From contig WGMF01000032.1 of assembly GCA_016125215.1 (NCBI GenBank), forward strand, positions 1-64,000: a stretch of 64,000 bases of DNA, written 5' to 3'. A program made the translations under genes and the position numbers. The notes beneath the pieces were generated by a model. That model searched no databases, had not been told where the DNA came from, and saw only the letters and a program-made list of their open reading frames with translations. Origin of the DNA: Phycisphaera sp. (GTDB lineage: Bacteria; Planctomycetota; Phycisphaerae; Phycisphaerales; Phycisphaeraceae). Below, piece after piece: positions 1-64,000 of this stretch (position 1 is its first letter; the number at the start of each line of letters is the position of its first letter).

Positions 1-154
1 CCTCATCGCTGGTAAGGGGAGGCTGGCGCATACCCTACCAGTTGCTGGTAGGAGTCATCAGGCCAACCGGACCGGTTAAAGGCGAACTCCATCGCCATCA
101 TTTATTATCGCCATCTCGGCGGCATCTTCAAGAGTTCGAAATCACTGCTGGCCC

Positions 155-376
155 CCGAAAGCAACCCGGCTGTTAACCCGTTTCAACCTGTTCACGAGAG
201 AGTCCGAGAGTTCGCGGCCGGATTTTCGGCCAACGGGAGCAACCGTCATGGTTGCTTTCGGACCCCGGAATCTCGCCTGCGGAATAGAGAGCGGGGAGGC
301 AGGTGGCGGGAACGCCGTAACCCTTTGCCAGCATAGGGATATGAAAACGCCCGGCCAGTTGCCTGGTCGGGCGTTT
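155..376 (+). ncRNA. Candidate structured RNA in the gene-free first 420 bases
   Basis: No convincing gene lies in 1-420. The stretch has nested complementarity: 155-166 is the perfect reverse complement of 250-261 (12 bp), 177-182 pairs with 232-237 (6 bp), and 216-220 with 227-231 closes an inner hairpin. A 14-bp terminator-like hairpin follows at 345-376. Nested stems ending in a terminator suggest a small RNA or leader. I could not match it to RNase P, tmRNA, SRP or 6S RNA from their conserved words. The strand is a guess, since the stems fold either way. A separate palindrome (CCTACCAG, loop TTG, CTGGTAGG) lies at 35-53. Confidence 0.3.
345..376. terminator. Strong hairpin, probable factor-independent terminator
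   Basis: 345-358 pairs with 363-376 (14 bp, one G-T pair) around the loop TTGC. AAA at one end and TTT at the other allow it to work in both directions. It lies about 45 bases past the 3' end of tRNA-Asn on the minus strand and after the possible RNA on the plus strand. Confidence 0.55.
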
Positions 377-420
377 CCGTTAACTTGAACTGGCGATAAA
401 GTTCGCCAGATTGATTTTGG

Positions 421-493
421 CTCCCCGGGCTGGATTCGAACCAGCGACCTTGCGATTAACAGTCGCGCGCTCTACCAACTGAGCTACCGGGGA
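421..493 (-). tRNA. tRNA-Asn (anticodon GTT)
   Basis: The reverse complement folds into a 73-base cloverleaf. The acceptor stem pairs TCCCCGG with CCGGGGA, the D arm starts TAGCTCAG, the anticodon loop reads CTGTTAA, and the T arm carries GGTTCGAATCC. The discriminator is G. The next three bases (420-418) read CCA, so this is the only one of the window's four tRNA genes that encodes its CCA tail. Confidence 0.95.
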
Positions 494-514
494 ATCAATC
501 GGACTCAACAGCAT

Positions 515-530
515 AACCAAGACTTTGGTT
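515..530. terminator. Small hairpin after smc
   Basis: AACCAA (515-520) and TTGGTT (525-530) form a 6-bp stem with a 4-base loop, about 45 bases past the smc stop. There is no U-run, so terminator function is only a suggestion from position. Confidence 0.25.
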
Positions 531-573
531 TGTTCAAGTCCGTGATGCGGGATGTGTGAGCGGGCCTTGAGGG

Positions 574-3500
574 TTACTTGACGCTCTGGGGTTCGGGTTC
601 GGGAGTGGGGGTAGGCGTGGATTGGTTATCCGGGGGCGGGGGCTGGAGCTGGGTGGGTTGTATGGGGGAGGCGTCGACCGGGGGTTTGCCCATGAGCAGT
701 TCCGCGAGGCGTTTTTTCATGCGTGAGCCGGGGTCGTTGGGGGAGCGCGGCGTCGAGCTGTCGGCTGTCGGTTCCGGGCTGTGCTGCGTGGGTTGGGCGG
801 CAGGGTCGGATTGGAGCGTGGGCTTGGGCGGGGTGGATTTCTTTCGGCTCTTGCCGTTGGAGCGGCCGTTGTCGTTATCGTGACTGGTGTCGTGGCTGAT
901 GTCGTTGGGTTGTTTGATGTCTTGCTGGTCGCCGGCATGCAGCACTTGATTAGATGCGGGGGGTGGGGCAACATCGGCCGGCGCAGGTGTGGGCTGGGTG
1001 GCGTTGAGTTCATCGCGTTTGGACTGGTCGGCGACGGCGGTGGGGTCGAGTTTGCCGTCGGAGCCGACCTGGTCGAAGCGGACGGCGACGCGTTTGGACA
1101 CGCCGCGCTCCTGCATGGTGATGCCGTAGAGCACGTCGCAGGCCTGCATGGTGCCTTTGTTGTGTGTAATGACGATGAAGTGGGAGTGGTCGAGGAAGCT
1201 CTTGAGGATGTTGGCGTAGCGTTGGACGTTGGCCTCGTCGAGCGGGGCGTCGACTTCGTCGAGGATGGCAAAGGGGCTGGGCTTGCTCTGGAAGATCGAG
1301 AGCAGGAGGGCGACGGCGGTCATGGCTTTTTCACCGCCCGACATGAGACGGATGGATTGGAGTTCCTTGCCGGGCGGGCGAGCGACGATTTCGATGCCGG
1401 ACTCGAGCACGTCGACGTTCCCGTTCTCGTCGGGCTGGAGCAAGATGTCGGCTTTGCCCCCGCCGAAGAGCCGACGGAAGAGTCCGTTCGATCCGCCGAA
1501 GTTCTCTTTGATCTGATTGAAGACCTGCTCGAAGCGTGTGCGCGAGTCTTCGTTGATCTGTTTGATGAGGGCTTCGAGTTGTCGGCCGGCCTCTTCGATG
1601 TCGATGACCTGGTCGGCAATGGCCTTGAGGTCGGCCTCGACTTGCTGCTGTTCATCGATGGCGTCGACGTTGACGTTGCCGAGACGGTCGATTTTCTGTT
1701 TGAGTTCAGCGATCTGGGACTCGACGGCGGAGGCGTCGTAGGTCTTGGGATCGAAGTGCAGTGCGGGGGGATTGGAGGCGGCTTCCGGGGGGGCTTCCGG
1801 GGATTCGGGCGCTGGCGTTTGCTCATCCCCGGCTTGGGTGGGGGCAACCTCACCGTCGCTTTGGGGCGTGGGGTTCATCGCCGCTGCGTAGGCGGCTTCG
1901 ACGTCGAGGGAGAGTTCCTCGTGGGCACGCTGGCGGAGGCTGTCACGCAGGACCTCGACTTCGCGTTTGGCCATCTGTTTTTCATGGAGCAGCGCGTCGG
2001 CGGCTTCGAGGGCCTTGCGGTGGGTGTCGAGCTGGTCGTGCAGCGCGGTGACGCTCTCGTCCGCCTCGGTCAGGCGGGACTGGATTTCTTCGAGTCTTGC
2101 GTCGGCCTGGTCGAGTTGGGCCTGTGCCTGGAGGGCCTGTTGTTTGGCCTTGGTGGTCATCTCATCGAGTTCGGCGTGCCGCTGGCGGTGGGCATCGAGT
2201 TGGTCGGCGATGAGTTTGTGCTGGCGTTTGACATCGTCGGAAGCGATCTGTGCCTGTCGGACCTGGCGCTGGGCGGCGGTGTGTTGCTCGGCGAGTTTGC
2301 CCGCTTCGACACGCAGCGAGGTCGCGGTGTCGCGGGACTCTTCGACCTGAGTGCTCAGGAGTGCGATGGATTTTTCGATCTCGTCCACGGCGGCTTGCCG
2401 GGCGTGCGAGTCGGCTTCGAGTTTCTGGGCTTCGCCGGTGTGGGCGCTGCGCTTCTGTGAAGCGTCGTGCAACTGACGGTGGACCTGTTCGGTCTCGGCG
2501 GCAATGACGGGTTGCTCGCGTTCGAGGCGGGCGATCTGGGAGCCGAGGTTTTCCAATCGGCTGTGCAGCTCGACGCGGACGGTGTTGGCTTCGTAGATGC
2601 CGTTGCGCAGTTCCTGGCAGAGCAGCTCGATGTGCGAAGCGCGGTCGGAGAGGGAGGAGAGCTCCTGTGAGTCCTGGTTGATACGGGTGTCGAGTTCAGC
2701 CAATTGGCGTTGGAGCCGGGACAGTTCGCTCCGCCGCGCGATGAGTCCGCCGACGGATTGAGCTGTGCCGATCGGCCCGGCGACGACGCGGCCATCGGTT
2801 TCGAGCAGTTCGCCCGTGCGTGTGACAAATCGGAAGCCCCCCGGAAGTTGGGTACGGAGTTGGTACGCATGGGATAAGTCACGCGCCACGAGTGTGCGAC
2901 CGAGCAGGCGGTGCGCCAGCGGCGAGAGGGCAGGGTCGAACTTCACATGGTCGAGCAAGCGTGAGGCGCCCTCGGGGATGTCGAGGTCGGCAAAGATGGG
3001 CGAGCCGGCGGTGTCGATGGGCAGGAAGGTGACGCGGCCGCCGAGCACGCCCAGGGCCTCTTTGCCTGAATCGCTGGTGAGCACGTCGGCCCGGTCGACG
3101 ACGAGCGACTGCTGGTGATCGCCCAGCGCGGTCTCGACGATGGGCGCGTGTTCGACGTCGGTTTCGAGCATCTCGGCAAGCAGGCCACGGACGAAGCCGA
3201 ACGTCCCGCCGTCGGGCTTGCCGGAGGTGATGGCGGAGGCTTTTCGCGCCAGCACGGCCTTGACGGGGTCGGAGACGCCGGCCTGTTTGTCCTGCATTTC
3301 CTGCAAAAGTGCGCGGCGGGAGTTGAGGCTGGTGCGCTGGTCTTTGAGTTTGGCCAGGCGGTCGGCCAAATCACGGACCTGGGTGTCGAGTGAGGCGGCC
3401 TGGGATTTTTGTTCATCGAGGCGCTGGGATTGTTCGGTGATGAGCTGGCGGGCTTCGTCGTGTTTTGTGGACAGTTCGTCACGCGAGGTGAGCAGGCGTT

Positions 3501-4806
3501 CGAGTTCGGTGGCGACTTCACCGGCGCGGGTTTCGAGTTTTTCTCGCGTGGTGACGAGCGACTTCTCGAAGGCGTCGATCGAGTTGATCTCGTTGTGCAA
3601 CTGCGCGGTGCGACGCATGAGCGAGACGATGCCGGCTTTCTCGTCGTCGAGCTTGCTGCGCTGGTTGTTGAGTTCGTGCTGACGCTGGGTGTAGAGTTTC
3701 TGTGCGTCGGCGAGTTTGTGCTCGGCTTCACGCTGGCGGGTGGCCAGTTCCTCGACGAGCTTATTCTGTTCATCGAGTTCACGGGTCAGTTGCGCCGCTC
3801 GTACCTCGAGATCGTCGAGGCGCTCTTCGTCGCGCTGGGTCTGACGCTCGAGGTCGGCCAGTGAAGACTGGGCAAACTGTCTGCGTTGGTCGGCCTGTTC
3901 ACGCGCGGACTGGTGTTGCAGCCGGGCGTGCTCGGCTTGTTTTTGCTGCTGGGCAATGGATTGGCGTTCGAGCTGGGCGTCGGCGAGGTTCTGTTCGTGT
4001 TCGGAGAGGTGTCGCTGGGCGTGGGCGCGGTCGGCCTCGGCCTGTTCGAGTTGCTGCGAAAGGTCGGCCAGTTGTGTCTGGTGTTTGTGGTATTGGGCAA
4101 GCGCGTGGGTGAGGCGGAGCTGCGCGAGAAGCGAGGAGTATTCTTTGTAAGAGCGAGCCTTGCCGGCCTGGAGCTTGACGCTGCGTAGTCTCCGTTCGAG
4201 GTCATCCATGCGCTGGCGGGAGACGACGAGGTTCTGTTGCGTCTTTTCGAGTTTGCGGAGGGATTCTTTCTTGCGTGCCTTGAAGCGGGAGATGCCGGCG
4301 GCCTCTTCGAAGATCTCGCGGCGCTCGACGGGGTTGGATTCGAGGAGTTGGGCCACCTTGCCCTGTTCGATGATGGAGTAGGCGTCGGTGCCGATGCCCG
4401 TGTCGAGGAAGAGTTCGCGGATGTCGCGCAGGCGGGCGCGGTGGTTGTTGATGAGATAGTCGCTCGACCCGTCGCGGTAGAGCTGGCGTGTGACGGTGAC
4501 GGTGTCGAAGTCCAGGGGGAGTGTGCGTCCGCCGTCGGGGTTCCTGGGGTTGTCGAAGGTGAGCGTGACCGACGCCATGCCGGCGGGCTTGCGCGAGGAC
4601 GAGCCGTTGAAGATCATGTCGAGCATGCCCGAGCCGCGCAGGCTCTTGGCAGAGAGTTCGCCGAGCACCCACTTGATGGCGTCAACGACGTTGGACTTGC
4701 CGCAGCCGTTGGGCCCGACGATGCCGGTGATCGGGCAATCGAAGGGGATCTCGGTGCGGTCGGCGAAGCTCTTGAAGCCGGCGAGTGTAAGTTTGGCCAG
4801 TCGCAT
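574..4806 (-). CDS. smc: Chromosome segregation / condensin ATPase SMC
   Basis: This is the SMC subunit of bacterial condensin, which compacts and helps segregate the chromosome with ScpA and ScpB (not seen here). The N-terminal ATPase half has Walker A GPNGCGKS at residues 31-38. Long coiled coils flank a hinge at about 535-680. The C-terminal half has the ABC signature LMSGGEKA near 1155 and Walker B FAILDEVDAPLDEA near 1180. At 1410 residues it is about 200 longer than usual. The excess is a Pro/Glu-rich insert around 975-1020 and a disordered Pro/Thr/Gln/Asp-rich tail after about 1250. The ATG start fits the family N terminus, FKSFADRT. Confidence 0.97.
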   Translation of the reverse strand: MRLAKLTLAGFKSFADRTEIPFDCPITGIVGPNGCGKSNVVDAIKWVLGELSAKSLRGSGMLDMIFNGSSSRKPAGMASVTLTFDNPRNPDGGRTLPLDFDTVTVTRQLYRDGSSDYLINNHRARLRDIRELFLDTGIGTDAYSIIEQGKVAQLLESNPVERREIFEEAAGISRFKARKKESLRKLEKTQQNLVVSRQRMDDLERRLRSVKLQAGKARSYKEYSSLLAQLRLTHALAQYHKHQTQLADLSQQLEQAEADRAHAQRHLSEHEQNLADAQLERQSIAQQQKQAEHARLQHQSAREQADQRRQFAQSSLADLERQTQRDEERLDDLEVRAAQLTRELDEQNKLVEELATRQREAEHKLADAQKLYTQRQHELNNQRSKLDDEKAGIVSLMRRTAQLHNEINSIDAFEKSLVTTREKLETRAGEVATELERLLTSRDELSTKHDEARQLITEQSQRLDEQKSQAASLDTQVRDLADRLAKLKDQRTSLNSRRALLQEMQDKQAGVSDPVKAVLARKASAITSGKPDGGTFGFVRGLLAEMLETDVEHAPIVETALGDHQQSLVVDRADVLTSDSGKEALGVLGGRVTFLPIDTAGSPIFADLDIPEGASRLLDHVKFDPALSPLAHRLLGRTLVARDLSHAYQLRTQLPGGFRFVTRTGELLETDGRVVAGPIGTAQSVGGLIARRSELSRLQRQLAELDTRINQDSQELSSLSDRASHIELLCQELRNGIYEANTVRVELHSRLENLGSQIARLEREQPVIAAETEQVHRQLHDASQKRSAHTGEAQKLEADSHARQAAVDEIEKSIALLSTQVEESRDTATSLRVEAGKLAEQHTAAQRQVRQAQIASDDVKRQHKLIADQLDAHRQRHAELDEMTTKAKQQALQAQAQLDQADARLEEIQSRLTEADESVTALHDQLDTHRKALEAADALLHEKQMAKREVEVLRDSLRQRAHEELSLDVEAAYAAAMNPTPQSDGEVAPTQAGDEQTPAPESPEAPPEAASNPPALHFDPKTYDASAVESQIAELKQKIDRLGNVNVDAIDEQQQVEADLKAIADQVIDIEEAGRQLEALIKQINEDSRTRFEQVFNQIKENFGGSNGLFRRLFGGGKADILLQPDENGNVDVLESGIEIVARPPGKELQSIRLMSGGEKAMTAVALLLSIFQSKPSPFAILDEVDAPLDEANVQRYANILKSFLDHSHFIVITHNKGTMQACDVLYGITMQERGVSKRVAVRFDQVGSDGKLDPTAVADQSKRDELNATQPTPAPADVAPPPASNQVLHAGDQQDIKQPNDISHDTSHDNDNGRSNGKSRKKSTPPKPTLQSDPAAQPTQHSPEPTADSSTPRSPNDPGSRMKKRLAELLMGKPPVDASPIQPTQLQPPPPDNQSTPTPTPEPEPQSVK

Positions 4807-4935
4807 GGGGGGTTGACCTCCGTGTCGTCGTACTTGGAATTATCGGCCTGTTGCGGGCGGGGGCGACAATCCTTTGTCGGGGAATAATGGACCGGGACAG
4901 GATAACAGGATTACAGGGATTTACAGGATCGGGAA

Positions 4936-5098
4936 TGAACCGCAGAGACACAGAGACGGGGCGAGGGAGAGAGGGAATTTGAGTTCATCGGTATTGGGAC
5001 GGCCACCGGTCGCGAGCGACCGGGCTAAATGTGAAGGCTCGATATCACTGAATCCTGCCTCCCGGTTTCTCTCTGTGCCTCTGTGTCTCTGTGGTTCA
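4936..5098. repeat. Long nested inverted repeat, copy A (CCGCAGAGACACAGAG type)
   Basis: The left arm starts TGAACCGCAGAGACACAGAG at 4936. The right arm ends CTCTGTGGTTCA at 5098, so the arms are inverted copies of a word of about 8 bases repeated several times. The last three bases supply the TGA stop of the upstream minus-strand gene. A perfect 8-bp palindrome (CCGGTCGC/GCGACCGG, 5006-5023) sits inside. An ACAGGAT-rich stretch lies just outside at 4897-4930. Confidence 0.8.
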
Positions 5099-6928
5099 TT
5101 CTTCGGGTGCGGGTTGTTCGGGGGTGACGGGCGTCGGTTGATCCTGCTCGCTTTCTGGGCGGATTTGCAGGGTCGGTTCTTCGCGCATCTGGACGACGAC
5201 GCTGGCCAGGGGGTTTGGCTCGAAGTGGATCGGGGCCAGGAGTTGCTTGTCGGAGGAGAGGGCAAAGAGCGCGGAGACGACCTGGGAGTAGGAGAGGTCG
5301 AAGCCGTCGGTGGGGTTGTCGACGCTGGGCTTGTGCGCGAGGAGGAAGACGAGGTTGCCGATCGTCGGGGCCATGTTGAGGACGCGCGGCTCGGCCCCGG
5401 TGTGGGGTTGATAGAAGACCTGCACGGGGGTCTTGTCGCTGTCGCTGCGCAGGCGCAGCCGACCGTCCCACACGGAGGCCAGGAGCGGCTGCTGGAAGCC
5501 CACGTCCTTGGAGAAGATCACGATGCGCGGGCGGTGGGTCTGGCTGATGTAAACCATCGGCCAGCGCGAGGGGACGAGGTCGAGGTTGAACTTGAGTTGC
5601 CCGTCGGCCAGGATCGGGGTGTGCTGGACGGCGGGGTCGCCGATCGCGGTGAGCGATTCGTAGGCGGCGATGCGGACGGATCGCTCGGGGTCGTCGAGCA
5701 ATGAGACGAGCGTGGTCGAGCCACGGATGCTCGAGGGGAGCATGGCCAGGATTGTTGCCACACGCTGCCGGATTTCGGTGTCGTTGTTCGTGGCCAGTTG
5801 GGCAAGGTCGATGGTCGCGGCTTCGTCGCCCAGGCCCGCGCCGGCTTCGAGGGCGGCCAGGCGGACGGTCATGTTTTCGTTTTTGTAATACTTGGCCACG
5901 ACGGGGGTAGCGTTCTTGCCCAGCGCCCGCCACGCCATGACCACGCGCGGCGCGTAGGTCGGTTCGCTCTCAAGAAGTTCGCCCAGTCGCAGCGCCTGAT
6001 CGGGCACGAAGTCGCCCTCGCGCTGGAGGTAGAGGTGGGTGATCAGGTCGACGAGCAGCCCGGGGTTGGCCCGGTAGCGCGAGGGGATGTTCAGGTCGAT
6101 CACGAGGTCGGTCTTGGCCACGGCGGTGTCGTCGCGGTCGGACGGAGCACGGGGGAAGCGCTCGTTGATGCGGTTGGCGATCGTGGCGCTCATACGCCAA
6201 CTGGGCTGGTTGAGGATCAGTTCGAGGTGGCGGTCGTTGGTGACGGTCCCACCCGAGAGCACGACGACCGTGCGTGCGTATTCGTGTCGCGCCTCGTCGG
6301 TCGGGTTGCCCTGATCGTTGAATGGGCTGAGGTAAGTCTGACCACGCGCCACGGCCTGCTGACGGACAAAGCGGACGCTGGGCAGTGTGCCGCCGACGCC
6401 CAGTTCGACGGTGTAGAGGTCGCCGCCTTCGAGGCTGGTGGTCTGCGTATCGACCGCGGTGACGAGCACGTCGAACGGCGTGCCGCGTGTCGCACCGGGT
6501 GGGATCAAGCCTTCAACAGCCACGACCGCGGTGTTGGGGCTGGAGAGGAACGCGGCGGGCGAAGTGTTCTGCGTGCCGAGCGTGACGTTGCCCCAGCCCT
6601 TGAGCCGGGCTTCATTGAGCAGGCGTTGGCGCAGAAACGAAGGCACCTCGGAGGAGCCTGAGCCGGGCAGGTTGGCCACCACGCCAAAGCCGCCCACGAG
6701 CAAAGGGTCGGCCCCGCGCACCGTGCAGAGCGACCCGACCGTGCCGTGTAGAAAGGCCGGCCCGGTGTAGGTCGGCGGCGGAGGCGCAGCACCCGGGCGC
6801 TCGTCGAGCCTGGGCTTGGAATTGCAGGCAAAAAGCCCAAGCAACAACACCGCGACGAGCGTCGTGGTCGCGGCCTCCATGTTCCCGGTGATCGTGTGTT
6901 TAAGGTTGGGTGTCAATGCTCGAACCAT
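5096..6928 (-). CDS. FlgI (P-ring)-like lipoprotein with HEAT repeats
   Basis: The first half resembles the flagellar P-ring protein FlgI: LLVGGFGVVANLPGSGS near the start, then PFDVLVTAVD and SLEGGDLYTVELG. About residues 345-465 form HEAT-like alpha repeats (for example RLAALEAGAGLGDEAATIDLA). The rest is a novel domain with a Pro/Glu-rich tail. A lipobox (LLGLFAC) predicts a lipid-anchored envelope protein. The start at 6928 gives the signal sequence Arg, Lys and His residues before its hydrophobic core; ATG at 6880 is the alternative. No other flagellar gene is near, so a true P-ring role is doubtful. Its TGA stop lies within repeat A. Confidence 0.75.
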   Translation of the reverse strand: MVRALTPNLKHTITGNMEAATTTLVAVLLLGLFACNSKPRLDERPGAAPPPPTYTGPAFLHGTVGSLCTVRGADPLLVGGFGVVANLPGSGSSEVPSFLRQRLLNEARLKGWGNVTLGTQNTSPAAFLSSPNTAVVAVEGLIPPGATRGTPFDVLVTAVDTQTTSLEGGDLYTVELGVGGTLPSVRFVRQQAVARGQTYLSPFNDQGNPTDEARHEYARTVVVLSGGTVTNDRHLELILNQPSWRMSATIANRINERFPRAPSDRDDTAVAKTDLVIDLNIPSRYRANPGLLVDLITHLYLQREGDFVPDQALRLGELLESEPTYAPRVVMAWRALGKNATPVVAKYYKNENMTVRLAALEAGAGLGDEAATIDLAQLATNNDTEIRQRVATILAMLPSSIRGSTTLVSLLDDPERSVRIAAYESLTAIGDPAVQHTPILADGQLKFNLDLVPSRWPMVYISQTHRPRIVIFSKDVGFQQPLLASVWDGRLRLRSDSDKTPVQVFYQPHTGAEPRVLNMAPTIGNLVFLLAHKPSVDNPTDGFDLSYSQVVSALFALSSDKQLLAPIHFEPNPLASVVVQMREEPTLQIRPESEQDQPTPVTPEQPAPEE

Positions 6929-7017
6929 TCTCCGCCATTGCCCACCGCGAATCAAGCGCAACATCAAACCACTCAAGACCCCCACTCCCCACCTACCATT
7001 CACGTTACACTACACCC

Positions 7018-7644
7018 ATGCAACGCGATATCGATCGGGTCCTGATCGACCGACACGCCATCGCCAGGCGCATCGCGGAGTTGGCAGCCGACATCACCCG
7101 CGACCTCGGGCATCCCGCGCACAATCCCGCCCTTTCCCCCGACTCCGATCCTCACACCGACGCCTTGCACCACACCTGGCCCGACGACGGCGAGATCACC
7201 ATCATCCCCGTCCTCACCGGCTCGATCATCTTCGTGGCGGACCTCATCCGGAAGATGCCCCTGCGCCTGTCCATCCACCTCACCAGCGTCCGCTCCTACC
7301 CCGGCAAGGCCACCACCAGCAAGGGCGCGATGATCCAGAAAGAACTCTCCACGCTGCCCGAAACCCTCGAGGGCCGGGACGTGCTCGTCGTCGATGACAT
7401 CCTCGACTCGGGCAACACGCTTAGACTCGTCACCGACCTCGTCGGGCAGAAAAACCCACGCTCCCTGCGGACGTGCGTCCTCCTCCGCAAACAACGCCCC
7501 GAGGCGATGGCCTTCGACATCGACTACGTCGCCTTCGACATCCCCGACGAGTTCGTCGCGGGCTACGGCCTGGACTTCGACGGGTATTACCGCAACCTCC
7601 CCGACATCGTCACGCTCAAGCGGGAGGTGATCGGTGAGGCCTGA
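7018..7644 (+). CDS. hpt: Hypoxanthine phosphoribosyltransferase
   Basis: Salvages hypoxanthine or guanine to IMP or GMP using PRPP in the cytoplasm. The PRPP-binding motif VLVVDDILDSGNTL starts near residue 122. The family features VTAV-like ITIIPVLTGSIIFVADL and VAFDIPDEFVAGYGLD near the C terminus are both present. It has 208 residues, slightly long for the family (about 180). The ATG at 7018 starts the homologous region (MQRDIDRVLI). It is divergent from the FlgI-like gene. The downstream membrane-protein gene overlaps its end by 11 bases, implying co-transcription. Confidence 0.93.
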   Translation: MQRDIDRVLIDRHAIARRIAELAADITRDLGHPAHNPALSPDSDPHTDALHHTWPDDGEITIIPVLTGSIIFVADLIRKMPLRLSIHLTSVRSYPGKATTSKGAMIQKELSTLPETLEGRDVLVVDDILDSGNTLRLVTDLVGQKNPRSLRTCVLLRKQRPEAMAFDIDYVAFDIPDEFVAGYGLDFDGYYRNLPDIVTLKREVIGEA

Positions 7645-8239
7645 ACCCGAACACTCGACCAAACATTTGATTAGCCAACCCGGCCGCGCGTTGATCGAAT
7701 CGACCCCCGCGCCCGAGGCTCTCGTCCCCGACGCGCAACGGCTGCACACCCTCCTGCCCGCGCAACTGCTCCAGGGCGGCGAGGTCATCGTCCTGCTCAT
7801 CAAGCCCAGCGCGTGGTGGATCGTCCTCGAACCGATCGGCACCCTGGCGGCCTTTGCCTGCCTCATCGCGCTGGGGTGGGGTATCGACGCCACCGGCCTG
7901 GTCGACATCGCCCGACGCGAATTCGTGGTCGTCGGCGTCACGCTCATGGCGGTCAGGCTCTTCTGGCAGTTCCTCGACTGGCTCGGACGCGTCTACGTCC
8001 TGACCGACCGCCGGGTCATCCGCGTCGAGGGCGTCCTCCGCGTCAACGTCTTCGAGACCGCACTCAAAAACATCACCCACACCCAGACCACCTTCTCCGT
8101 CCGCGAACGCCTCTTCGGACTGGGCACCCTCGCCTTTGCCACCGCCGGCACCGCGGGCGTCGAGGCCTTCTGGCGAACCATCGCCCGGCCGCTCGAAGTC
8201 CACCAGATCGTCGTCCAGACCCTCAACCGCTACCGCTGA
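7634..8239 (+). CDS. PH-domain (YdbS/bPH2-like) membrane protein
   Basis: A 201-residue membrane protein. Two hydrophobic segments (about 57-79 and 93-115) precede a bacterial PH-like domain with the typical VYVLTDRRVIRVEG strand pair, then a region ending ARPLEVHQIVVQTL. Such proteins sit at the cytoplasmic membrane; their ligands are generally unknown. It begins with GTG inside the end of hpt, so translation is probably coupled, but no functional link to purine salvage is evident. Confidence 0.8.
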   Translation: MRPEPEHSTKHLISQPGRALIESTPAPEALVPDAQRLHTLLPAQLLQGGEVIVLLIKPSAWWIVLEPIGTLAAFACLIALGWGIDATGLVDIARREFVVVGVTLMAVRLFWQFLDWLGRVYVLTDRRVIRVEGVLRVNVFETALKNITHTQTTFSVRERLFGLGTLAFATAGTAGVEAFWRTIARPLEVHQIVVQTLNRYR

Positions 8240-8290
8240 CCCCCGCCCGCCTCCGCCTCAACCGCCATGCACGGAGTTGGCGTGCCCTTG

Positions 8291-9436
8291 TTACCGGATC
8301 GACAGGGTGTTCGTCGATGTTCTGATCAGCGGGAAACCGTGCAACCCCGTCAAAGAACTGACGATCAGCTGATCGCCGCGGATCGCGGGTGGGCATAGGT
8401 GGTCAGCAGCGGCAGGCAGAGCCCCCAGAGGCAAGCCGTTCGCGGCGTCAAACAATTGGATCGTGCCGGTCGAATCCATCACGCAAACATATTGACCCGC
8501 CAGCAACAGGGGTGAGAACGGCGGGGCGTAGGCTCCCCCGCGCAGTTGATGAAGCTCGGACCAGTAGACACCCGGCGCGACGCGTTGTTCCCATATCTTC
8601 GAACCGGTATCCGCATTCAGACAGATGATCAATCCGGCATGGCCCGGATCGCCGAGCAGCCAGTAAACGCGATCACCCGCCCAGATGGGCATGATGCGCT
8701 GGAAGACGCGGTTGGCCATCTCGGGTTGACAGACCCATTGCGTGGTCTGGTCGGCGGTGTTGATGCAGCGCAACCGCCAGTGCGGCTCACGTTCCACCTG
8801 AAGCTGATAACGCTCATCGGCTGAGAGCAGTTCGAGGGAGCTGGCGTCGAACCGCAACAATCGGCCGGTGTCGGGATTCACCAGTTGCCATGCATCGTCG
8901 CCCCGCCGGCGCGGCATGTAGATCGGTGTGGAACCGATGATGACACCGTCCAGACGAAAGTCTGACAGCGGTGGAAGTTGCTTCACAATCTCTCCGTGCG
9001 TGGCCCCGAGCGTGATGCAGCCGCGGTCATAAAGATGCACATTATCGTTGCGCGGATCGACCGCGAGATGGCAATAGCTTCGCACGTTGCGCGACCAGGC
9101 GATCTTCCCATCCGTCGGATCGACACAGACCACCAGCAGCCGCCAGTCAGTGGTTTGGCCGTAAGGGCTGACGGCAGGGAGAGCGTCTGCGCGCCCCGGT
9201 GCGTTTTTTGATGCGTTAGGCAGTTGCAGGAGATAGTAGGCACGATACAAGCCGATAGCCGCTTCGAGTGCTTCACCGTCAAAATCAAGCTGCCATTCCA
9301 CGGATGTGGGGGTCCGTGGGAGGTTTCGCGTCAGGTGCATGGGGGCTATCGGTGGGCCGGTCATGGACGAGTTGGCCATATCCTCGGCACACCCGGCCAT
9401 CAACAGCAATCCCAGCATCGCCGCGCCACATTTCAT
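8291..9436 (-). CDS. Lipoprotein with PQQ-type beta-propeller repeats
   Basis: ATG at 9436 begins a lipoprotein signal (MKCGAAMLGLLLMAGC, lipobox LMAGC). The 381-residue protein has recurring propeller-blade phrases: VCVDPTDGKIAWSRNV, LVNPDTGRLLRFD, CLNADTGSKIWEQRV and LFDAANGLPLGAL. These match the quinoprotein/YncE/BamB type of WD-like repeat, although no PQQ-binding residues can be assigned. Likely location is the periplasmic face of a membrane; a scaffold or assembly role is possible, but function is unknown. A start further upstream at 9481 would bury the signal and is less likely. Confidence 0.75.
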   Translation of the reverse strand: MKCGAAMLGLLLMAGCAEDMANSSMTGPPIAPMHLTRNLPRTPTSVEWQLDFDGEALEAAIGLYRAYYLLQLPNASKNAPGRADALPAVSPYGQTTDWRLLVVCVDPTDGKIAWSRNVRSYCHLAVDPRNDNVHLYDRGCITLGATHGEIVKQLPPLSDFRLDGVIIGSTPIYMPRRRGDDAWQLVNPDTGRLLRFDASSLELLSADERYQLQVEREPHWRLRCINTADQTTQWVCQPEMANRVFQRIMPIWAGDRVYWLLGDPGHAGLIICLNADTGSKIWEQRVAPGVYWSELHQLRGGAYAPPFSPLLLAGQYVCVMDSTGTIQLFDAANGLPLGALPAAADHLCPPAIRGDQLIVSSLTGLHGFPLIRTSTNTLSIR

Positions 9437-9695
9437 CTCTGCGTTCTCAGGTGGCTGGACAACAGCAACCCGCCGTCCCATGGATTAGACCATAAGACCC
9501 GTCAAGGGTTCCCGACTCCAGAAGAAAAACGGGATCGGTTTGCCGGGGTGCCTCATGGCGTGGCCACGAAGGCCGCCAGGGGTGACGGTCGCCACTCAAA
9601 CGGGCCTGGCGGTTGGCACAATCCGTGCGTGCCCCGGACGGCTCGCCCGCGCATGGCACAAGTAAAACGCTCGACGCAGACGGAATCCCTCTGCC

Positions 9696-10052
9696 CTAAG
9701 CCTCGACGTCAAGGTGGCGGTAAAGCGGGGAATCGCCCGGCTGGGCCGATGCTTCCGGGCCGGGGGCCTTCTCGAACGCCGAGCGTTCGGGCTTGGCCTT
9801 CTGATGCGGGTTCTTAGGCGTGTCGCGGGGGTTGCCGTGGTCGGGCACCTGGCTGTCGATGTGCAACTGCGCCGGCGACTCGAACTCGTCGCCCTCGTCG
9901 AGGGCCTGCATGTGGGTTTCGAGCAGTTCCTTCATCCGTCGGGCCTGGGCTTCGGACTGGTTGCGGGAACGGTCGATGCGGCGGGCGGTCTGCTGCGCGT
10001 TGAGCGCGGTCTGCGCGACGCCGGCGGCGGGTGTGGTGCCAAGTGAAGACAT
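9696..10052 (-). CDS. Hypothetical protein, small hydrophilic helical
   Basis: 118 residues. The first 60 look like an amphipathic helix rich in Ala, Gln and Arg (TALNAQQTARRIDRSRNQSE). The remainder is Pro-, Asp- and His-rich and probably disordered. No domain is recognised and there is no signal peptide. Residue composition looks like protein rather than an antisense shadow, but there is no clear ribosome-binding site. It follows nusG on the same strand at a distance of about 290 bases, where many genomes would have rplK. Confidence 0.5.
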   Translation of the reverse strand: MSSLGTTPAAGVAQTALNAQQTARRIDRSRNQSEAQARRMKELLETHMQALDEGDEFESPAQLHIDSQVPDHGNPRDTPKNPHQKAKPERSAFEKAPGPEASAQPGDSPLYRHLDVEA

Positions 10053-10121
10053 CGGGAAAGTCCGGGGAAAGTCCGTGAACGGTTCCGGGGGCAGGTCCGG
10101 GGGTGGTTCCGGGGGTCCGAT
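10053..10121. repeat. Tandem GTCCGGGG / TTCCGGGGG cluster
   Basis: Several imperfect units of (G)(T)TCCGGGG(G) follow each other between the hypothetical gene and nusG. The rest of 10122-10339 is G-rich, with no gene visible. A 6-bp hairpin (ATGACC/GGTCAT, 10328-10343) overlaps the nusG stop. These words are partial copies of the CCCCCGGAAGTT motif found elsewhere in the window. Confidence 0.45.
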
Positions 10122-10339
10122 AGAGTCGTGGACGGTGGCCTGCTATCGCATGTATCGGCTAAATTGCACCGGGCAATGAAAATTGTTCGCGGGGGTGCGA
10201 TTAGGGGACGTGAGGGGGGCTATGGAGTGGGATTCCACGCCCGGGGAGGGAGATGAAAGGGGTATAGGGCTGATACGGGGCAGGGGGACCGGCGATGATT
10301 CCGGGGGCATCGCCGGCTTTATGAGGGATGACCAATGGG

Positions 10340-10990
10340 TCATTCCTCCTCGGCTTTTTCGATGACCCAGTGCTCGACCTCGATAGGGGTGGCACGGCCG
10401 AAGATGGTGGCAATGACGCGGACCTTGCCCTGTTGCGGGAGCAGTTCGTCCACGGTGCCCTCCATGCTCTCGAAGGGGCCTTCCTTGATCTTGATGTGGT
10501 CGCCCTTCTGGAACGCCATCTTGACCTCGGCCGGTTCCTCCTCGGGGGCTTTCGATGCCGCGAGCATCTTTTCGACCTCGTGCAGGGGCATGGGTGACGG
10601 CCGGCCCGCGGTGCCGATGAACTCGCCCACGCCGGTGGTCTCTTTCACGAGGAAGAAGATGTCCTGCGAGATGCGTCCGTCGGGTTCGAGCTGCATCTCG
10701 ACGAAGACGTAGCCGGGGTAGAGTTTCTTGAGGACGATCTTCTGTTTGCCGGCCTTGACGGTCTTGATCTTTTCGGTGGGGACGAGGATGCGGTTGACCA
10801 GGTGCTCGAAGCCCTCGATCTTGATCTTGCGCAGGAGGGTTTCCTTGACGTAGTCCTCCTTGTTGGAGGCGACGCGGAGAACGAACCAGCTCATGCCCGG
10901 CATCACGAGCGGCTCTTCACCGGACATCTTGTCGGTGGTGCCGAGGGTGGTTTCGACCGGGCTTTGTTCGTCGTGTGTTTCTTCGGGCAT
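10340..10990 (-). CDS. nusG: Transcription termination/antitermination factor NusG
   Basis: Binds RNA polymerase and links it to Rho or ribosomal protein S10. An NGN domain (WFVLRVASNKEDYVKE, then LYPGYVFVEM) covers about residues 33-140. A KOW domain (FQKGDHIKIKEGPFESMEG) lies near 155-185. The chosen ATG gives 216 residues with an acidic N-terminal extension of about 30 residues; a start nearer the domain (10927 or later) is possible because no ribosome-binding site decides it. It follows secE in the usual order, but rplK does not follow. Confidence 0.95.
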   Translation of the reverse strand: MPEETHDEQSPVETTLGTTDKMSGEEPLVMPGMSWFVLRVASNKEDYVKETLLRKIKIEGFEHLVNRILVPTEKIKTVKAGKQKIVLKKLYPGYVFVEMQLEPDGRISQDIFFLVKETTGVGEFIGTAGRPSPMPLHEVEKMLAASKAPEEEPAEVKMAFQKGDHIKIKEGPFESMEGTVDELLPQQGKVRVIATIFGRATPIEVEHWVIEKAEEE

Positions 10991-11089
10991 GGTGGGATCG
11001 GGGGAGATGGGGGTGGGTAGAAGACTTGAAGGTGGTTTGGGCCTGCCTGATCCCACCGCAGGACGCGGCGGGCATTGCAGTTTGTCTGA

Positions 11090-11857
11090 TTAGCCGCCGA
11101 AAAGGTTTTTGAAGAACTCGGTAACAGGCGGGTTGCCCTCGAGGACGTGCATGCGGACGAAGCCCTCGGCAAACGCAAGGTCGACGACGAGCAGGAGCAC
11201 CGCCATCATGACCGTGCCGCAGATGACGATCCACGTCGAGCCCATGACCTCGCGTTTGGTCGGCCAGTTGACCTTCTTCATCTCCGCCTCGGTGGCAATC
11301 ATGAAGTCGACGATGTTGGGCTTGTTGAGCAGGTAGTAGACCAGGGCCCCGAAGACGAGGATGATCCCGACGCTCACGCCGGCCTGAATGTAGAGGCGGT
11401 TGGTGTAGGCCCAACTGGCTTCGGTCTCGAACTTGATGGTCTGCTGGTCGACGCGGACATTGGCCGGCGGGTCGGGCTGCTCGATGGCGGTGTTGCCCGA
11501 CTGCTTGGCGGCCACGCGGTTCATGAGCACACGCATGTTGGCGGGCGTGAGTGAAAAAGTCTGGCCGTTGAGGTCCGTGAGGGTGAAACCGGTGGGCTGG
11601 TTGCCCGGTCCGACCTGGACATCGATCTTGCGGATGGTGGCAATATTGGCAATGGGCAGGTTCTGGTCTCGGCCCCACTCGGCCAGGTTCTGGGAGACCA
11701 TGGACGAGGAAGCGGAAATGACGGATCGGCCGGTGCCGACCGCCCCGAGTTCGCCCCACAACCAGGCCACGCCAGCCAGAACGAGCACCCCGACGCCGAC
11801 GCCCGAGAGCAGCCGCGTCCAATAGCCTTGACCGGATTTGTAGATGGCAAGCGACAT
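11090..11857 (-). CDS. secE: Preprotein translocase subunit SecE, extended form
   Basis: The SecE core is at the C terminus: EMKKVNWPTKREV at about 191-203, followed by one membrane helix. SecE clamps SecY in the Sec translocon. Bacterial SecE is often 60-130 residues, whereas this has 255. The extra N-terminal part has membrane helices near 17-36 and 152-172 enclosing an extracytoplasmic domain of about 110 residues (contains GFTLTDLNGQTFSLTPANM). The gene lies between tRNA-Trp and nusG, the classical position. Confidence 0.93.
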   Translation of the reverse strand: MSLAIYKSGQGYWTRLLSGVGVGVLVLAGVAWLWGELGAVGTGRSVISASSSMVSQNLAEWGRDQNLPIANIATIRKIDVQVGPGNQPTGFTLTDLNGQTFSLTPANMRVLMNRVAAKQSGNTAIEQPDPPANVRVDQQTIKFETEASWAYTNRLYIQAGVSVGIILVFGALVYYLLNKPNIVDFMIATEAEMKKVNWPTKREVMGSTWIVICGTVMMAVLLLVVDLAFAEGFVRMHVLEGNPPVTEFFKNLFGG

Positions 11858-12018
11858 AGCGTTGGACTCTAACCCAAGTTGGACAAGACAGACAAATCAA
11901 GACAGCCCACACGAGACTCACGGGCCACGAACCCCACGGGGTGATGCCAAGTCAGAGAACCCCGGGACGACTGTCGTGAGCCGTCCGGGGCCGATGACGG
12001 GCTTCCAATCCGGGGAAG

Positions 12019-12091
12019 CACGCCAGGCAGGAATCGAACCCGCAACCTGCCGATTTGGAATCGGCTGCTCTACCAGTTGAGCTACTGGCGT
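12019..12091 (-). tRNA. tRNA-Trp (anticodon CCA)
   Basis: The reverse complement gives a 73-base cloverleaf: acceptor ACGCCAG with CTGGCGT, anticodon loop ATTCCAAAT centred on CCA, and T loop GGTTCGATTCC. CCA is not encoded at the 3' end. It lies between rpmG and secE, as in many bacteria. Confidence 0.95.
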
Positions 12092-12207
12092 CCGAAGTTC
12101 CGGGGAAACAGTCCCGGTATGTCTTCTATCGGTTCGCGGGCGGCTACCCTTCGTCGGGTCCTGCCGGGCATCGCAGCGCTAGCTTGCGTTCGCGTACCTG
12201 CGTTCGC

Positions 12208-12387
12208 TTACTTGCGCTTGATCTTATGCAGCGTGTGCTTGCGCAGCTTGGGCGAATACTTCTTCATGCCGGCCTTGAGCTTCTCCGGGATCCCGCCCTT
12301 GACGTTCACGGGCGTGCGGTAGTTCAGGTCGCCGGTCTCCGAGCACTGGAGCCAGACGTATTCGACTGCTTCGGCTTTTTTGGCCAT
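12208..12387 (-). CDS. rpmG: 50S ribosomal protein L33
   Basis: 59 residues, highly basic, ending KYSPKLRKHTLHKIKRK as L33 does. It is the zinc-free type: the stretch CSETGDLNYRT has a single Cys instead of paired CxxC motifs. The start is the ATG giving MAKKAEAVEYVW; the preceding in-frame codons do not match the family. It is between tuf and tRNA-Trp on the same strand, consistent with one translation-related transcription unit. Confidence 0.95.
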   Translation of the reverse strand: MAKKAEAVEYVWLQCSETGDLNYRTPVNVKGGIPEKLKAGMKKYSPKLRKHTLHKIKRK

Positions 12388-12437
12388 GGCGGGGTTCTCG
12401 GTTAGGCGGACTTCCCCGATCAATACCCTGGGTTAAC

Positions 12438-12480
12438 GGGAAACTTCAGGGAAAACTTCCGGGAAAACTTCCGGGGGGGG
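12438..12480. repeat. Three tandem GGGAAAACTTCC units after tuf
   Basis: Between the tuf stop and rpmG, the unit GGGAAA(A)CTTC(C) occurs three times and ends in a run of G. The last unit contains an exact copy of AACTTCCGGGGG (12466-12477). Each unit is weakly self-complementary (GGAA/TTCC). It could be a weak terminator or simply slippage expansion. Confidence 0.6.
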
Positions 12481-12482
12481 GG

Positions 12483-13688
<1,206 letters not shown>

Positions 13689-13869
13689 TGCTTCGAATCT
13701 CCGTCGTTTCGGGCCTGCTGACCGGGTCGGCCCACGCGGACCGAACCCCGACAAGTAAACCCCGTGTTGGATCGATACACCGGGGCAACGCCCACCACGG
13801 GCGAGTCCCACATCCTACACGAACAATCCTCACCAGAGCAAATCGCTCGGTCCAGAATGATCCGTGACA

Positions 13870-13941
<72 letters not shown>

Positions 13942-14207
13942 ACACCTCGGGCTGACCGGACAAAGAACGGGGCGTCAGATCGGTCCACTTACCAATCCAC
14001 GACGCCCCAAGCCTGCCCACCCGGACAGCCCATCAGTCGGCAATCTAGCCGGGGGGCATAGACAAGTCAAACCCGGCGATACGGACCCGACAAAACCGAC
14101 CCGATACGGGCTACCGGATCGCTGGCCTTTTCGTTACAATCGGACCCGGTGTCAGAAATTGACACCCAATCACCCGCGTGTTACCGGTTTTTCGATCAGG
14201 GTCAACG

Positions 14208-15053
14208 ATGCAACGGCTAGCCGTTTGGAATCTCCTGCTCGCCGCTGCGGTCTGTAGCCTGGCCACCGATCCCGCGCGGGGGGCCTTCATCAGTGAAATC
14301 TCTTTTGCGTCCCGCACTTCGCCCTCCGGTCAGACGATCCCGCGTTACGTCGAAATCTCCGCCGCAAAGAACGCAGGTCCGCTCGACCTGGTCATCACCG
14401 ATGCGCGGAGCTCCCCCAACTCATTCGGCAGGGTCTTGGAAGTCGTCCACCTGCCCTCCGGCCCCGATGTCCGGCTTGTGGCGTTGCACACTTCGTCACA
14501 ACCCGGTTGGCCTTCAGGCCTCTACCCGCTCGACGTACCCAGCCCGACGCCCGGACTGTTCACGGACCACACGCAAGACAGCGCACTGACCTACTCTGTA
14601 ACCTCGCTGAGTTTTATCCTGTTTGACCGCACGACCACGGTCCAACCCTACAGTTCCATCCAAGTCCAGACCGCTGCGTGGCAATCGGCGAATGTGCTGG
14701 ACGCGCTCACGGTCGGGCCGACGGGGAGCACATGGACGAGCACACTCGACCCGACCTCGAGCCTGCTGTCCCTGGGAACCTCTGATGATCTGCTGACCAC
14801 ACCCGCCACTTCGAAAACCTGGCCGACCGCCACAAGCAGCATGACCTATCTCACCGGCCATACCAACCCCAACTCATACACCCTGGCCAACATCAACTAC
14901 ACCCTCAACCCCGGCTTGGCGAACCTGCCTTTCAGTGGCTCGCAAAACCATCTCCCCGAACCGGGCACCCCCGTGCTTCTAGCTGTGGGATCACTCCTGG
15001 CTTGCGGTCGAAATCGCTGTGGGGGTTGGAAATCCCCATCCCACGGCGTATGA
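14208..15053 (+). CDS. Secreted PEP-CTERM protein
   Basis: 281 residues. The ATG at 14208, preceded by AGGG, begins a signal peptide (MQRLAVWNLLLAAAVCSLA). The body is rich in Ser and Thr and has no recognised domain. The C terminus has the sorting tripartite signal: LPEPGTP, a short hydrophobic stretch VLLAVGSLLA, then Arg residues. PEP-CTERM proteins are cleaved by an exosortase (none here) and exported, often to an extracellular matrix. An upstream GTG at 14178 would spoil the signal. Confidence 0.75.
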   Translation: MQRLAVWNLLLAAAVCSLATDPARGAFISEISFASRTSPSGQTIPRYVEISAAKNAGPLDLVITDARSSPNSFGRVLEVVHLPSGPDVRLVALHTSSQPGWPSGLYPLDVPSPTPGLFTDHTQDSALTYSVTSLSFILFDRTTTVQPYSSIQVQTAAWQSANVLDALTVGPTGSTWTSTLDPTSSLLSLGTSDDLLTTPATSKTWPTATSSMTYLTGHTNPNSYTLANINYTLNPGLANLPFSGSQNHLPEPGTPVLLAVGSLLACGRNRCGGWKSPSHGV

Positions 15054-15134
15054 TATTTGGCCCGGATAGGCGGCACGCGGTTCAAGACCCGCACGATCCT
15101 CAGTCAGTGAGCACAATTCACCCCGGTATCCGTC

Positions 15135-15398
15135 ATGACTTCTCCCACCCAGACCGACCCCCAGCCCGCCAGCGTCCACGCACGTGTGGCGGCGGTCATC
15201 GAACGCATCCGGCCGGCGGTCCAGTCCGACGGCGGGGATGTCGAACTCGTCGAAGTCACCAAGGAAGGGATTGCCCGCGTCCGTCTGCACGGCGCGTGCG
15301 TGGGATGCCCGTCGAGCACCATCACCCTCCAGATGGGCATCGAACGCAATATCCGTGAAAAGGTGCCCGAGGTCACGGCGGTGCAGCAGGTCCTCTGA
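15135..15398 (+). CDS. NifU-like iron-sulfur scaffold/carrier protein
   Basis: An 87-residue protein consisting of a NifU C-terminal domain. IRPAVQSDGGDVELVEV and the cluster-binding CxxC in GACVGCPSST are intact. Such proteins carry nascent Fe-S clusters to apo-proteins in the cytoplasm. It stands alone between the PEP-CTERM gene and csrA; no suf or isc genes are near. Confidence 0.92.
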   Translation: MTSPTQTDPQPASVHARVAAVIERIRPAVQSDGGDVELVEVTKEGIARVRLHGACVGCPSSTITLQMGIERNIREKVPEVTAVQQVL

Positions 15399-15589
15399 AT
15401 CCGTCGCGGCGCGAAATCCTCAAATCGAAGGTCCGATACCTCCCCCATCTCGTCATGATTGGCCCGTCTGACCGATAGGCCCTAAACACCTGCCCCCGAT
15501 CAAGCCGATCCTGATCCCAGACCGGGCAGGCTTTTAGGACGGACCCAAGGACTCGCGCCCCCGAAGACGGTGCAAGGAGTGCACGAAAA

Positions 15590-15784
15590 ATGCTGGCGCT
15601 GACCCGACGCATCGGTGAAGAGATCGTGATCGGCGACCCCGCCAAACCGCTGGGCGTCATCCGCGTCGTCGAGATCCACGGCGACAAGGTCCGATTGTCC
15701 TTCGACTTCCCCAAAGACACGCAGATCAACCGCAAAGAACTCGCTGAGCAGAAAGCCCGGGGCCAGAACAATCACAACGGTTGA
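15590..15784 (+). CDS. csrA: Carbon storage regulator CsrA
   Basis: A 64-residue RNA-binding repressor of translation: MLALTRRIGEEIVIGD, then IRVVEIHGDKVRLSFDFP. The family usually has VRIGIxAP at the last position; here it is VRLSFDFP, a modest change in the RNA-binding edge strand. AAGGAG precedes the start by about 9 bases. CsrA often controls flagella and carbon metabolism; the window has only a FlgI-like protein. A palindrome (GCAAAATTTTGC, 15827-15838) lies downstream. Confidence 0.9.
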   Translation: MLALTRRIGEEIVIGDPAKPLGVIRVVEIHGDKVRLSFDFPKDTQINRKELAEQKARGQNNHNG

Positions 15785-15852
15785 TTAGGGTGTCCCCCGC
15801 CCCCTCCCCGCAAAACTTTGCCTCCCGCAAAATTTTGCATCCACCTCACCAA

Positions 15853-15926
15853 TGGGCCCGGCGTGAGTCGAACACGCGACCTCACCCTTATCAGGGGTGC
15901 GCTCTAGCCAACTGAGCTACGAGCCC
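15853..15926 (-). tRNA. tRNA-Ile (anticodon GAT)
   Basis: A 74-base cloverleaf on the reverse complement: acceptor GGGCTCG with CGGGCCC, anticodon loop CTGATAA, and T arm GTGTTCGACTCAC. CCA is not encoded. Confidence 0.94.
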
Positions 15927-16292
15927 GAACAGACCCACCATTGTGGGCCAATCCCAGCATCGGGTCAAGTCACACCGAACCTCAAACCGGTATCCAGCAC
16001 GGTATCGGCTTTTCTTTCGCGCCCCGGGACAGGCGTCACGCCGGCAAAGCCTCACACAGACCCCGCTGCCTCATCGGATTTTGCAATCAATCCCGAGCGA
16101 TCGGAGCGAGTTGAAAGGCTCGCCCTGTGAACCGGAACCCTGGTCTGCGAAGCCTTGGCGCAGCAGACTCTCAGACGCCCACCGAAGACAGCCGGCACGG
16201 GTTAACCTTTTGTCCGAACCGGGGTGCCCGTGATTAACCGCGGGTAACACTCTGTAAGGTTGGGCGCAACTCGGGCAGGACGTGATGGCCTC
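15927..16292. other. Gap without a recognisable gene
   Basis: 366 bases between tRNA-Ile and dut (convergent side). The possible reading frames are Arg/Pro/Ser-rich and lack starts, domains or ribosome-binding sites. A short imperfect stem (CTGCG/CGCAG, around 16144-16163) is the only structure noticed. Confidence 0.5.
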
Positions 16293-16781
16293 TCAATGCC
16301 CCGTATGCCCGAAGCCGCCCGTGCCGCGGTCTGTGGGCGGGAGTTGGGCGACCTCTTGCCACGCGGTGCGGGGGACGGGGGTGATGAGCATCTGGGCGAT
16401 GCGCATGCCGCGCGTGATGGTGAAGGGTTCTTTGCCGAGGTTGATGAGCGGGACTTTGACTTCGCCTCGATAGTCGGCGTCGATCGTGCCGGGGGCGTTA
16501 ATCATGGTGATGCCGTGCTTGGCGGCGAGACCCGAGCGGGGTCGGACCTGGGCTTCGTAGCCCACGGGCACCGCCACCGCAAAACCGCAGGGCACCAGCG
16601 TGATGTCGCCGGGTTGGATCACGAGTGGATCATCATCGGAGACACAAGCGTGCAGGTCCATGCCCGCGGCGTGTGCGGTCTGGTAGGAGGGCAGCGGCAG
16701 GTCGTCGTTGCCTTGAAGGCGCTGGATTGCCACGGATAGCGCGTCGGTCACGGTGAGGTCGTGTGTGGGTGTCGTGGTCAT
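16293..16781 (-). CDS. dut: dUTP diphosphatase
   Basis: Hydrolyses dUTP to dUMP, limiting uracil in DNA and feeding dTMP synthesis. All five trimeric dUTPase motifs are visible in 162 residues: [34 protein letters not shown] and the Gly-rich C-terminal [11 protein letters not shown] that closes over the active site. The start is supported by GGAAG eight bases upstream. Confidence 0.97.
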
Positions 16782-16895
16782 CGTGATGCTTCCGGGTCAG
16801 GCGGACGACGGGATTTCACAGCCATCAAGATCGCGAGTGGGTTTCAAAGACGAGGGGATCAATCGGCGACACACGGCGGGACGGACGCTTGAAGG

Positions 16896-17465
16896 TCAAC
16901 CCGGCGCGTTGCCCGGTTTCCACTTGATCGAGCAGCCGACGGCGGGCTTTTGTGTGGTCGGGATGGTCTTGCCTTCGAGCACCGCGTCGAGCGCAGAGCG
17001 GAGGTCGGCCCCCGTGGCCGGCGTGCCTGATTTGGGGCGGGTGTCGTCCATCTGTCCGCTGTAGACGAGTTTTTGCTGCGCGTCGAAGACGAGGAACGTC
17101 GGCGTACACTGGGCCTTGTAGGCCTTGGCCACCGATTGCGTTTCGTCGTAGAGGTAAGGGAACGTGTAGCCCCGCTTGGCTTTTTCTTCTTTCATTTTTG
17201 CAGGGCTGTCGTCGGGGTAGTTCGTGACATCGTTGGAAGAGATCGCCACGACGCCCACGCCCCCGGGCTGGTATTCCTGGCCGATCTTCGCCATCTGCTC
17301 AGCCACGTGGACGACATAGGGGCAGTGGTTGCAGACCCACATGACGAGCAGGGCTTTTTTATTTTTGAAGTCGGCCAGGCAAACGGTCTTGCCCTCGGTG
17401 TCGGGCAGGGCAAAGTCAGGCGCGATCGAACCGAGCGGCAGCGTGTCGGTCGTGGTGTGGGGCAT
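16896..17465 (-). CDS. Thioredoxin-like / AhpC-TSA family redox protein
   Basis: 189 residues with a thioredoxin fold: IAPDFALPDTEGKTVCLADF, then a CNHCP redox pair in VMWVCNHCPYV, and the cis-Pro region AQCTPTFLVFD. AGGAG sits about 9 bases before ATG 17465. There is no signal peptide, so it is cytoplasmic. CNHC-type members of this family occur as stand-alone redoxins of unknown substrate. It is divergent from the SCO gene. Confidence 0.88.
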   Translation of the reverse strand: MPHTTTDTLPLGSIAPDFALPDTEGKTVCLADFKNKKALLVMWVCNHCPYVVHVAEQMAKIGQEYQPGGVGVVAISSNDVTNYPDDSPAKMKEEKAKRGYTFPYLYDETQSVAKAYKAQCTPTFLVFDAQQKLVYSGQMDDTRPKSGTPATGADLRSALDAVLEGKTIPTTQKPAVGCSIKWKPGNAPG

Positions 17466-17630
17466 GGTGAGGGTCTCCTGCGGGCGTGGATCACCGGATG
17501 AAAAGCGTTGTGTCGGCCTGATGGAACCGCTACACGGGGAGTATAGAATGCCCGGTTGCGATCTCAACAGCCAGCGGTGCAAAACACGCTGGACGGGCTG
17601 AATTCACACGGTTCACACGAGGACAACACG

Positions 17631-18485
17631 ATGACACGCTTCGGCATCACGACACTGGCCCTGACAGCCCCGCTCTTGCTCGCAGCCTGCGGCGACCGCG
17701 GCGCGAACCCCAACGCCCAGGCGCAATCCGGCTCGGCTGGTGCCGCAAACAAAGAGGTCAGACAGGTCGAGGGCGAAATCCCCCCGTGCTGCCAGGTCGA
17801 CCCGGCTTCCGATCAACAGAACAACGCGCTGGCACAGTCCATCGCACAGAAGGTCAAGGAAACCGAATCGGCAACAAGTGTTCAATCAACCCCACAACCC
17901 ACGCAAGTCAGCGAAACCGCGGAGACACCCACGGCTTCGCAGGTCCGACGGGGCGATTGGATCGAACCCGACAAGCGATCATCACCCTACAACCTCGACT
18001 TCGGCGTCACCGACCAGGACGGCAAGCACTTCCAACTCAATGAGCTCGTCGGCAAGCCCATCGCGCTGACGTTCATCTTCACCACCTGCCCGAACCCGAA
18101 CATGTGCCCGCTCACCTCGGTGACGATGGCAGACCTCGAAAAGCGCGTCGTCGCCGCCGGCCTTGCTGATAATGTCCAACTGCTGCTGTTCTCCTACGAC
18201 CCGCTCACGGACACCCCGGAAGTTTTGAAAAAATACGCAGAAGAAAAGGGCTTCTCCCTCCAGTCCTCGCGCTTCCTCCGACCCGACCCCGACGACTTCC
18301 GCGGTCTGCTCAACGAATTGCAGATCGGCTTTGCGTTGACTTCCGGGGGCCAGATCAACCACCGCATGGAGTTGCTGGTCCTCGACGCCCGGGGCCGATT
18401 CGTCCGCGACTACATGGGCGACATCTGGGACAACGCCGACGTGCTCGACGACCTTCAAAAACTCGTCGCGGAAGAGAAGCATTAA
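17631..18485 (+). CDS. SCO1/SenC family lipoprotein (copper delivery / thiol redox)
   Basis: 284 residues. A lipobox (LLLAAC) makes it a lipoprotein facing the periplasm. A linker of about 110 residues holds a CC pair (IPPCCQVDP). The SCO domain follows from about 120: FGVTDQDGKHFQLNELVGK and FIFTTCPNPNMCPLTS, with the conserved His probably in INHRMELLVLD. SCO proteins insert copper into cytochrome oxidase CuA sites. The cysteines are spaced CX5C rather than the classical CX3C, a variant seen in a subgroup of the family. GAGG precedes the start. Its TAA stop lies in repeat B. Confidence 0.85.
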   Translation: MTRFGITTLALTAPLLLAACGDRGANPNAQAQSGSAGAANKEVRQVEGEIPPCCQVDPASDQQNNALAQSIAQKVKETESATSVQSTPQPTQVSETAETPTASQVRRGDWIEPDKRSSPYNLDFGVTDQDGKHFQLNELVGKPIALTFIFTTCPNPNMCPLTSVTMADLEKRVVAAGLADNVQLLLFSYDPLTDTPEVLKKYAEEKGFSLQSSRFLRPDPDDFRGLLNELQIGFALTSGGQINHRMELLVLDARGRFVRDYMGDIWDNADVLDDLQKLVAEEKH

Positions 18486-18668
18486 CCGCCAAGACGCCAA
18501 GGTCGCCAAGATCAGAGCGGAGAAGATTTTGACCGGATAACAGGATTTTGAAGGATCAACAGGATTGATCCATCTTGTTCTGATCCTGTCAATCTTTCGA
18601 TCCCGTGATCCTGTGAAATTTTCGATCGCTCTTTCCGATCTTGGTGTCCTCGGCGTCTTGGCGGTGAA
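18482..18668. repeat. Long nested inverted repeat, copy B (CCGCCAAGACGCCAAG type)
   Basis: Left arm TTAACCGCCAAGACGCCAAG and right arm ending GGCGTCTTGGCGGTGAA are inverted copies. Inside, GGATAACAGGAT and GGATCAACAGGAT on the left face GATCCTGT words on the right. The first bases form the TAA stop of the SCO gene. The right end lies about 60 bases before dnaE. Confidence 0.85.
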
Positions 18669-18726
18669 TCCCCCCGCCCCGATCTGGTAAACTACCCCTT
18701 CGCACACGTCACGGGAGCGGTCACGG

Positions 18727-21700
18727 ATGGCAACCTCAAGCTCCGCCACACCTGTTCAATTTGTCCACCTCCACCTGCACTCGCAATACTCCCTGCTCGA
18801 CGGGGGCAACCGACTCGACCGTCTCGTCAAACGCGTCGCGGAACTGGGCATGCCCGCCGTCGCCGTGACGGACCACGGCAACCTCTTCGGCGCGGTCGAG
18901 TTTTACAACCTCGCCAAAGACGCGGGCATCAAGCCGATCCTCGGCATCGAGGCCTACATCGCGCCGGGCGAACGCACCAGCCGGGAATACACCGGCATCG
19001 CTGACGGCGGGTACCACCTCGTCCTTTTGGCGGAAAACCTCACCGGCTGGCAGAACCTCATCAAGCTCTCAAGCGACGCCTACCTGCGCGGATTCTACTT
19101 CAAGCCCCGCATGGACAAGTCCACACTCGAACAGTGGGCGGACGGCATCATCGCCATCAACGGCCACCTCGGCTCGTCCATGGCGCACCACCTCGTGCGT
19201 TACGTCCGCACACACGACCCGGCCCACTACAACGCGGCCCTTGAAGAAGCCAGGTGGCACAAGGACACCTTCGGCGTCAACGAAAATGGAGAGCCCCGCT
19301 TCTTCGTCGAACTCCAGCGCCACGATGTCAAAGAGCAGACCGACATCAACGAGCACCTGGTCGCCATTGCCAAAGAACTCTCGCTGCCCGTCGTCGCGGA
19401 CAACGACGCGCACTTTCTCTACGAAGACGACTACGACGCACACGACACGCTCTGCTGCATCTCGATGGTCAAGCTCAAGACCGATACAAGTCGGCTCAAG
19501 TATTCGCGCGACCTCTACGTCAAGAGCATGGAGCAGATGTCCGAACTGTTCCACGACCTGCCCGAGGCGATCCACAACACCACCCGCATCGCCGACCGCT
19601 GCAACGTCGAACTGCCCCTGGGCAAGAGCCACGCCCCGGTCGTCAAGATCGCCAAAACTCCCCAACCCGATCAAACCACCAAGGGGCATGGTCACTTGAG
19701 TGACCATGCTCAACCCGCCCCCGTCGGCTCGACCGAGTGGTACAACACCTTCTGCGCCCGATACGAGCTGCTCCCCTTCGACGCCACACGCGACAAGACC
19801 CCCCCGCACGTGCTCAAGCAACAGTGTGACTCGGCACTGAGAGAACTGGCCGAGGCCGGCGCGGTCTGGCGATACGGTGAAAACGGGATCACCGACGACA
19901 TCCGTGGTCGGCTCGACCGAGAACTCAAGATCCTCTCCGACAAAAATATCTCCGCCTACTTCCTGATCGTCTGGGACTTCGTCTCCGAGGCACGCAGGCG
20001 CGGCATCCCCGCCAACGCGCGTGGGTCGGGCGTCGGCACCATGGTCGGCTACTGCCTCGGTCTATCCAACGCCTGCCCGGTTCAATACGGCCTGCTCTTC
20101 GAACGCTTCACCGACCCCGATCGATCCGAGTACCCCGATATCGATATCGACATCTGCCAGGACGGCCGGGGCGAGATCCTCGACTACGTCCGCCAGAAAT
20201 ACGGCCACGTCGCACAGATCATCACCTTCGGGACCCTCAAGGCCCGCGCGGCGGTGCGCGACGTCGGGCGCGTGCTCAACGTCTCATTGGCTGAAGTGGA
20301 CCGCCTGTGCAAACTCATCGGCGACGGCCTCTCCACCACCATCGAGTCCGCGCTCGAACAGGAACCCGACCTCAAGAAAGCCTATAACGACAACCCCACC
20401 ACGCGCGAGCTGCTCGACACCGCACGCAAGCTCGAGGGCATGGCCCGGCACGCGGGCGTCCACGCCGCGGGCGTCGTCATTGCCACCCAGCCGCTCGACA
20501 ACATCGTCCCCCTCTACCGCGCTTCCAACAACAAATCCAACGGGAAAAACAGCAAAAACAAGGGCGACGACAAGAACGCAGAGGTCGCGGTCGACCAGGT
20601 CGTCACCCAGTGGGACGGCCCGACCGTCGAGAAGGTCGGCCTGCTCAAGATGGACTTCCTCGGCCTGCGCACGCTCTCGATCATCGAACGCGCCAAGCAG
20701 CTCATCCGCGCTACGCTCGACGAAAAAACCATCCGCGAAACCTTATCCGAGCCGGGGCGTCCCGCCCCGGATGAATCCACCAACGATCCATTAGACCTCG
20801 AGCGCCTCACCTTCGATGACCAGCGCGTCTTCGACATGTTCCGACGCGGTGAGACGGCGGGCGTGTTCCAGTTTGAATCCGGCGGCATGCGCAACACCCT
20901 GTTAGGCATGAAGCCCGACCGCATCGAGGACCTCATCGCCGCCAACGCGCTCTTCCGGCCGGGGCCGATGGAGCTGATCCCCGACTACAACCTCCGCAAG
21001 CACGGCAGGCAGCCCGTCCCCGTCACGCACCCCATCGTCGAAAAATTCACCGACGAGACGTTCGGCATCATGGTCTACCAGGAACAGGTGATGCAGATCG
21101 TCCACGAGCTGGGTTCCATCCCCCTGCGCAGCGCCTACTCGCTCATCAAGGCCATCAGCAAGAAGAAACAGAAAGAGATCGACAAGGTCCGCCCCAGGTT
21201 CGTCGAGGGCTCGCAGCAAAAGGGCCTGTCCAAACCCCAGGCGGAAGAGCTTTTCGACCTGATCCTCAAGTTCGCGGGCTACGGCTTCAACAAGAGCCAC
21301 TCGACGGGTTACGCCATCGTCGCCTACCAGACGGCCTACCTCAAAACGTATTTCCCCGTGCAATACATGGCCGCGGTGCTCACCTACGAATCGGTCAGCA
21401 CCGACAAGGTCGTCGAATACATCGACGAGTGCCGCCGCGTCATGCGTCTGGATGGCTCACGCGGCATCGAGGTCAAACCCCCGGACGTGAACCGCTCCGA
21501 TGTCCACTTCACAGTAATCTTCGAGGACGGCGAAAAGAAAACTTCCGGGGGTGGGCATATCCGCTTCGGGCTCAGTGCGGTCAAGGGCGTGGGCGAAAAG
21601 GCGATGCGTGCGATGATCGACGCCCGCAAGAAGGGCGGGCCATTCAAGAGCATCTTCGACTTCTGTGAGCGCGTGCCGCTGGGCCTGATCAACCGTGCGA

Positions 21701-22743
21701 CAATCGAGGCTTTGATCAAGTGCGGCGCGTTCGATTCGATCCACGGCCAAGACAAACGCGCGGCGCTGGTCGAGGTGATGGACGACGCGATCCAGGCCGG
21801 CCAGAAAGCCGCCGCCGACCGGGACTCGGGTCAACTCAATTTCTTCGGTGCCCCCGCCCCCGGAAGTTCGGCAGCGGGTGCCTCGAAATCATCGGAGCCC
21901 AACAGGGTCACGCTCCCCCGTGTCGAGCCGTGGTCCCCCAAGGTCGCGCTGGATTTCGAGAAGAGCGTGCTGGGGTTCTATGTTTCGAGCCACCCGCTCG
22001 ATGAGCACCGCAAGACGCTGTCCACCTTCGGAAACGCCACGGTGGAAGAGGCCAAGTCTATGCGTGCCGACACGCGCGTCGTGCTCGGCGGGATGCTCAC
22101 CCGTGTGCGGCACACCCTCGTCAAGAACGGCAAGTCCGCAGGCCAGAAGATGGCCATGATTACGATCGAAGACCCCTCGGGTTCGATGGACGGGGTGGTC
22201 TTTTCCGACGCTTTTGCCATTGCTGCGCCGCTGCTCGAAACCGACCGTGTGGTCTTTCTCAAGGGCCGAATCGATCGCAGGCGGGAGGAGCCGAACATCG
22301 TGGTCGAGTCGGTGATCGCCGTCGAACGCGCCCCGGCAGAACTCACCGAAGAGGTCCGCATCGTCCTGCACGAGGAGTCTCACTACCAACCCCCGCGCCA
22401 GCCCTTCAACGGCGAGCTGCGCAAGCTGCAGACTTTACTCAGGCAGCGCGCCGCGACCAACGGCCACCACGCCGCGCGCGTCTCCTTTGAGATTCATCAA
22501 CAGGGAAAAGTCGCCATCCTCAGAGCCGAGGGCGTCCGCGTCACCGTCGACACCGACCTGCCGCGCCACGTCGCCAGTGTGCTGGAGATGGATGGTAAAG
22601 AGGTCTGCTGCCGACTCATCGGCCCGCCACGTTTATTCGCCAACAGCCAGGCGGGCCAGATGCTCCACCGCGACACCGACCCGCAACAACCCATCCTCCG
22701 CCGACAATCCGACGAAGTCTGCGCGAGCGTGGATCGGTATTAA
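18727..22743 (+). CDS. dnaE: DNA polymerase III subunit alpha
   Basis: The replicative polymerase, 1338 residues. The N-terminal PHP domain is HLHLHSQYSLLDG, with AVTDHGNLFG. Catalytic aspartates are in PDIDIDICQDGRGEI (about 470-485). KMDFLGLRTL, a helix-hairpin-helix region and an OB fold (VVLGGMLTRVR near 1118) follow. Unusual insertions are a hairpin-encoded stretch KGHGHLSDHAQ at about 320-329, an Asn/Lys-rich stretch near 600-620, and EPGRPAPDES near 678. All are in variable loops, so activity is probably intact. The ATG start gives the expected N terminus. Confidence 0.97.
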   Translation: MATSSSATPVQFVHLHLHSQYSLLDGGNRLDRLVKRVAELGMPAVAVTDHGNLFGAVEFYNLAKDAGIKPILGIEAYIAPGERTSREYTGIADGGYHLVLLAENLTGWQNLIKLSSDAYLRGFYFKPRMDKSTLEQWADGIIAINGHLGSSMAHHLVRYVRTHDPAHYNAALEEARWHKDTFGVNENGEPRFFVELQRHDVKEQTDINEHLVAIAKELSLPVVADNDAHFLYEDDYDAHDTLCCISMVKLKTDTSRLKYSRDLYVKSMEQMSELFHDLPEAIHNTTRIADRCNVELPLGKSHAPVVKIAKTPQPDQTTKGHGHLSDHAQPAPVGSTEWYNTFCARYELLPFDATRDKTPPHVLKQQCDSALRELAEAGAVWRYGENGITDDIRGRLDRELKILSDKNISAYFLIVWDFVSEARRRGIPANARGSGVGTMVGYCLGLSNACPVQYGLLFERFTDPDRSEYPDIDIDICQDGRGEILDYVRQKYGHVAQIITFGTLKARAAVRDVGRVLNVSLAEVDRLCKLIGDGLSTTIESALEQEPDLKKAYNDNPTTRELLDTARKLEGMARHAGVHAAGVVIATQPLDNIVPLYRASNNKSNGKNSKNKGDDKNAEVAVDQVVTQWDGPTVEKVGLLKMDFLGLRTLSIIERAKQLIRATLDEKTIRETLSEPGRPAPDESTNDPLDLERLTFDDQRVFDMFRRGETAGVFQFESGGMRNTLLGMKPDRIEDLIAANALFRPGPMELIPDYNLRKHGRQPVPVTHPIVEKFTDETFGIMVYQEQVMQIVHELGSIPLRSAYSLIKAISKKKQKEIDKVRPRFVEGSQQKGLSKPQAEELFDLILKFAGYGFNKSHSTGYAIVAYQTAYLKTYFPVQYMAAVLTYESVSTDKVVEYIDECRRVMRLDGSRGIEVKPPDVNRSDVHFTVIFEDGEKKTSGGGHIRFGLSAVKGVGEKAMRAMIDARKKGGPFKSIFDFCERVPLGLINRATIEALIKCGAFDSIHGQDKRAALVEVMDDAIQAGQKAAADRDSGQLNFFGAPAPGSSAAGASKSSEPNRVTLPRVEPWSPKVALDFEKSVLGFYVSSHPLDEHRKTLSTFGNATVEEAKSMRADTRVVLGGMLTRVRHTLVKNGKSAGQKMAMITIEDPSGSMDGVVFSDAFAIAAPLLETDRVVFLKGRIDRRREEPNIVVESVIAVERAPAELTEEVRIVLHEESHYQPPRQPFNGELRKLQTLLRQRAATNGHHAARVSFEIHQQGKVAILRAEGVRVTVDTDLPRHVASVLEMDGKEVCCRLIGPPRLFANSQAGQMLHRDTDPQQPILRRQSDEVCASVDRY
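19686..19709. repeat. Perfect palindrome in frame inside dnaE
   Basis: GCATGGTCACT (19686-19696) and AGTGACCATGC (19699-19709) are perfect inverted copies around TG. The element keeps the reading frame and encodes GHGHLSDHA in a loop between the PHP and polymerase regions. Confidence 0.8.
20752..20770. repeat. Second perfect palindrome in frame inside dnaE
   Basis: CCGGGGCG (20752-20759) and CGCCCCGG (20763-20770) pair around TCC. It encodes part of EPGRPAPDES, an insertion-like stretch just before the conserved LERLTFDDQRVF region. Confidence 0.65.
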
Positions 22744-22758
22744 GGGTGTTGACGAAGA

Positions 22759-22777
22759 CCGGGCTGACACAGCCCGG
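22759..22777. terminator. Hairpin after dnaE
   Basis: CCGGGCT (22759-22765) and AGCCCGG (22771-22777) pair around GACAC, 16 bases past the dnaE stop and before the convergent CDGSH gene. There is no U-run, so this is a likely but unproven terminator. Confidence 0.45.
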
Positions 22778-22792
22778 CTCGCTTGATGGGTG

Positions 22793-23002
22793 TCACACGT
22801 CGTCGCGGACTTCGATCACCTTCGTACGCGTTTTGTCATATACGCACACCTTCCCCGGTTTGTCGTTTTGCTTGGCAATCTTGTGCGAACCGTCGCACAG
22901 CGGCAGGTTCTGGGACAGGCCGCACGCGCAGACCCACGCGCTTTTTTCCTGGGGCTTGAGTTCGATCGGGCCGGTCGCGTCGTGACGGACGAGTCGTGCC
23001 AT
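22793..23002 (-). CDS. CDGSH-type iron-sulfur protein
   Basis: 69 residues with the signature CACGLSQNLPLCDGSH (C-X-C-X2-S-X3-P-X-C-D-G-X2-H), which binds a pH-labile 2Fe-2S cluster through three Cys and one His. The small single-domain form is cytoplasmic and its role in bacteria is mostly unknown (electron or cluster transfer). It is convergent with dnaE. Confidence 0.92.
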   Translation of the reverse strand: MARLVRHDATGPIELKPQEKSAWVCACGLSQNLPLCDGSHKIAKQNDKPGKVCVYDKTRTKVIEVRDDV

Positions 23003-23189
23003 AGGTGAGGCTCCTGGTCAAAAGTGAAACGGGCGTTTGATGGATTGTAGCACCCCGGGGTTTCCACGTGCGTATGCATTTACAAGAAGTTCACAATTTA
23101 CTAACCGTTGTCCGCATAGGCACATGGTCGAATACATTGTTATGGGTCCAGGTTTAGACCTTCCCCTTACCCCGGCACGGAGTTTACAG

Positions 23190-24425
23190 ATGCAAGAGAC
23201 CGGCTCCGATCACCTGCGAGACGCTGTTCACCAGAGCCGATTCTGGTCGTGGACCGGGATGATGGAGCGGTTGTTCACGCTCTGGTTCGGCGGGTTTGTC
23301 TATAACCAGATCTGGGAGGACCCGCGCGTCGACATCGAGGCGATGCAACTCACGCCCAACAGCCGAATCCTCACGATTGCGTCCGGCGGGTGCAACATCC
23401 TCAACTACCTCGTCGAGCAGCCTGAGAAGATCGTCGCGGTCGACTTGAACCGCCACCACATGCACCTGACGCGCCTGAAGATCGAGGCGCTGCGTCACCT
23501 TCCGACGCACGAAGATTTTTTTGCTTTTTTCGGCAAGGCCGACGACAAGCGCAACCTGACGAACTACAAAAAATACATCCGTGAGCACCTCGACCCCGCC
23601 ACGCGCAGGTTCTGGGAATCCCGCCGGGGCCTGCGATTCTTCTGCGGGCCTCGCATCAATTACTTTGAGAAGAACTTCTACAACCACGCCAAGTTCGGCA
23701 AGCTCATGCGCTTCACCCATGCGCTGGCGCGCATCACCCGCCGAGACCCCACGCGGCTGCTCGCCGCCACCTCGCTCGACGAGCAGCGCGAACTCTTCGA
23801 CGAGATGTTCAGCCCGTTCTTCGAGAACCGCTTCATCCGTTTCACGGGGAAGATGCCGCTCGTGGCGTTTTCACTGGGCATCCCGCCCCGGCAGGTCAAG
23901 GCCCTGCGCGGCGACTGCCCGGACGGCATCGTCGAGGTCTACCGCCAGCGCGTCGAACGCCTCGTCTGCCACTTCCCGGTGGAGGACAACTACTTCACGT
24001 GGCAGGCTTTCAGCAGGCGCTACGACACCCAGTCGCTCCGTGCCATGCCCGAGTACCTCCGCAAGGAACACTGGGAACTGTTGCGCAACACCATCGACCG
24101 CGTCACCACGCAGATCACCAGCATCACCGACTACCTCTCCCGCCAGGACGACCACTCGCTGGACCGCTTTGTCTTCCTCGATGCGCAGGACTGGATGAAG
24201 GACGAGGAGATCGAGGCCCTCTGGTCGCAGGTGGCGCGAGTCGGCAAGCCCGGCACACGGATCATCTTCCGCACCGCGGCCTCGGCCTCGCCCATCGAGA
24301 CCGCCCTCTCGCCCAAGCTGCGTGAGAAGTTCGAGTACCACAAGCTGCTCTCGCAGGACCTCTTCGCACGCGACCGCTCGGCGATCTACGGCGGGTTCCA
24401 CCTCTACACGCTGCGCGGGGATTAA
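23190..24425 (+). CDS. btaA: BtaA-like S-adenosylmethionine:diacylglycerol 3-amino-3-carboxypropyltransferase
   Basis: A member of the DUF3419/BtaA family, which transfers the aminocarboxypropyl group of SAM to diacylglycerol as the first step of betaine-lipid synthesis. Diagnostic stretches are FVYNQIWEDPRVDIEAMQL and the SAM-binding ILTIASGGCNILNYL with VAVDLN. The ATG at 23190 has GGAG eight bases before it, giving 411 residues; an ATG at 23037 is less likely. The N-methyltransferase partner BtaB is not adjacent. The TAA stop coincides with the start of repeat C. Confidence 0.85.
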   Translation: MQETGSDHLRDAVHQSRFWSWTGMMERLFTLWFGGFVYNQIWEDPRVDIEAMQLTPNSRILTIASGGCNILNYLVEQPEKIVAVDLNRHHMHLTRLKIEALRHLPTHEDFFAFFGKADDKRNLTNYKKYIREHLDPATRRFWESRRGLRFFCGPRINYFEKNFYNHAKFGKLMRFTHALARITRRDPTRLLAATSLDEQRELFDEMFSPFFENRFIRFTGKMPLVAFSLGIPPRQVKALRGDCPDGIVEVYRQRVERLVCHFPVEDNYFTWQAFSRRYDTQSLRAMPEYLRKEHWELLRNTIDRVTTQITSITDYLSRQDDHSLDRFVFLDAQDWMKDEEIEALWSQVARVGKPGTRIIFRTAASASPIETALSPKLREKFEYHKLLSQDLFARDRSAIYGGFHLYTLRGD

Positions 24426-24600
24426 CCGCCAAGACGCCAAGAGCGCCAAGTCTGACAGGCAGAGTTGAGTGGATCACCGGATCGGCAGGATCAATGGGAT
24501 AAGCCATGCGCTTGCTGGCCCTGTCAATCCAACCGATCCTGATATCCTATCTACCATTCTTTGCCCTTATCTCGGAGCTCTCGGTGTCTCGGTGGTTAAT
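24422..24600. repeat. Long nested inverted repeat, copy C (CCGCCAAGACGCCAAG type)
   Basis: It starts TTAACCGCCAAGACGCCAAG, with the btaA stop TAA inside the first bases, and ends TCTCGGTGGTTAA only three bases before the kdsA start. The right arm is diverged (CTCGGTGTCTCGG in place of CTTGGCGTCTTGG), as if arms of two subtypes were joined. The interior has GGATCACCGGATCGGCAGGAT and matching ATCCTGATATCC. Confidence 0.85.
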
Positions 24601-24603
24601 CCC

Positions 24604-25449
24604 ATGAACACACTCCCCATCCACGTCGGCCCCGTTCCCATTGGCCCCGGCGCGCCTTTGGCGATCATCGCCGGCCCCTGTGTGGCCGAGTCCTATGACC
24701 TGTGCGTCCGCATCGGCCAGCAGGTGCGCGATGCGTGTGCCAAGCTCGGCTTGGGGTACATCTTCAAGGCCAGCTTCGACAAGGCCAACCGCAGCTCGAT
24801 CAAGAGCGACCGCGGCCCGGGGTTGGACGAAGGGTTGGAGCTCATCCGCAAAGTCGGCCAAGCGCTCGGCGTGCCGGTGACGACGGACGTGCATGAGTCG
24901 CACCAGTGCGAAGCGGTTGCCCAGGCTGCGGACCTCCTGCAAATCCCCGCGTTTTTATGCAGGCAGACCGACCTGCTCGTCGCCGCCGCGAAGACCGGCA
25001 AACCCGTCAACGTGAAGAAGGGCCAGTTCATGTCGCCCGCCGAGATGGGCAGCGTGGTTGAAAAACTCCGCGAAGCCGGCGGCACGCAGAACATGCTCAC
25101 CGAGCGCGGCACCTTCTTCGGCTACAACCGCCTGGTGAATGATTTCCTCGGCTTGGGCGACATGATGGACATGGGCGTGCCTGTCTGCTTCGACGTGACG
25201 CACTCGACGCAGCTTCCGGGGGGCGGCGTGAACTCAACAACGAGCGGGCAGGCGAGAGTCACCGCGGGCCGACCCGACCGCGCGCCGCTGCTTGCCAAAT
25301 GCGCCGTGGCCGCGGGCGTCGATGCCCTGTTCATCGAGACCCACCCCGAACCGGCAAAAGCGCGCTCGGATGCCGCGACGATGCTGCCGGTGAATGTCAC
25401 ACTCGACCTTCTGCCCAGGCTTGCGGCGCTGCGCCGGGTATTGAAATGA
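24604..25449 (+). CDS. kdsA: 3-deoxy-8-phosphooctulonate (Kdo-8-P) synthase
   Basis: Condenses arabinose-5-phosphate and phosphoenolpyruvate to Kdo-8-phosphate for LPS. Its 281 residues show IIAGPCVAES, FKASFDKANRSS, GVPVTTDVHE, VNVKKGQFMSP, LTERGTFFGYN and FDVTHSTQLPGG, all typical of KdsA rather than the related DAHP synthase. It implies an outer membrane with Kdo. The ATG immediately follows repeat C, so the repeat probably contains or blocks its promoter region. Confidence 0.96.
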   Translation: MNTLPIHVGPVPIGPGAPLAIIAGPCVAESYDLCVRIGQQVRDACAKLGLGYIFKASFDKANRSSIKSDRGPGLDEGLELIRKVGQALGVPVTTDVHESHQCEAVAQAADLLQIPAFLCRQTDLLVAAAKTGKPVNVKKGQFMSPAEMGSVVEKLREAGGTQNMLTERGTFFGYNRLVNDFLGLGDMMDMGVPVCFDVTHSTQLPGGGVNSTTSGQARVTAGRPDRAPLLAKCAVAAGVDALFIETHPEPAKARSDAATMLPVNVTLDLLPRLAALRRVLK

Positions 25450-25457
25450 TTCTTTGC

Positions 25458-25530
25458 GTGCCACTGGCGGCTTGCCCGCCAGTGAGATAGCCGCAGGGAA
25501 AAACACTGGCGGACAAGCCGCCAGTGGCAC
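25458..25530. repeat. Long inverted repeat between convergent genes, copy 1
   Basis: Left arm 25458-25484 starts GTGCCACTGGCGG and right arm 25504-25530 ends CCGCCAGTGGCAC; they are inverted over 27 bases with one or two changes. Each arm is itself nearly palindromic (CACTGGCGG...CCGCCAGTG). It lies exactly between convergent kdsA and the ThuA-like gene, where a two-way terminator would be expected. A second copy is at 50527-50600. Confidence 0.85.
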
Positions 25531-25556
25531 ACAAAAATCCTGTGACATGCCTTTGC

Positions 25557-26228
25557 TTACCGCGTCGCCCAGAGCATCCCGCGGCGGACGATCTCTTTGG
25601 CTTCGGGCGTGTCGAAGTCGGCAAACGTGTGGCCCCACGCGGCGACGAAGACCTTGCCCTTGACCCAGCGGCGCGTCCAGGCGTAAGGCATCACCGTCCC
25701 GAGGCGGTACTTGCCCTTGGCGCCCTCTTCGACGCCCTCGTGGTAGAACGTCGTCGTGCATAACACATGATTAGCCGGGTCGGTGTGGCAGTAGTACTGC
25801 TCGGTGTTCTTGAGCGTGAAGTGGCCGATGCCCTGTGTGATCGGGTGGTCCTGATCGACGATGTCCACGCGGTACTCGGGGATGCAGCCACCGGGGTGAG
25901 CAACCCACTGCCCGCCGGTCATGAACTGGTACTCGGTGTTGTTTCGGAACGAGTCGATGATCCCGCCGTGGAACCCCGCCAGCCCGACGCCCGCCGCGAC
26001 CGCCTTCATCAGCCCGCCGATCTTCGTGCCGGTGCTGTCCATCGTCCAGATCGGCACGACCAGGTCCTGCTGGAGCATCTTCTGTTCGTCGGCGTAGACC
26101 TCGAGGGTGTCGGCGACTTCGACATGGTAGCCCTCGCCCTCGAGCACGGGCTTGAAAACCTTGGCGGATTCCTCGGGCGTGTGCCCCTTCCACCCGCCCC
26201 ACACGATCAACGCTTTCTTGCCGGCCAT
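25557..26228 (-). CDS. ThuA-like domain protein
   Basis: 223 residues of the ThuA / class I glutamine amidotransferase-like fold: ALIVWGGWKGHTPEES, then GVGLAGFHGGIIDSFR and HPITQGIGHFTL. The family takes part in sugar (disaccharide, inositol) metabolism, often with oxidoreductases, and lacks a clear catalytic Cys. AAGGA is ten bases before ATG 26228; ATG 26234 is the alternative. The FAD-oxidoreductase gene is just upstream on the same strand (72 bases), suggesting a common role in sugar-derivative turnover. Confidence 0.85.
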   Translation of the reverse strand: MAGKKALIVWGGWKGHTPEESAKVFKPVLEGEGYHVEVADTLEVYADEQKMLQQDLVVPIWTMDSTGTKIGGLMKAVAAGVGLAGFHGGIIDSFRNNTEYQFMTGGQWVAHPGGCIPEYRVDIVDQDHPITQGIGHFTLKNTEQYYCHTDPANHVLCTTTFYHEGVEEGAKGKYRLGTVMPYAWTRRWVKGKVFVAAWGHTFADFDTPEAKEIVRRGMLWATR

Positions 26229-26300
26229 GGTCATTGTCCTTGTAGAAAAGTAGTGTGAAACAGCAGGCGGTAAGGATAGCAACCACGGATCAAATGTCGA

Positions 26301-28574
26301 TCATGTCGGTGAAGGCGCGAAGGCCGCGATGCCCAGCAGCGCCGCGGGGCACCGGCCGTGGACCTCGAAGAGTTCTACCTTGAGTCTGGCCGTCAATAGC
26401 GGCGGATCGAAACGGATCGTGCGCAGCGAGAGGTGCTGGTCCTGCGTGTGGAAGACCGCCGCGCCCCGTTCATCGGTGACACGAAACGCCTTCACGCAAT
26501 AGGGCATCGCACGGTCGGGGTGCTGCATCAGGGCCGACTCGACCGAGTGGTCGTAATCGCAATCGAAGAAGAGGTCGAGCCGGGCCACGGTCGCGGGTTC
26601 GTGCCAGATGAGCGTGACGGAGGGTTGGGGGTCATCGAGGTCCGCGACCCAGGCGTTTGGTTGACCGGTCGGCCTGCGGGGATGGGTGGCCAGGTTCTTA
26701 GAGTCAAAGGCGTCGATGCCCGGCTCGATGCGCATGGCCCAGTTGTGCCCCGCCGGCCGACGCGCGGGGGTCCAGAACTCGAACGACTCGACGCCGATGT
26801 CGCCCTCGGGCCTTTGGTCACGCGAATACCTGAGGGAGAGCAAACCCGTCACGCGCACAGGGCTTGTGTGGATCGATACCTCTTCCGCGCCGCGCAGGAT
26901 GACAAAGCCGTAGCGGGGCAGATCGACAGTGGCGTCGAATGCGAGTTGGACACGTTGGTTGGTGCCCGGCTGAAGCGTGAGGTCTTTCGTTACCAGCACC
27001 ACATCCGGCGTGTGGCCCTCAACACGGCTGCACACGCGCAACTCCGCAGTGAGGGTGCAAGCCTCGGGCACGTCAAGCGTAACCGTCATACTCGGCACCT
27101 TGCCGGGCAACAACGGAAGCATCTGCGCCTGACCTTTGCCAACCTTCAACGTGGGCCCGCCGTCGGGCAACCCGCGCAGCACGAGCGTGCTTGACGTTTC
27201 GATCTTCGCCGAGGCACACAGGTCGTCCGGGTCGTCGAGTCGCAGGCGTGGGATGTATTGGCCCACCCGGCGCAAGCGCCTCTGCATCTCCCGCAGCAAC
27301 GCACCGGTTGCAAGGTCGCGCGGGTCTTTGCCCTTCTTCATGCAGATCGCCGCGGCCACACCGACCGCCTGTGCCCCGTGCGCGCAGGTGCCCATGACCC
27401 TCGTCGAGCCGAACGCCGCGTGCGTCGCGCTGATGATCCGCCCTGCCAGGAAAAGATTGCGGATGTTTCGGCTGTACAGGCATCGGTATGGGATCGGGTA
27501 GACGCTCCTGGCCTGCCAGTGCGTGCAGCCGGCGAACTCGCTGTAAACGCCGTCGGCCGGGTGGAGGTCCAGCGCCCACCCGCCGAAGCTCACGTCGTCT
27601 TCGTGCGTGCGTCCCTCGATCACGTCCTGCTGGCGGAGCATGTAGTCGCCCTCGAAACGCCTGCTCTCACGCTTGCCGGGGATCGTGCTCACCCATTCGA
27701 GCGTGAGGTTGCGCGCGTCGGGAAACTTGCCCGAGTTCTTGATGTAATCCCACACCCCGTACACGACGCGCCACAGTTCCCACTTGATCTTTTCGGTGTC
27801 GTGGACGGTGTCGAGGCGGCCGCCGTATTCGATCCACCAGAGCTGGCACCCCTGCATTGAGGTCTTGAAGCTACGGTAGCGGGGGATGATCTTCTCGATG
27901 TCGCGGTGTGCGAAACTCGGCGGAACATAATCCACGGGCCTGCCCAGGTCTTTGGAATAGAAATACATCGAGTGGCCCAGCAGTTCACCGTAAGCCTCGC
28001 CCGGCGCGAACTTCTCGCCGAACTCCGCGACCGACTCGGCGCCCATCCGGAACGCCGCGCCACTGAGGAACCCGACGACGCCATCGCCCGAGGCGTCGCA
28101 GAACAGCGGGGCGGCGATTTCGTAGCGTGTCGAGTTCTGGCTGCAGTAGCCCGTGACCGAGGCGATGGTGTCCGCGTCGCGCTTGGTTACGCCGTCCACC
28201 GCGGTGTTGAGCAGCAGGGTGAGATTCGGCTCAGCCAGCGCCTTATCGAGCAACAGCGCGTCGAACCGGTGGGGGTTGTTGTCGGGGTTGACGAAAAGAT
28301 TCTCGATGAGGATCTCATCGATGACGCCGCCCTCGCGTGCCCAACGGTTGTTGTTGCCCATGTGCGCGGTAGCGCCGAGCGTCCACAGCCGGACCTCGCT
28401 CGACGCGTTGCCGCCGAGCACCGGGCGGTCCTGTACCAGCGCCACGCGCAGCCCCTGCCTCGCCGCTGCGACCGCGCCGCACAAACCCGCAAGGCCGCCG
28501 CCGACCACGACAAGATCCGTATCGATTTTTTCTGTGCGCAACGATCTCAAATCGGTGGAAGGCTCTGTCTTCAT
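26301..28574 (-). CDS. FAD-dependent oxidoreductase, large planctomycete type
   Basis: 757 residues. The N-terminal dinucleotide-binding motif GGGLAGLCGAVAAARQG (about 25-41) and PVLGGNASSEVRLW are those of the FAD_oxidored family. LFCDASGDGVVGFL and a C-terminal FAD motif (NLFLAGRIISATHAAFGSTR) follow. The last 280 residues look like beta-sandwich accessory domains. Homologous proteins are abundant in planctomycetes, often by carbohydrate genes, with unknown substrates. There is no signal peptide. It is upstream of and co-directional with the ThuA-like gene. Confidence 0.85.
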   Translation of the reverse strand: MKTEPSTDLRSLRTEKIDTDLVVVGGGLAGLCGAVAAARQGLRVALVQDRPVLGGNASSEVRLWTLGATAHMGNNNRWAREGGVIDEILIENLFVNPDNNPHRFDALLLDKALAEPNLTLLLNTAVDGVTKRDADTIASVTGYCSQNSTRYEIAAPLFCDASGDGVVGFLSGAAFRMGAESVAEFGEKFAPGEAYGELLGHSMYFYSKDLGRPVDYVPPSFAHRDIEKIIPRYRSFKTSMQGCQLWWIEYGGRLDTVHDTEKIKWELWRVVYGVWDYIKNSGKFPDARNLTLEWVSTIPGKRESRRFEGDYMLRQQDVIEGRTHEDDVSFGGWALDLHPADGVYSEFAGCTHWQARSVYPIPYRCLYSRNIRNLFLAGRIISATHAAFGSTRVMGTCAHGAQAVGVAAAICMKKGKDPRDLATGALLREMQRRLRRVGQYIPRLRLDDPDDLCASAKIETSSTLVLRGLPDGGPTLKVGKGQAQMLPLLPGKVPSMTVTLDVPEACTLTAELRVCSRVEGHTPDVVLVTKDLTLQPGTNQRVQLAFDATVDLPRYGFVILRGAEEVSIHTSPVRVTGLLSLRYSRDQRPEGDIGVESFEFWTPARRPAGHNWAMRIEPGIDAFDSKNLATHPRRPTGQPNAWVADLDDPQPSVTLIWHEPATVARLDLFFDCDYDHSVESALMQHPDRAMPYCVKAFRVTDERGAAVFHTQDQHLSLRTIRFDPPLLTARLKVELFEVHGRCPAALLGIAAFAPSPT

Positions 28575-28634
28575 GGTGTGCAGCCGTGTGGGTCACGGGT
28601 CTTGCACAGAGTATCCCCGAATATTGTCTGTCGG

Positions 28635-28994
28635 TCACGCCGCGTCGCGGTCTTCCTGCAATTCGTCGCTCAGCACACCCTCCCACATCGGCACGCCCGC
28701 CATGTGGCCGGCTTTGGCCAGCATATGCGAGCCCACCGGGTTGGCGACGAACTGGAACGCGATGACAAGGACAAAGCGCGTCACGATCCCCGTGACCGTC
28801 GCGTCGGGGTGGGTGCTCAGGTTGAACGCCGCGGCGATGAGCAGGCCCGTGATCCCCAGCGTCACGCCCTTGGTCGCCGCGTGCATGCGGTGGTAGAGAT
28901 CGGGCAACCGCAGCAACCCGACCACGCCCAAGCTCATAAAGACCAGCCCGAACGCCAGCCAGAAGATCGTCATGATGTCGAGGAAGATTTGCAT
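28635..28994 (-). CDS. mrpG: Mrp cation/proton antiporter subunit G
   Basis: 119 residues with three membrane helices and the family phrase GLLRLPDLYHRMHAATKG. Subunit G is the last of the seven-subunit Mrp (Mnh) Na+/H+ antiporter complex. The gene ends the operon and is separated from mrpF by 122 bases containing repeat D. Confidence 0.93.
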   Translation of the reverse strand: MQIFLDIMTIFWLAFGLVFMSLGVVGLLRLPDLYHRMHAATKGVTLGITGLLIAAAFNLSTHPDATVTGIVTRFVLVIAFQFVANPVGSHMLAKAGHMAGVPMWEGVLSDELQEDRDAA

Positions 28995-29027
28995 GGTAGA
29001 TCTGAACGATCCTTCACAAAGACCCTT

Positions 29028-29119
29028 TTACCGCGGAGATCGCAGAGAACGCGGAGAAGAAAAGTGATTGGGTTTGTTCATTCATGGTTTCTCTGCGTTC
29101 TCTGCGATCTCCGCGGTTA
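29028..29119. repeat. Inverted repeat, copy D (CCGCGGAGATCGCAGAG type)
   Basis: Left arm TACCGCGGAGATCGCAGAG and right arm ending CTGCGATCTCCGCGGTTA are nearly perfect inverted copies of about 30 bases, forming a hairpin of about 90 bases. The last bases supply the TAA stop of mrpF. It lies inside the mrp operon, between F and G. Confidence 0.85.
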
Positions 29120-29494
29120 TTGGCTTTCGGGTTTGATACCCGTCTGGATTGTGCGTTTCTTCACGTGTGGCCGACCGATGTAGAACGCCATCGCCACCGT
29201 ACCGGCGAACGACAGCAGGCTCAGCACGAGGACGCCGTCGATGAAGTAGAGCACCCTGAAGCGCATCGCCAGGAGGATGACCATCCCGATGAGCGTGACG
29301 GCGAAGGTGTCGACCGCCAGCGCACGGTCGGCCAGCGACGGGCCGCGCAGTGTCCGGACGACGCACATGAGCATGCAGCCGGCCAGCGCGACGATCCCGA
29401 CCAGCAGCGCCGCGTCGACGATCGGGTTGTTGCCCGCGTCGGTGTGGACCGCCTGATTGGCCGCGGCCAGTGTGAATGTGATCGGCGTCAACAT
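29117..29494 (-). CDS. mrpF: Mrp cation/proton antiporter subunit F
   Basis: 125 residues with three membrane helices and RGPSLADRALAVDTF, the conserved MnhF segment with its buried Asp. It starts on the last base of mrpE (one-base overlap), so translation is coupled. The C-terminal extension KKRTIQTGIKPESQ ends in the stop codon provided by repeat D. Confidence 0.93.
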   Translation of the reverse strand: MLTPITFTLAAANQAVHTDAGNNPIVDAALLVGIVALAGCMLMCVVRTLRGPSLADRALAVDTFAVTLIGMVILLAMRFRVLYFIDGVLVLSLLSFAGTVAMAFYIGRPHVKKRTIQTGIKPESQ

Positions 29495-29967
29495 TACTCG
29501 AACACCTCCGCCATCAACCGTTCGCGCAATTCGTCGAGGTCTTTCATCGCCGCGAACGGGTCCTTGGCGTACATGCAGTGGACGTAGAGGAAGCGGTTGT
29601 CGTCGCTGATGTCGACGCTCAGCGTGCCGGGCGTAAGTGTGATGGCGCTGGCGAGCGTCGTGATCTGGATCGGCGTCATCCCCTCGACCTCGTAGCGTAA
29701 CAGACGGGGCGTCATGTTGAAGCGCGGCGTGATGATTTCATACGCCACCTGCAGGTTCGCCTTGACCAGGATCTTGATGAAGTAACAGAAGAACCAGGCG
29801 AGCTTCCACAGGCGTTTGCCGTAGGTCACGCCGTGGATCGAGCGGGTATAAAGCCCGATGAGCAGGTAGGCCACAACCAGGCCCGCAACGAGCGTCCAAC
29901 TGTCGAACGACCCCCACATGAACATCCACGCGACGGCCAACAGCACGTTGAGGAGCAAGAGGTTCAT
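29494..29967 (-). CDS. mrpE: Mrp cation/proton antiporter subunit E
   Basis: 157 residues of the MnhE family: two or three N-terminal membrane helices, then a cytoplasmic domain with LRYEVEGMTPIQITTLASAITLTPGTLSVDI, its most conserved part. It overlaps mrpD by 4 bases. It is required for assembly or activity of the complex. Confidence 0.94.
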   Translation of the reverse strand: MNLLLLNVLLAVAWMFMWGSFDSWTLVAGLVVAYLLIGLYTRSIHGVTYGKRLWKLAWFFCYFIKILVKANLQVAYEIITPRFNMTPRLLRYEVEGMTPIQITTLASAITLTPGTLSVDISDDNRFLYVHCMYAKDPFAAMKDLDELRERLMAEVFE

Positions 29968-31613
29968 CGCACGCCCTCCGTGTCCATCGTCAGCCGTGAC
30001 GCCTGCAAACGTGATGCCTCGATCTCACGGATGCGCTCCTTGCCCAGAACCGCCTCGATGTAAGGCTCGGGGTTGACCAGGGATTGGGCCGCGAGCGTCG
30101 AGATGTCGAGGTATTTTTGTGCGCCCAGCCCCATCGAGAGCGACACGCCGACCAGCAACACCACCGCGACCATGCCCCCCGCGATGCGCGGTCTCTCGTG
30201 CATCAAGCCCTCGGAGATTGCCCGCCGCATGTCCGCTTTTTCCAAAGAAACTTCCGGGGCGGGGGACCAGAAACCATAGCTCCAGATCTTGAGCATCGAG
30301 AGCAGCGTGAACAAACTCGTGAGGATGGCAAAGGTCATCACGACCCAGCGCTCCTGCGTGATCGCTTCGCGGATGAGCACGAACTTCCCGAAGAAGCCCG
30401 AGAGCGGGGGCAGGCCGGCCAGTGACATTGCGGCGATCATGAAGAGTGTTGCCAGCCACGGCGCTTTCTTGAGCAGTCCGCCGATGCGGTCCAGATCGTC
30501 GCTGCCCGCGTGCGTCTGCATCAATCCGCCGCAGAGGAAGAGGCAGCACTTGACCGCCATGTTGTGGATGACAAAGAAGATCGCCCCCGCCACAGCCAGT
30601 TCCTTGCTGCCGGTCGCGGCGCCGATCGTCATGCCCATGCCGATGCCCATGACCATGTACCCGACCTGCGAGATGATGTGGATCGAGAGGATGCGTCGGA
30701 CCGTGTGCATCGACACCGCGCCCAGCACACCCAGGAACATCGTCACCCCCGCCGAGATCATGAGCACCGGCACGAGCACCTGCGACACCTCTTGCGATGG
30801 CCCGAAGATCATTACGAAGACGCGGATGAGCACGTAGGCCCCGACCTTGGTGAGCAGCGCCGCAAACAGCCCGACGATCCCGGCAGGCAGCGTGTGGTAC
30901 GCATCGGGCAGCCAGAACCACAGGGGGAAGATGGCGGTCTTGCCGCCGAACACCACGAGCAGCAGGGCGATGACGGGGATCGAGCTTTTAGGCAGCGTGC
31001 CCATCATGGCCATGCGTGACATGTCCGCCATGTTGAGCGTGCCCAGTTGTCCATACAACCAGCCCAGCGCGGTGACGAAGAGCGTCGACCCGAGCAGGTT
31101 GAGCAGGATGTATTTGTAGGCTTGACGGACCTGCTCGCGTGTCGTACCGACGACAAAGAGCACGTACGACGCCATGAGCATGATCTCGAAGGCGACGAAG
31201 AGGTTGAACAGGTCGCCGGTGATAAAGGCCCACTGCACACCCATCATCAGCAAGTGGAAGAGCGCATAGAAATACCCGCCGGCGAACCGCGTCGGCAGTT
31301 GCGTCGAACAGTAGATGAACACCGCCACGCAGGTGACCGACGACACCGTGAGCATGATGGCCGAGAGCGGGTCGACGACGATGGTGATGCCAAAGGGAGC
31401 CGGCCAGTTGCCCATCTGACTCGTGAGGATACGTGATACCGCGTCGGGGGCCGTGACCACCGTGGCCAGCGCCCAGGCTGCGCACGCCGCGTTGGCCAGT
31501 AGAAACAGGAGTCCTACCACACGCTGTGCCTGTTTGAAACTGTGCAGCAGGACCGACACGATGCCCGCGGCCATCGGGAGGATCACAAACAGGATGATGA
31601 GGTGGGGGTTCAT
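29964..31613 (-). CDS. mrpD: Mrp cation/proton antiporter subunit D
   Basis: 549 residues with about 14 membrane helices, homologous to NuoN/NuoM of complex I. Conserved stretches are WAFITGDLFNLFVAFEIMLMASYVL (membrane Glu), FPLWFWLPDAYHTLPAGI and HNMAVKCCLFLCGG. It forms one of two proton/cation channel subunits. It is separated from mrpC by 233 bases filled by repeat E, an odd break in an otherwise overlapping operon. The last 60 residues are hydrophilic. Confidence 0.96.
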   Translation of the reverse strand: MNPHLIILFVILPMAAGIVSVLLHSFKQAQRVVGLLFLLANAACAAWALATVVTAPDAVSRILTSQMGNWPAPFGITIVVDPLSAIMLTVSSVTCVAVFIYCSTQLPTRFAGGYFYALFHLLMMGVQWAFITGDLFNLFVAFEIMLMASYVLFVVGTTREQVRQAYKYILLNLLGSTLFVTALGWLYGQLGTLNMADMSRMAMMGTLPKSSIPVIALLLVVFGGKTAIFPLWFWLPDAYHTLPAGIVGLFAALLTKVGAYVLIRVFVMIFGPSQEVSQVLVPVLMISAGVTMFLGVLGAVSMHTVRRILSIHIISQVGYMVMGIGMGMTIGAATGSKELAVAGAIFFVIHNMAVKCCLFLCGGLMQTHAGSDDLDRIGGLLKKAPWLATLFMIAAMSLAGLPPLSGFFGKFVLIREAITQERWVVMTFAILTSLFTLLSMLKIWSYGFWSPAPEVSLEKADMRRAISEGLMHERPRIAGGMVAVVLLVGVSLSMGLGAQKYLDISTLAAQSLVNPEPYIEAVLGKERIREIEASRLQASRLTMDTEGVR

Positions 31614-31642
31614 GGTTTGGGCTTATCCAACGATCCGATCCG

Positions 31643-31834
31643 TAACCGCAGATTGCGCAAATTTACGCAGATTCAAAGCTAAGACAAAAGGCAGGGAACA
31701 AACCACCGCGACACCGAGATCACCGAGAGAACCATCGGATATCACCCTGTTCTGCATCTTTGCCTTTCTCGGTGTCCTCGGTGTCTCGGTGGTTCATTCC
31801 GTTTCTCTTCTGCGCAATCCGCGTAGCCTGCGGA
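31643..31834. repeat. Double nested inverted repeat, copy E
   Basis: Two hairpins are nested. The outer one pairs TAACCGCAGATTGCGCAAAT (from 31643) with TGCGCAATCCGCGTAGCCTGCGG (to 31834). The inner one pairs ACCACCGCGACACCGAGATC (about 31700) with CTCGGTGTCTCGGTGGTTCA (to 31796). It looks like one element inserted within another, between mrpC and mrpD. Confidence 0.82.
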
Positions 31835-31846
31835 TACTTTCCACGT

Positions 31847-32191
31847 TCAGTGCGATTGCTCCTCCGCCAGTTCGGAGAGTTCGAGGGTTTCTTGTCTCCG
31901 CCATGTGAGCACGAGCAGCGTCAACAGGAACGCCTGCACCGCGAAGCCGATGACGATGGCGGTGAGGATCAATGCCTGGGGCAATGGGTCGACGTAACGC
32001 GACAGGGCGCTGCCGTCGAGCACGGGGGGGATCAGCCCGACGGGAGATCGGCTGGACGCGAGGATGGCCAGGTTCGCGCCGTGACCGAGCAGGAAGACGC
32101 CCATGCACACGCCCTTAAGCTCTCGGCCTAACATCATGTAAGCCGAGCAGGCAAAGATCAGGCCCACGAGGATGGCGGTCAGGACGGTCAC
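31847..32191 (-). CDS. mrpC: Mrp cation/proton antiporter subunit C
   Basis: 114 residues, three membrane helices, NuoK-like: SAYMMLGRELKGVCMGVFLLGHGANLAIL, then DPLPQALILTAIVIGFAVQAFLL. It overlaps mrpB by 4 bases. Confidence 0.95.
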   Translation of the reverse strand: MTVLTAILVGLIFACSAYMMLGRELKGVCMGVFLLGHGANLAILASSRSPVGLIPPVLDGSALSRYVDPLPQALILTAIVIGFAVQAFLLTLLVLTWRRQETLELSELAEEQSH

Positions 32192-32631
32192 CGCGAGGAG
32201 CCCTCCTTGTCCGGTTCTTCCGTCTCGATGCTCAGGGCATCGATCATGCCGACGACGACGCCGGTCACCACGAGCATGACGCCCAGGTCAAACACCATGA
32301 CCGTGGCCCACTCGAAATTGTCGAACGCATCGGACAGGTAGCCATGGTTGGAAGTGAAGAAGGGCAGGCCAAAGAACAAAGCCGCCGTACCCGTGCCGAC
32401 GGCACAGAGCAGGCCGATGGCGATCATGGTGCGTTCACGGATGGGCAACATGCGTTCGAGGCTCTTGCCGCCCATCGCCATGCGGTGGACGACGAGGGAG
32501 ACGGAGGCCACGAGACCGCCGACGAACCCGCCGCCGGGCGTCTGGTGGCCCTTGAAGTAGATGAAGAACGCGAACAGCAGCCCGAGTGGGACGATGAAGC
32601 GCGACGCTGTGCGGAGGATGGTCGTGCTCAT
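32188..32631 (-). CDS. mrpB: Mrp cation/proton antiporter subunit B
   Basis: 147 residues of the MnhB family with four membrane helices. FIYFKGHQTPGGGFVGGLVAS is its signature. It starts within the end of mrpA (4-base overlap) and overlaps mrpC by 4 bases, so A-B-C are translationally coupled. Confidence 0.95.
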   Translation of the reverse strand: MSTTILRTASRFIVPLGLLFAFFIYFKGHQTPGGGFVGGLVASVSLVVHRMAMGGKSLERMLPIRERTMIAIGLLCAVGTGTAALFFGLPFFTSNHGYLSDAFDNFEWATVMVFDLGVMLVVTGVVVGMIDALSIETEEPDKEGSSR

Positions 32632-35402
32632 GTCGGCGAACCCTCCGTGACAAGCTCGCGATCGTCTTCGGGGTCTTCACTTGGATCGTTTCGTTCGACG
32701 CTCTTGTTGGGCTGTGAGGCTTGATGATTCCCCTTCCGGGGGTGTCGGCGGAGCAGCGTCCAGACGCCCATGGCCGCCAGGCCCAGCACGGTGATCTCGC
32801 CCATGGTGTCGAAACCACGGAAGTCGACGAGGATGACGTTGACGACGTTGGCCCCACCGCCACCTTTGTGAAGTGTTACAGAGGGATCACCCCGAGTTTC
32901 CGGTGCGTCTTCGTGAGAACTTCCGGGGGTGCCGTAGCCCGTGCGGTGCGCGACGCCTCGGTCCACCACGCCACCGTAGACTTGTTCGGGTTCGACTTCC
33001 AAGGTGTCTTGGGAGTGGTAGCTGTTGCGGAGGAAGTATTCGCCGAGGTTGGCCAGGTTCACGCCCTCCCGCGTGGTGTAAGGCATGGTTGGCTGGTGGC
33101 CAACGGAACTCGTCAAAGTGAGCCAGAACGATGCGATGCCTATCGCTGCCGCGATGAGCAAGCGAATGGGCACATAGATCGGCTTGCCCACCTTGCGGTC
33201 GGGCAGCAGACTGAGTACGAGCAGGAACAGGATCAACGAAACAATTTCAATACTGATCTGCGTCAGTGCCAGGTCGGGGGCTTGATACAAGTAATAGACC
33301 GCTGTGACCGAAAAGCCGGCTGTACCCAGGACGAGCACGCGGGCGGCACGGTCCTTGACGATAGGCATGAGCACGGTGGCGACGGCCACGATGGTCACGA
33401 TCAGGTAGCCCGGCAATAGGTCGCCCACCGGTTCGAGCACCGCGCCGGTCGGCCAACGGATCAACTCGGGATGGAAGCTCACCGCCCAGGCAAAAAGGGC
33501 AAATATGCCGAGTGTTACCGCCCCGACGTAGAACCCCGCGTGGCCCCTCTGGACCAGTCCGAAGGCCCACGGTCCGAGTTTCTTGGTCACACCGGTGTAA
33601 AAACCGGGGTACAGGTGGTCGAACGGGTCGGCGTAAATTTTTCGGAGCACGGGCGAAAGCCCCAGCCCCATGCCGAGAACGACGCACGCCAAACTCATGT
33701 ATACCGGGGGCGTCGAGAAACTCGGGATCATGGGGAAATGCTCGAAATAGTATTTCGAGGGTTCAAGCCAGCCAAATAGTAATTCATAAGCGCCGGGGAC
33801 CAGGCCACAGATGAATTGAAAGGCGACGATGACCGCCCCCGGTATCCACAAAAACGCGGGCCAGAGGCCGGTCTCATGGCTGTGCCCGTCGTGTGCGTGC
33901 GCGTGACCGGTGTGCGCGTGACCATTTCCATTGCCGTGGCCGTGTGCCGCTTCGTGAACGTGCGTGTGAATCTCGGGCCGGGCTGTGAGCGTGGTGAAGA
34001 GGCGTGTAAAGATGGCGACGTTGAACATGCCCGTGGCAATCCCGGCCGCGAAGAGGGGCCAGAACCATGCGCTGTGCGTGGCCTCGTAACCGTGATAAAT
34101 CTGGTAAAAAAAGAACTCTTTGGCGGTGAAGGAGAGCGTGCCGGGGAACGCGGCCAGGGCAAACGCGGCCGCGAGCAGCACGGTCGTCATGATCCGACTC
34201 GTGCGGTCGCGCCAGAAGAACCCGCGTAGTTCGGGGAGTTGTCTTGAAGCGACGTGCCCGATGGCCCCGGCGAGGATGAACAGCGGTGCCTTGTAGAAGG
34301 CGTGGTTGAGGATTTGAGTCACATCCCAGATCAGGTTCGGTTGCCCCAGGGCCGCGGCCAGTCCCTCGGCCCCGTGCTCGCCGTGCGCCCCGATGTGTTC
34401 CGCCCCGCTCCCGGTGGCGTGGTGGGCCACGAAGTTATACGCGCTCAAACCATACATACAGATGAGCAGTCCGAGTTGGCTGACGGTCGTGTAGGCAAAG
34501 ATCTGTTTGAGGTCTTCCTTACGCAGGGCGATGTAGGCCCCGTAGACCATGGTGATCGCGCCGATGGGGATGATGAGCTTGGGCCAGAGGGGAACCGCCG
34601 CGGCGAGGATGGGCCAGAGGCGTCCGGTGAGGTAGACGCCGGCCTTGACCATGGTGGCGGAGTGGAGATAAGCGGACACGGGCGTCGGGGCTGCCATGGC
34701 CCCGGGAAGCCAGAAATGAAGCGGGAATTGGGCACTTTTGGCCATCGCCCCGATGAAGATCAACACAAAAGCCGTGGTGGTCAGGCCATCCCCATGGACG
34801 CCTTGTTCAAGCAGGCCCGAGTAGGTCCATTGCCCGGTGTGTGCCCCGAGCAGGATCAGCCCGCCCATCATCGCCAACCCGCCCATCGCGGTGGTGACGA
34901 AGGCCTGCATTGCTTTTTTCACCGCCGCCGGGTCGTCGCGTTCCCAGCCAATCAATAGAAACGATGAAATCGACGTCATCTCCCAGAACAGGAGCATGAG
35001 CATGAAATTATCGGACAGCGCCACGCCGAGCATCGCGGTCATGAAGAGCAAGAGCGTCGGGTAAAAGCGGTAGAGGCTGTCGCGGTCCGGCCCGAAATAC
35101 GCCCGGGCGTAGAGCACGATGAGCAAGCCGATGCACGCCACGAGCAGCGCGAAGAACAACCCGAGTTTGTCTGGGTTGAGTGCGAGCTCGAGCTTGACGG
35201 TCGGCATCCACTCGACGGCGGGGGGGATCGAGCCCGTTCCGTGCGTGGCGATGTGCGACCCGATGAGCCAGATGGCGACCATCGGCCCGGCCAGAGCGAT
35301 GGCGACACGCAGCCCGATAATACGCCTCGGGACAATCAGGCTGACCAGCCCACAGACAAGCGGGGCAAAGATCGCAGTGGTGAGTAACCAGACCGGTGCC
35401 AT
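32628..35402 (-). CDS. mrpA: Mrp cation/proton antiporter subunit A
   Basis: The largest Mrp subunit, NuoL-like, with about 20 membrane helices: FWEMTSISSFLLIGWE, FPLHFWLPGAMAAPTPVSAYLHSATMVKAG, and a C-terminal MrpB-like part with VNVILVDFRGFDTMGEITVLG. The ATG at 35402 has GGAGG just upstream and gives 924 residues; an ATG at 35462 would add 20 mostly hydrophilic residues. A His/Gly-rich loop of about 33 residues at roughly 475-507 and a polar loop before the last domain are unusual. It drives Na+ export by proton uptake. Confidence 0.96.
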   Translation of the reverse strand: MAPVWLLTTAIFAPLVCGLVSLIVPRRIIGLRVAIALAGPMVAIWLIGSHIATHGTGSIPPAVEWMPTVKLELALNPDKLGLFFALLVACIGLLIVLYARAYFGPDRDSLYRFYPTLLLFMTAMLGVALSDNFMLMLLFWEMTSISSFLLIGWERDDPAAVKKAMQAFVTTAMGGLAMMGGLILLGAHTGQWTYSGLLEQGVHGDGLTTTAFVLIFIGAMAKSAQFPLHFWLPGAMAAPTPVSAYLHSATMVKAGVYLTGRLWPILAAAVPLWPKLIIPIGAITMVYGAYIALRKEDLKQIFAYTTVSQLGLLICMYGLSAYNFVAHHATGSGAEHIGAHGEHGAEGLAAALGQPNLIWDVTQILNHAFYKAPLFILAGAIGHVASRQLPELRGFFWRDRTSRIMTTVLLAAAFALAAFPGTLSFTAKEFFFYQIYHGYEATHSAWFWPLFAAGIATGMFNVAIFTRLFTTLTARPEIHTHVHEAAHGHGNGNGHAHTGHAHAHDGHSHETGLWPAFLWIPGAVIVAFQFICGLVPGAYELLFGWLEPSKYYFEHFPMIPSFSTPPVYMSLACVVLGMGLGLSPVLRKIYADPFDHLYPGFYTGVTKKLGPWAFGLVQRGHAGFYVGAVTLGIFALFAWAVSFHPELIRWPTGAVLEPVGDLLPGYLIVTIVAVATVLMPIVKDRAARVLVLGTAGFSVTAVYYLYQAPDLALTQISIEIVSLILFLLVLSLLPDRKVGKPIYVPIRLLIAAAIGIASFWLTLTSSVGHQPTMPYTTREGVNLANLGEYFLRNSYHSQDTLEVEPEQVYGGVVDRGVAHRTGYGTPGSSHEDAPETRGDPSVTLHKGGGGANVVNVILVDFRGFDTMGEITVLGLAAMGVWTLLRRHPRKGNHQASQPNKSVERNDPSEDPEDDRELVTEGSPT

Positions 35403-35581
35403 GAGCCTCCATGCGATGTTCCGCGACAGCCCAATCCAGCCGTCACGGGCTACGGATGTCATCGGTCGATAGGCGTTGCCTACTCAAACAACAGCGATCT
35501 GTCTGGCTGCCCCCGTTTCGGGCAGTCGAGCGTATCGCCGGGGCATGATAGGACCCAAACGACCCTGATCGACCCGAGAGT

Positions 35582-37504
35582 TTACCCGACGAGCAATCCC
35601 TGGACCAGAATCCACGCGGTCAGGCCCACAAGGATGAGCAGCAGCAGCGGGGTCATCTGCTTGATCCATTGTGCGGGCGTGAATCGGGCATCGACGTCGC
35701 GCTTGATGAAGGCAAAGGCGACGACGGATTGAGCCGAGCCGATGTGCGTCCAGCAGCCGCCCGCGGCGTAACCGGCGATCTGGGCCATGGCAAAGAGGTA
35801 GATGACGGTCAACTCGGGCAGGTCACGGATGGCGCGTGAGGCAAAGTCCGCCACGACGTTGTTGTCGAGCAGCGCGGAGAGGAAGGTCGCCCCGTAGAAC
35901 TGGATCAGCGCGATGGAGGAGTTGCCCATGACCTTCATGCCGTGCTGGAGCAGGTTGGCCAGCTCGTCGAAGAAGTTGACCTTGGTGAGCAGCGAGATCG
36001 AAAGGAACAGCGGGAAGAGGAAGTAATACTCGGAGTATTCGTGTGCCGCTTCGTGGAGTGCGAGTTTGCGCATCTTCGGCAGACCCCACACGCCGACGAT
36101 CGCCACGGCGAACCCAGCTATCGAAGCGAAGAACAGCGGCAGCTCGTGGTTCAGGGCGTGGGTGATGAGCAGGCCGACGAACGGCACCAGCGCCGCGATT
36201 CCGAAACGTTGCGCCACGACGCAGCGTTTGCGTTCTTTGGTAAAGGCCTTAGCGGCCGCGGCTTCACCGGCGTCGATGCCGGGGCTTTGGCCCTTGGATT
36301 CTAGGACGTAGTGTTCATCAAGCACACACGCCAGTTCTTCGCTTGTGTAATGGCCCAGAAGTTCGACGCGCTTGGCGCGGGGCACGTTTTCGTTCACCAT
36401 CGCCAGGCCCAGCGCCTCGCCCATCTCGATGCGCCCGAGCACACCGTCGAAGTGGCTCGCGAGTGTGTCCTTGAATTCGTGTGCAAACTCGACCGCCGAA
36501 AAAACCTCGCCGTGCTTCTCCGCCTGGAGGAAACGCACCGTGGCGGCGTTGGCCTCGACCACGTCGAGCTTGTTGAGTTCGACCCTCAACCCGGTGAGCT
36601 GCCTGCGCAGGCTCCACGCCACGCAGAGGAAGCTGATGATCGCCGCCGGCAGGCACCACCGCAGGAAGAACGAGTCGTGCAACAGATAAACCTTCGCGCC
36701 GTCGACGTGATGGATGACGTTGGCTTTCATGATGAGGTTCGGCGGCTCGCCGTACGCCAGCCACATGCCGCAGACGGTCGTGACCACGGTGCAGACCATC
36801 ACGGCATAACGGATGCTTTTAGCCGGTGCCGCCGCGAGGGCGAGGATGATGACCAGCGTCCGGATGGTCAGCCCGATCATCGACACCCCGTCGAGGATGC
36901 CCGACGCCGCCGCGACCACCGCCGTGACGCACAAGACCGTCGGCAGCACAAAGCCCTTGTTCAGCCGCAGCAACACAAACGTGATCGTCTCGAGCAATCT
37001 CGTCTGAGCAATGACGGAGACGAAAAACGTCAGCCCGAGGATAAAGAGCATCGTATCAATGTGGATCAGGTGGTCGACGCCCTCGAAAAGCCCCAGGGCT
37101 GTGTGCAGGTGGAAGAGGTCGGCCACACCGTGGACGGTGGGGAACTCGGCGCGCAGCTCAGACAGCGCCTCGGCAGGCCCGAGCTTGGCCATGAACGTAC
37201 ACAGGATCACCAGCCCGCAACCGTAGGTCAGCGCGTTTTTGTGGACCTGGTACTTGATCGACCCGAACACGAACAGCGCGATGATGGTGAGAAAGACCTC
37301 GCCCGCCAACACCTCTGTCGGGATCGTGATGTAAGGCCCGGCCAGCAGCACGGCAAACGCCGCGAGCAGGCAGCCGAGCACGAACTTGCTTGATGAGAGT
37401 TGAACGATCCCTTCGGATGAGGGCGTGGGGACACTGTCGGGGGAATGGGTACTCATAGGCGTGGGGCTGTGGGGTAGGGATAACGTATTCGGGGACTGGG
37501 CCAT
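35582..37504 (-). CDS. NhaD/ArsB/CitM-type ion transporter
   Basis: 640 residues of the ion transporter superfamily: about 12 membrane helices in two halves, with GEPPNLIMKANVIHH in the first re-entrant region and LSALLDNNVVADFASRAI in the second, both like the NhaD/ArsB signatures. Between them is a hydrophilic segment of about 130 residues rich in Glu and Lys. Together with the downstream Mrp operon (180 bases away, same strand) it suggests Na+/H+ exchange; arsenite or citrate transport is less likely from context. GGAGAG precedes ATG 37504. Confidence 0.8.
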   Translation of the reverse strand: MAQSPNTLSLPHSPTPMSTHSPDSVPTPSSEGIVQLSSSKFVLGCLLAAFAVLLAGPYITIPTEVLAGEVFLTIIALFVFGSIKYQVHKNALTYGCGLVILCTFMAKLGPAEALSELRAEFPTVHGVADLFHLHTALGLFEGVDHLIHIDTMLFILGLTFFVSVIAQTRLLETITFVLLRLNKGFVLPTVLCVTAVVAAASGILDGVSMIGLTIRTLVIILALAAAPAKSIRYAVMVCTVVTTVCGMWLAYGEPPNLIMKANVIHHVDGAKVYLLHDSFFLRWCLPAAIISFLCVAWSLRRQLTGLRVELNKLDVVEANAATVRFLQAEKHGEVFSAVEFAHEFKDTLASHFDGVLGRIEMGEALGLAMVNENVPRAKRVELLGHYTSEELACVLDEHYVLESKGQSPGIDAGEAAAAKAFTKERKRCVVAQRFGIAALVPFVGLLITHALNHELPLFFASIAGFAVAIVGVWGLPKMRKLALHEAAHEYSEYYFLFPLFLSISLLTKVNFFDELANLLQHGMKVMGNSSIALIQFYGATFLSALLDNNVVADFASRAIRDLPELTVIYLFAMAQIAGYAAGGCWTHIGSAQSVVAFAFIKRDVDARFTPAQWIKQMTPLLLLILVGLTAWILVQGLLVG

Positions 37505-37732
37505 GATGGTAATCTCTCCGGGATCGATCGGCTCGGTGTGATCGCGCACGACGCACGCTAAAAAAACTCAACCGCTTTAAGATCGAATCGGGCGGGCTGA
37601 TTGTTGAAGACGGAAGCGAGTTATCCACATCCCGGCTTATTGTCCGTGACGCCTGTAACGCGCGGAGAATCCTCCGCAGCGACCGGCCCGGGTTATCCAG
37701 ACGCACCCCCGACCACCCGTTAAGCTATATCC

Positions 37733-38260
37733 ATGTCACAGCAACTCTGGGCACCCTGGCGAATGGCTTATATCAAAGACCTCGACCCCGCCCCCGGAAG
37801 TAGCCCCGGCGATAAACCCAACACCTGTTTCCTCTGCGAAGCGATCCCCCACGCCGCCGACTCGCAACAGGGCATCGAACGCCTCCTGCTCATCAACGAC
37901 GAGCGCGGCCTGATGCTCCTCAACCGTTTCCCCTACACCAACGGCCACCTGCTCATCGCCCCGCGCGAGCACGTCGGATCGCTCACCGACCTCACCCCGC
38001 AGGTGCGTGCAAACCTGATGGAACTCACTGTCGTCGGACAACAACTGCTCACCGACGCCATGCACCCGCAGGGGATGAACATCGGCATCAACCTCGGCCG
38101 ATGCGCCGGGGCGGGCCTGCCGGGGCACATCCACATCCACATCGTCCCCCGGTGGAACGGCGACACGAACTTCATGCCCGTGTTCGGCCAGGTCCGCGTC
38201 ATCCCCCAGGCCCTCGAAGAAGCCCACGCCTGGCTGCGCGAAGCGTTGAACAAACATTAA
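37733..38260 (+). CDS. HIT-family nucleotide hydrolase/transferase
   Basis: 175 residues with the histidine triad HIHIHIVPRW and NRFPYTNGHLLIAPREHV. The N-terminal LWAPWRMAYIKD and a Cys pair in TCFLCEA are typical of the Ap4A-phosphorylase-like branch of HIT proteins. It probably cleaves dinucleoside polyphosphates or nucleoside phosphoramidates in the cytoplasm. A PGSS stretch is encoded by a near copy of CCCCCGGAAGTT (37791). The TAA stop is the start of repeat F. Confidence 0.92.
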   Translation: MSQQLWAPWRMAYIKDLDPAPGSSPGDKPNTCFLCEAIPHAADSQQGIERLLLINDERGLMLLNRFPYTNGHLLIAPREHVGSLTDLTPQVRANLMELTVVGQQLLTDAMHPQGMNIGINLGRCAGAGLPGHIHIHIVPRWNGDTNFMPVFGQVRVIPQALEEAHAWLREALNKH

Positions 38261-38419
38261 CCGCCAAGACGCAGAGGACGCCAGGAAGAAAACATTGACG
38301 AGATAACAGGATCATCAGGATTCACAGGATCAGAACAAACTTGATTGATCCTGTTGATCCTGCAAATCCTGTTATCCGGTAAATCTCTTCTTGGCGACCT
38401 CGGCGTCTTGGCCGTTCAT
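38257..38419. repeat. Long nested inverted repeat, copy F (CCGCCAAGACGC type)
   Basis: It begins TTAACCGCCAAGACGCAGAG, including the HIT gene stop, and ends CCTCGGCGTCTTGGCCGTTCA. Inside, GATAACAGGATCATCAGGATT pairs well with AATCCTGTTATC on the other side. It lies between convergent genes. Confidence 0.88.
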
Positions 38420-38429
38420 TTTCTATTTT

Positions 38430-39371
38430 TTAGAACCGCACCACCGCGCTGGCGCCGATGATCGGGGTGGCGTCGAAGTCCTGTTTGGCAATCGTGCCGC
38501 CGGTGCTCGATTCCAGGCCGAGCCTGCCGAAGGTCGTGATACCCGCGATCGCGCTGACGGAGCAGTATTCGCACGGGCTCCACGTCAGCTTCACATACAC
38601 CGGCGCAGCCTTGAACTCGCCCACGCCGTTGGGCGCGGTGCCCGCCGAGTCGAGGCGGAACCGTCGGGATTGGTACATCACGCCACCCGAAAGCTCGAAG
38701 TCTTTCGCAAACGCCCACGCCAACTCGACGCCGAAGCCCGTGCCCGCGCCGAGGTCGATCGACCTCACACGCAGCGTCAGGTCATCGGCGATACGCCAGT
38801 TGACGATCACGATGGGGAAAAAGTTGACGCTGTCTTCGAGCCGATCGAGGATCGCAATCCCGCCACCGATCGACAGGCGATCGTCAAAGGTATAGATCGC
38901 CCCGACGCTCCCGCCGAACGTGAACGCATCGGCAAAGTCCGCGCCGCTCTCGGCTGACCACGTGAAGATCGGCCCGCCGAAGAAGGTCCATTGATCGTCC
39001 ATGTTCCAGGACAGTTTGGTGCTGACGTTGATCGTGTCCACGTCGGACCACGGCCCCAGGCCGGCAAACCCCGTGGTGCCCTTGAAATTAAACGCTTCGT
39101 GGACGTAATCCAACGCCAGCGAGAGTTTGAGGTCTTCACTCAGGCCCACCCCGCCGTCCACACCGACACGCGCCTGCGTGAGAGAGAACGACCCGCCGCT
39201 GTTCTCGATGTCGGTGTCGAACAGGTGCGCGACACCGCCGGTGACGTTGAGCTTCCACGGACGCTGGGCGGTTTGCTGCGCCGTGTCGCCCTCATCCTCG
39301 GCCAGCACAGGCAACGCAAACAACACGACACACAGGCACGCAATCAAACGGTGGGGAGAGTAGGTTCGCAC
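38430..39371 (-). CDS. Probable outer-membrane beta-barrel protein
   Basis: 313 residues with a signal peptide (MRTYSPHRLIACLCVVLFALPVLA). The mature protein has alternating hydrophobic beta strands, such as LKLSLALDYVHEAF and LTLRVRSIDLGAGTGFGVELAW, and ends in Phe (SAVVRF), the classical barrel-insertion signal. No enzyme motif is seen. Function is unknown. Its existence, with kdsA, supports a Gram-negative-type envelope. Confidence 0.75.
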   Translation of the reverse strand: MRTYSPHRLIACLCVVLFALPVLAEDEGDTAQQTAQRPWKLNVTGGVAHLFDTDIENSGGSFSLTQARVGVDGGVGLSEDLKLSLALDYVHEAFNFKGTTGFAGLGPWSDVDTINVSTKLSWNMDDQWTFFGGPIFTWSAESGADFADAFTFGGSVGAIYTFDDRLSIGGGIAILDRLEDSVNFFPIVIVNWRIADDLTLRVRSIDLGAGTGFGVELAWAFAKDFELSGGVMYQSRRFRLDSAGTAPNGVGEFKAAPVYVKLTWSPCEYCSVSAIAGITTFGRLGLESSTGGTIAKQDFDATPIIGASAVVRF

Positions 39372-39412
39372 GGTGACACTCCATGGAAGGGTTGGCTATG
39401 TTGGGTTTGAGT

Positions 39413-39706
39413 CTAATCCTGTCCGCCCATGTGGGGTAATTCGCGGTCGACCTCGGGGAAATATCGGCGGATCAGTGAACAATCGAACTTGGGCAATATG
39501 CTCGACGCCGGCTCTTTATCAAGCAAAAACTCGAACGCGGCACGCACCACACGCTCGGGTGCCAACCGACCGTGCGACCACAGGTCGTAATCCCGCCACG
39601 AAAGCGTCACCGAATAGTCGTATGCGCGCTCGTTCTCCGTCACACGCACGTCGTAGTGCCAGTGGTTCTCGCCCTCCGTCTCGGTGCCGACCTCGATCTT
39701 CGCCAT
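39413..39706 (-). CDS. Small conserved protein of unknown function
   Basis: 97 residues. It has strand-rich MAKIEVGTETEGENHWHYDVRV followed by a helical VVRAAFEFLLDKEPASSILPKFDCSLIRRYFPE. I recognise this as a widespread stand-alone family without known function. There is no signal peptide. It is divergent from the MacB-like permease gene. The ATG at 39706 was chosen because the family begins MAKIEV; a longer form would start at 39742. Confidence 0.7.
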   Translation of the reverse strand: MAKIEVGTETEGENHWHYDVRVTENERAYDYSVTLSWRDYDLWSHGRLAPERVVRAAFEFLLDKEPASSILPKFDCSLIRRYFPEVDRELPHMGGQD

Positions 39707-39817
39707 CGCTACAATCATCCATTGACCCCCGGATGTTTTCAACCCCCAACCTCCAGCCCCAGCCCCCCGGTAGTTTTTCGATCACACAACCGCATTCCCC
39801 GTGACGGTGATGGCACG

Positions 39818-41137
39818 ATGCTGACCTTCCTCATCGAAACCCTGCGCCTGGGCATTGCCAGCCTGCTGCTGCACAAGCTCCGTTCGCTGCTCACCGCCCT
39901 GGGCATCATCATCGGCGTCGCGGTGGTCATCATCGTCGTGGCCGCGGGCGAAGGCTCAAAGCAAAAAGCACTCGACGCCATCCGGCAGCTCGGCGCACGC
40001 AACATCATCCTCCGCAGCGTCAAGCCCGTCGAGAATGTCTCGCAGTCCTCCTCGTCCTCACGCAGCATGTTGCTTTCCTACGGCCTGCTCCGCCTCGACC
40101 TCGAACGCATCGAAAAAACCGTCGCCCCCGTCGCACGCATCGTCCCGCTCAAACGCGTCGGGTCCGACGTCACCGCCGGGGCGCTCAAGTCCAACAGCGA
40201 GGTCTACGGCACCACGCCCGACCTGCCGCTCGTCACGTCCCTGCGCGTCGAACGTGGACGCTACCTCACCGACGAAGACATGCGGACCATGAACAACGTC
40301 GCGGTCCTCGGCGCTTCGGTCGCCACCAGCCTCTTCCCCCTGCAGGACCCGATCGGACAAACCCTGCGCATCTCCACACGCGAAAACATCCAGACCTTCA
40401 CCATCATCGGCGTGCTGCGCCAGGTCGGGCTGGCCGGCGGCGCGGGGACCGCCCTGGTCGGCCGCGACCTGAACTTCGATGTCCACATCCCCCTCACCAC
40501 CGCCCAGGCACGCTTCGGTGACATGGCCATGCGCCGCGCCTCGGGGTCTTTCACGGGCGAACTCGTCGAGGTCAGCGAGATTTATGTCGAGGTCGCCAAC
40601 GACAACCAGGTCATGGACGTGGCGGACAAAATCCGCCGTGTGATCGACATCGGCAAGAAGACGCGCGACGACGTGTCGGTTTTCGTGCCGCTGGAACTGC
40701 TCGAAAAAGCCAAACGCGACCGCGCCATGTTCAACGCCCTGATGACCGTCATCGCAGCCGTCAGCCTCCTCGTCGGGGGCATCGGCATCATGAACATCAT
40801 GCTCGCCTCCGTCACCGAACGCACGCGAGAGATCGGCATCCGCCGGGCGCTGGGCGCCACGCAACGCCACATCGTCGCACAGTTCCTCACGGAGACCACC
40901 CTGCTCGCTTCCATAGGCGGGGTCCTGGGCGTCGCGGTCGGGATGTCGGCGGCGCCGGCGTTGATCTGGCTCGGGAAGCAAATGCCCGCGCTCGGTGAGA
41001 TGGGGCAGCCACAGATCACACTCTGGTCCATCATCGTCAGCGTCCTTGTCGCCACGACCGTCGGCGTCACCGCCGGCCTCTACCCCGCCATCAAAGCCGC
41101 CTTGCAGGACCCCATCGTCGCGCTGCGGCACGATTAA
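39818..41137 (+). CDS. MacB/FtsX-type ABC transporter permease
   Basis: 439 residues. A first membrane helix (LLTALGIIIGVAVVIIVVAAGEGS) is followed by a large periplasmic domain (MacB-PCD), then three C-terminal helices with GGIGIMNIMLASVTERTREIGIRRALGA, the FtsX-family signature. Such permeases act mechanically on lipoproteins, toxins or peptides with a LolD-like ATPase, which is not adjacent. A strong ribosome-binding site is lacking. Confidence 0.9.
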   Translation: MLTFLIETLRLGIASLLLHKLRSLLTALGIIIGVAVVIIVVAAGEGSKQKALDAIRQLGARNIILRSVKPVENVSQSSSSSRSMLLSYGLLRLDLERIEKTVAPVARIVPLKRVGSDVTAGALKSNSEVYGTTPDLPLVTSLRVERGRYLTDEDMRTMNNVAVLGASVATSLFPLQDPIGQTLRISTRENIQTFTIIGVLRQVGLAGGAGTALVGRDLNFDVHIPLTTAQARFGDMAMRRASGSFTGELVEVSEIYVEVANDNQVMDVADKIRRVIDIGKKTRDDVSVFVPLELLEKAKRDRAMFNALMTVIAAVSLLVGGIGIMNIMLASVTERTREIGIRRALGATQRHIVAQFLTETTLLASIGGVLGVAVGMSAAPALIWLGKQMPALGEMGQPQITLWSIIVSVLVATTVGVTAGLYPAIKAALQDPIVALRHD

Positions 41138-41218
41138 GAAAACACAGCGGTATGAATCTGTCATTAAGAACACACTGTAATCACTACTGGCCTTGACCCG
41201 TGAGACGAAGGATCGAGT

Positions 41219-41944
41219 ATGGCGCTAGATGTATTACGTGGCGGTAAGCTCGACCGTATCTGGTTGGCGTTTCTGATCGTTACGGGGGGAATGTTGAGTG
41301 TGATTCTCGCAACGAGTGTTTTTGAAGCGACGGTATCTCTTTCTGGCATTCTGTGCGTAGGCTTGACAGCGATCGGTCGCCGTGAAGGATACCTCATCGG
41401 CATCTACAGCAGCCTCTCATATTCAATCTTGGCATACGGCAACGGACTTCTTGGAGAAGTTTACCTTAACCTATTGTTTTTTATACCAACGGGTGTCTTA
41501 GGTTATGTAATGTGGAATCGCCATACGAGGCAAGACATGACGGTGGAGATGCGGCAACTTGATTGGTCGCAGCGGATCATGGTCGCAGCCATATGTCTGG
41601 TATGCACGGTAGGACTCGGGTTCTTATTGCGGCTGAATCCTCACCAAAATACACCCTTCATTGACGCCACCACCAATGTACTGTCAGTAGTGGCTACATT
41701 CCTGATGATGTGGCGCTACAAAGAGCAGTGGTTGTTGTACATCTTGCTGAATATCGTCACGATCGGGATGTGGTTGTTGCGATTTATAGCAGGTGGAGCT
41801 GCAGGAGACTTGATGATCCTGATGTGGTCGTTATTTCTAATCAATGCGCTATTTGGATATTGGCGTTGGCACATAGGTACGAAAAAGGCTGAATCGACAT
41901 TTCCCTGTGTGAATGAAGGGGTTGAAATATGCAACGCGGACTAA
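41219..41944 (+). CDS. pnuC: PnuC-like nicotinamide riboside transporter
   Basis: 241 residues with about seven membrane helices: LVLSGILCV-type TVSLSGILCVGLTAIGRREGYLIG, VYLNLLFFIPTGVLGYVMW and a C-terminal WLLYILLNIVTIGMWLLRF, all PnuC features. It imports nicotinamide riboside by facilitated diffusion, trapped by the kinase encoded next door. AAGGA precedes the ATG. Base composition is clearly more AT-rich than the surroundings. It overlaps nadR by 16 bases. Confidence 0.92.
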   Translation: MALDVLRGGKLDRIWLAFLIVTGGMLSVILATSVFEATVSLSGILCVGLTAIGRREGYLIGIYSSLSYSILAYGNGLLGEVYLNLLFFIPTGVLGYVMWNRHTRQDMTVEMRQLDWSQRIMVAAICLVCTVGLGFLLRLNPHQNTPFIDATTNVLSVVATFLMMWRYKEQWLLYILLNIVTIGMWLLRFIAGGAAGDLMILMWSLFLINALFGYWRWHIGTKKAESTFPCVNEGVEICNAD

Positions 41945-42978
41945 CACTGGGCAAATTTGCTCCATTGCATCGTGGACACCAGATGCTTATTGAAACTGCA
42001 TTGGCCGAGGTGGACGAACTTATCGTAATGGTTTACGCCACGGACGTGATCGATGTGCCTTTACAGGTCCGAGCCGGCTGGATACGAGATCTGTATCCCA
42101 AGGTCCGGATCATCGAGGCATGGGACGGGCCGGAGGGTTATGGTAAGACTCCAGAGATCTGTCGCGAGCAGGAAAGCTACATCCTCAAGAAACTCAATGG
42201 AGTATCCATTACACATTTCTACTCCAGCGAGTTCTATGGCGACCATGTGAGCCTCGCTCTTGGCGCTGTAGACCGTAGAGTCGATGAATCGCGTACAACC
42301 GTCCCAATCAGTGGGACGGTTATACGAGAAGATTACTTTGCTAAGCGGCAGTATCTGGACCCTATTGTGTATGCCGATCTGGTCACAAAGGTCTGCTTCC
42401 TAGGTGCACCCTCAACGGGCAAGACGACGCTCGCAAAGACCATGGCTGATCAACACAATACATTATGGATGCCGGAATATGGTGCAGAGTATTGGCTTGA
42501 GCACCATGTTGACCGGCGAATTACACTGGATCAGTTTGAAGAGATCGCGCCAGAGCATAATAGTCGAGAGGATGTGTTGATCCAGCAGTCACGCAAATAC
42601 CTCTTTTGTGACACAAACCCGATCACAACATATGTCTTTGCGAAGGATTACCACGGCGGGGCGGTGGGTCCTGTTCTGACCCAAATGGCAAGGGATGCTG
42701 AAAAGCGATACGACTTATTCTTCCTTTGCGAAACGGATATTCCCTACGATAACACATGGGATCGTAGTGGAGACCAGAAGAGAAATTGGTTCCAGGATCA
42801 GATTGTTGACGATTTGGCCGAAAGGCATGTGCCGTATTTCAGGGTTCACGGGACATTAGAGGAACGGGTGTCTCAGGTTAACTGGATTCTCGGGCAGCAC
42901 CGCAAGTTTGGTAACGTGCTCGATATTCGACAGCATGGATCGGCAAACCATTGCCAACAATCTGACCAGAAGAGATGA
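41929..42978 (+). CDS. nadR: NadR: NMN adenylyltransferase / ribosylnicotinamide kinase
   Basis: 349 residues. The N-terminal nucleotidyltransferase has GKFAPLHRGHQ and ISGTVIRED. The C-terminal kinase has the P-loop GAPSTGKTTLAK (about 157-168). It phosphorylates nicotinamide riboside and adenylates NMN to give NAD. The DNA-binding repressor domain of enterobacterial NadR is absent, so it should be a pure enzyme. It overlaps pnuC (metabolic pair, translational coupling) and shares its AT-richer composition, suggesting joint acquisition. Confidence 0.95.
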   Translation: MQRGLTLGKFAPLHRGHQMLIETALAEVDELIVMVYATDVIDVPLQVRAGWIRDLYPKVRIIEAWDGPEGYGKTPEICREQESYILKKLNGVSITHFYSSEFYGDHVSLALGAVDRRVDESRTTVPISGTVIREDYFAKRQYLDPIVYADLVTKVCFLGAPSTGKTTLAKTMADQHNTLWMPEYGAEYWLEHHVDRRITLDQFEEIAPEHNSREDVLIQQSRKYLFCDTNPITTYVFAKDYHGGAVGPVLTQMARDAEKRYDLFFLCETDIPYDNTWDRSGDQKRNWFQDQIVDDLAERHVPYFRVHGTLEERVSQVNWILGQHRKFGNVLDIRQHGSANHCQQSDQKR

Positions 42979-43064
42979 GAGGTAAATCGGTTGCTGTGTC
43001 TGACCACGCCTTAAGATTTCTCAATGTAGTAACGAGGTTACATGCTTCTTTCAGCAACCATATA

Positions 43065-43382
43065 ATGCAAGACACTATCAATATAATCTTGCGATTATCA
43101 CCGACAGACAATGTCGCTATCGCTGTGGCACCGCTCGCGAGAGGCGATATTGTGATGTGTCAAGATATCGGCGTGTTGAACTTAATCGATAATATACCAT
43201 TGGGGCACAAGGTCGCGGTGCAGCCGATCAAGGCGGGCGAGAAGGCCATCAAGTTCGCCTGCCCGATCGGGTCTGCAACATGCGACATTCAAGTTGGTCA
43301 GCACGTCCACACGCACAACCTTAAGAGCGATTACCTGCCGACCTTCACGTTTGATCGCGGCAAGGAGTTCATCAAACCGTGA
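43065..43382 (+). CDS. UxaA-family dehydratase small subunit (SAF domain)
   Basis: 105 residues matching the N-terminal SAF domain of altronate/galactarate dehydratase: NVAIAVAPLARGD, NIPLGHKVAVQPIKAGEKAIKFACPIG and VGQHVHTHNL. In many bacteria it is fused to the catalytic part; here it is a separate gene overlapping the large subunit by 4 bases, as also seen in sulfolactate sulfo-lyase SuyAB. The start MQDTIN is chosen by family alignment; an upstream ATG at 42975 overlaps nadR. Its first third is AT-rich like nadR. Confidence 0.85.
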   Translation: MQDTINIILRLSPTDNVAIAVAPLARGDIVMCQDIGVLNLIDNIPLGHKVAVQPIKAGEKAIKFACPIGSATCDIQVGQHVHTHNLKSDYLPTFTFDRGKEFIKP

Positions 43383-44623
43383 CCCCCGGAAGTTTGCCAA
43401 ATACACAGGGTATATCAGGGTATTTGCGTTCTGACGGACGCAAGGGCATCCGGAATACCCTGATCGTGGTTTATCTGGTCGAGTGTGCCCACCACGTCGC
43501 GCGGGAGGTGATGACGCCTTACCGGGATCGAGGCGTGCAGCTTGCCGGTTTCCCGGGGTGCTACCCCAACGAATACGCCGACCGGGTGATGCGGGGTGTC
43601 TGCACACACCCCAACGTCGGCGCGGTGCTGCTCGTGTCGCTGGGCTGCGAGAGTTTCAACCGCACACGTTTAGAAGAAACGATCCGTGAATCGGGGCGCC
43701 CCGTGATGACGATGGTGATTCAGGAAGCCGGCGGCACACGCACAACGATTGACAAGGGACGGGCGTGGGTTAACCAGACCCTGTCGGTGATGGATCAAGA
43801 CGAACGTGTCCCGATGGGTATCGAAGAACTATGCATCGGGACGATCTGCGGGGGTTCGGACGCCACCAGCGGCCTGACCGCCAACCCGGTGGTGGGGCGG
43901 GTCTTTGACCGCCTTGTTGAGATGGGCGCCTGCGCGATTGTCGAAGAGACCAACGAGATGGTTGGGCTGGAAAAACAGCTTGCTGCGCGGGCCATCACGC
44001 CCGAGCTCGGCGAACAACTCGCGGCCTCGGTGGTCAAAGCCGAGGCGTATCAGAGGGTGCTGGGGCACGGCAGCTTTGCCCCCGGCAACGCCACGGGTGG
44101 GCTGACCACACAGGAGGAGAAATCCCTTGGCGCTTATATGAAAAGCGGCACCGGCCCCATCGCGGGCCTGCTCAAGCCCGGGCACCTCCCGCCCCGGCTG
44201 CACTCGCCAGAGGGCGGGCTTTACCTGCTTGACCTCGTGCCCGATGGTGATGTGCGATTCGGGTTCCCGAACATCTCGGACAACGCCGAGGCTGTGGACC
44301 TAATCTCGTGCGGAGCGCACATGATTTTGTTCACCACGGGTCGGGGCAGTGTCGTCGGGTCGGCGGTGTCGCCTATCGTCAAGGTCTGTGCCAACCCGGA
44401 GACTTACCGAAAGCTCAGCGGGGACATGGACATCGATGCGGGTCGCATCCTTGATGGCGGGGGCACAATCGAGGGTGTCGCCGATGAACTGCTCAACAAA
44501 GTGGTGTCTGTCGCGTCGGGTGAGCCGACCGTCTCCGAGGCACTGGGGCATCAGGAATTTATCCTGGGTTACAAGCGATTCGAGCCGTTGGGCCCCGCGT
44601 GTCTGCCGGTGGTGGCAAGATGA
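43379..44623 (+). CDS. UxaA-family dehydratase large subunit (altronate/galactarate dehydratase or sulfolactate sulfo-lyase type)
   Basis: 414 residues: GYLRSDGRKGIRN, GFPGCYPNEYADRVM, VSLGCESFN, CGGSDATSGLTANPVVG and a C-terminal IVKVCANPETYRKLSGDMDI. These mark the UxaA/GarD catalytic domain, which uses iron to dehydrate sugar acids. SuyB (sulfolactate cleavage) has the same fold, and the split gene layout fits it too, so the substrate is open. It starts with GTG inside the small subunit's stop. The first codons contain an exact CCCCCGGAAGTT (43383). Confidence 0.85.
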   Translation: MTPGSLPNTQGISGYLRSDGRKGIRNTLIVVYLVECAHHVAREVMTPYRDRGVQLAGFPGCYPNEYADRVMRGVCTHPNVGAVLLVSLGCESFNRTRLEETIRESGRPVMTMVIQEAGGTRTTIDKGRAWVNQTLSVMDQDERVPMGIEELCIGTICGGSDATSGLTANPVVGRVFDRLVEMGACAIVEETNEMVGLEKQLAARAITPELGEQLAASVVKAEAYQRVLGHGSFAPGNATGGLTTQEEKSLGAYMKSGTGPIAGLLKPGHLPPRLHSPEGGLYLLDLVPDGDVRFGFPNISDNAEAVDLISCGAHMILFTTGRGSVVGSAVSPIVKVCANPETYRKLSGDMDIDAGRILDGGGTIEGVADELLNKVVSVASGEPTVSEALGHQEFILGYKRFEPLGPACLPVVAR

Positions 44624-44847
44624 TCCTGCATCGGATGTCGTTGCTGGCAGTTGTGTGGCAAGCCCGGCTGATTCTGATCGTGGGTGGCTGAGGGTGGATC
44701 CCTCACTCCGTGAACCCCTGCGCTCTTCATGCGTCAGACTCATGACGCGGCGCGTGGTTTGTCGGTACTACACGGCAGAGGTATCTTGCATGGACGGTAG
44801 TCGCCCGACGGGTCGGGGCATCTCTTTACGTCACTCGGGAGGTCGAT

Positions 44848-46428
44848 ATGTCGGATCACCAGATCAAGCACGATGAGGGCGGTGGGATGGACCCACTCCC
44901 GCACCACCACATCGATCCCCGTACCAACCCATACGACTGGCCGCTGCGGAAGATCGGGCGGTGGTCGGTTGTGTTATTGATCCTGCTGGCGATTCTTTTT
45001 TCGCCGGTCTGGGTCTGGTACTGGTGGCGGATCGAGCCGGGGCCGAATGAGCTGGCCATCCTCATCCGCAAGACCGGCCGGGACCTGCCCTCGGGCCAGA
45101 TCATCGCCACGTCGCCCGACCACAAGGGCATCCAGCTCTTGCCGCTCAAGAGTGGGCGCTATTTCTATAACCCCTACACGTGGGACTGGCGCATCGTGCC
45201 GATGACCGATATCCCCGCGGGTAAACTCGGCGTGCTCACGAGGCTCTACGGCTCGGACTCGCCGACGGGTGACATCCTTGTGGACGAGGGCTTCAAGGGC
45301 ATCGTGCGCGACGTGCTCCCGCCGGGCAAGCATGTCATCAACACCTACGCCTACAGTGTCCAGCTCTTCGATGCCGTCACGGTGCGGCCGGGGAACGTCG
45401 GGGTGCGCGTCTCGCTTGTTGGCCGTGACACGCTGGAAAAAAGCCTGCCCGAAACCAGCGGCGGCCAGCTCACCGTCAGCCCCGGCATCAAGGGCGTGTT
45501 GCGTGACGTGCTCGACCCCGGCACCTACTACCTCAACCCTTACGAGTTCACCGTCATCGAGGTCAACCTCCAGAGCCAGCGCTTCGAGATGACCGGCGAA
45601 GACGCGATCAGCTTCCTCACCATCGATGGCTTTACCGTCCACGTCGAGGGCACCATTGAGTATGCGATCCAGCGCGAGATGGCAGCCGAGCTCACGCACC
45701 GCGTCGGCGACATGGAGGACATCCTCAAGAAAGTCATCCTGCCGCGCGCCCGTGGGTTTAGCCGAATCGAGGGCAGCAAGAGCCCCGCGATCAACTACAT
45801 CGTCGGCGAGACGCGGCAGCAGTTCCAGGACAACCTCGAGAGCCACCTGCGTGACCAGTGTGCCTCGTGGGGCGTGCTGGTGAAGTCGGTCTTGATCCGC
45901 AACATCTCTCCGCCGGACCAGATCGCCAGCATCATCCGTGACCGTGAGGTGGCGGTGCAGGACGCCAAGAAGTTCGAGCAACAGATCGAACAGGCCCGCT
46001 CGCAGGCTGAACTCACCAAGCAGGAGATGCTCGCCGTCCAGAACAGCGAGAAGGTCAAGGCCGATACGACGCTCAAGCGTGCGATCATCCAGGCGCAGCA
46101 GGACCAGGCGGTGCGCTTGCTCGAAGCGTCGAAGCGACTGGAAGTGGCCAAGCTCGAAAACGACGCCGCCACCGCGCAGGCCGAGGCGATGCGGCTCGAC
46201 GCCGGTGCCGAGCAATCGGTCATCCGCCTCAAGAACGAAGCCGAGGCCGCCGTCATCGCAAGCCAGGTCAAGGCGTTCGGCAACGGGCTAAACCTGGCGC
46301 GTTACGAGATGTACCGCAAGCTCGCGCCGCGCATCGGTTCGATCCTCACCAGCGACGACCCGCAGGGTTTGGGGGGCTGGTTCCGTGCCCTATCACCTGC
46401 AAGCCCGCTCAAGGAGGTCCAGCCATGA
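44848..46428 (+). CDS. Membrane-anchored SPFH (prohibitin-like) protein with three N-terminal repeats, 1
   Basis: 526 residues. A membrane helix lies at 40-60. Three tandem units (about 67-118, 126-177, 183-240) share the pattern LGVL..G....G......KGI...VL.PG.Y..NPY. An SPFH/band-7 domain covers about 241-365 (IDGFTVHVEGTIEYAIQ, then VLIRNISPPDQIASIIRDREVA), followed by an Ala/Glu/Lys-rich coiled coil to about 470. SPFH proteins form large ring- or cage-like membrane scaffolds. GGGAGG precedes the ATG. The next gene encodes a paralogue and overlaps by 4 bases, suggesting a hetero-oligomer. Confidence 0.9.
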   Translation: MSDHQIKHDEGGGMDPLPHHHIDPRTNPYDWPLRKIGRWSVVLLILLAILFSPVWVWYWWRIEPGPNELAILIRKTGRDLPSGQIIATSPDHKGIQLLPLKSGRYFYNPYTWDWRIVPMTDIPAGKLGVLTRLYGSDSPTGDILVDEGFKGIVRDVLPPGKHVINTYAYSVQLFDAVTVRPGNVGVRVSLVGRDTLEKSLPETSGGQLTVSPGIKGVLRDVLDPGTYYLNPYEFTVIEVNLQSQRFEMTGEDAISFLTIDGFTVHVEGTIEYAIQREMAAELTHRVGDMEDILKKVILPRARGFSRIEGSKSPAINYIVGETRQQFQDNLESHLRDQCASWGVLVKSVLIRNISPPDQIASIIRDREVAVQDAKKFEQQIEQARSQAELTKQEMLAVQNSEKVKADTTLKRAIIQAQQDQAVRLLEASKRLEVAKLENDAATAQAEAMRLDAGAEQSVIRLKNEAEAAVIASQVKAFGNGLNLARYEMYRKLAPRIGSILTSDDPQGLGGWFRALSPASPLKEVQP

Positions 46429-48197
46429 GAGCACATACGATCTTTTCAGGACTGGTCCGAGTGGTGGTGATCTGTGCGATCCTTTACGCCGTCTGGCTCT
46501 GGGGCTTCTGCAGGTTCTACGTCCCGCCCGACCACATGGCCATCGTCATCGCCCGCACCGGCTCGCCCCTCCCGGCCGACCGCATCCTTGCCAAAACCGG
46601 GGAGATCGGCATACGCGAACAGGTGCTCGGCGAGGGCCGACACTTCCTCAACCCCTGGCTCTACGACCACGAGATCATGGACCTGATCGAGGTCCCCAGC
46701 GGCAAGGTCGGCATCGTCACGTCGAAAGTCGGCAGCGCTTTGCCTGTGGGTGAATTCCTCGCCGACGCCGGGCAAAAGGGCATTCAACGACAAGTGCTCG
46801 GCCCCGGCAAGTACCGCCTCAACCCCTACGGCTACCGCATCGATATGGCCGACGCCGTGAGCATCCCCATCGGGTACGTCGGTGTCGTCACCTCGCTCTC
46901 CGGTGAGAAAGCCCCCGACGGCGATTTCGCTTCGGGCAATCAAAAAGGCATCCGCTCCGACGTGCTCCAACCCGGACTCTACTACATCAACCCCAAGCAG
47001 TTCAAGATCGACGTGCTCGAGATCGGCGTCAACCAGGTCTCGCTCCTCGGGAAGATCGGCACAGAGGTCATCACCAAGTCGCTCGGCGGTTTCGGCGGCA
47101 ACGAAGCCATCGGGCAACTCACCTACAACACGCTGCAGGAACGCAATGTCCAACGCGAAAACTACGCCCAGCAACAACTGGCCAACGTCGAAGACAAGCA
47201 GCAAGCCGACGAACTCCGCAACAGGCTCGCACAATCCAAGTCACGCGCGAACACCTACTGGAACTCCTCCGAACAGCAGGCGGTCAACGCCCCCGCGACG
47301 CAGCCGGGGTACATGCCGCCACAACAGGGGGCCGCGGCTCCGTCGTTCGTCCTCTCGCAGTTCGTCGAGTTCCCCTCACGCGACGGCTTCCAGATCAGCC
47401 TCGACATGACCGTCGAGTTTGAACTGCTCACCACCGACATCGCACGCATCTACCGGGACTACGGCGACCTCACGCTGGTGGTGGACAACATCATCATGCC
47501 CCAGGTCCTGAGCATCTCCCGCCTCAAAGGCTCGGCCTACCGCGCGACCGACTTCATCGTCGGCGAGGGACGCGAGAAGTTCCAGACCGACATCACCGAA
47601 GCGCTCAAGACCATCCTCAAGAACAAACGCATCGTCATCCACAACGCCCTGATCCGCCACGTCGAGGTCCCCGACCAGATCCTGGCTCCCATCCAGCAGA
47701 CCAGCATTGCCCTCGAACAGGAACTCACCATCAAGGAAAAACAGAACACCGCCAAGAAACAGGCGCAGCTCAACACCGAACTGAGCATGATCGACCAGAG
47801 CCGGGAGACCGTCGCACAGGAGACAAGCAAACTCACCGCCGAGATCAAAGCGGACCAGGAGAAACAGGTGGCCCAGATCAACGCCCAGACGCTCAAGAGT
47901 GTTGCCACGATCAACCAGGACATCGCCGGCGTCTTGGCACAGAAGGTCAAAAAGATCGGCCAGGCCCAGGCCGACGTCATCACGATGGTCGAGGGTGAAA
48001 AAGCCAAGGGCTTCGAACTCAAGGTCAGCGCCTTCGGCGACCCGTCGGGTTATGGCTTGTGGGAGATGGCCAAGGGCCTAAGCGACAAGATCACCGTCAA
48101 CATCTTCCACGCCGGCGAAGGCACCCTGTGGACTGATTTGAAGAATGCGGGCATCGCCGAACTCGGCGGGGCAAGTATGCTTAAGAAGGACAAGTAG
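46425..48197 (+). CDS. Membrane-anchored SPFH (prohibitin-like) protein with three N-terminal repeats, 2
   Basis: 590 residues, a paralogue of the preceding protein. Its membrane helix is at about 10-28. Three repeat units (about 37-85, 94-142, 151-198) include KGIQRQVLGPGKYRLNPYGY and KGIRSDVLQPGLYYINP. An insert of about 120 residues, rich in Gln and Asn, separates them from the SPFH domain (FQISLDMTVEFEL through IRHVEVPDQILAPIQQTSIA, about 315-425). A long coiled coil follows. AAGGAGG before the ATG lies inside the end of the first gene, so strong coupled translation is expected. Confidence 0.9.
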   Translation: MRAHTIFSGLVRVVVICAILYAVWLWGFCRFYVPPDHMAIVIARTGSPLPADRILAKTGEIGIREQVLGEGRHFLNPWLYDHEIMDLIEVPSGKVGIVTSKVGSALPVGEFLADAGQKGIQRQVLGPGKYRLNPYGYRIDMADAVSIPIGYVGVVTSLSGEKAPDGDFASGNQKGIRSDVLQPGLYYINPKQFKIDVLEIGVNQVSLLGKIGTEVITKSLGGFGGNEAIGQLTYNTLQERNVQRENYAQQQLANVEDKQQADELRNRLAQSKSRANTYWNSSEQQAVNAPATQPGYMPPQQGAAAPSFVLSQFVEFPSRDGFQISLDMTVEFELLTTDIARIYRDYGDLTLVVDNIIMPQVLSISRLKGSAYRATDFIVGEGREKFQTDITEALKTILKNKRIVIHNALIRHVEVPDQILAPIQQTSIALEQELTIKEKQNTAKKQAQLNTELSMIDQSRETVAQETSKLTAEIKADQEKQVAQINAQTLKSVATINQDIAGVLAQKVKKIGQAQADVITMVEGEKAKGFELKVSAFGDPSGYGLWEMAKGLSDKITVNIFHAGEGTLWTDLKNAGIAELGGASMLKKDK

Positions 48198-48314
48198 CCG
48201 GCGCTGGGTTCCACCCGGCGGGTGCCACATGGCCCACCCGGGCATGTGGCTCCCAACTACAATACTGCCGGCGTAAACAGCGTAACTCCATTTTTCTTTT
48301 TGATGGGTTTTGCC

Positions 48315-49532
48315 ATGCCTGTAAAGCGAATGTTGTGGTTGACCGCCGTGTTGATCGGTGTGTTTTTCGTCACGGGGACGGGTTATGCGGGAGAGTCGCC
48401 GACGGATGTCTCCCCTTGGAGCGACGCACCCGCGGACATGTCCAAGCCGGTGAAGGTCTTCATCATGATGGGGCAGTCCAACATGGTGGGGATGGGCCAC
48501 ATCGCGGGCAAAGGAGACGGGACCCTCGAGCACGCCGTCACCGAGGAGAAGCTCTATCCGTACCTGGTCGACAGTGAGGGCAACTGGGCGGTGCGAAAAG
48601 ACGTGCGCTACGTTCAGGTCCTTGACGGTGGTGACGGCATGGTGGCGGTCCACAACGAATGGCTCCAGCCCGACACCACTGCGACGAAGCAAGCCCGCAA
48701 GCCGGGTCAGAAGAGCAAGGTCAGCGATTCCAAGAACGCCGGCAAAGCCGCCAACATCATGGGGCCTGAGTTCGGGATCGGCCACATCCTCGGCAATGAA
48801 AACGATGCGCCGATCATGCTGCTCAAAAGCTGCATCGGCAACCGCTCATTGGGCTGGGACCTTCTGCCCCCGGGCAGCAAGCAGTTCGATTTCACGGTCG
48901 AGGGCAAGCAGCCCGGTGAGTCCGTGACGTACACCTACGCCGGTTACAAGGATTCCCCAAGCCGGTGGGTCAAAGGGACGCCCCCGGAGGAGAGGAAGGT
49001 GGTGTCCTGGTACGCCGGCAAACAGTACGACGCCGACGTGGCCAACGCCAAGCGTGTCCTGGCAGACTTCCAGAAATACTACCCCGACGCCAAGAAGTAC
49101 GAGATCGCGGGGTTCTTCTTCTGGCAGGGCGACAAGGACCGTTACGACCCGGCCCTGGCCCTCCAATACGAGATCAACCTTGTGAACTTCATCAAGAGCG
49201 TGCGCAAGGACTTCAACGCCCCGGATGCGCCGTTCGTCCTCGGCACGTTGGGGCAAACCAGCAAGGGCGATGGCGGGAACGAGGGCACGGTCCTCAACGC
49301 CCAACTCGCGGTGGACGGCAACAGCGGCCAATACCCCGAGTTCAAAGGCAATGTCACCACGGTCTACACGCAGCCCATGGCGCGGGGCAAGTCCAGCAAC
49401 TCCCACTACGGCCACGACTGCCGCGTTTACATGGACGTCGGCCTGGCGATGGGCCACGCCATGAGCGTGTTATTGAAGCAGGTCACAACCCCCATCGGGG
49501 TCCACGAAGTCAGTCCCGCGCATGAGCAATAG
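48315..49532 (+). CDS. Secreted SGNH hydrolase, sialate O-acetylesterase-like (SASA)
   Basis: 405 residues. It has a signal peptide (MPVKRMLWLTAVLIGVFFVTGTGYA). Block I IMMGQSNMVGMG carries the nucleophile Ser, LLKSCIGNRSLGWDLLP gives the next conserved block, and FFFWQGDKDRYD gives the following one. The expected His is in SNSHYGHDCRVYMDVG. It probably removes acetyl groups from carbohydrates outside the cytoplasm. An ATG at 48303 is the alternative start. The next gene, also for a secreted carbohydrate-active protein, follows within 65 bases. Confidence 0.82.
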   Translation: MPVKRMLWLTAVLIGVFFVTGTGYAGESPTDVSPWSDAPADMSKPVKVFIMMGQSNMVGMGHIAGKGDGTLEHAVTEEKLYPYLVDSEGNWAVRKDVRYVQVLDGGDGMVAVHNEWLQPDTTATKQARKPGQKSKVSDSKNAGKAANIMGPEFGIGHILGNENDAPIMLLKSCIGNRSLGWDLLPPGSKQFDFTVEGKQPGESVTYTYAGYKDSPSRWVKGTPPEERKVVSWYAGKQYDADVANAKRVLADFQKYYPDAKKYEIAGFFFWQGDKDRYDPALALQYEINLVNFIKSVRKDFNAPDAPFVLGTLGQTSKGDGGNEGTVLNAQLAVDGNSGQYPEFKGNVTTVYTQPMARGKSSNSHYGHDCRVYMDVGLAMGHAMSVLLKQVTTPIGVHEVSPAHEQ

Positions 49533-49596
49533 GATGGTGTACCGGCGCTGCCGAATAACGTGGCATTGCGCGGGCGAGCCGAAGACTGGCCGGTCC

Positions 49597-50418
49597 ATGC
49601 CATCAAGCTCATTTTTCAGACGCATTATTTTCTTAAGCTCTGTCGGGTTGTTGAGCTTGACCGCGCTTTCGTGTGTTTATTCGGGGCCACAACCCGTTTC
49701 GGTCGCTTCAACCAAACGCGGCTTTGGCCTGGCGGAACGTTTGGGTTACGGTCAGGCCCATCTCGATGCCCTGCACGTCGCGTGGTATTACAACTGGGGG
49801 CCGAAGACCAAGCTCAACGCCGATGCGCGGTTCGTGCCCATGGTCTTTTCCGGGAAGACGCTTGCCTCTACCCCAGCGGTCGAGGGTGACACCGTCCTGG
49901 GCTTCAACGAGCCCGACCACCCCAGGCAATCGAACATGAGTGTGGCTCAGGCGCTCGAGCTCTGGCCAAAGGTGATCGAGGGTAAGCAACACGTCGGCTC
50001 GCCGGCGATGGCGGGCAACACCGTCACGAGCGAATGGCTCACCGCCTTCATGGAGGGCAAGCCGCGCGTCGATTTCATCGCGGTGCATTGGTACAAGGGC
50101 GTGGACGCCCAGCGTTATATCCGGGACATGCAGGCGATCCACGAGAATTTTAAGAAACCGATCTGGGTGACGGAGTTCGCGGCTCAAACCATGGCGCAGT
50201 CCAAGGCGGCGCCCGATCGCTACACGCAGGAGCAGGTCAATCGGTTCATCGCGCAGGTCACGCAATGGATGGATGCAACGCCCTACGTGGAGCGTTACGC
50301 CTGGCACGATTCGCGCGTGGGCACCTCCGCCCTGTTCACCGGAACCGGCGAACTGACCGAGACCGGCAGGGCGTACGCTAAGTTGACAATGTCAACCGAT
50401 GGCGAATCAGCCGACTGA
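49597..50418 (+). CDS. Asl1-like glycosyl hydrolase lipoprotein
   Basis: 273 residues. A lipoprotein signal ends at LTALSC. The rest matches the glycosyl-hydrolase catalytic-core family related to fungal alkali-sensitive-linkage protein Asl1: WYYNWGP, VLGFNEPDHPRQSNMSVAQALELWP, VDFIAVHWYKG and IWVTEFA, with catalytic Glu candidates in GFNEPD and VTEFA. It probably cleaves a beta-glucan outside the cell. The ATG at 49597 begins the signal; the reading frame open from 49522 overlaps the previous gene. Confidence 0.8.
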   Translation: MPSSSFFRRIIFLSSVGLLSLTALSCVYSGPQPVSVASTKRGFGLAERLGYGQAHLDALHVAWYYNWGPKTKLNADARFVPMVFSGKTLASTPAVEGDTVLGFNEPDHPRQSNMSVAQALELWPKVIEGKQHVGSPAMAGNTVTSEWLTAFMEGKPRVDFIAVHWYKGVDAQRYIRDMQAIHENFKKPIWVTEFAAQTMAQSKAAPDRYTQEQVNRFIAQVTQWMDATPYVERYAWHDSRVGTSALFTGTGELTETGRAYAKLTMSTDGESAD

Positions 50419-50509
50419 GACTGTTTGTGGCCATGTGGTTCGGCGAGCGCAGAACACAGCCGGAAGATGCAAAATTGTGCGAATGAATAATCATCCTGAA
50501 TTAGAAGGC

Positions 50510-50641
50510 GTGTGAGAAGCCTGGGTGTGCCACGGGCGGCTTGCCCGCCAGTGCTTAAAACGTACGGCTTTTTCACTGGCGGGCAAGCCGACAGTGGCAC
50601 CCCAATACACACCCTCGTGATTTCAGTCTGGCTTCTCACAC
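50510..50641. repeat. Long inverted repeat between convergent genes, copy 2
   Basis: The core arms 50527-50553 (GTGCCACGGGCGG...) and 50574-50600 (...CCGACAGTGGCAC) match the element at 25458-25530. Here an extra outer stem, GTGTGAGAAGCC (50510-50521) with GGCTTCTCACAC (50630-50641), extends it to about 130 bases. It lies after the Asl1-like gene and before a convergent gene. Confidence 0.85.
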
Positions 50642-50676
50642 ACTTTCTTACTCTGGCGAAAAGCCGCTTTTGGGGT

Positions 50677-50700
50677 AGCCCCGCACGGCAACGCGGGGCT
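50677..50700. repeat. Hairpin AGCCCCGC / GCGGGGCT
   Basis: An 8-bp perfect stem with an 8-base loop in the same convergent gap, possibly a small REP-like element or terminator. Confidence 0.6.
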
Positions 50701-50738
50701 GCGTTCCAGCGATACAAAGTTTGATCTTGCCAAAGCAT

Positions 50739-50762
50739 AGCCCCACCTTTTCAGGTGGGGCT
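50739..50762. terminator. Hairpin AGCCCCACCT / AGGTGGGGCT
   Basis: A 10-bp perfect stem with loop TTTC, about 60 bases past the end of the minus-strand PEP-CTERM gene. It could end transcription of that gene, although a U-run is missing. The remaining sequence in 50419-50825 has no gene. Confidence 0.5.
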
Positions 50763-50825
50763 AACAATGACGTGAGTTTTCAACGGGGCAATCCCGACAG
50801 CTGATTCCCGCCTTGATGCTCGGCA

Positions 50826-51506
50826 TTAAGACCGGCGGTAGGTGACCATGACAAGGCCGACGAGCGCCGCCGCGAGGGATGCGGGTTCGGGGATGTTAAC
50901 GACAGGGGTGTCGACAGAGAGGCGGACCTTGTCGACAAAGGCGTAACGGGTGTCGCCGCCGGCCGGTGAGCCATAAATTTCGACCCAGAGGTTTTTGCCC
51001 TCGTTGGCTGCGGTGATGGTGCCGCCATCGGTCAGGACGACGGAGGTGCCCCACTGCCCGCCGTTGCCCTCTTTGCCGTTGACACTGCCCGAGGCGATTT
51101 CGTTGACCGTGCCAGCGGTGGTGTTGTCAGAGGTGGTGAGCAGTTTCCAGATGATCGAATCGCCGACGCCCCAGGCGTAGGCGCTGGTCCAGTCGAATTC
51201 GAGGCTGAAGGTTTCGCCCGTGGCCACGGTGTGGCCCGTGTCCTGCAGGCCACCTACGCCGGTCGTGTCGATCCCGAGCCTGACGTTGCCCTCGATGTTG
51301 GTGTAGAGGTTGTTGGTATCGACATACGAGTTGGCCACATCGAGCCCAGCGACCCACCCGTCCGCCTGGAAGCCGGTGACGGACTCGAACCCGCCGTTGA
51401 GAACGGCTGGCGAGTAATCGATGAGGGTGATGGTGTTGGCTTTGAGGGTCCCAGCCACCACGAGCAGAGCACACACGACACACGTTCGGATCAGGGCTTT
51501 CTCCAC
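50826..51506 (-). CDS. Secreted PEP-CTERM protein with carbohydrate-binding-like fold
   Basis: 226 residues. The GTG start at 51506 is fixed by AGGAG ten bases upstream. A signal peptide (MEKALIRTCVVCALLVVAGTLKA) leads to a beta-rich domain beginning VLNGGFESVTGFQADGW, typical of jelly-roll modules in PEP-CTERM proteins. The C terminus is the sorting signal: IPEP, hydrophobic SLAAALVGLVMVTY, then RRS. It is probably processed by an exosortase encoded elsewhere. The 255 bases upstream (51507-51761) hold no gene. Confidence 0.85.
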   Translation of the reverse strand: MEKALIRTCVVCALLVVAGTLKANTITLIDYSPAVLNGGFESVTGFQADGWVAGLDVANSYVDTNNLYTNIEGNVRLGIDTTGVGGLQDTGHTVATGETFSLEFDWTSAYAWGVGDSIIWKLLTTSDNTTAGTVNEIASGSVNGKEGNGGQWGTSVVLTDGGTITAANEGKNLWVEIYGSPAGGDTRYAFVDKVRLSVDTPVVNIPEPASLAAALVGLVMVTYRRS

Positions 51507-51761
51507 AGCTTTCGTCTCCTGTTAAAGGGTTGACACCCAACATACAGGGTTATTTTCTAGTTGCAATAGGTACGCGACCAATTGTTTTAATTTCGATTTG
51601 AGTTGTGCGGGCTGGGAAACCTGGGAAAGATCGCGTGGGGTGGGGATATCGGGCCTGGGGATGATGGGTAAGTTGGCCGGGGTTAGGACGTGGGGAAACG
51701 ATAACCCCAAACGCCCCCGTGTCGGCGTCATGGGCTGGGGGTGGATACTTTGTTTGCGTTG

Positions 51762-52112
51762 TTATTGAATCCGAGACGGGTCGATCTGGCGCAGGTAATC
51801 CCACGAGTAAAGCCCGGTGTCGTGGCCGTCGCTGAAGGTGATGCGCACCGCGTAGTTGCCGACGAGTTCAGCCCCCGTCGCGGTGATCGGCCCGGTGGAA
51901 CTGACAGCCGAGGCGGGTAGGACGGTGAGGGGGTTTTTAGCCAACTCTTCACGCAGTTGCCTTGCGTCGGCTGAGGGCGACATCTTGCGGAGGTACGCCA
52001 CGGGGTAGAAGCTCACGCGGCCGTCGCTCCACGTGACGGTCAGGCCCTTGTCCTTCTTGAGGTCCAGGTGCTGGGGCTTGTGCGAAAAAGCTCTGGCGTT
52101 GGCGTCGGTCAT
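51762..52112 (-). CDS. DUF971 domain protein
   Basis: 116 residues of the DUF971 / gamma-butyrobetaine-hydroxylase-like N-terminal family: LDLKKDKGLTVTWSDGRVSFYPVAYLR and VGNYAVRITFSDGHDTGLYSWDYLRQI. Related domains are found with Fe-S cluster assembly or repair factors. Only 29 bases separate it from the divergent 2Fe-2S protein gene, which strengthens an iron-sulfur connection (inference). Confidence 0.85.
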   Translation of the reverse strand: MTDANARAFSHKPQHLDLKKDKGLTVTWSDGRVSFYPVAYLRKMSPSADARQLREELAKNPLTVLPASAVSSTGPITATGAELVGNYAVRITFSDGHDTGLYSWDYLRQIDPSRIQ

Positions 52113-52141
52113 GTTGACCCTATGATACGATCCATCTCATC

Positions 52142-52534
52142 GTGACAACACCCAGCGATCAACCCGCCGTCACACAGAGCCAGCGCGACACGGCCCAGAA
52201 GGTCGGCATCGGCGTGGCACAGCGGCACATCCTGCTCTGTTGCGACCAGACGATCGCCGAGTGCTGTGACAAGCAACGGTCGATCGTCGCGTGGAACTAT
52301 CTCAAGTCGCGTCTGAAGGAGCTTGGGCTTTCCGAGAAGGGCGGCGTGCTGCGGACGAAGGCCAACTGCCTGCGCATCTGCGAGGGTGGGCCGATCGCGG
52401 TCGTCTACCCCGAGGGCGCGTGGTACGCCCACTGCGACCCGCCTGTGCTGGAAGAGATCATCCAACGTCACCTGATGAAGGGCGAGATCGTGACGGAACA
52501 CCTGATCGTACAGAAGACGCTGGGAACCCCATAG
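52142..52534 (+). CDS. Thioredoxin-like 2Fe-2S ferredoxin
   Basis: 130 residues. [17 protein letters not shown] and [21 protein letters not shown] supply the four cluster Cys candidates of the thioredoxin-fold 2Fe-2S ferredoxin family (as in the NuoE-like, Shethna-type group). It is a soluble electron carrier of unknown partner. The GTG start keeps only 29 bases to the divergent DUF971 gene. Confidence 0.87.
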
Positions 52535-52587
52535 GGCAAAATCAAGTCAACCACAGCGGTCCCGGCAATCAGGTCATGCCGAAACAG

Positions 52588-52679
52588 AAACCGCAGATTG
52601 CGCAGATGACACAGATTCAAGGCAGATGATTACCTCCCCAAATCTGTATTGATCTGTGAAATCTGCGCAATCTGCGGTT
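52588..52679. repeat. Inverted repeat, copy G (CCGCAGATTGCGCAGAT type)
   Basis: AAACCGCAGATTGCGCAGAT at the left and AATCTGCGCAATCTGCGGTT at the right are near-perfect inverted arms of about 35 bases, between convergent genes. Confidence 0.85.
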
Positions 52680-52735
52680 GCATCCCCGCTCCCGTATGTT
52701 CTACAGCCAGATTGAGGCCAATATGCTCTTGGCGT

Positions 52736-53161
52736 TTAGTGTTGCGGTTCTTCGTTCGACGGGGTTGAACCCGGCAGCGTCGCGCGGAGTTGCTGGGCGT
52801 GGTCGATGAGCAGGTCTTCTTGCGTGGCGGGGCGGGGCTGGAGGTCGAAGTGCCAGGCGATGTTGGATTTTGCACCGGGCACCGCCTCCGCCAACAAGTC
52901 AGGCCCGGGGTATTCCCAGACCGGCGCACGGGCCTTGGCCTGCGTCCACAATGTCGTGTAACCGTCCTTCTCAAGCCGAACGTCATAGGTGCCGTAGAAA
53001 CGGAACGGCACCGTCACCGGCGTACGCCCGACCTCCTGATCGTTGATATAGGTCAGCGCCCCGCTCGGCTCGGAGGTGACGGTGATCGTCCGTTCCACGC
53101 AGCCGCTTATAAGAGCACCGACGAGCACGACACCAACAATCGTTCTGACGCGGGTTAACAT
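52736..53161 (-). CDS. PEGA-domain lipoprotein
   Basis: 141 residues. The lipobox LISGC follows a short signal (MLTRVRTIVGVVLVGA). The mature part has a PEGA domain: ITVTSEPSGALTYINDQEVGRTPVTVPF, then YDVRLEKDGYTTL. PEGA domains occur on surface or envelope proteins with a supposed binding or scaffold role. The reading frame stays open far upstream, but residues before 53161 are an antisense shadow of moaC. It diverges from moaC. Confidence 0.82.
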   Translation of the reverse strand: MLTRVRTIVGVVLVGALISGCVERTITVTSEPSGALTYINDQEVGRTPVTVPFRFYGTYDVRLEKDGYTTLWTQAKARAPVWEYPGPDLLAEAVPGAKSNIAWHFDLQPRPATQEDLLIDHAQQLRATLPGSTPSNEEPQH

Positions 53162-53212
53162 GGTGACTATTCTAAAGCTTCTCGATCCCCTTGACGAGCC
53201 GCCCACGATCCC

Positions 53213-53734
53213 ATGCCCACCCGTAAGAAAACCCCGCACCGCCTCACGCACACCGACGCCCACGGCAGGGCGGGCATGGTCGATGTCAGCACCAAGCCCG
53301 TCGTGCGCCGCACCGCGAAAGCCGAGGCGTTTCTGGTGGCCAAGCCCTCTACGCTCGACCTGCTCATGCAAGGCAAGCTCCCCAAGGGCGAAGCGCTCTG
53401 CGTGGCACGCATCGCGGGCATCGCCGCCGCCAAGCGCACCGATGAACTGATCCCGCTGTGCCACACGCTGCCGATCGAGCACGCCGGCGTGTCGTTTGAG
53501 CGCAGGGGCAAAACCAGGCTGCGCGTGACCGCCACCGCCACCGTCACCGCGCGCACCGGCGTCGAAATGGAATCGCTCACCGCGGTGAGCCTCGCCTGCC
53601 TCACGCTCTACGACATGGCCAAAGCGGTGGACAAGACGATGCACATCGAGGGCGTGCGGGTGGTGGAGAAAAGCAAAGCCGAAGTAGCCGCAGATGATCG
53701 CAGATGGAGAGAAGATGGAGAGAAGATGGGATGA
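53213..53734 (+). CDS. moaC: Cyclic pyranopterin monophosphate synthase MoaC
   Basis: Makes cyclic pyranopterin monophosphate in molybdenum-cofactor synthesis. Its 173 residues show MVDVSTKPVVRRTA, ELIPLCHTLPIEH with the catalytic region, TGVEMESLTAVSLACLTLYDM and the active-site Lys in AVDKTM. The last 17 residues (EVAADDRRWREDGEKMG) do not belong to the family; they are translated from the left arm of repeat H. No other moa genes are adjacent. Confidence 0.95.
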   Translation: MPTRKKTPHRLTHTDAHGRAGMVDVSTKPVVRRTAKAEAFLVAKPSTLDLLMQGKLPKGEALCVARIAGIAAAKRTDELIPLCHTLPIEHAGVSFERRGKTRLRVTATATVTARTGVEMESLTAVSLACLTLYDMAKAVDKTMHIEGVRVVEKSKAEVAADDRRWREDGEKMG

Positions 53735-53882
53735 ATACCCTCAAGCCCTTGCGTGTTATCAAGTGATAGCAGGCCGCATTATTCTGCAATCATCTATTTT
53801 CGATCACCCGTCACATTTACCCACGTCTGTCTCACGGCCTTATTGCCTTAATCTGCGTTCATCTGCGTTCGTCTGCGGCTAA
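53685..53882. repeat. Long inverted repeat, copy H (CCGCAGATGATCGCAGAT type)
   Basis: The left arm TAGCCGCAGATGATCGCAG lies within the 3' end of moaC. The right arm reads ATCTGCGTTCATCTGCG and then GTCTGCGGCTAA, ending eight bases before the recX stop. The centre (about 53735-53850) has no gene. Out of frame, the first three bases are TAG, as if the element had once supplied a stop codon. Confidence 0.82.
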
Positions 53883-53889
53883 TTCCTGC

Positions 53890-54537
53890 TTATTCGCCCT
53901 CGATGCCAAGCCCCACGTGATCCATCGCTGCGCGGGCGGTGTCTTCGTCGAAGCCCCGGCGGGTGAGGAGGGACCAGAGCCTGCGTTGTTGGGTCGCGTG
54001 ATCCAGGCGGGCGAGCTTGGCCAGTTCACGTTGAGCCAGTTCGTTGGCGCGGGACTGCGTGTCTTGAGGGGTGGTGTCTGACAACAATCGCTCGACGAGG
54101 TTTGCGTCGAGACCCTGTTGGAGCAGTTTGACTTCCAACTTCCGGGGGCCGGCGGAGTGACGGGCGGCTGTCCACTCTTCGATCATGCGTCTTGCCAGGG
54201 CCTCGTCGTCGAGCGTGCCGAGCTCTTCGAGGCGGTGGCAGACTTTCTCGACAAGGTCGGCGGGCATTTCTTTGGCAAGGAGTTTGGCGGTCAATCTCGA
54301 TCGGCTCATCGGGCGCTTGCCCAGCATCTTGACGGCCGAGGTCAGCGCCTTGTCAAACACCGCCGCGTCCCGCACGCGCACCGCCAGCGCATCGTTCCAT
54401 TCAAGGCCCACAACAAGACCCAGGCTTTCCGCAAGTTTGGACGAGAGCGCCGCGACAAGCCGACCGTCCACCCGGATCACCACACTGCGCGGCTTGCGGG
54501 GGTCGGGCGAGATGGCGGTGATGGTGGGGACATCCAT
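53890..54537 (-). CDS. recX: Regulatory protein RecX
   Basis: 215 residues of the RecX family of RecA modulators: three-helix repeats visible as ALTSAVKMLGKRPMSRSRL, VCHRLEELGTLDDEALARRMIE and LWSLLTRRGFDEDTARAAM. The start is ATG 54537 or 54552; no ribosome-binding site decides. An exact AACTTCCGGGGG (54137) encodes part of AGPRKLEVKL. RecA is not nearby. Repeat I lies between it and purB. Confidence 0.9.
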   Translation of the reverse strand: MDVPTITAISPDPRKPRSVVIRVDGRLVAALSSKLAESLGLVVGLEWNDALAVRVRDAAVFDKALTSAVKMLGKRPMSRSRLTAKLLAKEMPADLVEKVCHRLEELGTLDDEALARRMIEEWTAARHSAGPRKLEVKLLQQGLDANLVERLLSDTTPQDTQSRANELAQRELAKLARLDHATQQRRLWSLLTRRGFDEDTARAAMDHVGLGIEGE

Positions 54538-54544
54538 ATAGGGA

Positions 54545-54647
54545 TTCACCACAGAGGCACAGAGGCACAGAGAGAAAGCCAGAGCGGGAACCCGAAGAGA
54601 AGTCTTCTCCCCGGATGACTCTGTGTCTCTGTGCCTCTGTGGTTCAT
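54545..54647. repeat. Inverted repeat, copy I (CCACAGAGGCACAGAG type)
   Basis: TTCACCACAGAGGCACAGAG and CTCTGTGCCTCTGTGGTTCA are inverted arms of about 30 bases, filling the gap between purB and recX (same strand). The element ends three bases past the purB stop. Confidence 0.85.
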
Positions 54648-54650
54648 CTC

Positions 54651-56087
54651 TTACACACGCAGTTCGACGGGCTTGCCCAGTTCGTCACGGTACTTCTTTC
54701 GGATCGGCTCGACCACGTCCTTGATAAACGCATCGACCTGCTCGGGGGCGCGGCCAACATAACGCGAGGGGTCGAGGACGCTCTTGAGGTCGACCCCCCG
54801 GAAGGCCTGTTCATTTTCCAGGCGGTCTAACAGATCGTTAGGTTCGCCCTGTTCCTTGACGCGCTGGGCGGCGGCCTGGCTGTGCTTGCGGATGACTTCG
54901 TGGACCGCCTGACGGTCGTGGCCTCGCTGCACAGCGGCCATGAGCAGTTCCTCGGTGGCCATGAAGGGCAGCTCGGCCGCGAGGTTGGCACGGACGGTGT
55001 GCTCGTAGACGACCAGCCCGGACGCCACGTTGGCCACGATGTCGAGGCAGCCGTCGATGGCCAGGAAGGGTTCGGGCAGCGCGAGGCGACGGTTGGCTGA
55101 GTCGTCAAGCGTGCGTTCGAGCCACTGGGTCGAGGCGGTCATGTAGGGGCTTTGGATCGTGGAGATCACAAACCTCGCAAGCCCGGTCGCGCGTTCGCAG
55201 CGCATCGGGTTGCGCTTGTAGGCCATGGCGGAGGAGCCGATCTGCTCGGCCTCGAAGGGTTCTTCGATCTCCTTGCGGTTGGCCAGAAGGCGGATGTCGT
55301 TGCATGTCTTGCTCACCGCACAGGCGGCGGTGCCCAGCGAGGCCACCACCTGCGCATCGAGCAGCCTCGGATAAGTCTGGCCCGTCACCGCGTAAACATT
55401 CCGGGGGTCGAAGCCGAGCTTCTGCGCGACGAGGGCTTCGAGCTTGAGGACTTTGTCGTGGTCGCCGTTGAAGAGCGAGAGGAACGAGGCCTGTGTGCCG
55501 GTGGTGCCCTTGACGCCGCGCAGCCGGAGCGTGGCCAGGCGGTGCTCGATTTCTTCGAGGGCTAACACATAGTCGTACGCCCAGAGGGTGGCACGCTTGC
55601 CGACGGTCGTGGGCTGGGCGGGCTGGTAGTGGGTAAATCCGAGCGTCGACAGCCCCCGGAAGGTTGAGGCAAAGGTGCCCAGCAGGTCGATCACGCGCGC
55701 GAGCTTGCCCGCCACGATCTTCAGGGCGTCACGCAGGAGGAGGATGTCCGCATTGTCGGTGACGTAGCAGCTCGTGGCACCGAGGTGGAGGATGGGTTTA
55801 GCCAGGGGCGCCACGTCGCCGAGCGTGTGGACGTGGGCCATGACATCGTGTCGGAGGCGGGCCTCGTGCTCGGCGGCGCGGGAAAAATCGATATCGTCAA
55901 GGTGCTGGGCGATCTGGTCAACCTGTTCCTGCGTAATGTGGATGCCCAGCTCTTTTTCCGCCTCGGCCAGGGCCAGCCAGAGCCTGCGCCAGGTGGAGAA
56001 CTTGCGTTGTGGCGACCAGACGGCCTGCATCGCGTCGGAGGCGTTGCGGGAGGCCAGAGGCGAGACGTATCGGTTCGGATCGCTCAT
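54651..56087 (-). CDS. purB: Adenylosuccinate lyase
   Basis: Splits adenylosuccinate and SAICAR in purine synthesis. Its 478 residues show [33 protein letters not shown] and the lyase signature [14 protein letters not shown] with the catalytic Ser loop. This longer form resembles the eukaryote-like type. The ATG at 56087 matches the family ([14 protein letters not shown]); the frame stays open further upstream into the divergent sigma gene but is not coding. Confidence 0.96.
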
Positions 56088-56205
56088 AAGCGTGATATTC
56101 CCATTGACCCGGGAGGGCGGAGGGGTCATAGTAGCACTTAGGAACCGCCGATAATACCCCCGCCGACCCCCGCCCGTAACGCGGCTTATCCGGAACCCGA
56201 CCGCC

Positions 56206-56964
56206 TTGCCCAACGATCTTGACGACCAGCTTGTGCAGAAGGTCATGCGTGGCGACACCGCGGCGCTGGGCACGTTGCTGCAATCCCAGCAGAAACGGCT
56301 GTATAACACCTGTCTGCGGATGGTCGGCAACCGAGACGACGCCGCCGAGATCACACAGGACGCGATGCTCAAGATCGTCGAGCACGCCGGGGATTTCCGC
56401 GGCCAGAGTCAGATCACCACGTGGATGACACGGATCGTGATGAACCTCTCGATCTCGCACCTGCGCAAGCGTCGGCTAAGGCAAACAGTGAGCCTCGATG
56501 GCCCGGCCGGGGGCAACGGTCACGGCTCGTCGGCCGGCTCGGGCGCGGGCTTTGGAGCGTATGGCGGCGGCCTGAATGCTTCAGGGAACTCTGCCGGGGG
56601 CGGGGACGCTTCCCGGGGGGGTTATGCGGACCAGGCCGGTGCCCTTCGCATGCAATTAGCGGATAACCGTGAACCCGGACCCGTCGAGAGCGTCCAAAAC
56701 CGTGAGCTGGTCGCTCATTTGAGAACCGCGCTGGACCGACTGGAAGAAGACTTCCGTGGCGTGCTGGTCCTGCGGGATATCGAACTGATGGACTACCAGC
56801 AGATCGCGGAAATCCTGGGCGTGCCAACGGGCACGGTCAAGAGCAGGCTCTTCCGCGCGCGCCTCGCGTTACGCCACGAGATGCTCAGGCTCTGTCCGCC
56901 CCCGACCAGACCCAAAGAAGCCAAGCCGACCCCCGCACAACAAGGCTTGCCCCAAGATGGCTGA
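56206..56964 (+). CDS. ECF-type RNA polymerase sigma factor
   Basis: 252 residues: sigma region 2 ([27 protein letters not shown], then [19 protein letters not shown]) and region 4 ([45 protein letters not shown]). Between them is an unusual Gly/Ser/Asn-rich linker of about 60 residues (roughly 97-158). The start appears to be TTG at 56206 because the family helix begins before the first ATG (56245). It overlaps the following anti-sigma gene by 8 bases, so they form a regulatory pair. Confidence 0.92.
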
Positions 56965-59026
56965 ACAGTACGACGAAAACCTGATCCTTGGCTACGTCGA
57001 GGGCGACCTCACGCACGAGCAGATGGTGCGCTTTGAGCAGCAGATGGTCGACGACGCACGCCTGCGCAACCTCGTCGCGCAGCTCATCCTCGACCGCCAC
57101 CACCTGCGTCACATGCCCGAAGAAGAGCCGCCGGCTGAATTGCTGGCTCTGGTCGAACCTCAGCTCGAAAGGCGGATGCTCCTGGGGGCAACCGACACCC
57201 CCGAGGCGATCCCGATTCGACCCCGCCGTGCCTGGCCCATGCTGCGCATCGGCTCGGGCCTGGCGGCCGCGGCGGCTATCGCGCTGGCGTTTGTCACCTT
57301 CTACAGACCCCTCACGCAGATCTCGACCGTGACCGAAAAAATGGCGGACCTGCCTATTGGCAAAAGCAACGATGAAAACACGGTGGGCAGCGGCGAGGCG
57401 GCGAAACCGGCGCGTGCATCGAATATTGAGGGTGACAAACAGGTTGACAAAGAAGTATCGAGGGGGTTTGTGGACAAGGCCATGAAGTCGTCCATGGAAA
57501 AGGCACCGTCCAAAACCGCGATGGCCTCCGCACCGCCATCGGCCACCGTGACCCCGCCGGATACCGCCCGGAGTAACACCGGGCTCGAGGGCACGAAGTT
57601 TGCGCTCGCCGACCGCGCCCGTGATACGGACTCCCTCGCTTGGGAACAACGCCCGGGCCAAAAAGAAACGATCGCCAGCAACGCCAGCGGTGGGGGGCTG
57701 CCCGGGGCCCGCCAGCCCGGTTCCGATGGGCCCGGCCGATTCACGACTCCGATGGCCGAGTCCACACGGGCCGGCGAGAAGGACGAGGTCCTTACCGATG
57801 GCTTGGCAAGCAAGGCCGCCGGCCAAGCCACGCCACCTGCTTATATGGGCAAATCGGGCATAGCCAAATCAGGCGCAGACAATTCGGGCATGAATAACAC
57901 GGCGTTAGATTCTCTTGCCAACGCAAACGACGCGGGGTCTACGGAGTTTTACGCGGATAAAAGCAAAGTCACGGACGACTTCTTGAAAGCCCAGAAAGGT
58001 TTCGATCAAACCGGCGATCCCGACCCGTCCACACAGGCGCTGGCCATGAAGAGTGTCGAGCGCCGGGATGCGGCCGAAGAGATGCCGCCGTCGCCATCCA
58101 CGCCTGTCAACCGGGAGCTACAACAGGAACTCAAACGCGAAACGCTCAGCGATGCGGAGCACGCCAACCTCGAGTTGCAGGTCCTCGTCACCCGTGAGGA
58201 CGAGGGCGAGCGTGCGGTGCTCAACTGGGCTTTAGCCAACAGCGTCACCACCGTCGTCCGCGACGAACCCGTCTACGATGTCGTGGAACAGTCCCCCGCC
58301 AAGGCTGCACAGGGCTTCAAGCTCGATGCCAATCAACCTGTCGAGGCAAAGGACTCTGACAACGCCGCCCGCAGGCAGGTCGCACAATTACGGGCTCAGA
58401 CCGACGGCCGGGCACACAGCCGGGCACAGGAAATAACACAGGGCAAGATGCGGGCAGAAGAAAAGAAGCCCGCCCGGCAGATGGTTCTGCTCATCCAGGC
58501 TGAGCAGGTCCCCGAGCTTGTCGCACACCTCAACGCCCAGGTCGCGTCGAACCCGGTCGACACGCTCAACAAGAGACAGGCCCAGGGGGCCGTGCTCGGC
58601 GCCGCCGTGCTCGAACAGGGCCAAACGCTCAGCCCGATACAGACGCCCGCCTACTATCAAAGCCATACACAAGAATTCGAGGAGCAACACGCCGCGCTGG
58701 CGCTCAACACCACTCAGTGGGGCAACCGCATCGAAAGACAAGTCCCCTTCCTCACCCGCGCGATGCCGTACCTCGACAAGAAAAAAACCCTCTACCTCCC
58801 CGTCGTCTTCGAACTCGTCGACGCCCCCCCGCCCCCGGAAGATGCCCAGACCCCGGAAGATGCCCAGACCCCGGAAGTTTTCCCGAACGTGGCCGCTAAA
58901 GTTGCCCCTGAAGTTGCCGCCGAGGCAACCGATGTCAAAACGCAGGCAGCACCCGCACTCGACTCACCCGCCGAGACAGCCGCATCCAAACCCGGTGCGG
59001 ACACCGAGCCGGCCAAGGGCAAGTGA
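56957..59026 (+). CDS. Probable membrane anti-sigma factor with large periplasmic domain
   Basis: 689 residues. The N-terminal 60 residues (NLILGYVEGDLTHEQMVRFEQQM) resemble anti-sigma cytoplasmic domains without the zinc HC2 motif. One membrane helix (GSGLAAAAAIALAFVTFY) is near 97-115. The rest is outside: a low-complexity Ser/Thr/Asn/Gly region to about 400, a domain containing VLVTREDEGERAVLNWALANS, and a Pro/Ala-rich tail with the tandem unit PEDAQT. It probably holds the sigma factor at the membrane. The very large outer region suggests direct sensing of an envelope signal. Confidence 0.75.
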   Translation: MAEQYDENLILGYVEGDLTHEQMVRFEQQMVDDARLRNLVAQLILDRHHLRHMPEEEPPAELLALVEPQLERRMLLGATDTPEAIPIRPRRAWPMLRIGSGLAAAAAIALAFVTFYRPLTQISTVTEKMADLPIGKSNDENTVGSGEAAKPARASNIEGDKQVDKEVSRGFVDKAMKSSMEKAPSKTAMASAPPSATVTPPDTARSNTGLEGTKFALADRARDTDSLAWEQRPGQKETIASNASGGGLPGARQPGSDGPGRFTTPMAESTRAGEKDEVLTDGLASKAAGQATPPAYMGKSGIAKSGADNSGMNNTALDSLANANDAGSTEFYADKSKVTDDFLKAQKGFDQTGDPDPSTQALAMKSVERRDAAEEMPPSPSTPVNRELQQELKRETLSDAEHANLELQVLVTREDEGERAVLNWALANSVTTVVRDEPVYDVVEQSPAKAAQGFKLDANQPVEAKDSDNAARRQVAQLRAQTDGRAHSRAQEITQGKMRAEEKKPARQMVLLIQAEQVPELVAHLNAQVASNPVDTLNKRQAQGAVLGAAVLEQGQTLSPIQTPAYYQSHTQEFEEQHAALALNTTQWGNRIERQVPFLTRAMPYLDKKKTLYLPVVFELVDAPPPPEDAQTPEDAQTPEVFPNVAAKVAPEVAAEATDVKTQAAPALDSPAETAASKPGADTEPAKGK
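58837..58879 (+). repeat. 18-base tandem repeat in the anti-sigma gene
   Basis: CCGGAAGATGCCCAGACC occurs twice plus a partial third copy, encoding PEDAQT PEDAQT PEV. The units also carry the CCCCGGAAG core of the window's over-represented word. Confidence 0.7.
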
Positions 59027-59104
59027 GTAACGGAGAGAGTTACTTCAGTTGAAACCGCATAACACATCAAGTCCAGGCAATGAACGACAGGGCGGTATCC
59101 GTGT

Positions 59105-59422
59105 TCATACCGTTTCTTGCTTCCAATCGGTCCGACCACAGAAGAAAGCGATGAAAACTATGGCTTTCTCGTTGTCGTTGACCTGATTAAACGCAAGGTA
59201 ATCTCCGAAATTGATCTTTAGGGTTTCGCGGCCGATCCGCGCTGTGTAGTGCTCGTCGACAGGATAGAGGCGGGGGTAGTCCGCTGTCGCCGTGATCCGT
59301 TCGTGGAGGCGTCCAAACCAACGGTCAACGGTTTCGGGGGCGACGCGCTGCGTCAACCAGTAATCAATCTGACGATCAATCGCCCGCTCGAATGACGGGG
59401 CAAAAATGATGTGGTAACTCAT
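59105..59422 (-). CDS. ParE/RelE-family toxin
   Basis: 105 residues with the RelE/ParE fold pattern: YHIIFAPSFERAIDRQIDYW, RLYPVDE, and ETLKINFGDYLAFNQVNDNEKAIVFIAFF. Such toxins cut mRNA or inhibit gyrase. It overlaps the upstream small gene by 4 bases, the typical antitoxin-toxin order. The annotation as a type II toxin is from family resemblance and gene pairing. Confidence 0.85.
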   Translation of the reverse strand: MSYHIIFAPSFERAIDRQIDYWLTQRVAPETVDRWFGRLHERITATADYPRLYPVDEHYTARIGRETLKINFGDYLAFNQVNDNEKAIVFIAFFCGRTDWKQETV

Positions 59423-59673
59423 CGGGGAGCCGTCAGCCCGTGACGCCCCGCGATCCGTTGCAGGGCTTCTTGGCCGTTTATACCCTGTCCCGATTCGACC
59501 TCGGCCATACCCCGGCGGATGAGTCGTGTGATCTCGTCACGTACCTCGGGCTTGTCGTCGATCGCGCTGAGGTTGCCCGTGATTCGCTCAACCTCTTGGT
59601 CAAGATACCCGGTCAGGTCGCGCTTCTGTTCTTCCGCAAGGCCGTCGGGGATCGGTACGGTGATGTGGTCCAT
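59419..59673 (-). CDS. Antitoxin of the ParE-type pair
   Basis: 84 residues, no clear DNA-binding family recognised. The N-terminal part (MDHITVPIPDGLAEEQKRDL) could form a ribbon-helix-helix-like strand and helix. The C-terminal part (IRRGMAEVESGQGINGQEALQRI) resembles toxin-binding tails of short antitoxins. GAGGG lies nine bases before ATG 59673; a GTG at 59691 is the alternative start. Confidence 0.75.
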   Translation of the reverse strand: MDHITVPIPDGLAEEQKRDLTGYLDQEVERITGNLSAIDDKPEVRDEITRLIRRGMAEVESGQGINGQEALQRIAGRHGLTAPR

Positions 59674-59750
59674 ATCGTTAACCCTCGCCACTCACACGCC
59701 TTCATTATAACGAACAGACAGAAAAGACAGCCAGATACGCGTCACAGGTT

Positions 59751-61094
59751 TCACGCCCCCAACGCGCGCAGCGGCATCAGGGCTTCGCCGAGTCTTACAC
59801 GCAGCGAGTCGATCACGTCCGCGCCGCGCGGTTGGCCGACGAGGTTGTCCTTCTCCATCGGGTCGTTGACCATGTCGTACAAACCGACCACGGTGTTGGT
59901 CTTGACCTCGAAGACCATCTTGTGGCGCATCGTCTCCATGCACAGGCGCTGGCCGAACTCACTGATGAGGATCGATGGGCGGGTCGCGGCGCTGTCGGGG
60001 TTGCGCATCAGGTCGAGAAGGGAACGCCCGACCCAGGCTTCGGGCTGGTCGCAGCCTGCCAGGTCGAGCACCGTGGGCGCGACATCGACGGTCGACAGCA
60101 ACACATCACGATTGGGGGTGTTGACGGGCGCGGAGACCGGGGGCGTCACATAGATCGGCGTCTCGAGCGCCGCGGAGAGGAACGAGCGGTGCCCGATCAG
60201 CCCGTGCTCACCGAGCAACTGCCCGCGGTCCGAGGCGATGACGGTCCAGACGCTTTCGTTGTCCCGTCGGTCTTCGACCGCGCGCATCATTCGGCCCAAC
60301 GCCTGATCGATAAGCGAGACACGCCCGAGGTAGTCGCTGCGGATTCTGCCGACCTGGTGCGGTTCGAGTCGTTGGAGCATGACGCGCGGGTAATCGAGTT
60401 CTGCCAATGGGTCGACCTCGGCCACGTGGGCCGGGATGAAGCCGGCTTCGAGCAGGCGGGGGTTGACCAAGCCGTCGTAGAGCGTCGGGGGTGGCAGGTC
60501 GTTGCCCGGCCCGGTGAAAGCCACTATCAACGCCCAGGGTTTTTTCGTGTTGTCAGCGATCTCGCGCAGCTTCTTTTCCGCGGCCCGGCCGATGTAGCCG
60601 TCGATATCGTCGTCGGGTTCGAGTAACAACCTGTCAGGGTCGAACGGGCCGTAACGTTCGCGTTGCTTGCGTTGCTGGACCAGTGCGTCGTAGAGGCCCC
60701 TGGATTGCATGGCGTCGAGGTAGGCGCAGTGGCCCGCGTTGGGGGCATCGGGGGATTGCACGCAGACCGCGTCGTGGAGCATGGGGAGGATCGGCTGGAC
60801 CTGCCCGACGCCGACGAGGTGGTAGCCCACGTCGCGCAGGTGGGAGACGAGGCTGTCCGTGGCGGGGATGTGGTGTCGTGTGTTGACCTGGCCGTGCTGC
60901 CTTGCGTGCAGGCCGGTCAGGAGCGTGAGCATGCCACCGGCGTCGGCTGGGCATGCGGAGGTGGCAATGCCGGCAAAGGAACGGTCGGCGAGCTTGAGGA
61001 AGTTGGGGGCCTCGATGGGCCAGACGCCCTCGCTCACAGCGTCGCAGCGCAGGCCGTGCGTGAGAACGAGCAGGATGTTGCGTCGCGTGGGCAT
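59751..61094 (-). CDS. Sulfatase-fold protein lacking catalytic residues
   Basis: 447 residues, alkaline-phosphatase/sulfatase superfamily: NILLVLTHGLRCD at the start, then LLTGLHARQHGQVNT, GRVSLIDQALGRMM, LGEHGLIGHRSFLSAALETPIYV and a C-terminal domain. All three key motifs are altered. The N-terminal DD metal pair reads TH. The C-X-P-S-R formylglycine site aligns with DAGGM. The SDHG metal motif reads SDRG. It is therefore probably not a sulfatase. There is no signal peptide, so it is cytoplasmic, unlike most planctomycete sulfatases. Confidence 0.8.
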   Translation of the reverse strand: MPTRRNILLVLTHGLRCDAVSEGVWPIEAPNFLKLADRSFAGIATSACPADAGGMLTLLTGLHARQHGQVNTRHHIPATDSLVSHLRDVGYHLVGVGQVQPILPMLHDAVCVQSPDAPNAGHCAYLDAMQSRGLYDALVQQRKQRERYGPFDPDRLLLEPDDDIDGYIGRAAEKKLREIADNTKKPWALIVAFTGPGNDLPPPTLYDGLVNPRLLEAGFIPAHVAEVDPLAELDYPRVMLQRLEPHQVGRIRSDYLGRVSLIDQALGRMMRAVEDRRDNESVWTVIASDRGQLLGEHGLIGHRSFLSAALETPIYVTPPVSAPVNTPNRDVLLSTVDVAPTVLDLAGCDQPEAWVGRSLLDLMRNPDSAATRPSILISEFGQRLCMETMRHKMVFEVKTNTVVGLYDMVNDPMEKDNLVGQPRGADVIDSLRVRLGEALMPLRALGA

Positions 61095-61163
61095 GGTTAC
61101 AGAGGGATATCGTCAAGCGCAGCCGGTCGATCCAGCGTAAAGCATGGGGGCGAGATCGTGTTG

Positions 61164-62042
61164 TTACGACTGTCCGGGTGCGGGGGGCGCGGGCGGGGTT
61201 GGCTGGGCATCCAGTCCGCGCGGCGTGATGCCCTTGGCCTGCGTGTCGCGGTCTTTCCAGAACTGGGCTTTGTCGATCAGACCCGGCGGGCTGCGGTAGG
61301 GGTACCAGACGTAGGGCTGTTGTTTGTCAAACCAGTGGCCGCGGTGGGCGTCGGACCACTTGACCCAGTCCGAGGGGTCGTAGCCCAGGTCCTGCCCGGT
61401 GAGCAGTTCCAGGGATTGCCTCGCTGCGCGGACCACGCCGAAGTCGGTATCGATCAGCGCCGAGACGAGCGCGTTGTAGGCCGCGGGCTGGGGGTATTGT
61501 CCCAGCGCGATGGCCGCCGCCTGTCGCACGTCGCTGCGATCGTCGTTCTGCAGGGTTTGGGTCAGCGGGTCGATGGCGGTGTCGCTGTGGATGCGCTGCA
61601 GCGCCACCGCAGACTCCCACCGCGCGTTGGGCTGGTCTTCGGTCAGATGGGGCAGGATCAGCTCGACATCGCTCACCTGTCCGTACAGGCCCAGCGCACG
61701 GATGGCCGCGGCCCGGACGGTCTCGTCGTCATCGTTGACAAGCTGGCGATAGATGGCGAGGTAACGCTCGTTGCCGCCGTCGGATTCGGCGCTGAGGGTG
61801 GCCACGGCTTTTCGTCGGGCGTCGGGGTCGTGGGGGTCGAGCGCGTTTTGCTCAGCCTGTTCGACGGAGGTCGGCGTGAAAGGCTCGAACGTGTCGGAGA
61901 GGAATCGGTTGAACTTCCTGTTGGCGGTGGACGAACACCCCATCATGGCCACAGCCACCACCCCCGACCATGCGACCATCCAGCAACCAGAAGCGGTGTG
62001 TCTCACGGGTGTCTTGTGCTCCGGGATAAACGGGTTGAACAC
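61164..62042 (-). CDS. HEAT-repeat lipoprotein
   Basis: 292 residues. A signal ending in the lipobox MMGC is followed by four to five HEAT-like helical repeats: ETVRAAAIRALGLYGQVSDVELIL, NARWESAVALQRIHSDTAIDPL, and SDVRQAAAIALGQYPQPAAYNALV. The C-terminal 80 residues are Trp/Tyr/Pro-rich (QQPYVWYPYRSPPG). It probably acts as an envelope protein-binding scaffold. The start is GTG at 62042; ATG at 61979 would also keep the lipobox. Confidence 0.75.
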   Translation of the reverse strand: MFNPFIPEHKTPVRHTASGCWMVAWSGVVAVAMMGCSSTANRKFNRFLSDTFEPFTPTSVEQAEQNALDPHDPDARRKAVATLSAESDGGNERYLAIYRQLVNDDDETVRAAAIRALGLYGQVSDVELILPHLTEDQPNARWESAVALQRIHSDTAIDPLTQTLQNDDRSDVRQAAAIALGQYPQPAAYNALVSALIDTDFGVVRAARQSLELLTGQDLGYDPSDWVKWSDAHRGHWFDKQQPYVWYPYRSPPGLIDKAQFWKDRDTQAKGITPRGLDAQPTPPAPPAPGQS

Positions 62043-62175
62043 GGTTGAGTGGCGCAGGTCCAGGGTGCGTGTGTGGTGCGCGAGTTTAACGATTCATCGC
62101 ACCCATAGCGAGTGCGGGGGTACACTGTGTCGGGTCCACCTTGACCACCGGCACTCGATCAATCAAGCCCCCGCC

Positions 62176-63198
62176 ATGCCCGTATTGCTGACCAAGCTCT
62201 TGCACCTGGCCCGGCTGTCCCGCGCCGCGATGCTCATCACCGCGGTGAGCAACGGGTGGATGATCGTCTTCCTCACGCGCAGCGGATTGGACAAAGGCGA
62301 GGCGCACGGCCTTGTCGAGCAAGGCCCGCTCTGGGTTGTGCTGCCCCTGGTTGCGATCGCCGCGGCTGGGTTGCACACCTACGCCGTGGTGCTCAACGAC
62401 GTGGTCGATGCGCGGCACGATCGGCTCTTCAGCCCGCACCGGCCGATCGCCTCGGGACGCGTGGGCATCGTCGGCGGCGTGGTGATCGCGGTGACATCGC
62501 TGCTCGCGGCAATCGGTGCGTCGGTGGTGCTCGGCACGGGGCCGGCCATACTCTGCCTCGTGGCGTCGGCGGGGGTCTTGTTTTATGACACCGCGGGCAA
62601 GTTCCTCCCGGCGCTGGGCATCCTGGGCGTTTGCGTGGTCCGGGCGCTCAACGGCTTTTTGCCCAACCCGACGGTGGGCTATGTCTGGCCGATCGGCCTG
62701 GTGTTCTCGCACGTGATGTTTGCCCTGGTCGTGTCGCACAACCTCGCGGGCAAACGGCCGCGGCTGCGCGAGCGTGACATCCTGGCCTTGATCGGCGCGT
62801 GGGCCTTTACGGCTCTGGTGCTGATGAGCTGGATGTCCTGGCGGCACACGTTGTCCCTCAGTGGCCAGGCCGCCGCGTGGGTCGGGCCGACCGCCGCGGG
62901 GGGGGTCTACCTCATCATCGCGCAGCGCTGGATCAAAAAACTCCGCCAACCCCGACACCATCGGCGGATGGCCACCGACTTGTTCCTGGGGTTCTCGATG
63001 CTCTGGCTGATCGTGTACGACGCGGCCTGGCTTTTCGGGATGGGGCTGGGGTGGCAGGGGCTGGGTCAGACGGCGTTGCTGGTCTTGGGGGGCGTGACCC
63101 TGGCTGGGGAGTACCCGTCTAATCACCTGTTAATCCAAACCCCGAGCTACGAAGCCGGCGACAGACACCCCAAAGCCCATCCTGCTAATACGAAATAA
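62176..63198 (+). CDS. UbiA-family prenyltransferase
   Basis: 340 residues with eight or nine membrane helices. The first Asp-rich motif NDVVDARHD is followed by RPIASGRV, the UbiA signature for binding prenyl diphosphate through Mg2+. The second Asp-rich motif of UbiA (DxxxD) is reduced: the matching loop reads YDTAGK. The substrate (quinone, lipid or other) cannot be told. The ATG at 62176 gives the usual N terminus; the frame stays open upstream across the divergent lipoprotein gene. Confidence 0.82.
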   Translation: MPVLLTKLLHLARLSRAAMLITAVSNGWMIVFLTRSGLDKGEAHGLVEQGPLWVVLPLVAIAAAGLHTYAVVLNDVVDARHDRLFSPHRPIASGRVGIVGGVVIAVTSLLAAIGASVVLGTGPAILCLVASAGVLFYDTAGKFLPALGILGVCVVRALNGFLPNPTVGYVWPIGLVFSHVMFALVVSHNLAGKRPRLRERDILALIGAWAFTALVLMSWMSWRHTLSLSGQAAAWVGPTAAGGVYLIIAQRWIKKLRQPRHHRRMATDLFLGFSMLWLIVYDAAWLFGMGLGWQGLGQTALLVLGGVTLAGEYPSNHLLIQTPSYEAGDRHPKAHPANTK

Positions 63199-63260
63199 TT
63201 TTCGTAGATATCAAAGATAAAAAGTATATTTTACCGATATTGATCCGGGCGGGATAGAAT
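63192..63260. promoter_or_regulatory. AT-rich promoter-like stretch
   Basis: 63192-63237 is strikingly AT-rich for this genome (TTTTCGTAGATATCAAAG, AAAAAGTATATTTTACC). TAGAAT at 63255-63260 could be a -10 box and TTTACC about 19 bases upstream a -35 box. Downstream on the plus strand lies the 50-codon frame at 63337. The rest of 63199-63560 has no other recognisable gene. Confidence 0.4.
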
Positions 63261-63336
63261 CGCTCCGTTCAAAGCCAGCGCAGCGGGCAACAGTGCCGGG
63301 TCGCTGGAAGGCCACGAACGGGGTTTACGGGAAAAT

Positions 63337-63489
63337 ATGGCTAGAAAAACGCCGTTGGCCGGTCGGGGGGGGTCCGTACGGGAAGCCAACGGCGGCGTCG
63401 AGGACGCAGATTGTGGCTGGCGTCTACTGGGCCAGGCAAATCTCTTAGTGACTAACCCCCATATCGGCGAATCCCTGTTTTCGTCTTGA
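63337..63489 (+). CDS. Possible small protein, 50 residues
   Basis: An ATG preceded by GGGAAAAT opens 50 codons to TGA (begins MARKTPLAGRGGSVREANGG, ends NPHIGESLFSS). A promoter-like AT-rich stretch lies 80-140 bases upstream. Nothing is recognised in it. The same DNA folds: CGCCGTTGGC (63350-63359) and GCCAACGGCG (63385-63394) form a perfect 10-bp stem, so the stretch could instead be a structured RNA. Either reading is uncertain. Confidence 0.3.
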   Translation: MARKTPLAGRGGSVREANGGVEDADCGWRLLGQANLLVTNPHIGESLFSS

Positions 63490-63560
63490 TGTCGTATTCC
63501 CTAATTGTCACGCCTTTTTGTGGTTGGACCTGTTTAGGGCTAGGGTTGCTTTAGGTTGTC

Positions 63561-64000
63561 TTAATCCTCTGGGCTTTCGAACGCTTCGTTCGTTTCAAGA
63601 ATGGCGCGGGCGAGGTCGACGAGTTTGCGTCGGGAGTCGCGCGCCATTTTTTGCATCCGCTTCATCGCCGCGTCTTCGCTCAGCGAAAGCTTGTCCATCA
63701 ATAAACCCTTGGCCCGTTCGACGACCTTGCGCTCCTCCATGGCAACCTTGAGTTGCGCCACTTCGCCCATCAGTTCACGGTGCGAGTGGTAACACGACCA
63801 CGCCAGCGCCAGGCCCACGTGCAACTCATCCAGCGAGACCGGCTTGAGCATGTAGCCCATCACGCCCACCTGTGTGCCCCGGAGAATGTAGCTGTCGTCT
63901 GAGAACGCGCTGACAATCACCGCCGGGATCCGCATCTGCTTCCACAACACGCCGGCCACGTCCAGGCCGTCCATATCCGGCATGCAGATGTCCAGCATCG
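63561..64000 (-). CDS. ANTAR-domain response regulator (partial, start beyond the window)
   Basis: At least 146 residues are visible. The receiver half has the phospho-acceptor region DICMPDMDG, the switch residues, and YMLKPVSLDEL with the conserved Lys. The C-terminal ANTAR domain (VAMEERKVVERAKGLLMDKLSLSEDAAMKRMQKMARDS) binds paired RNA hairpins to prevent transcription termination, as in AmiR/NasR. The N terminus lies past base 64000. Its partner kinase and target RNAs are unknown. Confidence 0.93.
   Translation of the reverse strand, partial: MLDICMPDMDGLDVAGVLWKQMRIPAVIVSAFSDDSYILRGTQVGVMGYMLKPVSLDELHVGLALAWSCYHSHRELMGEVAQLKVAMEERKVVERAKGLLMDKLSLSEDAAMKRMQKMARDSRRKLVDLARAILETNEAFESPED

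What the first reader, a model, noticed from the sequence alone, without database searches (positions are those of the whole stretch)
44848..48197. Paired SPFH proteins with vault-like architecture
Two adjacent, overlapping genes each encode a membrane helix, three tandem units of about 50-60 residues (pattern LGVV..G.....G......KGI...VL.PG.Y..NPY), an SPFH domain and a long coiled coil. The repeat pattern is read directly from both proteins, at 67-118, 126-177 and 183-240 in the first and 37-85, 94-142 and 151-198 in the second. Eukaryotic major vault protein is also built of N-terminal repeats of about 55 residues, an SPFH-like shoulder and a coiled-coil cap. The inference is a bacterial membrane-tethered, two-component vault- or cage-like assembly. 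Homology of the repeats to MVP repeats is not shown, only similarity of layout.
Basis: partly seen in the sequence, partly recalled or inferred. Interest (0 to 1): 0.75.

Follow-up and report, generated by a model that had tools for sequence, protein, structure and literature searches.

The report
Bacterial membrane-anchored vault-like SPFH pair
Two neighbouring bacterial genes encode membrane-anchored ring-forming (SPFH) proteins whose extra tandem modules are predicted to fold like the wall repeats of the eukaryotic vault particle, an architecture for which I found no description in bacteria.

Summary
Genes A (44848-46428) and B (46425-48197) overlap by ATGA. Each encodes a membrane helix, three homologous units of about 57 residues, an SPFH domain and a long helix. 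All 81 A and 74 B orthologues scanned carry exactly three units, and the pair is adjacent in most loci across PVC phyla, Thermodesulfobacteriota and Competibacteraceae. In a confident AlphaFold2 model of A, only major vault protein (MVP) chains align across the whole protein in order: units 1-3, SPFH and helix match MVP residues about 321-768. Other SPFH cages (prohibitin, Erlin, HflK/C, QmcA) align only from about unit 3, which is therefore the ordinary SPFH1 hairpin; units 1 and 2 are the extra copies. B's three units folded alone match MVP repeats best (Z 9.5, 142 residues, 4.1 A), with unrelated folds at Z 3.5 or below. No sequence similarity to MVP was found, so common descent of the repeats is unproven. 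Best reading: a two-component, inner-membrane-anchored SPFH cage, probably periplasmic, with a wall lengthened by MVP-type modules (a 'half-vault on a membrane'). Assembly, location and function are inferred. New variant of a known kind; no published description found in the papers searchable here.

The parts
44837..44842 (+). Shine-Dalgarno-like GGGAGG, 5 bases before the ATG of gene A
   Evidence: sequence read directly
44848..46428 (+). Gene A: 526-aa multi-repeat SPFH protein
   Evidence: ORF; Band_7 3.4e-25; orthologues at 55-68% identity; AF2 model pLDDT 82.6
44938..45027 (+). A residues 31-60: single N-terminal membrane helix, positive charges on the N side
   Evidence: AF2 helix 31-60; flank charges
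45031..45204 (+). A repeat 1 (62-119), extra MVP-type beta module
   Evidence: repeat HMM 2.8e-22; within the MVP alignment that starts at model residue 58
45205..45375 (+). A repeat 2 (120-176), extra MVP-type beta module
   Evidence: repeat HMM 6.3e-24
45376..45570 (+). A repeat 3 (177-241) = N-terminal hairpin of the SPFH1 domain
   Evidence: repeat HMM 1.3e-19; SPFH cages other than MVP align from model residue ~176
45490..46008 (+). A SPFH / Band_7 match (215-387)
   Evidence: Pfam PF01145 3.4e-25
45916..46278 (+). A long helix (357-477), coiled-coil / cap-helix equivalent; low confidence around 402-417
   Evidence: AF2; hydrophobic period 6.9 over 357-405
46425..48197 (+). Gene B: 590-aa multi-repeat SPFH protein, ATGA overlap with A
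   Evidence: ORF; Band_7 8.2e-15; orthologues at 52-67% identity
46446..46505 (+). B N-terminal membrane helix (about residues 8-27)
   Evidence: hydrophobic stretch in sequence; N side more positive than C side in the ortholog set
46515..46685 (+). B repeat 1 (31-87)
   Evidence: repeat HMM 1.5e-22; AF2 pLDDT 93; MVP-like
46686..46856 (+). B repeat 2 (88-144)
   Evidence: repeat HMM 2.8e-27
46857..47024 (+). B repeat 3 (145-200) = SPFH1-position module
   Evidence: repeat HMM 6.7e-23
47037..47357 (+). B-specific insertion (about 205-311) between repeat 3 and SPFH2
   Evidence: gap in alignment to A; Band_7 match resumes at residue 312
47358..47765 (+). B SPFH2 part of Band_7 (312-447)
   Evidence: Pfam PF01145 8.2e-15
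47676..48044 (+). B coiled-coil region (about 418-540)
   Evidence: hydrophobic period 7.05 over 418-470; aligns with A's long helix at 26% identity

Best explanation
A and B are the two alternating subunits of a hetero-oligomeric SPFH cage anchored in the inner membrane by one N-terminal helix each, with the rest of the proteins on the outer (periplasmic) side. In ordinary SPFH cages the SPFH1 hairpin sits at the membrane. Here that hairpin has been duplicated, so two extra MVP-type three-stranded beta modules (repeats 1 and 2) stand between the membrane and the SPFH1/SPFH2 domains, and the long helices close the dome. Side by side, the repeats would form a straight wall as in the vault, giving a taller, half-vault-like chamber over a patch of membrane. 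Its job is most likely that of other SPFH cages: to enclose and segregate membrane proteins or lipids. Shown here: the repeats and their homology, the conserved gene pair, and the predicted monomer folds. Inferred: heteromeric ring, periplasmic side, wall formation and function.
For: Three homologous units in every orthologue scanned (81 A, 74 B). Orthologous units of A and B match best (R1-R1 3e-28, R2-R2 3.5e-30), so three units predate the A/B split. A is adjacent to B in 76 of 80 loci, 63 of them with a 4-base start/stop overlap, the layout of HflK/HflC-type heteromers. A forms one supported clade and B another. AF2 of A: repeats at pLDDT mostly 92-98. Foldseek's first match is MVP, E 1.2e-11. 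In the VIA re-alignment most MVP rows span model ~58-478 to MVP ~321-768, while other SPFH cages start at model ~176 or, for one stomatin chain, 139. B repeats alone (pLDDT 93): the top 13 PDB matches are MVP; Z 9.5, 142 residues, 4.1 A over all three repeats. One unit matches prohibitin SPFH1 at 1.3 A over 46 residues, 35% identity, and unrelated folds reach Z 3.5 at most. Flank charges favour N-terminus in, repeats out.
Against: No oligomer model or experiment was possible. The full-length alignment to MVP has very large rmsd (about 40-80 A) because the long hinged chain differs in overall bend, so only order and local fold match. No neighbouring gene is conserved that would point to a function or partner. 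B was modelled only for its repeats. In two loci (L114, L117) B was not found although there is room on the contig.
Confidence: 0.62

Rival explanations
1. An ordinary divergent HflK/HflC pair that modulates FtsH, with a slightly longer N-terminal part of no structural consequence.
For: Same gene-pair layout; weak hflK match of A (31 bits); SPFH domain and coiled coil shared.
Against: Far below the hflK cut-off of 159.4 bits. The genome carries a separate pair on contig C5 that scores much better against hflC and hflK (119.5 and 87 bits). Two extra conserved modules with a confident MVP-like fold. No ftsH was seen among the recurrent neighbours.
Confidence: 0.2
2. The repeats act as monomeric or lateral spacers or binding modules (a stalk carrying the SPFH dome away from the membrane or binding envelope components), not as a continuous vault-like wall.
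For: Single units match SPFH1 hairpins; the inter-subunit packing of the repeats is untested; unit number varies from 3 to 5 in single-gene cousins.
Against: The whole three-repeat array, including unit-to-unit placement, superposes on MVP at about 4 A, and MVP repeats do form the wall (PMC13347060).
Confidence: 0.15

Closest known systems
Major vault protein (eukaryotic vault; PDB 9r86, 4hl8, 3gf5)
   Same: Tandem three-stranded beta modules, then SPFH-like shoulder, then long cap helix, in the same order; best structural match for B's repeats alone and the only family matching the full span of the A model.
   Different: Two extra modules plus the SPFH1 one instead of nine; N-terminal membrane helix; two different subunits; no detectable sequence similarity; MVP is reported to lack membrane-associating motifs (PMC13100048).
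HflK/HflC (periplasmic SPFH cage around FtsH)
   Same: Two adjacent paralogous genes, N-terminal membrane helix, SPFH domain and coiled coil; likely the same membrane side.
   Different: Fails the hflK/hflC models; two additional beta modules before SPFH1; a better-scoring HflK/C-like pair exists elsewhere in the genome.
Prohibitin PHB1/2, Erlin, stomatin, QmcA
   Same: SPFH1+SPFH2+helix align from A residue ~176 (139 for one stomatin chain) onward; a single repeat equals the SPFH1 hairpin of prohibitin (1.3 A, 35% identity).
   Different: They have one such hairpin, not three.
Single-gene multi-repeat SPFH proteins in Planctomycetota (L009-L019)
   Same: Same repeat family; 3, 4 (L016) or 5 (L011) units before the SPFH domain; in an SPFH tree they fall outside the A and B clades.
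   Different: In one search each such genome gave one such gene, without an adjacent A/B-type partner; two N-terminal hydrophobic stretches in several; spacer insertions in the middle units.

Membership tests
SPFH superfamily | Band_7/SPFH domain above the Pfam cut-off | tested here: met
   A 89.5 bits, B 55.7 bits, cut-off 23.6
SPFH superfamily | N-terminal membrane anchor and coiled coil after the SPFH domain | tested here: met
   AF2 helices 31-60 and 357-477 in A; sequence of B and heptad period
SPFH superfamily | assembly into a ring or cage | not testable with these tools
   only monomers could be predicted
Major vault protein | Vault repeat / shoulder Pfam models match | tested here: not met
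   no Vault or shoulder family in the hits for P0001/P0002 at E<1, nor among the 25 most-matched families of 39 members at E<10
Major vault protein | sequence homology of repeats to MVP repeats | tested here: not met
   hhalign scores equal to shuffled MVP; hmmsearch of PDB sequences gives no MVP. The MVP side was a thin profile (human and rat only)
Major vault protein | fold and order: tandem three-stranded beta repeats, SPFH shoulder, cap helix | tested here: met
   predicted structure:
Major vault protein | nine repeats, no membrane-associating motif, full vault of two half-shells | tested here: not met
   three repeats and a membrane helix; dimerisation of halves not testable
HflK / HflC | above NCBIfam equivalog cut-off for hflK or hflC | tested here: not met
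   A 31 bits against 159.4 (hflK) and 11.7 against 134.4 (hflC); B no hit to either
HflK / HflC | two adjacent paralogous subunits | tested here: met
   adjacent A and B in 76 of 80 loci
HflK / HflC | binding to FtsH | not testable with these tools
   needs a pull-down

The most novel reading that the evidence does not exclude
A and B are living relatives of the kind of membrane-anchored SPFH cage from which the eukaryotic vault arose: MVP's nine repeats and these repeats are the same SPFH1-derived module, amplified in tandem, and the bacterial complex is a true membrane-bound half-vault.
Probability: 0.25. Interest if true: 0.9.

Novelty: new variant of a known kind. Interest (0 to 1): 0.72.

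Why it matters
The vault's origin and function are open questions, and a 2026 paper describes its repeat (MVP) domains as unique to the vault (PMC13100048). Here the same predicted fold, in the same order before an SPFH domain, occurs in a bacterial family on proteins that still have a membrane anchor. It offers a simple route to the vault wall (tandem copying of the SPFH1 hairpin) and a small system in which the purpose of a longer SPFH wall can be tested.

Tried and rejected
Sequence homology to MVP by hhalign, HMMER and Pfam: none found. MVP itself in this phylum: PF01505 above cut-off in 0 of 294 genomes. MVP relatives in viral contigs: none. Viral structure library for B's repeats: nothing at E<=0.001. 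Conserved neighbours as a clue to function: none; a response regulator or kinase gene lies among the next three genes downstream in only five loci. Copy number from CC1 length (regression in PMC12624060, section 12): the modelled helix has a low-confidence stretch at 402-417, so any value from about 18 to 32 could be argued and none is claimed. Weak dUTPase match of one hairpin motif (E 0.1): taken as chance or convergence.

Full report
OBSERVATION. A repeat HMM made from orthologues finds three units in each: A 62-119, 120-176, 177-241 and B 31-87, 88-144, 145-200, at 63-88 bits each against at most 14.5 bits in all for the best of 2000 shuffles of A's repeat region. The six units are homologous by profile comparison (E 1e-8 to 1e-30), and the two strongest matches are position to position between A and B. 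The three-unit layout therefore existed before A and B split. A and B are 36% identical over the membrane helix and repeats and 26% over SPFH and coiled coil.

DOMAINS. Pfam gives only Band_7 (A 215-387, B 312-447). The match in A starts inside unit 3, so unit 3 is the start of the SPFH domain. The model of A agrees: membrane helix 31-60, three beta units, SPFH alpha/beta part, then a helix at 357-477 (pLDDT mostly 92-98 in the repeats). B has an extra segment of about 105 residues between unit 3 and SPFH2. The flanks of both membrane helices carry more net positive charge on the N side, which favours repeats and SPFH on the periplasmic side, as in HflK/C. This is an inference.

DISTRIBUTION. 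A scan of species genomes found 145 relatives of A. The 80 kept loci lie in Verrucomicrobiota, Kiritimatiellota, Lentisphaerota, Planctomycetota, Thermodesulfobacteriota, Competibacteraceae and a few others, including cultured Pontiella sulfatireligans and Desulfopila aestuarii. B was found next to A in 76 of 80 loci, and 63 of those have a 4-base start/stop overlap. All 81 A and 74 B sequences examined, the window's included, have exactly three units. In a sample of 294 genomes of the window's phylum, 66 hold a multi-repeat SPFH protein. Single-gene cousins carry three, four (L016) or five (L011) units. In the tree, A and B form two supported clades that each mix several phyla, consistent with lateral spread of the pair, although inner resolution is low. 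No neighbour gene is conserved.

STRUCTURE COMPARISON. Foldseek with full-length A returns MVP first (9r86, E 1.2e-11). VIA-align shows the key contrast. Most MVP chains align from model residue ~58 to ~478 with MVP ~321 to ~768, so the repeats pair with the last MVP repeats, SPFH with the shoulder and the helix with the cap helix. Prohibitin, Erlin, HflK/C, QmcA and flotillin start at model residue ~176, and one stomatin chain at 139. The overall rmsd to MVP is very large because the chain bends differently, so this result stands on order and local fold. To remove the SPFH domain from the question I folded B's three repeats alone (pLDDT 93). The first 13 PDB matches are MVP. VIA gives Z 9.5 with 142 residues at 4.1 A across all three repeats, and full-array MVP rows down to Z 6.8. 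Prohibitin and Erlin match one unit only (prohibitin 46 residues, 1.3 A, 35% identity, Z 7.1). Unrelated folds reach Z 3.5 at most. The repeat is thus the SPFH1 hairpin module, and the tandem array is MVP-like.

WHAT IS NOT SHOWN. By sequence the repeats do not match MVP: no Vault Pfam model, hhalign equal to shuffled controls (the MVP profile there was human and rat only, the sequence checked), no MVP among PDB sequence matches. The units are closer to each other (E 1e-8 to 1e-30) than to canonical SPFH1 sequences (best about 2e-5). That allows two histories: one common tandem ancestor with MVP, or parallel amplification of the same hairpin. My data do not decide between them. No oligomer was predicted.

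MECHANISM. The best-supported picture is an A/B alternating SPFH dome on the inner membrane whose wall is lengthened by two MVP-type modules per subunit, a half-vault-like chamber over a membrane patch. Sequestration of membrane proteins or lipids is the role discussed for related cages (PMC12624060) and is assumed here. An HflK/C-FtsH role is less likely: A scores 31 bits against an hflK cut-off of 159.4, and the genome has another, better-scoring HflK/C-like pair on contig C5.

NOVELTY. I found no report of this architecture, but subscription papers and preprints were not searchable. I rate it a new variant of a known kind (SPFH cages), with a possible bearing on the origin of vaults.

Noticed in passing
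window 41219-42978: Overlapping genes for a nicotinamide mononucleotide transporter (PF04973) and a NadR-like protein with AAA_28 and cytidylyltransferase domains: an NAD-salvage pair upstream of the finding.
   Followed up: partly
window 42975-44623: Galactarate/altronate dehydratase split over two overlapping genes: SAF domain (135 aa) and second plus C-terminal domains (414 aa), directly upstream of gene A.
   Followed up: partly
window 32628-35462 (-): 944-aa protein with proton-antiporter and MbhD/MbhE domains fused in one chain (Mrp-type antiporter fusion).
   Followed up: no
window 56957-59026 (+): 689-aa ORF with no Pfam match at E 0.001.
   Followed up: no
L011:659-2803 (-); L016:721-3021 (+): Single-gene SPFH proteins with five and four MVP-type units before the SPFH domain, i.e. 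nearer to the vault in unit number than the window pair.
   Followed up: partly
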